Virus record (IMG/VR): IMGVR_UViG_3300025446_000037
Coordinates: 1-25,988 of that record
Reading direction: 5' to 3' (one strand)
Source: a virus
Length of the DNA: 25,988 nucleotides
Shown here: in pieces, positions 1-25,988 of the stretch
Layout: every line of letters begins with the position of its first letter
Position numbering within the stretch: the first letter of the stretch is position 1
Position numbers and translations under genes: made by a program
The notes under the pieces: generated by a model
Databases searched by the model: none
Told to the model about the DNA's origin: nothing
Seen by the model: the letters and a program-made list of their open reading frames with translations, nothing else

Positions 1-772
1 CACTACCGGTTGCCCCTGTAGGGCCAGTGGCACCTGTAGCTCCTGAGCCCGAACCACCACCACCACCACTAGGACCAGTGGCGCCTGTGGCACCAATAGT
101 TCCGGCACCGCTAGCACCAGTAGCGCCAATAGTTCCGGCACCGCTAGCACCAGTAGCACCAGCTGTACCAGGCGTGCCCGAAGCTCCTGGCGTACCTGAT
201 GCACCTTGTGCACCTGTTGCTCCTGTAGCGCCGGCACCACCTCCACCGCCAGAAGGATAAAGCAAACCATCTCGCTGATTAGCTTCAAACTTTATGTTCC
301 CAAAATCGTCAAAGATTTGAATGCCAAAGAGCGGACGTGCAGGACTAACCCAATGCGGAGACTCGACACCGCTAGCACCGGTTGAAAAGGGCGGATCTTC
401 AGTAGGCAGGTTATTGGGCAGTTGCCCAATAATCATTACCGTTTGATCCTGAGATGAAGGGCCAGCCGAACCAGAGGCACCTATAACGCCGCTAGCACCA
501 GTTGCACCAGTAGCGCCCATAGGGCCGGTAGCGCCGGTTGCACCAGTTGCGCCACCATCTACACCAGAGGCGCCAATGCCGCCTTCAGCACCAGTACCGC
601 CTAACGCACCAGTTCCGCCAGGGCCACCAAGACCACCGAGCCCACCCGGATCGCCATAGCCACCTGCTGAGCCAGTAGCGCCAGTTGCGCCGGTTGCGCC
701 GGTAGCTCCAGTTGCGCCTTGAGCACCAGTTGCACCTGTGGCACCTGTAGCTCCTGTTAAAATAACGGGCAT
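1..772 (-). CDS. Collagen-like tail fibre protein (C-terminus cut by window edge)
   Basis: The reading frame is open from an ATG at 772 to the window edge, about 257 codons. Residues about 6-110 are Gly-X-Y triplets, mostly Gly-Ala-Thr. A non-collagen segment of about 65 residues follows (roughly 111-175, containing W, F, D and N residues and no triplets). A second Gly-X-Y domain with Gly-rich runs then continues to the edge. Gly-X-Y domains form collagen triple helices and are common in phage tail fibres, where they give long stiff trimeric stalks; that role is inferred here. The position after the tail-tip genes fits a receptor-binding or side fibre. The start follows GGGAG with a 6-nt spacer and overlaps the stop of a tiny upstream cistron (TAATG). 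The receptor-binding C-terminus is probably outside the window. Confidence 0.88.
   Translation of the reverse strand, partial: MPVILTGATGATGATGAQGATGATGATGATGATGSAGGYGDPGGLGGLGGPGGTGALGGTGAEGGIGASGVDGGATGATGATGPMGATGATGASGVIGASGSAGPSSQDQTVMIIGQLPNNLPTEDPPFSTGASGVESPHWVSPARPLFGIQIFDDFGNIKFEANQRDGLLYPSGGGGGAGATGATGAQGASGTPGASGTPGTAGATGASGAGTIGATGASGAGTIGATGATGPSGGGGGSGSGATGATGPTGATGS
93..158 (-). repeat. Two tandem 33-nt units inside the collagen-like gene
   Basis: Two adjacent 33-nt units (93-125 and 126-158) differ at one base. Each encodes the same 11-residue stretch made of Gly-Ala-Ser, Gly-Ala-Gly and Thr-Ile-Gly elements. This shows directly that the collagen domain can grow or shrink by in-frame slippage or unequal recombination. 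Confidence 0.9.
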
Positions 773-807
773 TAATGGCTCCCACTCACTGTTCTAGCTC
801 CTGACAT
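772..807 (-). CDS. Eleven-codon minicistron between two tail fibre genes (possible leader)
   Basis: Immediately after the TAA of the preceding tail gene, an ATG at 807 opens 11 codons (MSGARTVSGSH) and stops in a TAA whose last base is the A of the next ATG (TAATG). It has a clean Shine-Dalgarno AGGAG five bases before its ATG, better than many full genes here. It could act as a coupling device that delivers ribosomes to the collagen-like fibre gene. It may also be only a by-product of the two ribosome sites. No function for the peptide is claimed. Confidence 0.35.
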   Translation of the reverse strand: MSGARTVSGSH

Positions 808-1623
808 TTAAGCTCCTGCATGGAAGGTACAAACAGAAATCTCCGTTTGGAGGACAGGCGGTGAGGATGGCACAGTTGCCGTAAATATGGCACTAGATGA
901 AGCAGGCAGTGTATCCGAATCTCCAAATGCAAAAATACCTGGATAGGGAGCAGTAGGAGATTCTTGTGTGCCTCTTGGCGTAACAGGCAGGCTATCCGCT
1001 CTAGTCAACGTTATTGGGCTCGGCGGAACACCACTCGCATATGCAGTAGAAAGAGCCATAACCAAAGGTAAGTCCCCAGCCTCTACTGTAGCTCCATAAG
1101 ATCCTAACTCAATGCCAACTGTATATTCTGGCGGATAAACAGTAAAGTTTCCCCAAGGATATCCAAGCGGAGAAGCAGACTGATTTACCAGTTCCCAAAT
1201 ACCACCAGCTATTCCGCCTTCAGCACTATACGGTCCGGTGAAGTAGGTATATGGCCCCCATGTCAGTCCATCACCACTCTCAACTAGCCGTCCAAACCAA
1301 TAAAAGTTATCGCCACACGACTCACCAAGAACAGTCCAACCAGTTGGACTTGGACTAGTTAGACCACCATAGTTATTAACGCCCATAACAAGATAGTTAC
1401 TAGCTACAGGACTAGCACCAAGGGTTATGGCATTAACATACTTACTAGCAGAGTCACCAGCCGCAGAGGCGAACTGTCGCACATAAATACCAGAACTAAC
1501 AGTAGGACGAGTCCAATCCTGTATGACCCAAGTCTGACGCTGAGCAAGGGAGTGCCTATCGGCGTTCGATTTCGCCAGATGGTCGTATAATGCTTCAGAT
1601 GGTCTAGGAGTTGGAGTAGGCAT
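808..1623 (-). CDS. Putative tail-tip or baseplate protein
   Basis: This 271-residue protein is rich in Gly, Ser, Pro, Tyr and Trp, with many short predicted beta segments. It has no catalytic motif I recognise and no signal peptide. The first 30 residues, starting MPTPTPRP, are polar and may anchor it to the tail tip. Its ATG overlaps the stop of the preceding minor tail gene (TAATG), so the two are probably made in step. Lying between a minor tail protein and the collagen-like fibre, it is best read as a tail-tip component or fibre-attachment protein. That is inferred from position and composition only. Confidence 0.6.
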   Translation of the reverse strand: MPTPTPRPSEALYDHLAKSNADRHSLAQRQTWVIQDWTRPTVSSGIYVRQFASAAGDSASKYVNAITLGASPVASNYLVMGVNNYGGLTSPSPTGWTVLGESCGDNFYWFGRLVESGDGLTWGPYTYFTGPYSAEGGIAGGIWELVNQSASPLGYPWGNFTVYPPEYTVGIELGSYGATVEAGDLPLVMALSTAYASGVPPSPITLTRADSLPVTPRGTQESPTAPYPGIFAFGDSDTLPASSSAIFTATVPSSPPVLQTEISVCTFHAGA

Positions 1624-3146
1624 TAGTTCCCCTGAAGAATCGGGTTATTGAAGTTGTAGCCTTGAGCCGGAGGCGTGTCCATAGTAAACGTACAGTGCGA
1701 CTCACCCTCATCGGCAATGTCAGCTTGGTACTGCGTAATGCGCCACTCATTAGGCGGCAACCCCTGAGGGAACCGAGGATCGAACACATTACCATCCTGA
1801 TCCTTCGACGGCATCCAAGCAGTACAGTCATCCCCAACAACAAAGGTACCAAGTCCGTTGTTAGGATCAAAAGCGTCAGTCACAATGACAGGAGCTACCG
1901 GGGGCCACGAGTTAGTGCGGAGTGCACTATCGGCCATGGCCTGCAATAGCTGAGTAGGATTAGGCGAGTTGAGGTTCGCCACATTAGTCACTCGATCAGT
2001 GTTCGGATAGCCCCCATACTTCTCACCGGCCTCGGTGTAGATATTCTCCAATACCACGATATCTTGGTTACCACCAGTGAAGTACTCAGTGTTACCTTGA
2101 GTCGTACCATCCTCAGGGAATGTCCACGAGTGACAGTTTCCAGGGTTCAGCAATAGTGTAGCAGCATTACCGGCTGGAATACTACAAGGAGTAGCGTCAT
2201 AAACAACAGCTCCACGCCGAGGATAACTGAAGTTAACAGTGGCCTGTATCGGAGAATACTTGCCGTCCGTGTAGCTGAAGTCTACTGCTGCATCAAAGCC
2301 AATCTGATAACCAAGATTCGTTAGCTGAGAAACCAAGGCCTGCAAAGTTTGTAGAGATGTATAAGGAAAGTTAATCTCTACATAGTTAAACGGTGGTGTA
2401 CGGATGCCGCTAATGCCACTGGTTATATTGCCGTTAGTATCGAATGTCATGACGGGAGATTCAATATAGGCCAACCCATGATCCCCGCCGTCTACCGGAG
2501 GAGTCAAGTAACTAGCTTGAGAGAAGTTACAAACAGTCACACCATTTAGATTGATCTTGAGAGTACCGCCCCATATCCCATTAGCAGGCTCAGCAGCATA
2601 CTTGTCTGCGATGATCTGAGCACCCATAAGCATTGGATCCCAGACGTAAGGCTGATACCCATATGTTTCATTGATATAGGTAGCACCCATTTGCTGAGGA
2701 GTACCACTGTGCGCAAGCCAGTACAGATAAGACTTGTTCCAGATCGGCATACCGCTCCCCGATATCCCAGTTATACCAGAATACGGAGGAGATGAATAGT
2801 CAGTAGCCTGTACCCAGTACTGAAGCCAAGCTAACCCTTCGGAAGCATCTATCTCAAGGTCAAAGCCTTGCTCATTGAACAGTGGTTTGCGGCCCGAAAT
2901 CACGCCACCCCATATGATTTGACCACCAAGATCAATGATAAGTGTATTGTAGTTCGGCTTAGTAGACTGGCCCCAGTTCTTCCTAGCAACACCAACATCC
3001 TGAATGTTAAGGTTACCTGAGAATGACCCGGCGCTATTCACTGGGCCTCCGCTGAAGGAAACCTTCGTAAACGGCAGGCTTTCTACATACTCACCAGTTA
3101 GGCTATTGTAGAGTAAGTACTCAATCTTGTCTGTTCTGGTTACCAT
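1623..3146 (-). CDS. Minor tail protein (siphovirus tail-tip, hub-like)
   Basis: I place the start at the ATG at 3146, two bases after the stop of the previous gene, giving 507 residues; a TTG at 3161 would add five. The N-terminus has the pattern familiar from minor tail proteins of actinobacterial siphoviruses: a short tag, then 'SLTGEYVESLPFTKVSFSGG', then a Gly/Ser/Asn turn, then a beta region ending 'GGQIIWGGVISGRKP'. In such phages this gene follows the Dit-like gene and forms part of the tail-tip hub, sometimes with a lysin domain. I see no peptidase or lysozyme motif here. Its stop overlaps the next start (TAATG). Confidence is high for a tail protein and moderate for the exact role. 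Confidence 0.75.
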   Translation of the reverse strand: MVTRTDKIEYLLYNSLTGEYVESLPFTKVSFSGGPVNSAGSFSGNLNIQDVGVARKNWGQSTKPNYNTLIIDLGGQIIWGGVISGRKPLFNEQGFDLEIDASEGLAWLQYWVQATDYSSPPYSGITGISGSGMPIWNKSYLYWLAHSGTPQQMGATYINETYGYQPYVWDPMLMGAQIIADKYAAEPANGIWGGTLKINLNGVTVCNFSQASYLTPPVDGGDHGLAYIESPVMTFDTNGNITSGISGIRTPPFNYVEINFPYTSLQTLQALVSQLTNLGYQIGFDAAVDFSYTDGKYSPIQATVNFSYPRRGAVVYDATPCSIPAGNAATLLLNPGNCHSWTFPEDGTTQGNTEYFTGGNQDIVVLENIYTEAGEKYGGYPNTDRVTNVANLNSPNPTQLLQAMADSALRTNSWPPVAPVIVTDAFDPNNGLGTFVVGDDCTAWMPSKDQDGNVFDPRFPQGLPPNEWRITQYQADIADEGESHCTFTMDTPPAQGYNFNNPILQGN

Positions 3147-3148
3147 TT

Positions 3149-4459
3149 CTACAAAATCCAAGCACTAGCCCAGTTGACCATACCAAGGCAGTTAGACGAT
3201 TGAATGGTATTCTCGCCCCAACCAGAACCGCTGGCACCCGACGGACCAACTGAAGGGAACGAAGCGCTGCTCGGCAACAGTGATCCCCAGTTAGTGCTAG
3301 ACCAACCGCCAGCACCAGGCAATAGCGCACCAGTATATGGGGTCTGCATAAGCTGTATACCTGCATCATCATCTTGCAGAATCATACCATATTCAACTAA
3401 CTCTACACCAGAGTCAAAGTTCCCAGAGAGATATTCACAATCATATAGCGTAGTGTGCGGAACATCTTGACCAGAGTACGAAAAAGTAGCAAGACCTTCA
3501 TTAGTCTGAAGGTATGCCTTACCAGTATTTGCAAAGTCGGCAAAGGCACCAGACACACTAGCCGTCAAAGCATATGAACCATTAAGATCCGTTAAGTGCG
3601 CACCAGCACATGAAGCACCAACATACGCAGCATACTTAGCCAAATACTGAGTCACCGTCTGATTATATAAATCCACAACAAGAAACATATTGTTGAAGAT
3701 TTGGTTACCCCAAGTCATCACGTTATTGTTGACTTGTAAGGACGGATTATCTACTTCACCAGCACCCGATGACGGTGGTGACATCAAATAGACGATGGGC
3801 CGACAATCCCAGTTACCGCTATTAGTAAGAACAACAGGATCATTCTCAAAGTAAGCAGTATACGTAGGATACTGATATAATCGAGGATCTGTACAGTGAA
3901 CTGCTAGCTGTATATCCTGAGCTATCCTGCCCAAAGCAAACGCAATATCAATCTTCCATGACCGGTTACGAGGGCGACCAGTGACCTGAAGAATAGGCGG
4001 ATTCATGATCGGACCAGGACCAGCGCCTGTTGCATCAGTAGCTCCATGGACGATGTTGTCTATGTACGACGCCGTTTGACCAGGCAGATACAAGTAGAGT
4101 GGAGTCTCAACGTTCGCCTGCGGCAAAAACGCACTACCGATAATATTGAGATTCTGCTGCATAGTGAAGGTCGGGTTAGGATCCCCACCATTAGCAACAT
4201 CACCCTTAAAGATCAAGTCACGCCCACCAAGAAAGTCATACCCAGTAAACTCACCAGTGTCACGAGGACGACCTGAGTCACCCATGCGCATAGTTGAGAT
4301 GTCGAGCCCATCAATCTCTTTCCAGTAGGTACCATTAAACCCGCCGCCAAAACGGAAGCTATTATAGCAAATACAGTAGTTACCGAAGTTCGGGTCAGAC
4401 AACAGCCCAATGATTCCGGCATCTTTCTTAGGATCAAGATATGGCGGTACACCTGACAT
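3149..4459 (-). CDS. Distal tail (Dit-like) minor tail protein
   Basis: This 436-residue protein follows the tape measure gene directly, the usual place for Dit. I choose the ATG at 4459 because it overlaps the tape measure stop (TAATG) and has GAAGG about 10 bases upstream; an in-frame ATG at 4489 would add 10 residues inside the tape measure gene. The N-terminal region (about 25-95) has 'GFNGTYWKEIDGLD' followed by 'GRPRDTGEFTGYDFLGGRD', the arrangement seen in minor tail proteins of this class. The rest is beta-rich. Near the C-terminus lies a short collagen-like GPSGASGSG motif of the kind that recurs in other virion genes here. It likely forms the ring joining the tail tube to the tip. 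Confidence 0.72.
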   Translation of the reverse strand: MSGVPPYLDPKKDAGIIGLLSDPNFGNYCICYNSFRFGGGFNGTYWKEIDGLDISTMRMGDSGRPRDTGEFTGYDFLGGRDLIFKGDVANGGDPNPTFTMQQNLNIIGSAFLPQANVETPLYLYLPGQTASYIDNIVHGATDATGAGPGPIMNPPILQVTGRPRNRSWKIDIAFALGRIAQDIQLAVHCTDPRLYQYPTYTAYFENDPVVLTNSGNWDCRPIVYLMSPPSSGAGEVDNPSLQVNNNVMTWGNQIFNNMFLVVDLYNQTVTQYLAKYAAYVGASCAGAHLTDLNGSYALTASVSGAFADFANTGKAYLQTNEGLATFSYSGQDVPHTTLYDCEYLSGNFDSGVELVEYGMILQDDDAGIQLMQTPYTGALLPGAGGWSSTNWGSLLPSSASFPSVGPSGASGSGWGENTIQSSNCLGMVNWASAWIL

Positions 4460-7400
4460 TACTTTGGCACCTTCGTTCTCATGGCCCAACTTGTTGCCGA
4501 GGCTATAGCATTACTATCTGTGGGATTAACCCCGGTTATCTCAATATGAACACCTGACCCGGCAAACTGAGTATTAGCCTTTGCCTGCTCAATGTTAACC
4601 AGGTTAGTAGCCTTTTGCTCAGCAATCTTACCCTGATTCTGAATGGCAGTTAGTGTTTGCTGTGCCAAAGCATTATGCCTGTTAGCAATGTCTTGCTGTT
4701 GTGTATATGCCTTAGCAGCAATGGCTTCGGCTTTACTCTCTTGTGCCTGTGCAACCTTCAATCCACTTTGGGCGGCTGCTTGCTGCAAAGAAGTACCACC
4801 GGCTACCATAATATCTTCACGTTTTTGGGCAGCCGCCACAACTGGCTCCCACTTTGCCGCTACTTTAGCTTCATTGATCTTCGCATTGTTAACCGCCTCA
4901 TTACCACGTTTTGCAGTCTGCGCAACAACAATGGCCTGATTATCAGCAGCCGTAGTCCACTTAAGAGTTATCTGATCGAGATTTACTCGCAACTCTTGAG
5001 TAACCAAGTTCAAACCATAGAGTCCACGCTCACCCAGTTTATCTACGGTTATCTGTGTTTGGTCATTCGATATATCAACAGCCTTTTGATTCTGAGCAGA
5101 CATAACCGCCGTAGTGTCTGTAATCTTTGACACTACTGCAGTAGCCATATCCGATATGATTGTAGTCTGATCCGTTAAGGCTTGTGCTTGCTGCTGAATC
5201 TCATCAGCCAATGCAATCCGCTGTTGGTTAGCTTCAAGAGCACCATAGTACTGTAACTCAGCATTATAGGTAGCCAACAACTGTCGAGCTTGTTGCTTTA
5301 GGCCATTATCCCACAGCGTCTTAAGCTCCTCATTCAGCTTATTAAACCCAGCACTAGAACTTTTGGCTACTAGAGCTTCAGGCATTGTTAATGTTGGGCC
5401 ACCGCCACCATGACCAATACCGCCCTGCATCTGAGGAGCCAAAGACTGTATAGTACCGGTCTGTAGTGCCTGCTGCATGGCCTGCTCCATGGATTGATAT
5501 GCAGCAATAAGTGGACTAGTCTTATAGCCTATACTACCAGGTGGATTAGATACACCTGGAATCTTCGGAGCAGCAGGACTTGTATAGGGAACAATCCCCT
5601 CATTGATTTGCTCTTGACGAATGAAGGCCGCCAACTGCTTTGCACTCATCCCACGAATACGGTTTAACTCAGCTTCCTCATTTTGAACTACCTTTAGCTG
5701 AGCAACGTAACCCCTCGAAGCGGCAGTAACTTTCCCTAGCCAAACTTCAATAGTTGTCTCAGGAGTAAGATCAGGGCCTATTGGCACAGTCTTTTCACCA
5801 CGAGTTCGAGCGCCCTTATATTTGGCCTCATACTCTGACAAAGGCATAGTTTGCCAACTATACTGAACACCGCCAGCATTCATACCTGCCAATGCCTGTT
5901 TTTGTTGGGCATAAATGTTACTCATGCCCATGACATTGCCTTGCTGATAAAACGACGTAAAGGCACTGTTCAAACTGGCACCAGGACCAACCGTAGTTGC
6001 AAGCTGTAGCGCCGCTGCCCTTGCCGACCGCAAAGCATTAACAATGTAGCCTACAACAGTAACTACTGCCATAAGGCCACCAATCACAGAGGCAGCAAAA
6101 ATACCTGACACAGCTAACTTAGCCGTTTCAGCGGCCTCTACCAGCTCAGGATCAAGAGCCGTTGCAAAAGCATCTATAGCAAACATCTGGCCTTGCGCTT
6201 GTTCACCAGCTTCCTCAAAAGAAAGTTGCAACCCCTGTACCTGAACGGCGGCCTGCTGTGCAGCAGTACCGGTTTGTGCTAGCGCCTCATTAACTTCGGG
6301 AGTTTCAGTACCAGTTTGGACCATAGATTTTTGAAGCTCTTGCAAAGCAACAGCCATTGCCTGCGGTCCAGAAGCCGACGCCCTAGCCTTTATACCAAAG
6401 GTATTAAAGGTATTACCACACGTAAGAACATAGGAGATTAGTTTAACTATAACAGATCCTAAGTACATGAAGGCACCAGCCACAGGCACCCCAAATATAA
6501 CAGCGCCAAGAGCAATAGCTACAGCCTTAAACTTCATAAGGAAGTTAACAACACCTGCAATAACAATCTCAAACTTTTCTATACCCTTAACAACTACACC
6601 ACCAATCGAACCAGCAAAGTTGGTTAGTTGCGAACGAGCCTCTTGAATCTGTCCAGCAAAAGTACTACCTAATGCCTCTTGTGCGCCCTTAAACCGATTA
6701 CTTAATAGATTCAGCACTCGGGAAGTAGTTGTTTCAGCGTTAGACAAGTTACTTTGAGCGTCACTCACTGCTAAAGAAGCAGTACGATACTTGTCCAAGT
6801 ACTGCACGCCCTCAAGGTAACCAGCAGCGTGCTGCTGCTGAACATTCTGAAGGTTTAGCTCTGCTTTCTGTAGCGCTTCCTCCTCCATTTGCACAGAGTG
6901 CAAACGACCAGAAGACACATTGAGATTAATGCCCCACGAAAGAAGGGTACGAGTAGATCCGCCAAGAATGTGGTCTAACTGGTCGGAAGCTACGGCTAGT
7001 GACTCATGCTTATACACCGCCATACCCTCAACAGTAGTCATCATAGACAAGGCTTTAGTTGAGCTACCTGTTGCCATTGTAAGATTCGACAATGCATCAG
7101 CAACATCAGTTTTAGTGAACAACTTGGCTGACGCCGTAACAGCAGCAAACTGTTTATCAAAGACGCCTAAGTTACCACCCGTATTTTTCACAACAGTGTC
7201 GAGTGCAACTACAGCTTTTTCTTGAGCATCCCAAACCTTCACACCCTCAAGAGCTACAGCAGCACCAGCAGCAAGACCGGCAAAAAGACTAATCTTACCA
7301 ATACCTTCCATAGTTGCTGTAAAAGTGGCAGCCTTAGTATCAGCACCCTGGATTGAAACGCCAATCTTAGTAAAGGCACCAGACAAAGGTATTCCCATGC

Positions 7401-7605
7401 TGCTGCCCATATTACCTATCTTGGTAAAAAGTCCACCAATCCCTTTAGTACCATCCTCGAATCCCTTAGACAGCTTAAGACCCATACTGGTGCCAGTAGT
7501 ACCCATGGTGTTACTAAGCTCATCACCTATGGCTTTAGTCTTGAGAGCGCCTGCCTCAAAATCTGTCGTGTTCATAAGCATGTAGACAGTTATATGCGCA
7601 GTCAT
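4459..7605 (-). CDS. Tail tape measure protein
   Basis: This 1048-residue protein sits just after the chaperone and gp10-like genes and just before the Dit-like gene. Residues about 125-320 have the alpha-helical, Ala-rich tape-measure core, including an 'ALSNLTMATGSS' segment. Hydrophobic stretches lie near 105-120, 344-396 and 497-523 and could act as membrane-inserting segments during DNA ejection. The C-terminal third is Gln/Ala-rich and probably coiled coil. Using the usual rule of about 0.15 nm per residue, it predicts a tail of roughly 155 nm. The start overlaps the preceding stop (TAATG), suggesting coupled translation. I saw no peptidase or transglycosylase motif. Confidence 0.93.
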   Translation of the reverse strand: MTAHITVYMLMNTTDFEAGALKTKAIGDELSNTMGTTGTSMGLKLSKGFEDGTKGIGGLFTKIGNMGSSMGIPLSGAFTKIGVSIQGADTKAATFTATMEGIGKISLFAGLAAGAAVALEGVKVWDAQEKAVVALDTVVKNTGGNLGVFDKQFAAVTASAKLFTKTDVADALSNLTMATGSSTKALSMMTTVEGMAVYKHESLAVASDQLDHILGGSTRTLLSWGINLNVSSGRLHSVQMEEEALQKAELNLQNVQQQHAAGYLEGVQYLDKYRTASLAVSDAQSNLSNAETTTSRVLNLLSNRFKGAQEALGSTFAGQIQEARSQLTNFAGSIGGVVVKGIEKFEIVIAGVVNFLMKFKAVAIALGAVIFGVPVAGAFMYLGSVIVKLISYVLTCGNTFNTFGIKARASASGPQAMAVALQELQKSMVQTGTETPEVNEALAQTGTAAQQAAVQVQGLQLSFEEAGEQAQGQMFAIDAFATALDPELVEAAETAKLAVSGIFAASVIGGLMAVVTVVGYIVNALRSARAAALQLATTVGPGASLNSAFTSFYQQGNVMGMSNIYAQQKQALAGMNAGGVQYSWQTMPLSEYEAKYKGARTRGEKTVPIGPDLTPETTIEVWLGKVTAASRGYVAQLKVVQNEEAELNRIRGMSAKQLAAFIRQEQINEGIVPYTSPAAPKIPGVSNPPGSIGYKTSPLIAAYQSMEQAMQQALQTGTIQSLAPQMQGGIGHGGGGPTLTMPEALVAKSSSAGFNKLNEELKTLWDNGLKQQARQLLATYNAELQYYGALEANQQRIALADEIQQQAQALTDQTTIISDMATAVVSKITDTTAVMSAQNQKAVDISNDQTQITVDKLGERGLYGLNLVTQELRVNLDQITLKWTTAADNQAIVVAQTAKRGNEAVNNAKINEAKVAAKWEPVVAAAQKREDIMVAGGTSLQQAAAQSGLKVAQAQESKAEAIAAKAYTQQQDIANRHNALAQQTLTAIQNQGKIAEQKATNLVNIEQAKANTQFAGSGVHIEITGVNPTDSNAIASATSWAMRTKVPK

Positions 7606-8048
7606 TATGCAGCTTCCTCGGAGTCAAACATCTCTTGCAGTGCCGCTCCCATTAGTAACTCAGCATCTTGCACAACCTCACGAGCAGCCTCCTCGATAAA
7701 AGGATATGTAGGCTGCGATGGCGTGTTGGCAGTACCAGTCCAGTTCCATTGCTTACGTGGAATATTTGGACTAGCAAAAATGGGATGGTTAAAGGTACGG
7801 TTTACTTCGCCACCATCATAAGCAGCCGTAGCACCGTCCGCTCTTATAATCGGCCCTAAAGCTACCAGATCCCATTTAATGGTCGATGGATTCATGTTAT
7901 GTGGCGCCCGAGCACGAGCGAGCAAAGCAGCATCTCTCGCCATGTCCCGAAGAACACGACGAGTTACCCTCTTAGCATCTGCCGTCACTCTAGCCATATA
8001 ACCGTTAAAGGCCCGAGTATCGACCTTTATCGAAGCACTACCATTCAC
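7605..8048 (-). CDS. HK97 gp10-like protein (neck or tail-completion type)
   Basis: This 147-residue protein starts at a GTG (8048), one base after the stop of the frameshifted chaperone frame. The basic, Arg/Ala-rich helix at about 20-48 followed by 'ARAPHN', a Gly-rich beta segment and 'FNHPIFASPN' near residue 90, then 'YPFIEEAAREVV', resembles the HK97 gp10-like family, which usually acts at the neck between connector and tail terminator. Its place between the tail assembly chaperone and the tape measure is unusual for that family, so a tail-specific role is possible. Its stop overlaps the tape measure ATG. The family match is by pattern recall, not search. Confidence 0.55.
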   Translation of the reverse strand: MNGSASIKVDTRAFNGYMARVTADAKRVTRRVLRDMARDAALLARARAPHNMNPSTIKWDLVALGPIIRADGATAAYDGGEVNRTFNHPIFASPNIPRKQWNWTGTANTPSQPTYPFIEEAAREVVQDAELLMGAALQEMFDSEEAA

Positions 8049-8049
8049 G

Positions 8050-8262
8050 CTATGCTAAACCTTTCACCCCGCACAAGGCAGGGAAGATTGTATCAAAATA
8101 AACATTCTCTATCCAGTAGACCCATCCGATGTACTCAAGGAAGGGTCGTCGTTCGGCTTCCTCTGGACCGATGCCAAGGGCAAAGGAGACATAAGGCTGC
8201 CAACTGAGCCAGAGTTCGTCTGGATTCCCTCCGAGGAGCTTATTCCATCGGAGGGCAAAGGA
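8050..8262 (-). CDS. Tail assembly chaperone frameshift extension (T-like, -1 frame)
   Basis: In the -1 frame, an uninterrupted 70-codon extension begins at the slippery site and ends at the TAG at 8050-8052, one base before the next gene. It reads like real protein: 'ALRWNKLLGGNPDELWLSW', then 'FALGIGPEEAERRP', then a Trp/Tyr-rich helix. The zero frame over the same DNA is low-complexity. Fusing residues 1-215 of the upstream frame to these 70 gives a 285-residue G-T type protein. The segment has no credible start of its own, so it depends on frameshifting. The extension is expected to carry the tape-measure contact, as in lambda gpGT. Confidence 0.88.
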   Translation of the reverse strand, partial: SFALRWNKLLGGNPDELWLSWQPYVSFALGIGPEEAERRPFLEYIGWVYWIENVYFDTIFPALCGVKGLA

Positions 8263-8906
8263 GGGTTTACTGCCTCAGGTTCCTCCTGATCGGGTAACTG
8301 AATCTCAGGTGCCTCTGGCATTACCGGCTCCTCAGGCTCATCATAATCAAACGAGTCCAATAGACCACCAGCGGCAAGATCAATCTGGTTAGGCATAGGC
8401 ACAGACTTATCATTAGGGCCGCCCCAACAGATCCACGCTATACACGCCAAGGCGTCTGGATCACCACGAAACATACCAACCGTAAATCGGACTAACGAGC
8501 CCAATGATGGATACCATCTCTTGATTTGTTTCAGTACTTTGTGAGTAAGATTCTTTTCAAGATCAAAGGTGTACTCCTCACCATTTAACGTTAAACGAAT
8601 AGGCTGTACCTTATCAACTGCATGCACCCCATCAATAGACACAAAAGAGCCCATCACTTCACCGATTGAGAAGTCGGGGAAGCTAATGGGCTCTCGCACT
8701 TTCTTTACCCCAGCTTTTCGCTGGGCTATCCATATAAGGCACGCCAAAGCATCCGGGTCACCCAAAGATGCCGCAGTGACAAACGCCTGATAGTCCCCTA
8801 AGTCAGAGAACCAAGATTTGATGTGTCGTAGTTCAGAGATGCCAATGTCTCGCTCAGGTGAGAAGCTGTACTCCTCGCCATTATAGGTAAAGGTGGACTC
8901 GGGCAT
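8109..8906 (-). CDS. Tail assembly chaperone, unshifted product (G-like)
   Basis: This 265-residue protein lies between the tail tube gene and the tape measure, the standard place for the tail assembly chaperone. It has an internal duplication: residues about 5-66 and 104-163 share 'LNGEEYTF'-type strands, a charged helix ending in Trp, and the block GDPDALAC followed by I/L-W-I. The tail after residue about 185 is acidic and Pro-rich. After codon 215 (the frameshift site) the zero frame runs 50 more residues of low-complexity Ser/Pro/Gly sequence. The start has AAAGGA six bases upstream. The unshifted and shifted products are expected to bind the tape measure and recruit tube subunits, then leave the finished tail. 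Confidence 0.85.
   Translation of the reverse strand: MPESTFTYNGEEYSFSPERDIGISELRHIKSWFSDLGDYQAFVTAASLGDPDALACLIWIAQRKAGVKKVREPISFPDFSIGEVMGSFVSIDGVHAVDKVQPIRLTLNGEEYTFDLEKNLTHKVLKQIKRWYPSLGSLVRFTVGMFRGDPDALACIAWICWGGPNDKSVPMPNQIDLAAGGLLDSFDYDEPEEPVMPEAPEIQLPDQEEPEAVNPPLPSDGISSSEGIQTNSGSVGSLMSPLPLASVQRKPNDDPSLSTSDGSTG
8227..8268 (-). promoter_or_regulatory. Programmed -1 ribosomal frameshift signal
   Basis: The heptamer A-AAC-CCT (8268 to 8262) is in the correct X-XXY-YYZ phase in the zero frame. It allows both tRNAs to re-pair as AAA and CCC. Six bases later a perfect 8-bp stem forms between CCCTCCGA (8255-8248) and TCGGAGGG (8234-8227). A 3-bp inner helix (GGA/TCC) with one bulged T leaves a 6-nt loop. 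Slippery heptamer, short spacer and stem-loop are the three classical parts of a -1 frameshift element. Confidence 0.87.
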
Positions 8907-8946
8907 GTCGTTTCCTTTCAGTTATATTGTGAGACAAATGCCTCTC

Positions 8947-10095
8947 TTAATACGTAGTGTCCTTGGTTGTGAGTGAGAAACTAGGGCTATTACCAGAGGC
9001 GTCAACAACACCCTTGAGGTTAATCGTGTTCTTCACGATATCCAAACCTTCGAGCGGAGCCTCACCACCAGACTGAATGATGAGCTGTGGGAAGTTCAAC
9101 TGGAACGTGTCATTAAACCCGGACGTAGCAATCTCTCCGGTGACCGCCTTAATAACCGTTGTGCCCAATGGAGTAAAGTATGGGTACTGAAATGTATAAG
9201 CACCAGAAGCACCAGAAGCACCAGACCGAGCACCAATAAATAGGTCAAAGATATCGGACTTGGCTGTAGGTGTGTAGTCCATATCGAGCGCAACAGCAAC
9301 CTCGATCAGGCCATTAGTGACGGGCTCCTCTTTGTACTCATTACCGACATAAGCACGATCTACTGCTAGTTTTGGCGTCAGGGTAACAGTAATCTTACGG
9401 CACCCATCGACCGACTCCCCGCCCACTGTAAATAGGCTTGAACTGTTCGGCATCGTAAAGGGAACGAATCCAACAGGCTCAGTCGTGCCCGCCTTAAGAG
9501 CCGGAGTGTCCGTCAACACAACAAATGCAAAGTCCCAATCATAGGAGAACGTCACAACGTTGTCACGAGGAAACACCCATTCAGCCTTGGTAATCTTACC
9601 GTTTACATAGTCCTCAAAGTGAAGATTACCGGCAGTATCAGGAACGCCAAGTTCAGCGTCAATCCACGAACCATCCTGCACATACAAACCATTAAAGGAA
9701 CCACTAGCGGCACCCGTAGCGTTCTGTGCAATATATGCCGCCGATCCCGACGCCGCCTGCACCAATGCAGTAGGCGTAGGAAGGGCAAGCCCACCAAAGG
9801 CCTGCGCCAACATGAGCGCCATATGCGTATTGATGAAGTCACCAGTCATAGTCATCTGAGCGTCCAGATAGACAGCAACGTTGGCTGATCCAACATCAAT
9901 GACACCACTGCCTTGTAGATAACGAATGTACGGGCCACCCTGTACCTTGTGAGGATTGTACGTGCCCTTAGCTGTCTTGACCGGCACCATAGTATCCGGT
10001 GCCTGGTAGTCAACTATAGCAGCATAATCATTTACCGTGTTTATACCCTCAGCGATGGCGGCGTACCCACCGAGACCTGAACCTATTCCGCCCAT
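8947..10095 (-). CDS. Major tail (tube) protein
   Basis: This protein of about 382 residues precedes the frameshifting chaperone, the usual position of the tail tube subunit. It is beta-rich with alternating strand segments and lacks Cys-rich or catalytic motifs, as expected for a tube protein. It is longer than simple tube proteins, leaving room for a surface domain. Residues about 292-300 are SGASGASGA, encoded by tandem 9-nt repeats, and GATGAASGS occurs near 127-134. These Gly-Ala-Ser motifs may be surface linkers or sugar acceptor sites. Two adjacent ATGs (10098 and 10095) are possible. The second has AAGGAG six bases upstream and overlaps the HNH stop (TGATG), so I prefer it. Confidence 0.85.
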   Translation of the reverse strand: MGGIGSGLGGYAAIAEGINTVNDYAAIVDYQAPDTMVPVKTAKGTYNPHKVQGGPYIRYLQGSGVIDVGSANVAVYLDAQMTMTGDFINTHMALMLAQAFGGLALPTPTALVQAASGSAAYIAQNATGAASGSFNGLYVQDGSWIDAELGVPDTAGNLHFEDYVNGKITKAEWVFPRDNVVTFSYDWDFAFVVLTDTPALKAGTTEPVGFVPFTMPNSSSLFTVGGESVDGCRKITVTLTPKLAVDRAYVGNEYKEEPVTNGLIEVAVALDMDYTPTAKSDIFDLFIGARSGASGASGAYTFQYPYFTPLGTTVIKAVTGEIATSGFNDTFQLNFPQLIIQSGGEAPLEGLDIVKNTINLKGVVDASGNSPSFSLTTKDTTY

Positions 10096-10487
10096 CATGT
10101 ACTCCTTTTTCTATTCACAGTGCGGGTCCTGTGGCAGTTAGCGCACACGACATCACATTTCTCGACTTCTCTAATAATGTTTTCTAATGAATGTGTCATC
10201 ATTTGAGAAACATTAAATAACTTATCTGTTCCTGGCCTATGATCCAAATCTAAACACTCTGGTCGTCCAATAAAGTGCTCACCACAATCTTGACAGCCCA
10301 TTGTTATTTTATAAACATTAATGCAAACAACCATTGGATATCGTCGTACATATATACCTTGAGTCTCAGGATTTCTTTGGCGAGATTTCTTAGTATTCTG
10401 ATAATGCTTCTCAGGATTTTCCTTGCGCCACTTCCTAGCACGATCACGATTCTTTTGCTTAGTTATTTCAGATACTAGACGGGCCAT
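10095..10487 (-). CDS. HNH homing-type endonuclease
   Basis: This 130-residue protein has a basic N-terminal helix rich in Arg and Lys (about 8-40). A Cys4 zinc site is formed by C65/C68 and C115/C118. The HNH core is seen as 'LDLDH' (D82, H83), an Asn in the LENII helix, and 'CANCHRTRT' with H119. This is the usual small phage HNH nuclease, which cuts DNA at a target and spreads by repair of the break. It looks more AT-rich than its neighbours. It sits between the tail terminator and tail tube genes and has its own ribosome site (AAAGGA, six-base spacer). Its last codons carry the AAGGAG that serves the tail tube gene, so the insertion keeps downstream translation intact. Confidence 0.88.
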   Translation of the reverse strand: MARLVSEITKQKNRDRARKWRKENPEKHYQNTKKSRQRNPETQGIYVRRYPMVVCINVYKITMGCQDCGEHFIGRPECLDLDHRPGTDKLFNVSQMMTHSLENIIREVEKCDVVCANCHRTRTVNRKRST

Positions 10488-10499
10488 CTAGTTTCCTTT

Positions 10500-11027
10500 C
10501 TAAACTGAATATGGGGATACTAACGCTCGAAGTTGAAATGACCAGTTAAGTGTTCCTTGCCAACCGCCTGTAGCGCCGCCAATGAAGGCAGGAGAAGCCA
10601 TATAACTGCCAGTATGCGCTTTAATCTCAAAGGGCCATGGGTAGCTCTCGACTCCAAGGACTGGGATACCGTTTCCACCACGATTTGTCACTACCGCTGC
10701 CATAACTACATTGGCGTATGCTGTATAGGTTGCTGCCATAACTGTAGCCGGTATATTACCTGGAGAATCAGTTGGACCGCTGCCAGTGAAAATCGTTACA
10801 TTGCCCTCAATAGAAAAATGTTCAATATAGGTATAGCCAGTTGCCTCAATGACAAACTGATCATCAAACACACCCTCGATAACAATATAAGTGGCAGGCT
10901 CAAACTCCTGTAAGTCACCTTGTACCACAAAGATAGGAGGATCCTGCTCAGCAGCAAGTGCAGCAATAAACCCATACAAAGCAGCATAGGAGGCCGGAGC
11001 AGCGGAGGGCAGTGTTACGCCAGTCAT
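10500..11027 (-). CDS. Putative tail terminator or tail-completion protein
   Basis: This 175-residue protein lies between the head-tail connector and the tail tube gene (ignoring the HNH insertion), where siphophages keep tail terminator and completion genes. It begins with an Ala-rich helix ('SYAALYGFIAALAAEQ', 13-28). It continues as mixed beta strands with 'YIVIEGVFDDQFV', a pattern I associate with tail-completion proteins. No catalytic residues or membrane segments are visible. The start is one base after the connector stop, so translation is probably coupled. The role is inferred from position and general fold pattern. Confidence 0.55.
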   Translation of the reverse strand: MTGVTLPSAAPASYAALYGFIAALAAEQDPPIFVVQGDLQEFEPATYIVIEGVFDDQFVIEATGYTYIEHFSIEGNVTIFTGSGPTDSPGNIPATVMAATYTAYANVVMAAVVTNRGGNGIPVLGVESYPWPFEIKAHTGSYMASPAFIGGATGGWQGTLNWSFQLRALVSPYSV

Positions 11028-11028
11028 T

Positions 11029-12426
11029 CTAACCTACCGTATGCAAATAGTAAGACTCGAATACTTCGGCAATCTCATCGGGAACCCCAGGCCAAAGTTC
11101 AACAGTTGCTTGCTGATTCGAGCCCGCTGGCGTTTTAGTAAAGGTACGAGATGCCTGGTACCAGTTGCGCCACCAGTAGGCGACTAGATTAACGGTCGCC
11201 ATCCATACATTGTGAGGTACCGGATCATACCCGGCCACATATGTTACCTCTATGTTCCTTGAACCCGGATAGAATGGGCGAGGCCACGAATATCCAGCAA
11301 AAGTGCGCATGATTTGCCCAGTGCGATAGTCTATCTGAATACCCTCACTAGGGTTCTGCGGTGTTGACTCCGTTAGCTGAATGAAACCACCAGTAGACTG
11401 AAACTCTTGACACTGCAAAACCTGAATCACTGGCGAATAGTGAAGCTGAATATACTCACCAGACCAGCCATCATGCCGCTCATAGAAAGTTGTCGGAGCT
11501 AGCGGACGACCAGCTATATCCTGAGCAATGCAACACGCCGAATCAATGAGTCGCTGCAACAGATTGGACTCATTCGAACCAGGAATCGGCGCACTGGTAA
11601 ACTGCAACCACTGCAAAACTTCCGGCATATCGAGATAAGTTGTCCATTGCACGGATCCGGCTGGGTTAGTACCAGTCGGACTAAACCCGCCAGGAGTACC
11701 AGGCATGAGGGCAGATATGTCAATAGTAGTGATCGGCTTGCCAAGTATTAGGTCGCCGCCATAGCCAACGAGCGCACCTAATGAACTTGTACCAAGCTGA
11801 GGCAGTGTACCTTGACTCGTGATATAGGTAACATCGAGAATGATGACATTGCCAGATACAGTGTAACCAGTCACAGCAAAGATGACATAGTTACCTGGCG
11901 CTGAGATACTATAAACACTGACGTTGCCATCAACAAGGCTATCTAACCATGCAGCCGTAGAGTTATTACCAGTATCCGTGATACTCACGAACATCTGTGT
12001 AACATTAGCATAAACCGTGTTGTTAAAAGCAGCATTACCCGGTCCAACATTTCCAACAGTGGTTGTCGGATTGAAAGACCAACTATAGGGAGCATCGAAG
12101 GCCGGTATCTGAATCGAGTAGTCTCGCTGTTGCCCCTGAGCAAGCGGAGTACCAGATGCACCAGACGCACCCGGAGTTTCCGAGATTAAGTTCTCTGTAA
12201 TCTGATACCAGGCACCCCTATAGGGTACAGTATTCAGATCCGTATTAGCATAGAAGATTTGAGAAATCTTTCCATTGCTATCAAGAGTAAGAACCTTGGC
12301 ATTCGGAATGACAACGAGCCCGCCGTTGCTCATGGACTGTGACAACGTAACTGTCAGCGTTCCCGACAAGGGACTGCCAGAACCATCCTGAAACTTGCCG
12401 GTGAGCAAGACGGGCGTGAAAGTCAT
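11029..12426 (-). CDS. Head-tail connector with two extra N-terminal beta domains
   Basis: The C-terminal part (about 266-465) looks like a gp6-type head-tail connector: a helix around 'LLQRLIDSACCIAQDIAGR', a beta region with 'YRTGQIMR', then 'RNIEVTYVAGYDPVP' and a Trp-rich helix. Such adaptors bind the portal ring and form the neck. They are usually only 100-200 residues. Here 265 residues are added in front. About 1-82 resemble a small beta sandwich beginning 'GKFQDGSGSPLSGTLTVTLS', as in decoration or fibre domains. A PGASGASGTP linker (85-94) follows, then a further beta-rich segment. The added domains may decorate the neck as whiskers or a collar. The start lies one base after the previous stop. 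Confidence 0.7.
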   Translation of the reverse strand: MTFTPVLLTGKFQDGSGSPLSGTLTVTLSQSMSNGGLVVIPNAKVLTLDSNGKISQIFYANTDLNTVPYRGAWYQITENLISETPGASGASGTPLAQGQQRDYSIQIPAFDAPYSWSFNPTTTVGNVGPGNAAFNNTVYANVTQMFVSITDTGNNSTAAWLDSLVDGNVSVYSISAPGNYVIFAVTGYTVSGNVIILDVTYITSQGTLPQLGTSSLGALVGYGGDLILGKPITTIDISALMPGTPGGFSPTGTNPAGSVQWTTYLDMPEVLQWLQFTSAPIPGSNESNLLQRLIDSACCIAQDIAGRPLAPTTFYERHDGWSGEYIQLHYSPVIQVLQCQEFQSTGGFIQLTESTPQNPSEGIQIDYRTGQIMRTFAGYSWPRPFYPGSRNIEVTYVAGYDPVPHNVWMATVNLVAYWWRNWYQASRTFTKTPAGSNQQATVELWPGVPDEIAEVFESYYLHTVG

Positions 12427-12427
12427 A

Positions 12428-12766
12428 TTAATCCTCTAAGTCGTTGTCAATCGTTGCCGTTTGTACGCCCCGCACATGCGTTACCGCACGGGAAACGCCT
12501 TGAACCCTACCCGCTTCTGTGGCCGCAATCTCTTTGTCTATTTCCTTGGCCCGCTTCGGGTATCTTTCCTTCTCGACTCGCAATGCAGCGAGATATGCTT
12601 CCGTTCTATCTTGCACGACGGCCCCTTGTTCTGTCACAGTTACAGCGGGGAGCGGTTGTGTCCGCCAATAAGCTAGTTGCTCATCTATCAACTTGACATG
12701 GTTCTCGTCATTCTTGTTCTGCTCACGCTCTCGTTCGAGGGCGGTAATCATCGTCTGGGGATGCAT
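12428..12766 (-). CDS. Small charged helical protein after the capsid gene (function unknown)
   Basis: This 112-residue protein is strongly charged and probably helical. Residues 7-35 and 55-88 are rich in Glu, Lys, Arg and Ala with coiled-coil spacing. It has no Cys, membrane segment or recognised domain. The start follows AAAGGA by seven bases. It lies between the capsid protein and the connector, so a head-completion, capsid-stabilising or scaffolding-like role is possible, but nothing in the sequence decides this. Confidence 0.6.
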   Translation of the reverse strand: MHPQTMITALEREREQNKNDENHVKLIDEQLAYWRTQPLPAVTVTEQGAVVQDRTEAYLAALRVEKERYPKRAKEIDKEIAATEAGRVQGVSRAVTHVRGVQTATIDNDLED

Positions 12767-12911
12767 TCACTTATCCTTTGTGATTGGGGTCAGAGTGAGG
12801 AGGTACGTTGCCCGCCATACGGCCCCTCACTCCGACATCTTTAGTAACCGGCTCTTTTAACGACAGCTCGCCGGATACTGTCCCTGCTGCCAAAGGGACT
12901 GCTAACTACGT
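12767..12911 (-). promoter_or_regulatory. Structured intergenic region with three stem-loops after the capsid gene
   Basis: These 145 bases hold three inverted repeats. Stem one is GTCCCT/AGGGAC at 12880-12899, perfect, with an 8-nt loop. Stem two is CCGGC/GCCGG at 12848-12874. Stem three is 12 bp with one G-U pair at 12789-12836. None is followed by a U-run on the minus strand, so they are not classical intrinsic terminators. They could protect or process the capsid message, or lower downstream expression. A 15-codon frame (MAGNVPPHSDPNHKG) at 12774-12821 with GAGGGG before its ATG overlaps stem three; I do not call it a gene. Confidence 0.5.
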
Positions 12912-14501
12912 TTAAGATGCAAACGTAGGAGTTACAAGACCAGTGCCAGTAACCACAGCATTGGCGTTCGGATACCTTGCCGCCGTATAGGCGATGTAGC
13001 CATAGATTTGCAGCAACACAGAAAGCTGGTTGCCATAAGTCTGCGGAAGTACCCTAGTAACAATAGGCGACTCAAAGAGATAGTTCTCCTCGAACCGACC
13101 AGCGATAATAACGGACTGGTTGCTAGCGGCGCCGAGTTGCTGAGGCAAGTTAGCATCAGCATAGGTGTCAAGTCCGAAGACCCTCGAACCTACAGCACCT
13201 TGAACAATGTTCAGCCCTGCATCCTGAGCAAGGATAGCCGTGTTAAACGGACCCTGATAGGACGGAACAACGAGCGGACGACCCGCAGTATCAAACTGCG
13301 AAGCCACAAACTCCCAATACGTTGGGGTCATGAAGCAGTGGGTGGCCGAAAGGAACAACGTATTGTAGATGTCCGCTTTAGCCTGACCAAGCTGCCCATA
13401 CAAACCCTTGATAGTAGGAGTGACCGTAGTCCACGTTACAGTCTGTACGCCAGTGGTGTTCAGAATACCAACAACGTCGGCAGAACCAGAACCGATTTGC
13501 TCGAACTGGTTAGTACCGTTACCATTAGCAACAGCAACATCGACCGCCTGCGCATATGCCTTGCCCAGATCCTTAAAGGCCATCTGGTCGAAAGCGATAG
13601 GTGAACGCTCTAGAAGCTGCAAGGAGATAAGTTGCCCACCGGCCTTAAGCACGACAGGCAGAGACACATAAGCGGTCTGCAAGTTCTGCATAAGAACTGG
13701 GGTATTCTCTCCACCCGACTGAGGACCGACAGCAGTACCACCGACCACCTTCGGGATGTTAATGTTCATGGTGCCGTCCGGTAGAGCCTGCTTATTCTGG
13801 CAGTCTGCCAGAGGACGACCGGCTCGCATAAACTCAATCCATTCCAACGTCTGGAACAACGGAGGCACAAACTCTCCACCAGCGCCCTGAGAAATGCTCA
13901 GCGCACGCTCCTGAACCGAGCCAACAAAGTCACGGTAAGAGTAGACGTGCCCACGGTTGTCCTCACGAGGGTTCTTAGCCTCAATCATCTGGTCGAGGAA
14001 ATACTGCTCGGCAGCATCACGAGTGACCTTAGCGTCGATCTCGGTAGCCACAATGTGGTTCTCCTGGCCGTGCTGCTGAAGGCGCTCAACAGCGCTGAAA
14101 TAACGAGCCCCAAGACCAGCGCCAAATCCGGCAATAGCAGCGTCCTGCAAGAACGAACGACCGTTACCCTTTTCGTACACACGGTGCTCAGACAGCTTCG
14201 AGATCATACCCGGAGAGTTAGTCACATAGGGCAGCCCATAGAACTGTCGAGCCTGTGCGGCTTTCGCCTCTTTGCGCTCATTCTTCTTCACCTTTTTAGC
14301 CTGCGCAATAGCGTCCTCACGACTCTGAATCAGAACCGTCAACTCACCACGCCGAACGTTTTCCTCCGGCGTAAAGTCCTTCGACTCACGGGTCTCAGCG
14401 CCCTTAACGATGCCCTCTAGCTCCGTGACAAATGCTTCCCTCTCGGAGCGAAGCGCCTTTACCGAACCGGGCTTAACTTCTTTCTTTTCCTTATCATCCA
14501 T
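12912..14501 (-). CDS. Major capsid protein, HK97 fold, with N-terminal scaffold-like region
   Basis: This 529-residue protein has a highly charged, predicted coiled-coil N-terminus (about 1-85). That is typical of the delta or scaffolding domain of HK97-type capsid precursors, which the prohead protease removes. The rest shows the HK97 pattern: 'GEFVPPLFQTLEWIEFMRAGRPLAD' (N-arm, first strand), a long helix around 'FKDLGKAYAQAVDVAVANGNG', and 'VQTVTWTTVTPTIKGLYGQLGQ' followed by 'THCFMTPTYWEFVASQFD'. The C-terminal part reads 'VVTGTGLVTPTFAS'. The ribosome site is strong (GGAGGG, six bases before ATG), fitting the most abundant virion protein. It sits downstream of the protease and putative decoration genes as usual. 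Confidence 0.93.
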   Translation of the reverse strand: MDDKEKKEVKPGSVKALRSEREAFVTELEGIVKGAETRESKDFTPEENVRRGELTVLIQSREDAIAQAKKVKKNERKEAKAAQARQFYGLPYVTNSPGMISKLSEHRVYEKGNGRSFLQDAAIAGFGAGLGARYFSAVERLQQHGQENHIVATEIDAKVTRDAAEQYFLDQMIEAKNPREDNRGHVYSYRDFVGSVQERALSISQGAGGEFVPPLFQTLEWIEFMRAGRPLADCQNKQALPDGTMNINIPKVVGGTAVGPQSGGENTPVLMQNLQTAYVSLPVVLKAGGQLISLQLLERSPIAFDQMAFKDLGKAYAQAVDVAVANGNGTNQFEQIGSGSADVVGILNTTGVQTVTWTTVTPTIKGLYGQLGQAKADIYNTLFLSATHCFMTPTYWEFVASQFDTAGRPLVVPSYQGPFNTAILAQDAGLNIVQGAVGSRVFGLDTYADANLPQQLGAASNQSVIIAGRFEENYLFESPIVTRVLPQTYGNQLSVLLQIYGYIAYTAARYPNANAVVTGTGLVTPTFAS

Positions 14502-14505
14502 TTAT

Positions 14506-14644
14506 AGCCCTCCAATAGGCTTGTTGGGATTTCCCGACATTTTGACATTTCTTACAAGTGTCGGGATTTTCTTACAAGTGGTTCCTATCAGTCCGGCTCT
14601 CGGGCAGAGAGTGGTGCTTCAGTTCCGGCTTGCGGTACATCCTT
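14506..14644 (-). promoter_or_regulatory. Capsid gene leader with direct repeat and stem-loop
   Basis: The spacer between the HAD gene and the capsid gene contains a 13-nt exact direct repeat (14548-14560 and 14568-14580, 20-nt period). It also has an 8-bp inverted repeat TCCCGACA/TGTCGGGA (14532-14539 with 14559-14566, 19-nt loop) and a 5-bp hairpin CTCTC/GAGAG upstream. The large stem ends about 30 bases before the capsid ATG. It may control stability or translation of the capsid message. No convincing -35/-10 pair was found on the minus strand here. Confidence 0.45.
14572..14640 (-). CDS. Possible 22-codon peptide upstream of the capsid gene
   Basis: An ATG at 14640 opens 22 codons (starting MYRKPELKHHSLPES, basic, His-rich) shortly after the HAD gene stop, with GAGAAG seven bases upstream. 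Past its TAA the same frame stays open for another 25 codons, to a TGA inside the capsid start, and encodes a CKKC pair. It could be a real small peptide, a decayed zinc-finger gene split by a stop, or chance. No homologue is known to me. Confidence 0.25.
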   Translation of the reverse strand: MYRKPELKHHSLPESRTDRNHL

Positions 14645-15001
14645 TTACTTCTCTTTGGTATTCCAAAGCAGAAGGCAGGCACAAAGTTTCTTTGCAGCCT
14701 TAACGTTATCGACATTGTTGTCGATTAACAGGGCAATCTTATTGTCCTTGATGGCTTGCGCCTTGTTCTTGTCATGAGGCTGGTTAATGACAATCAGCTT
14801 GTAATAGCTGCCCTTGCCAAACCCGAGCCCGGTGAGATAGGCTTCTTTATTGTCTAGATCCGACTGGGTGGGTTTCTCGTCACTCTCTATGCCAGTGATG
14901 ATGAACACATGATTACCGCCCGCAGTAAGCGAGCCGCAAAGCATCAACATCACTGGCGGAAAAGCGTCCAGTACCCCATCAACGTCGAAAGCAATATTCA
15001 C
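14645..15001 (-). CDS. HAD-superfamily phosphatase (nucleotidase-like)
   Basis: This 118-residue protein shows the HAD motifs in order. Motif I is 'FDVDGVLD' (nucleophile D6, general acid D8), motif II is 'IITG' with T36, and motif III is a Lys in 'DKNKAQAIKDNK' (78-88). Motif IV is 'LLIDNN' with D94. It is compact, without a large cap, like small phage HAD or 5'(3')-nucleotidase-like proteins. The substrate cannot be read from sequence; a nucleotide or a sugar phosphate are both possible. It starts at GTG (15001) five bases after the previous stop, with only a weak ribosome site. An enzyme between the putative decoration and capsid genes is unusual and looks like an inserted accessory gene. 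Confidence 0.8.
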   Translation of the reverse strand: MNIAFDVDGVLDAFPPVMLMLCGSLTAGGNHVFIITGIESDEKPTQSDLDNKEAYLTGLGFGKGSYYKLIVINQPHDKNKAQAIKDNKIALLIDNNVDNVKAAKKLCACLLLWNTKEK

Positions 15002-15006
15002 CCTAT

Positions 15007-15465
15007 TTAGCCCACGTACCAGTCACCATTGATTGCCACGAAAAGAGCACTGGCAGTCGAAGGACCGGCTGGCAAAGTATAAGCACCAGTGCCACCATTC
15101 AACAGGACACCCGCAGTCTTTTCAGCCGTACTAAGCACGACGGAAACACCAGGGCAACCAGAGGCAACTACCTCCTGTGTCACCTTAACGGCAATGCCAC
15201 CAACTTCAGCAGCCGTGGGGTAATAAGGAGCGCCAGTCCCACCAGCACCACTTGCCGCAATCGCAGCCTGCGAAGGCTGAACAGCCACGAGCGGGAACAA
15301 AGTGCTAATGGCCGGGAGAGTGACCGTAACAGCCCCGCTTGCACCGGTTGTAGCACCAGTAACAATCGTCCATTCGTCAACAGCAGCAGTATGCGCCACA
15401 GCACCAGTACCCGCCACAACGAATACCGCACCCTCAGTGTAGTTCGGTTCTCCAAAAATAGGCAT
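15007..15465 (-). CDS. Putative head decoration protein
   Basis: This 152-residue protein is rich in Ala, Gly, Thr and Val, with alternating hydrophobic strands and no charge clusters. It sits between the prohead protease and the capsid protein, the usual place of head decoration proteins. Residues about 36-45 read TGATTGASGA, another collagen-like Gly-Ala-Thr/Ser motif, and about 68-79 are Gly/Ala-rich. It is the first gene after the candidate promoter at 15612-15640. The ribosome site is good (AAAGGAAG, six bases before ATG). I recognise no specific family; the role is inferred from position and composition. Confidence 0.5.
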   Translation of the reverse strand: MPIFGEPNYTEGAVFVVAGTGAVAHTAAVDEWTIVTGATTGASGAVTVTLPAISTLFPLVAVQPSQAAIAASGAGGTGAPYYPTAAEVGGIAVKVTQEVVASGCPGVSVVLSTAEKTAGVLLNGGTGAYTLPAGPSTASALFVAINGDWYVG

Positions 15466-15540
15466 AGTTATCTTCCTTTACTTTGATGGTTTGGATTACT
15501 TGGAGCGAAGTCTCAATAGCTTAGCTTAGCCTGTGCCTTG

Positions 15541-15582
15541 CTACTTTAACCGAGGGCGGGCCGCTCCGGGTCCCCGCACCAT
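15541..15582 (-). other. GC-rich element in the capsid-operon leader
   Basis: A block of about 30 bases (15550-15580) is much richer in G and C than its surroundings. It can fold with a GCGGG/CCCGC stem in the leader RNA about 90 bases before the first gene. A 13-codon frame (MVRGPGAARPRLK) covers it but has no ribosome site. Nothing in the element identifies a known riboswitch or RNA family. Confidence 0.3.
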
Positions 15583-15611
15583 CGTTTGGAGCAATATCTC
15601 CTCTACTATCT

Positions 15612-15640
15612 ACCCTATCATGCTCTATAGAGAATGTCAA
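15612..15640 (-). promoter_or_regulatory. Candidate sigma70/SigA-type promoter for the capsid genes
   Basis: On the minus strand TTGACA (15640-15635) is followed after exactly 17 bases by TAGGGT (15617-15612). This matches the housekeeping -35 consensus and a -10 form common in actinobacteria. The spacer contains the perfect 10-bp palindrome CTCTATAGAG (15632-15623), a possible operator. Transcription would begin near 15605, leaving a leader of about 140 bases before the putative decoration gene. It would give the head and tail genes a second promoter inside the late operon. Confidence 0.65.
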
Positions 15641-15654
15641 GTAGACCTATCTTG

Positions 15655-15677
15655 ACCTGCATAGATGTAATACAGGT
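15655..15677. repeat. Inverted repeat ACCTGYAT next to the protease stop codon
   Basis: ACCTGCAT (15655-15662) and ATACAGGT (15670-15677) form an inverted repeat matching at seven of eight positions around a 7-nt spacer. It begins at the last base of the protease stop codon and lies about 15 bases upstream of the promoter -35. No U-run follows, so it is more likely a protein-binding site or weak RNA hairpin than a terminator. Confidence 0.4.
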
Positions 15678-17329
15678 TACCTACTAGAGCGATGTTTTAG
15701 TAGCTCGGCCTTAGCCCTAGCCATTCGCACTCCCGCTCCATCATTGGGTAGAACTGGGTTACCATCATTCAGCTTACCAGTATCTAGACCACCATTATTG
15801 CTTGCCAATTGCTTATTAGCATCAGGCTCAGTATCTCCAAGTGTAGCTCGAATGGCTGTCTCCGCTTCAGAGATCCCAGAGCCCGCAGCCTTGACGCCAT
15901 TGGCACCCTGGCCGAGAGCATCGAGAGCGTCCTTAAGCAGTTGCTCATTGGCGCTAGAGATAGTTTTACCAGCACGTAGTTGGCTAATCACATCCATAAC
16001 CTTGAACGTTCTGGCACGAGAACAGTACATATACTGAGGTTGAGCACACATACGCTCATCCATATACTTGAGCGCCGAGATAGTGTCCTCGAACACAGGC
16101 TCAGCCGTTTGGTCAAGTTGGCGAGTATTCACGTAATCCGTGTACAAAAGACCAGCAGACCTAAAGAGCATGACGCCCTCACGGCCCAAGATGTCTTGCA
16201 CGTCTGAACGCAAGCCAACCGTGGTCAGCTTGTTGGCCGGCGACTTCACAACCGAGCAGTCAAAGAGCTGAAGCTCTAGCACAGACCGCTTAGTGTATGT
16301 CTCATCCCAGTCTTCCTTGGTTGCCCTAAATGCGAAAGACATCTTTGAGTAGTCGCCACGTTTGACGCCAGAGTACAGATTCCGACTAGACGTATTCTCT
16401 GCGATGTCGAGGCGAGCCACACTTCGCAAACCTCGGCTGTCCTCGCCAAGGTCCATAGTCTTAGGCCACGAGGACAACACATCGCCCTTATGGTCCACAA
16501 GGTACGGAATGTAGTCCGACTCCTTAAGAGTCTTAGCAAAAGCACCTGGCATAATCGTTTCGGTGTATTCGCCCATCCAGTCCATAACGTCATAGCCATT
16601 GCCAGTGGTCGAAGGCCAGCCAACTAGCTCGGCCTCGGTAGGAGCTTCACCCTCCGCTCGAACCTGGAAGTCAGCAACAATGGGCGGCTCCATCTCCCGC
16701 AACGCCCAATACTTCTTCGGTACTGCCGGGATCGGATCCTCAACAGGCTCAGACGACTTAGTTTCAATCGGCACATACGTTGTCACAACCTTGACAGCAG
16801 TTGGCTTCTTATCTAGCTTCACGTCATTTCCGTCAATGGTGTATCCCGTCTGAAACTTCTCACCATTCTGGCAAAAGACTACATTGTCATCATCAAAATC
16901 AAAGACATATGTGTAGTCATCGTCGTCCTTGCAGAACTTGTCCGATACAGCACTCGACAGCATGTCCTGAAGATCACTGTACGACTGCCCTTCACGCCAC
17001 TGCGAAGCCAAAAACTCAGCGGACTTAGCTTCGGGCTTAATGGACCCGTCTGAGTTCCAGTTCTCAGGAATCAATGTCGATTTGCCCATACCCTTTGCCC
17101 TTCCGATTATGTATTTGCGAATCTTATCGTGGTCCGCACTTCCACGTCCAACGGCCTTAATGGCCCGCTTAAGGTCTTGAAGATCATCAATGGGATAGCT
17201 ATAGTGCTCCCCATCATCGTCCTTAAGAGCATGGCCCTTAGCTCCAAGAGTGTCAACTTCAGCCTGTGTGTACTTAGCCCGCACTTGGGCCTCATACTCG
17301 GCCATACGAGCCTCATAACTATTAGGCAT
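15677..17329 (-). CDS. Prohead maturation protease with N-terminal extension
   Basis: This 550-residue protein has three parts. Residues about 20-92 match a small helical module I recall from phage and actinobacterial proteins (DUF6582-like: 'LGAKGHAL', 'YPIDDLQDLKRAIKAVGRG', 'RKYIIGRAKGMG', 'IPENW'). Residues about 117-187 form an acidic strand-rich module ('YVFDFDDDNVVF', ending 'TYVP'). Residues about 218-375 are an HK97-type prohead protease (S78): 'GWPSTTGNGYDVMD', catalytic His in 'LVDHKGD' (H280), catalytic Ser in 'KMSFAFR' (S331), then 'LFDCSVVKSPAN'. A long helical tail follows and may act as scaffold. The protease trims the capsid precursor. The ATG follows AGGAGG by eight bases and overlaps the upstream gene by 8 bp. 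Confidence 0.88.
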   Translation of the reverse strand: MPNSYEARMAEYEAQVRAKYTQAEVDTLGAKGHALKDDDGEHYSYPIDDLQDLKRAIKAVGRGSADHDKIRKYIIGRAKGMGKSTLIPENWNSDGSIKPEAKSAEFLASQWREGQSYSDLQDMLSSAVSDKFCKDDDDYTYVFDFDDDNVVFCQNGEKFQTGYTIDGNDVKLDKKPTAVKVVTTYVPIETKSSEPVEDPIPAVPKKYWALREMEPPIVADFQVRAEGEAPTEAELVGWPSTTGNGYDVMDWMGEYTETIMPGAFAKTLKESDYIPYLVDHKGDVLSSWPKTMDLGEDSRGLRSVARLDIAENTSSRNLYSGVKRGDYSKMSFAFRATKEDWDETYTKRSVLELQLFDCSVVKSPANKLTTVGLRSDVQDILGREGVMLFRSAGLLYTDYVNTRQLDQTAEPVFEDTISALKYMDERMCAQPQYMYCSRARTFKVMDVISQLRAGKTISSANEQLLKDALDALGQGANGVKAAGSGISEAETAIRATLGDTEPDANKQLASNNGGLDTGKLNDGNPVLPNDGAGVRMARAKAELLKHRSSR

Positions 17330-17555
17330 TGTTGGTTCCTCCTGATTTATCTAATGGCAAGCCAAGCATCTCAGCTAGCCAGTTTAGCTCGCCATAGTCA
17401 TGCGTTGGTGTCCGCCCGTTCTGTTCTAATGTCCGGTCGAGGTAGGCGATTTCCTCAACTATTTGGATTTCCTCTGACCACTCCTCAGGATCCGGCAGGC
17501 CGGCATACCCAAGCATGACTTCATCAGATTTGATCTGTTCGGCTAAGTTGAGCAT
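17322..17555 (-). CDS. Small acidic protein upstream of the protease (unknown)
   Basis: This 77-residue acidic protein is probably helical ('DPEEWSEEIQIVEEIAYLDRTLEQ', then 'ELNWLAEMLGLP'). No known domain is visible. It overlaps the preceding gene by 32 bases and the protease by 8 bases, so it is likely co-translated. GAGG lies nine bases before the ATG. A helper role in head assembly is possible from context only. Confidence 0.5.
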   Translation of the reverse strand: MLNLAEQIKSDEVMLGYAGLPDPEEWSEEIQIVEEIAYLDRTLEQNGRTPTHDYGELNWLAEMLGLPLDKSGGTNNA

Positions 17556-17706
17556 TAATCATCGCCTCGATTTCGTCTATCCGCTCGGGGTCTTCCTCTA
17601 TGTCGTCTAGAGGATCATGCCCGATAAGTTTTGGCGGCTCACTGCCATCCGTCCCGGCGATTATGAAAGCACCCATTGGTGTTAGAAATGGAGTAATCTT
17701 ATGCAT
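17524..17706 (-). CDS. Small acidic protein (unknown)
   Basis: This 60-residue protein has a hydrophobic N-terminal strand region ('PFLTPMGAFIIAG', 6-18) and an acidic helix ('DPLDDIEEDPERIDEIEAMI', 31-50). The start overlaps the stop of the 960-residue gene (TAATG), and the 3' end overlaps the next gene by 32 bases. It is short, but the tight coupling on both sides supports it as a gene. The function is unknown. Confidence 0.5.
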   Translation of the reverse strand: MHKITPFLTPMGAFIIAGTDGSEPPKLIGHDPLDDIEEDPERIDEIEAMINAQLSRTDQI

Positions 17707-20588
17707 TATGCGCTCCCTAGTTCGGGATGATTCTTGAGTTGCTGCTCAACCTTAGCCGGAGACAGCCCGGACTTTACAGCCAGCGCCGCAACATTTACAG
17801 CCTGCGAGTCGGCGTGCGTACCAGTCCAGTTAAACACTCGATCATATATCTGAGCTACAGCGTTATCCGTAGCACCATTGGTGAGTGAAACCTCAGTATA
17901 TGCCTCGGCATACGCCTCATGTGCATTCTGTCGTCCATACTCACTCAATGAGTTTGGTGAGTTAGCTGATTGAGTTGCAGAGAACTTATTAGCTGCCGAA
18001 AACGCTGACTTTACTTCGGCAGGAACCCGATTACCGGCTGGCGTGTTCTGCGTGGCAAACTCATTTAGGTGACCGTACTCGTGAGTTGCTACATACTGCT
18101 GAACCGATACAGTATTCCCAGCAGGCATATGCCAGCCAACATCAGTATTCACATGTTCCCGGCTAAGCACCGATGCGTTCAGGCATATCGAGTTAGGCTC
18201 AGCCGGACTAGTCCAACCTTGCAGGCCACCATATGGATCAAACCCTGTCTCTGCCGTAGTATTATCTGGCCCACGCAATGTAACCAGTGGCGGAAGGTGA
18301 GCCTCGGCAGGAGTCTTACCAGATTTAAAGCCACCATTGGTTAGAGCGTTAGTGGCTCCTACATCAGACCAGTCGAGTGGATCCCGCTCATGAAGATCGG
18401 CAACAGTGCTAAGGACGGTATTTATGTCTTCCTTTGTCGGGAGTGACATGCCGTACTTTTCCATCGGTCCCTGTGCGATATGCCCGGTGGCCCCGAGGTC
18501 ACCGTTATGATCCATAAGGTCTTGCATCTCGAAATCTGGCAGTGCGAATGCCACAGTCCCGTCATTACATTTGACCCCATAGATGGATGTAACGCCGCCA
18601 AAGTTAATGCCCGGATACTGCTTAGCAAGTGCGGTAGCTGCGGCCTTTTGCGATAGGAGCGGTCGCTGCTCGACGGCATTAGGGAACATAGGGATACTAG
18701 TCGAAGATACAGCCGGAAGATCAGCAGCCGTAAGGGCATTAACCGGGTTATTACCGGCTGACGGCGTGACGCCCTTGCTTTCGGAGCGAGTAGCGTGCCA
18801 GCCAATACTTTGCACTTCGATATTATTCAGGCTGTACCCAGTATCCTGATTTATCTGGTCCGTCGAGGCGTTAATGGCGTCCACGCAAAGCGCATAGCAG
18901 CCGCCCCCATAACCCTCGGCGCCGGACACAGGCGCTCGCATAATGACCTTATAAGTCTCAGAGTTCTTTTTCTCAGTGTCACTAATCTTTGCGTTGTATT
19001 CGCCGGTTCCCTTAAGAGCGCCGACTTCCCAGCCGTCGATTGTGACAGACTGAGTGTCATTAGGATTGATGATGTTATTGAAAAAGTCTCGCTCTTTCAT
19101 AGCACCGCCAGCGCCCAGTGTATTATCAGGAGTAGCCGCCTCCGCAGGATCCTCGTAGCGGAATCCGGACGCTATATCAATAGCCTTACCGATGCCTGAC
19201 GTACCGGAGTTAAGTCCAACTCCTGGCATAGAACCATCAATATTTGGCTCGCCCCACTTAGGATCTTCCTTGATTCCGTTCGCCTTCATATAGGCGAGCA
19301 CAGCCGCCGCAGCATCATCTCGTGTAGGCTGCTCCATTATCGGCGTATCGTTTTGAATATTGAATGGATTACCGGGAGTACCGTCATCCTTTGGTCGAGA
19401 AATACCCGAGTTGTAGTCCTTAAGCCACTGAGGATCAAAATGCATGACCATGTTAGTTGCGACAGCCTGACAGACAAATCTTGCGCCGGTCATGTTCGAG
19501 CCGATGACGGTGTTCGGAGAAAGCGCAGCGATCGCACCAGCAGCCTGATATGGCGTAACGATGCCATTAGTTGTCTTGGCTATATCACGAGCCTCAGCGT
19601 TGGCCCGAGGATAGAAGGCGATCCCGTTCGAGAAGTCCCTAGCAGATGCCCGCTCAACAAGGGCGGTGCTATTATCGGCCATTGTCTGCTGATCCGGCAT
19701 CTGCGCCTCGGCCATACGATCCTCGGCCTTATCCCGCCACTCTTGCGATAGCCCCGCCGAGTCAGCAATCTGCCTACCACCAATAGAGGGCGCAATCCTA
19801 GCCTCACCGTTAGGACCAGTGATAGGCTGGCAGCCCTCTTTGGTCATTGGGTTAACTACGCCGAAGTCTCCGGTTCCAAAGGAAAAATGCAAAGGATCCG
19901 GCAGGGTGTCCTTTTGACCCGGAGCGGGCGGCACATATATCTTGCCATCCGGCGTAGTTCCAGTAGACCTAACTTGGTCATTCTGTGCAGCTTGAGCATT
20001 ATCCCAGTAAGAGTTTTGGTTCCGATCCGCAGCAGCTTTAGCAGCAACTTGAGGATTAGCTATTTGTTGAGAAACCTCGATTTCATAGCGCCCATCATCT
20101 CCGAGCCAACCACCCAAATGCATGTCGGAACGATCCAGCAATGCCTTATTATCATTGACATACTTCTCAACGGCAGCAGCAGTATCCGGGCTATTAGGAT
20201 CCACGAATAACGGAGCAGTTACTCCACCAACTTGGAACCCTGTGGTAGGACTTGACCCGTCTTTAGTCGAGATCGTAAACCCGCCAGGATTAGCATTAAG
20301 GAAGGCCATCGTGGCATCTGCCGCTGACTGCTGCTGATTATCAGAACTAGAGTCGCCGCCATCACCACCGGCACTAGGTCGCTTACCTGACTCCCACCAT
20401 CCGTGATAACCGTGCCCTTGCTCCTCTTTCTGAAACTCCTCCTCAGGATTAATGCGCTCCTCCACTTGCCATGGCGGAACAATCTTCACTGATGGCTCTA
20501 TATTCACCCGAGTAGTAAATATCTCCGATTCGTGAATATAGGGCTCGAAGTCGCCTCTAGCCTCGACGGTCCAAGGTAGCGACATCAT
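17706..20588 (-). CDS. Large multidomain protein after the portal, with C-terminal zinc-metallopeptidase motif
   Basis: This 960-residue protein starts right after the portal stop; ATGs at 20588 and 20585 are both possible. Residues 57-69 carry a 'GHGYHGWWESGKR' motif, followed by a Gly/Ser/Gln linker. About 155-197 is a two-strand-plus-helix module ('HLGGWLGDDGRYEIEVS', ending 'RNQNSYWD') that I recall from phage minor head and toxin-like proteins. About 320-603 resembles a phage domain family I recall as DUF7178 and compare with HhH DNA glycosylases: 'FYPRANAEA', 'AAGAIAALSP', 'GIGKAIDIASG', 'VTIDGWEVGAL', 'QSIGWHATR'. At 836-840 is HEYGH, with 'NAHEAYAEAYTE' 50-55 residues later offering a third Glu ligand, a gluzincin-like zinc site. 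Most likely it is a virion protein placed near the portal and possibly injected. No MuF core was recognised. Confidence 0.72.
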   Translation of the reverse strand: MMSLPWTVEARGDFEPYIHESEIFTTRVNIEPSVKIVPPWQVEERINPEEEFQKEEQGHGYHGWWESGKRPSAGGDGGDSSSDNQQQSAADATMAFLNANPGGFTISTKDGSSPTTGFQVGGVTAPLFVDPNSPDTAAAVEKYVNDNKALLDRSDMHLGGWLGDDGRYEIEVSQQIANPQVAAKAAADRNQNSYWDNAQAAQNDQVRSTGTTPDGKIYVPPAPGQKDTLPDPLHFSFGTGDFGVVNPMTKEGCQPITGPNGEARIAPSIGGRQIADSAGLSQEWRDKAEDRMAEAQMPDQQTMADNSTALVERASARDFSNGIAFYPRANAEARDIAKTTNGIVTPYQAAGAIAALSPNTVIGSNMTGARFVCQAVATNMVMHFDPQWLKDYNSGISRPKDDGTPGNPFNIQNDTPIMEQPTRDDAAAAVLAYMKANGIKEDPKWGEPNIDGSMPGVGLNSGTSGIGKAIDIASGFRYEDPAEAATPDNTLGAGGAMKERDFFNNIINPNDTQSVTIDGWEVGALKGTGEYNAKISDTEKKNSETYKVIMRAPVSGAEGYGGGCYALCVDAINASTDQINQDTGYSLNNIEVQSIGWHATRSESKGVTPSAGNNPVNALTAADLPAVSSTSIPMFPNAVEQRPLLSQKAAATALAKQYPGINFGGVTSIYGVKCNDGTVAFALPDFEMQDLMDHNGDLGATGHIAQGPMEKYGMSLPTKEDINTVLSTVADLHERDPLDWSDVGATNALTNGGFKSGKTPAEAHLPPLVTLRGPDNTTAETGFDPYGGLQGWTSPAEPNSICLNASVLSREHVNTDVGWHMPAGNTVSVQQYVATHEYGHLNEFATQNTPAGNRVPAEVKSAFSAANKFSATQSANSPNSLSEYGRQNAHEAYAEAYTEVSLTNGATDNAVAQIYDRVFNWTGTHADSQAVNVAALAVKSGLSPAKVEQQLKNHPELGSA

Positions 20589-22025
20589 CTATGACTTCTT
20601 TGGTCCAGTAGGCCCACTGTGGGGCTGAGCCGCCGCCGCCGCAAAGGCGCTAGCTGCCGTGCCCTTTGTAGGGGCGCCGGAAGCACTCCCACCTTGCTGG
20701 GCATAAACATTTGTCGGCTCATTACCCGGCGTGCGAGGGGCGTTAGCAGCCGCCCCCGTATCTGCGTCCTGCTGATTAGCAGCAAGAGCACCACCACCCG
20801 TAACCATGAAGTCAGAGTGAGCCGAGTTGATCGGTCCCCAAAGACTGTCTGCGCCAGTTTCCTTAGAAACCGGAAGGTGCAGAAACTCACGACACTCATT
20901 AGGTGTAGCTACAGCCGCCTGCCGAAGCATATTGATGTACTGCCCGAGCATTTGGTCATTCGTCTTAAACAGGTCCGATACGTTCCTACGAACATAATAC
21001 CCTGCCGGAAGCAAAGCCGTGTACATACGGTCAACACGACGAGTATAACCGGACAGGCTGAACAGGGCGAACCCTATCACCATTTCCTGAAGGCCCTTAC
21101 CATAAACCTCAGATCCGCCCGCAGATATGTCACCAACAAGGTGCCCCGGCACCCCATAGAACCCGCACAGCTCGGACCGAGAAAAAGCCCGAGACTCAAG
21201 CAACATGGCTGTTGCCGGGTTAACTGATATCTGTTGCCATTTAGCGTTCGAGTCGAGGATCATAGGCACATGTGACTGAGCAAGTCCACCGTGCTTGGTC
21301 ATGATCTCTTTGACAAGGCGCTCTTTATCTTCAGGCTTCATAGGCTTGTCAGTTGAGTACATACCTGAGGGAGACATACCCTGTGCATAGAACCGAGAAG
21401 CATACTCAAGCTGAGCAACAGAAAGCCCAAAGCCTAGAGCACCAATCTCTATAGGATTCAAGCCAACAAGTCCCTGTGGCATAGACATCCATGGCACATG
21501 GACGATATCTCTAGCCGGAATGATCGGGCCAATATCCGACCCAATCCGATACTGCTTAAAGCCCTTCTCAATGTTCACCCGCATCTGGGTCGGATTTAGG
21601 ATCTCGACCTGTGTCGGCATCTCAAACTGACCCGCCCGGTCAACAGTATGAAAATAAGCATTGCCACTGAGTCCAAGTGACATGATGAGATTAAAGTCCG
21701 CTTGCTCCCGGTCTATGTCAGCACACGGATCCATCACCACGTCAGGCGGATCTACCTCGGGATCCTTATACGAACGCTTATTTCCCTGTTGTCGATGGAC
21801 ATGGACCTGTAGTCCCCCTACGGCATCACCAAGTACTCGTAGACATGAAGCCACAGTCATGAGCCCCAACACTGAGCGTTCATTGACAATAACGCCCGAA
21901 ACAGCTTGGTTGTATACTGATGGGGGCGGGATTGCTGCGGGATCACTAAGCCAGCCGCCCCACCCACCAGCGGATAAGGGCATACCTCGTTGCTGTTGCT
22001 GAGCTAGCGCCTGTCGTATTGTCAT
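20589..22025 (-). CDS. Portal protein (HK97 family)
   Basis: This 478-residue protein shows the HK97-type portal pattern. The N-terminal part has 'ERSVLGLMTVASCLRVLGDAVGGL' and 'MSLGLSGNAYFHTVDR'. Then comes 'RDIVHVPWMS' with 'GLNPIEIGALGFGLSVAQ', and 'SRSELCGFYGVPGHLVGD' before the stem and crown helices. The C-terminus (about 420-478) is low-complexity Ala/Gly/Gln/Pro. Twelve copies form the DNA gate at the capsid vertex and bind the terminase and the connector. It overlaps the membrane-protein gene by ATGA and is followed directly by the 960-residue gene. The ribosome site is weak, so coupling with the upstream gene is likely. Confidence 0.93.
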   Translation of the reverse strand: MTIRQALAQQQQRGMPLSAGGWGGWLSDPAAIPPPSVYNQAVSGVIVNERSVLGLMTVASCLRVLGDAVGGLQVHVHRQQGNKRSYKDPEVDPPDVVMDPCADIDREQADFNLIMSLGLSGNAYFHTVDRAGQFEMPTQVEILNPTQMRVNIEKGFKQYRIGSDIGPIIPARDIVHVPWMSMPQGLVGLNPIEIGALGFGLSVAQLEYASRFYAQGMSPSGMYSTDKPMKPEDKERLVKEIMTKHGGLAQSHVPMILDSNAKWQQISVNPATAMLLESRAFSRSELCGFYGVPGHLVGDISAGGSEVYGKGLQEMVIGFALFSLSGYTRRVDRMYTALLPAGYYVRRNVSDLFKTNDQMLGQYINMLRQAAVATPNECREFLHLPVSKETGADSLWGPINSAHSDFMVTGGGALAANQQDADTGAAANAPRTPGNEPTNVYAQQGGSASGAPTKGTAASAFAAAAAQPHSGPTGPKKS

Positions 22026-22291
22026 CTCTTAAGCCACTTCTTTACCCGTCGAATAGGATGCGGGTTACGAGGTAACGTTACGTATACCGGGTTCCCGTAT
22101 ATAAACTCAGCGGCGGTAATAAGGCACGCCGCTCCAACTATCAACGCTACTCCTAACCCAGCAATGAGGTATACCCCAGTGGTGAGCATAGCCGCCCCGG
22201 CAACCTCGATGTACTGGCCGATGTTCACTGGCAACTTATTGGCGGGGCGCTGAAACTCGGGCAACTTCAGCCATTGGCGAAATGTCAACAT
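22022..22291 (-). CDS. Small membrane protein, two transmembrane helices
   Basis: This 89-residue protein has two adjacent hydrophobic segments (about 27-45 and 46-66, 'YIEVAGAAMLTTGVYLIAG' then 'VALIVGAACLITAAEFIYG'). It ends in a strongly basic tail (RRVKKWLKR), so the C-terminus is probably cytoplasmic. The start follows GGAG by six bases. It lies between the glycosyltransferases and the portal. It could serve as a membrane anchor for glycosylation, but I know no homologue with a defined job. Confidence 0.65.
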   Translation of the reverse strand: MLTFRQWLKLPEFQRPANKLPVNIGQYIEVAGAAMLTTGVYLIAGLGVALIVGAACLITAAEFIYGNPVYVTLPRNPHPIRRVKKWLKR

Positions 22292-22300
22292 TGCGGGCTC

Positions 22301-23068
22301 CTACTGATAGAGATTGATTCCTCGGTCACGTAACTCTTGTTCCTTAACATGGGCTAGCCTCAAGGGTGCATCACATGCCGGGTTTGACGCTCGGGCCATA
22401 CCGATTGGCTCATCACCAAGAATATGAACAGCGTCCACATACTTGCGCAATAGATCCATGCGCCCACACAGCTCAAACCAAGGTGAGCCACGCCAATATG
22501 GCTTAAGCACTGAGTTGTCTATTGACTGTATCTCACCATGTAATGTCCAATAGTACGGGTCAGTGCTATAGAGCGGAACCTCCCAAAACACATGCTTGCC
22601 AAAGCCCACAGTACAGTTGGTCAAATAGGGCTCAACATTACATACACCATCCCCTAGTCGACACGGAATCTTACAGACTGTGGCACGATCAGGAGTCAAG
22701 TTAAGCTCATTCAACTCGGCAATCAGCTCCGGCGTGGCTGCCATGTCGGCATCCCACTTCATTGTCCAACTGTATGTAGCCTGTGCAAAGCAGTAGTTGT
22801 AGTAGGTCATGATCGAATGCGGATCATCTTTAGGTGTGATAAGTGTCTCATATCCAGCCCGAGATACTTCGGTGTCCCAGTGAAGTATGCGAATCGGAGA
22901 AGTATTAGCCAACTCGTCCACAATCTTGTAGCTGTCGTCCATACATAAATGCAACACAACAACTATCTCATAAGGGACAACCAGCTTATCAAGTGATGTT
23001 ATACATTCCCTTAGAGTGGCTTCCTCGTTCCGACAACGAACTATGAATGAGATTCCGGGCGGTTTCAT
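22301..23068 (-). CDS. Family 2-like glycosyltransferase (GT-A)
   Basis: I set the start at the ATG at 23068, which overlaps the previous stop (TAATG) and has GAGGGGG five bases upstream. This gives 255 residues, not the 274 from an upstream GTG. The N-terminus 'ISFIVRCRNEE' and the following 'SLDKLVVPYEIVVVLH' are the nucleotide-sugar-binding strand pattern of GT2 enzymes. 'KWDADM' (D106, D108) is the DXD metal-binding motif. The C-terminal half has an aromatic-rich acceptor region and no membrane helix, so the enzyme should be cytosolic. Sugar and acceptor are unknown. Grouping with two GT32-like genes in the head operon suggests it builds or extends a glycan on virion proteins. Confidence 0.85.
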   Translation of the reverse strand: MKPPGISFIVRCRNEEATLRECITSLDKLVVPYEIVVVLHLCMDDSYKIVDELANTSPIRILHWDTEVSRAGYETLITPKDDPHSIMTYYNYCFAQATYSWTMKWDADMAATPELIAELNELNLTPDRATVCKIPCRLGDGVCNVEPYLTNCTVGFGKHVFWEVPLYSTDPYYWTLHGEIQSIDNSVLKPYWRGSPWFELCGRMDLLRKYVDAVHILGDEPIGMARASNPACDAPLRLAHVKEQELRDRGINLYQ

Positions 23069-23649
23069 TAGATCCCCCTCGGCTGACCACGCCAAGACGT
23101 TGCCCAATGATGCACACCAAAGCACATAGGATTAGTCGAGAAGTCCTCAGATTCCCGCTCAGGTTCCTTCCAATCGTAAGGGTAGAAGGACTCAGTAGGC
23201 AAGATTGCCCATGTTGAATCTTGTGATATCGCAGCATTGAATGCCCCACACCCGGCGTCCTGTACTGAACTACCTGCGTTGTCAAGACTAATGGACCACT
23301 CTAAGCACTGCTTTAGTGCCTGATTACCAGGCTCAGCGCCAAATACACCGTTCATTAAAATAGGGTGTGGGTCCCCAGTAAACCAGCCTCGATCCCGAGC
23401 GGCAAACGCCTTGTAGTTCAAGAGCGAATCCCACGGGCGCATGGGCTCGACATCCCAGTCTACATAGATACCACCGAAGTGAATAACTGCCAACAACCGC
23501 ACCTGATCCGACATGAAGATGTCGGGACACGTATAGGTGTGAAACTCCCAGTCTTGATGCAGCCATTTGAACTGTGTCCAGTACTTTTCATACTTCTCAG
23601 GTACCGGATACCCTTTAATGGTTCTATGAAAAATCTTAGGAATAGACAT
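23068..23649 (-). CDS. GT32-like (OCH1/DXD) glycosyltransferase, copy B
   Basis: I choose the ATG at 23649 because AGAGG lies seven bases upstream. The 193-residue product then aligns without gaps to copy A over its first 70 residues. It shows 'IPKIFHRT' (3-10), 'HQDWEFHTYT' (31-40) and the sugar-binding DXD in 'GGIYVDWDVEP' (D64, D66). Conserved elements follow near the C-terminus ('LPTESFYPYDW', 'GVHHWATSW'). GT32-like enzymes transfer a sugar from a nucleotide sugar onto glycans or proteins. It overlaps copy A by 14 bases and is coupled to the GT2-like gene. Donor and acceptor are unknown. Confidence 0.87.
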   Translation of the reverse strand: MSIPKIFHRTIKGYPVPEKYEKYWTQFKWLHQDWEFHTYTCPDIFMSDQVRLLAVIHFGGIYVDWDVEPMRPWDSLLNYKAFAARDRGWFTGDPHPILMNGVFGAEPGNQALKQCLEWSISLDNAGSSVQDAGCGAFNAAISQDSTWAILPTESFYPYDWKEPERESEDFSTNPMCFGVHHWATSWRGQPRGI

Positions 23650-24211
23650 AGCCATTCCTCTCTGGATCACTAAACCACGATTCAGCGGAATGATGCACAC
23701 CATACGCATCAGGAAACCCAGAAAAATCCTTTAGAACTCTATAAGGGTTTCTCCAATCCTTTAGATAAAAGGTATTAGTAGGTAACAGAGTCCAACCGGG
23801 CCAAGCAGACAGAATATCATTCACTGTGTACACACCGGCATCCATGGCCGTACCACCGTTAGCAATCCGAGTCATAGCCGTATATAAGCACAAACGTAGG
23901 GCCGGATGATTAGGTATTGCGCCAATCACAGCGTCGAGCACTATACCACCATAGTCTGGGGCTGCAAAGCCTGTATAACTTAGCAATGGTTCCCATGAGC
24001 AGAGGGGCTCGACATCCCAGTCTACATAGATACCACCACGCTCAATGAGGCCCAAAAGCCTTACTAAACCACTGTGAAGTATACCCCCACCGGTATAGGT
24101 CACAAACTCCCAGTCGGGATGCATCTCTTGAAACTTGCGCCAATAGCCTTCATATGGCTCAAGACCTGGTGTACGTACTGTTCGATGAAATATCTTGGGG
24201 ATCACGGGCAT
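23636..24211 (-). CDS. GT32-like (OCH1/DXD) glycosyltransferase, copy A
   Basis: This 191-residue protein has 'IPKIFHRT' (4-11), 'HPDWEFVTYT' (31-40), the DXD site in 'GGIYVDWDVEP' (D64, D66), 'LPTNTFYLKDW' and 'GVHHSAESW'. It is clearly paralogous to copy B downstream. It has no transmembrane segment, so it should act in the cytosol, presumably on phage proteins during assembly. It is shorter than many GT32 enzymes but keeps the core motifs. The ribosome site before the ATG is weak (AAAGG very close). It lies 29 bases after the terminase stop and leads the three-gene glycosyltransferase group. Confidence 0.87.
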   Translation of the reverse strand: MPVIPKIFHRTVRTPGLEPYEGYWRKFQEMHPDWEFVTYTGGGILHSGLVRLLGLIERGGIYVDWDVEPLCSWEPLLSYTGFAAPDYGGIVLDAVIGAIPNHPALRLCLYTAMTRIANGGTAMDAGVYTVNDILSAWPGWTLLPTNTFYLKDWRNPYRVLKDFSGFPDAYGVHHSAESWFSDPERNGYVYS

Positions 24212-24240
24212 GACCTTTCACTACTAGATAGATTCATTTT

Positions 24241-25869
24241 TTATTGAAACTGATTGGGAGTGAGGTAATCGGCCTCAGTGAGAATCTTCGGTGCTCGCAT
24301 ATAGAGCCCCTCGTACGGATCCTCAGGCTCGGGCTCAGCATAGTCTTCGAGGAACGTAACATCCACATACTGCTGTTCCAAGGCGATTTCCTTTGCTCTT
24401 TGCAGCGCCATCACTACACACACCGCCCCATCCACGTAACCTGTGGACTTCTGATTGACCTTCTGGATTCTGGGCTGTAGCGGATCCTTTACCCAGGCAT
24501 TCGCCATATGCTTAGCCAGCGTAGGGTCACCATCATGCTCCAATAATCCCCTTTGAATGTCCTCATAAAGGCGCTGTGTGGACTCGATTATGCGAGCGCC
24601 ACGCTGAGGAAACTCAACAATAGGAAGGCCTTCGTCCTGGAGTACCTCTAGGTCAGATACCCATAGCTTCGGATCAGCGGCAACCTCAACTACTTGCCAG
24701 TAGCCGCACACCCGGCGCAGCTCATTCATGACTTCAACTCGTGGAACCCGCCACTCGTTGTCCTTATATGGCTTCTCCCATATACGAACACACTCAACAA
24801 ACGGCACTGGCCTGTCTACAGTAACCGCAACTAGCGCAGTAGCGTCCCCATCGAACGATCCATCGAACCCTAAAACGACACGATTATGCTGGGGAATATG
24901 GTACCCATCTTGGTTGGCTAACGTGGCCCAAAGACCTTGTGGTAGCCATCGGTCGATGTCCACGAGAACTACCTGATTGAAATAGAATCGCTTAGCGACA
25001 TACTCGGGGGTCTCAGGGTCTTGAATCTCCTGATACAAGCGCTCCTCATCCACCCAGTACGAATCGCCTTTGGCTATCTTGATGGCCGCTGTTACCTCAT
25101 CGTGGTCCGTTATGTCTTTAACTTCAGGCGCCTCTAGGGAGTCGTACCAAACACCGGCAACATCACCCTCTAGAACGGCGGTATATGTAGCCTCAGCTAC
25201 CGATCCCTCTCCCGGTTTATGAGCATTCGTGATCTCCAATGAGCGCCCAGCGCCATCTCGGGCCTTGCCCAGATTGCGCCGGATGACTCTCGCCATCTCA
25301 ACACCCTCGTTGTTTTGCAGCCAGTGGTGAGTTTCATTGAGTACACAGAAAGAGGGGCGAGGGCCTTCGAGTGCTCTAGGGCTAGACGTGACCGCCTTAA
25401 TAACGCCCTTACCTCCTCGAACGTAGATGATTGTTTTGCCCGAATCAACTTTGTACTCTTTCTTGAATGCCGCAGAAATCATCCCCGGAAACAAGGTCGT
25501 AGTGTTGCCAGTCTGCTCCTCGGAGACTGCCGCTATCTGGATCAAAGGCATGGGGTGCTGCTTACCTATAGGCAGCCCAGTTTCAGGATCAAAGTGACTA
25601 AACCTACAAGGGCCGCACGCCTCGACTAGAGACAATGCCGCCAACATAGGATCCTTTCCCCATCCTTTCATTCGGCGTATGACGCCACGCCTATAGACAA
25701 ACCTACCAGTCTCGTCTATCTCATACCAGACAAGAACCATCTTGGCTTGTTCGTCCGTGTATCGCCACGGCTGTCCGGCATCAGGTCCGTCAGGTTGGAG
25801 AATCCATTTAGTAGACCAATCAAGGATCCCCCAACCTAATGTTCTATTCTCAGCGGGCAACTGATACAC
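24241..25869 (-). CDS. Terminase large subunit
   Basis: This 542-residue protein is the packaging motor ATPase and headful or cos nuclease. The ATPase part has the adenine-region pattern 'PWRYTDEQAKMVLVWYEID' (34-52), a Walker A-like 'RRMKGWGKDP' (65-74) and a Walker B-like 'FCVLNETHHW' (174-183) with catalytic E179. The RNase H-like nuclease has the expected three acidic blocks: 'GFDGSFDGD' (D336), 'VAADPKLW' (D399) and 'GYVDGAV' (D480). The Walker A Ser/Thr is replaced by Asp (D73), an odd change. The start is GTG at 25869, because an in-frame TAG lies a few codons upstream. The small terminase subunit was not seen and may be outside the window. Confidence 0.93.
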   Translation of the reverse strand: MYQLPAENRTLGWGILDWSTKWILQPDGPDAGQPWRYTDEQAKMVLVWYEIDETGRFVYRRGVIRRMKGWGKDPMLAALSLVEACGPCRFSHFDPETGLPIGKQHPMPLIQIAAVSEEQTGNTTTLFPGMISAAFKKEYKVDSGKTIIYVRGGKGVIKAVTSSPRALEGPRPSFCVLNETHHWLQNNEGVEMARVIRRNLGKARDGAGRSLEITNAHKPGEGSVAEATYTAVLEGDVAGVWYDSLEAPEVKDITDHDEVTAAIKIAKGDSYWVDEERLYQEIQDPETPEYVAKRFYFNQVVLVDIDRWLPQGLWATLANQDGYHIPQHNRVVLGFDGSFDGDATALVAVTVDRPVPFVECVRIWEKPYKDNEWRVPRVEVMNELRRVCGYWQVVEVAADPKLWVSDLEVLQDEGLPIVEFPQRGARIIESTQRLYEDIQRGLLEHDGDPTLAKHMANAWVKDPLQPRIQKVNQKSTGYVDGAVCVVMALQRAKEIALEQQYVDVTFLEDYAEPEPEDPYEGLYMRAPKILTEADYLTPNQFQ

Positions 25870-25899
25870 GAATATCTACCAAACCTTCTTTAAATGCGG

Positions 25900-25988
25900 T
25901 CAGCTTATTGCCATCCATGGTGGGGAGGAACCGTTATTGGGGGTGATGTTGGCCGGGATGATGTTGGGCAGTGTCGCCGTGTTGGAGA
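25900..25988 (-). CDS. C-terminal end of an unknown protein (cut by window edge)
   Basis: One minus-strand frame is open from the window edge to a TGA at 25900-25902 and encodes 28 residues (ANITPNNGSSPPWMAIS at the end). It stops 30 bases before the terminase start, a spacing typical of this operon. It may be the end of a small terminase or another packaging gene. Another frame is also open to a TAA at the edge, so the assignment is tentative. Confidence 0.35.
   Translation of the reverse strand, partial: SNTATLPNIIPANITPNNGSSPPWMAIS

Follow-up and report, generated by a model that had tools for sequence, protein, structure and literature searches.

A conserved -1 reading frame overlapping a probable tail assembly chaperone gene of an uncultured phage is best explained by ribosomal frameshifting

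We wondered if one gene of an uncultured tailed phage yields two proteins, the longer of them through a -1 ribosomal frameshift. The phage is represented by a 25,988-base virus record, analysed at its full length and called the window here; its main genes lie on the minus strand. An earlier note, made from this DNA alone, had read the gene as a 265-residue zero-frame protein with an in-phase AAACCCT at codons 214-215 and a -1 frame open for 70 codons, whose end precedes the next gene by one base. The ORF, the heptamer and the open frame are all present as described. Shifted reading would give a fusion of 285 residues, 215 of them shared with the zero-frame product and 70 added. Over the overlap, the zero frame was fairly called low-complexity, its tail being rich in Ser, Thr and Pro. 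Coordinates are collected in Table 1.

Table 1. Features of the frameshifted gene and its surroundings in the window
Feature	Position	Strand	Basis or remark
Large terminase	25869-24241	-	recognisable gene
Portal	22025-20589	-	recognisable gene
Capsid, HK97-type	14501-12912	-	recognisable gene
Probable tail tube protein, upstream of frameshifted gene	8947..10098	-	Phage_tube_2 E 0.003, below curated cut-off
Zero-frame ORF, 265 codons + stop, G-like, product of normal decoding	8109..8906	-	relatives in L026, L022, L036, L034
Shared N-terminal part, codons 1-215	8262..8906	-	52-76% identity to window in four other lineages
Duplicated domain, first copy, residues 6-73	8688..8891	-	sequence identity; model m39bd0dab1847
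Duplicated domain, second copy, residues 105-172	8391..8594	-	sequence identity; model m39bd0dab1847
AGGAGG, Shine-Dalgarno-like, 13 nt before heptamer	8282..8287	-	possible stimulator, weakly supported
Slip site A AAC CCT, codons 214-215 (GGACCCT/GGACCCC in relatives)	8262..8268	-	sequence
Spacer CCTTTG, slip site to hairpin, 6 nt	8256..8261	-	sequence
Downstream hairpin, 8 bp + bulge + 3 bp, loop ATAAGC	8227..8255	-	folding
Small second hairpin, 5 bp, 4 of 5 pairs invariant	8209..8223	-	may only reflect coding constraint
-1 frame extension, 70 codons (SFALRW...GVKGLA) + TAG, T-like	8050..8262	-	codons 8262-8053, stop 8052-8050; conservation, selection; model m7fbee9226852
Next gene, 147 aa, GTG start at 8048	7605..8048	-	between putative chaperone and tape measure
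Probable tape measure protein, 1048 aa	4459..7605	-	length and position only

In synonymous resamplings, the chance that the -1 frame would be open given the zero-frame protein was 0.0012. Homologs of this frame were looked for in related phages and found in four other lineages. Close relatives were retrieved by protein searches, and a capsid search supplied two more lineages. The five lineages compared are the window with L019, L026/L027, L022/L023/L029, L030/L032/L033/L036, and L034; several are represented by multiple contigs out of different metagenome data sets. In the four other lineages the -1 part is 57-74% identical to that of the window and always lies at the same -1 offset. Across lineages its stop abuts or almost abuts the start of the next gene. 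When viral contigs were searched with profiles built from the five-lineage alignments, the matches belonged to these lineages and none further came up. No relatives of the fusion, tube or tape measure protein were found in isolated phage genomes, and none was confirmed in bacterial genomes.

Over the same overlapping DNA, dN/dS (Nei-Gojobori, ten lineage pairs) is 0.15-0.43 for the -1 frame in all pairs, 0.73-1.83 for the zero frame and 0.83-2.22 for the third frame. Since dS is often about 1 or higher, these ratios are approximate, but the contrast between frames is consistent in all ten pairs. In the overlap, most substitutions affect third positions of -1-frame codons. The zero-frame tail varies in length among relatives (totals of 224, 247, 255, 264 and 265 aa), and a nonsense change shortens it in one member of the near-identical contig pair L027 and L026. 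The dN/dS contrast, the third-position substitutions and the variable tail ends together indicate that the -1 frame is the functional one, a real coding sequence that is conserved and under purifying selection, and that the tail in the zero frame evolves almost neutrally. The frame break itself might be false, caused by an indel in assembly or sequencing or left by a decayed fused gene, as metagenome contigs are generally known to carry such errors. Yet the break recurs at the same offset in all five lineages, which are divergent and in several cases represented by more than one contig, and the selection on the -1 frame speaks against a false break as well. The comparative data refute this explanation in practice, and we give it almost no credence.

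As the earlier note had foreseen for plain ORF calling, the extension is absent from the ORF list, because no ATG, GTG or TTG occurs before its last ten codons; the first in the window lies at offset 830, eight codons ahead of the stop. In none of the five lineages does such a codon precede the conserved part of the -1 frame, and start codons of the ATC/ATT type all fall within conserved sequence. Both observations argue against a separate gene that would be expressed without frameshift, by internal initiation assisted by the AGGAGG located upstream of the slip site. We consider such a gene very unlikely. Since the -1 frame is conserved, under selection and devoid of a start of its own until near its end, a -1 frameshift yielding a G/GT-like pair is the best explanation (probability of roughly 85%), and comparison with relatives strongly supports what the earlier note proposed.

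The heptamer taken alone is not unusual and means little. In-phase XXXYYYZ is found at 0.19% of codon positions in the genes of this phage (14 of 7525, approximately one per 540 codons), and about 0.1 would be expected in the overlap. When its conservation was checked, AAACCCT proved to be confined to the window's own lineage, which counts in part against the earlier reading. The sites read GTA AAC CCT in the window, GAG GAC CCT in L026, GTG GAC CCT in L022, ATG GAC CCC in L036 and ATG GAC CCT in L034, so that all five lineages carry (AAA/GGA)CCC(T/C) at the homologous position, with ACCC alone invariant. In L026 a -1-frame stop lies just ahead of AGA GGA CCC, the -1 frame being open from three bases before the site, and right after the site all lineages share the -1-frame residues A, R and W. 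This upstream stop and the invariant residues bracket the frame switch within about five codons. Judged by the aligned sequences, the shift site is real in the relatives, though relaxed and not a strict XXXYYYZ.

A real change of frame could also be brought about by another route, such as slippage of tRNA-Pro alone on CCC T, a shift by +2 or another non-canonical event, the likeness to a heptamer in the window being coincidental. The restriction of invariance to ACCC and the fact that GGA is not XXX would fit such a route, and a single-tRNA slip would give an identical product sequence. On the other hand, AAACCCT in the window permits tandem re-pairing, other viruses are known to use G_GA as an intermediate X_XX (PMC5009743), and no homopolymer run at the site would suit transcriptional slippage; we regard a route other than the tandem -1 slip as unlikely. 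As GGACCC(T/C) occurs in both deeper clades, parsimony over the five lineages makes it the likelier ancestral form, and the canonical AAACCCT of the window looks derived. A fuller scenario would have GGACCC(T/C) as the ancestral, working -1 site of the group, converted to AAACCCT in one lineage by change of both leading Gs to A, in a chaperone with a doubled tape-measure-binding domain; we give this scenario even odds. A literature search on GGACCC as slip site yielded no relevant paper in the library searched.

We also considered AGGAGG as a Shine-Dalgarno stimulator of the dnaX kind. Tested against a synonymous null, its presence gives p=0.49 for the window alone and 0.017 jointly over five lineages. 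A Glu-rich linker yields AGGAGG easily, and the element is kept as a possible stimulator.

The 6-nt spacer and the perfect 8-bp stem extended by 3 inner pairs, both claimed earlier, were borne out. The window hairpin has a folding energy of -24.1 kcal/mol (z -4.4), and none of 2000 synonymous resamplings of the -1 frame was equally stable. A hairpin follows the site in all five lineages, strong in four and weak in L022; in the relatives its z is -3.0 (L026), -0.4 (L022), -3.0 (L036) and -2.9 (L034), and the fraction of resamplings at least as stable is 0.0015, 0.34, 0.0095 and 0.08 (marginal), respectively. In at least three lineages the structure goes beyond what coding imposes. Per-pair covariation was sought in the five hairpin sequences, and the counts do not beat shuffles; it is not demonstrable because the L036 and L034 hairpins pair one column out of register and because only five sequences are available. 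An Rfam search returned nothing above threshold.

Under the -1 frameshift explanation, the majority of ribosomes would stay in the zero frame through codons 1-265 and release the G-like protein. A minority, stalled by the hairpin located 6 nt downstream, would slip back by one base with tRNA-Asn and tRNA-Pro on AAC CCT re-pairing with AAA CCC, and would continue in the -1 frame to make the 285-residue fusion. If lambda gpG/gpGT is a guide, binding of the tape measure protein would fall to the shared part and recruitment of tail-tube subunits to the 70 added residues, and the proportion of the two products would matter for tail assembly. We infer ribosomal -1 slippage as the route, the hairpin as stimulator and a tail assembly chaperone as the product. 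Several observations count against this explanation: the exact heptamer is not shared by the relatives, GGA CCC departs from XXX YYY and re-pairs imperfectly in the P site, the hairpin is weak in L022 and marginal against the synonymous null in L034, pair-by-pair covariation was not borne out, no known chaperone family matches, and an extra gene precedes the tape measure gene.

The shared part of the protein contains an internal repeat. Residues 6-73 and 105-172 are 41% identical over 68 aa, and in the predicted structure (mean pLDDT 70) a beta-beta-alpha-alpha-alpha unit is present twice. The G part is, as sequence and model indicate, a tandem duplication of this predicted domain. The extension is modelled as four helices (mean pLDDT 77).

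Searches of Pfam, PHROG, PDB and BFVD gave no match at meaningful scores, and structure searches with the moderate-confidence models gave no significant or useful match. Among 50,697 phage records, the first-repeat consensus matched a single one, with a non-significant E of 4; this is a protein of Microbacterium phage phiMiGM15 annotated as tail assembly chaperone. Compared with the phiMiGM15 family, the repeat reached an hhalign probability of 58.7 over 28 columns, which cover the beta hairpin and the first helix, a weak similarity. The earlier designation as tail assembly chaperone follows from gene position and architecture, and family libraries give no confirmation beyond weak profile similarity; "T-like" holds as an analogy of arrangement, and no similarity to the T parts of actinophages emerged when profiles were compared. 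The gene could be frameshifted and still encode something other than a chaperone, a view compatible with the frameshift itself and in keeping with the lack of meaningful database scores and with the one gene placed before the tape measure gene. Against it stand the location downstream of the probable tube gene with a single gene between it and the tape measure gene, the combination of frameshift and helical extension, the small predicted beta-beta-helical domain and the weak profile similarity to annotated chaperones. We hold this alternative to be improbable and the gene to be a probable tail assembly chaperone, mainly from its position and architecture, by analogy.

The 147-aa gene (7605-8048, minus strand) comes after the frameshifted gene in all five lineages. 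A few other genes of the window, all on the minus strand, also stood out. Beside the tail tube gene, a 130-aa ORF (10095-10487) with a CxxC...DHR...CxxCH pattern has the look of an inserted HNH-type homing endonuclease. The interval between terminase and portal (22301-24211) holds three ORFs resembling small glycosyltransferases; mycobacteriophage Ariel, with a capsid match of 31%, also has glycosyltransferases in its head region. A 960-aa ORF located 3' of the portal gene (17706-20588) contains HEYGH (HExxH), which suggests a metallopeptidase-like domain in a head-region protein. By eye, a 550-aa ORF (15677-17329) seems to consist of an N-terminal extension joined to a part that resembles a prohead protease. 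At the edge of the window (2-772), an ORF of collagen-like GAT/GAS triplet repeats probably encodes a tail or fibre protein.

Frameshifting in phage chaperone genes is well known; what is new is a member that annotation libraries do not recognise. Less ordinary, to a modest degree and as far as the sequences tell, are the relaxed GGACCC(T/C) of the relatives, the apparent change to a canonical site in the window lineage and the doubled G domain. In this phage group, ORF callers will truncate the gene. Across the five lineages, canonical and relaxed slip sites can be compared within one gene as nature made them, and conservation provides evidence for a kind of -1 site that in phages has so far been put forward largely on the strength of annotations. 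With its doubled G domain, the putative chaperone presents a variation, open to test, on the way the tape measure is coated.

How does this gene compare with known systems? The lambda gpG/gpGT frameshift is reportedly described by Xu, Hendrix and Duda (2004). The -1 frameshift of this lambda tail assembly chaperone is summarised in PMC5009743. As in lambda G/GT, one gene would give two products through a -1 shift late in the zero-frame ORF, the -1-frame extension has no start of its own, and the gene lies between the (probable) tube and tape measure genes. Unlike in lambda, whose slip site is GGGAAAG, the G domain is doubled and not single, a strong hairpin follows the site, an extra gene precedes the tape measure gene, and no family library links the proteins.

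G_GA in the position of X_XX is documented at -1 slip sites of several eukaryotic viruses (PMC5009743). The GGACCC(T/C) of the four relatives has this in common with them, although the cited cases are eukaryotic. In phages, non-XXX motifs including "twoonefour" were proposed from annotated chaperones with the frameshift predictor PRFect (PMC10885494). GGACCCC fits the name two-one-four as given there, whereas GGACCCT is not of that form; moreover, the PRFect motif was inferred from annotations, whereas the sites described here come from conservation.

Among actinophages, Microbacterium and Arthrobacter phages phiMiGM15, Honk and Yang (PHROG 10551) have an annotated G between the major tail and tape measure genes, and in Honk and Yang G and T are annotated as a joined GT pair. 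Joined chaperones are also present in mycobacteriophages Bipper and Ariel, chosen through the capsid match. The actinophage G domain is single, about 86-90 aa long and weakly similar to the repeat found here, and the actinophage T parts have no similarity to our extension. In the actinophages examined, the chaperone adjoins the tape measure directly, with T immediately preceding it, whereas in the window the 147-aa gene separates the two.
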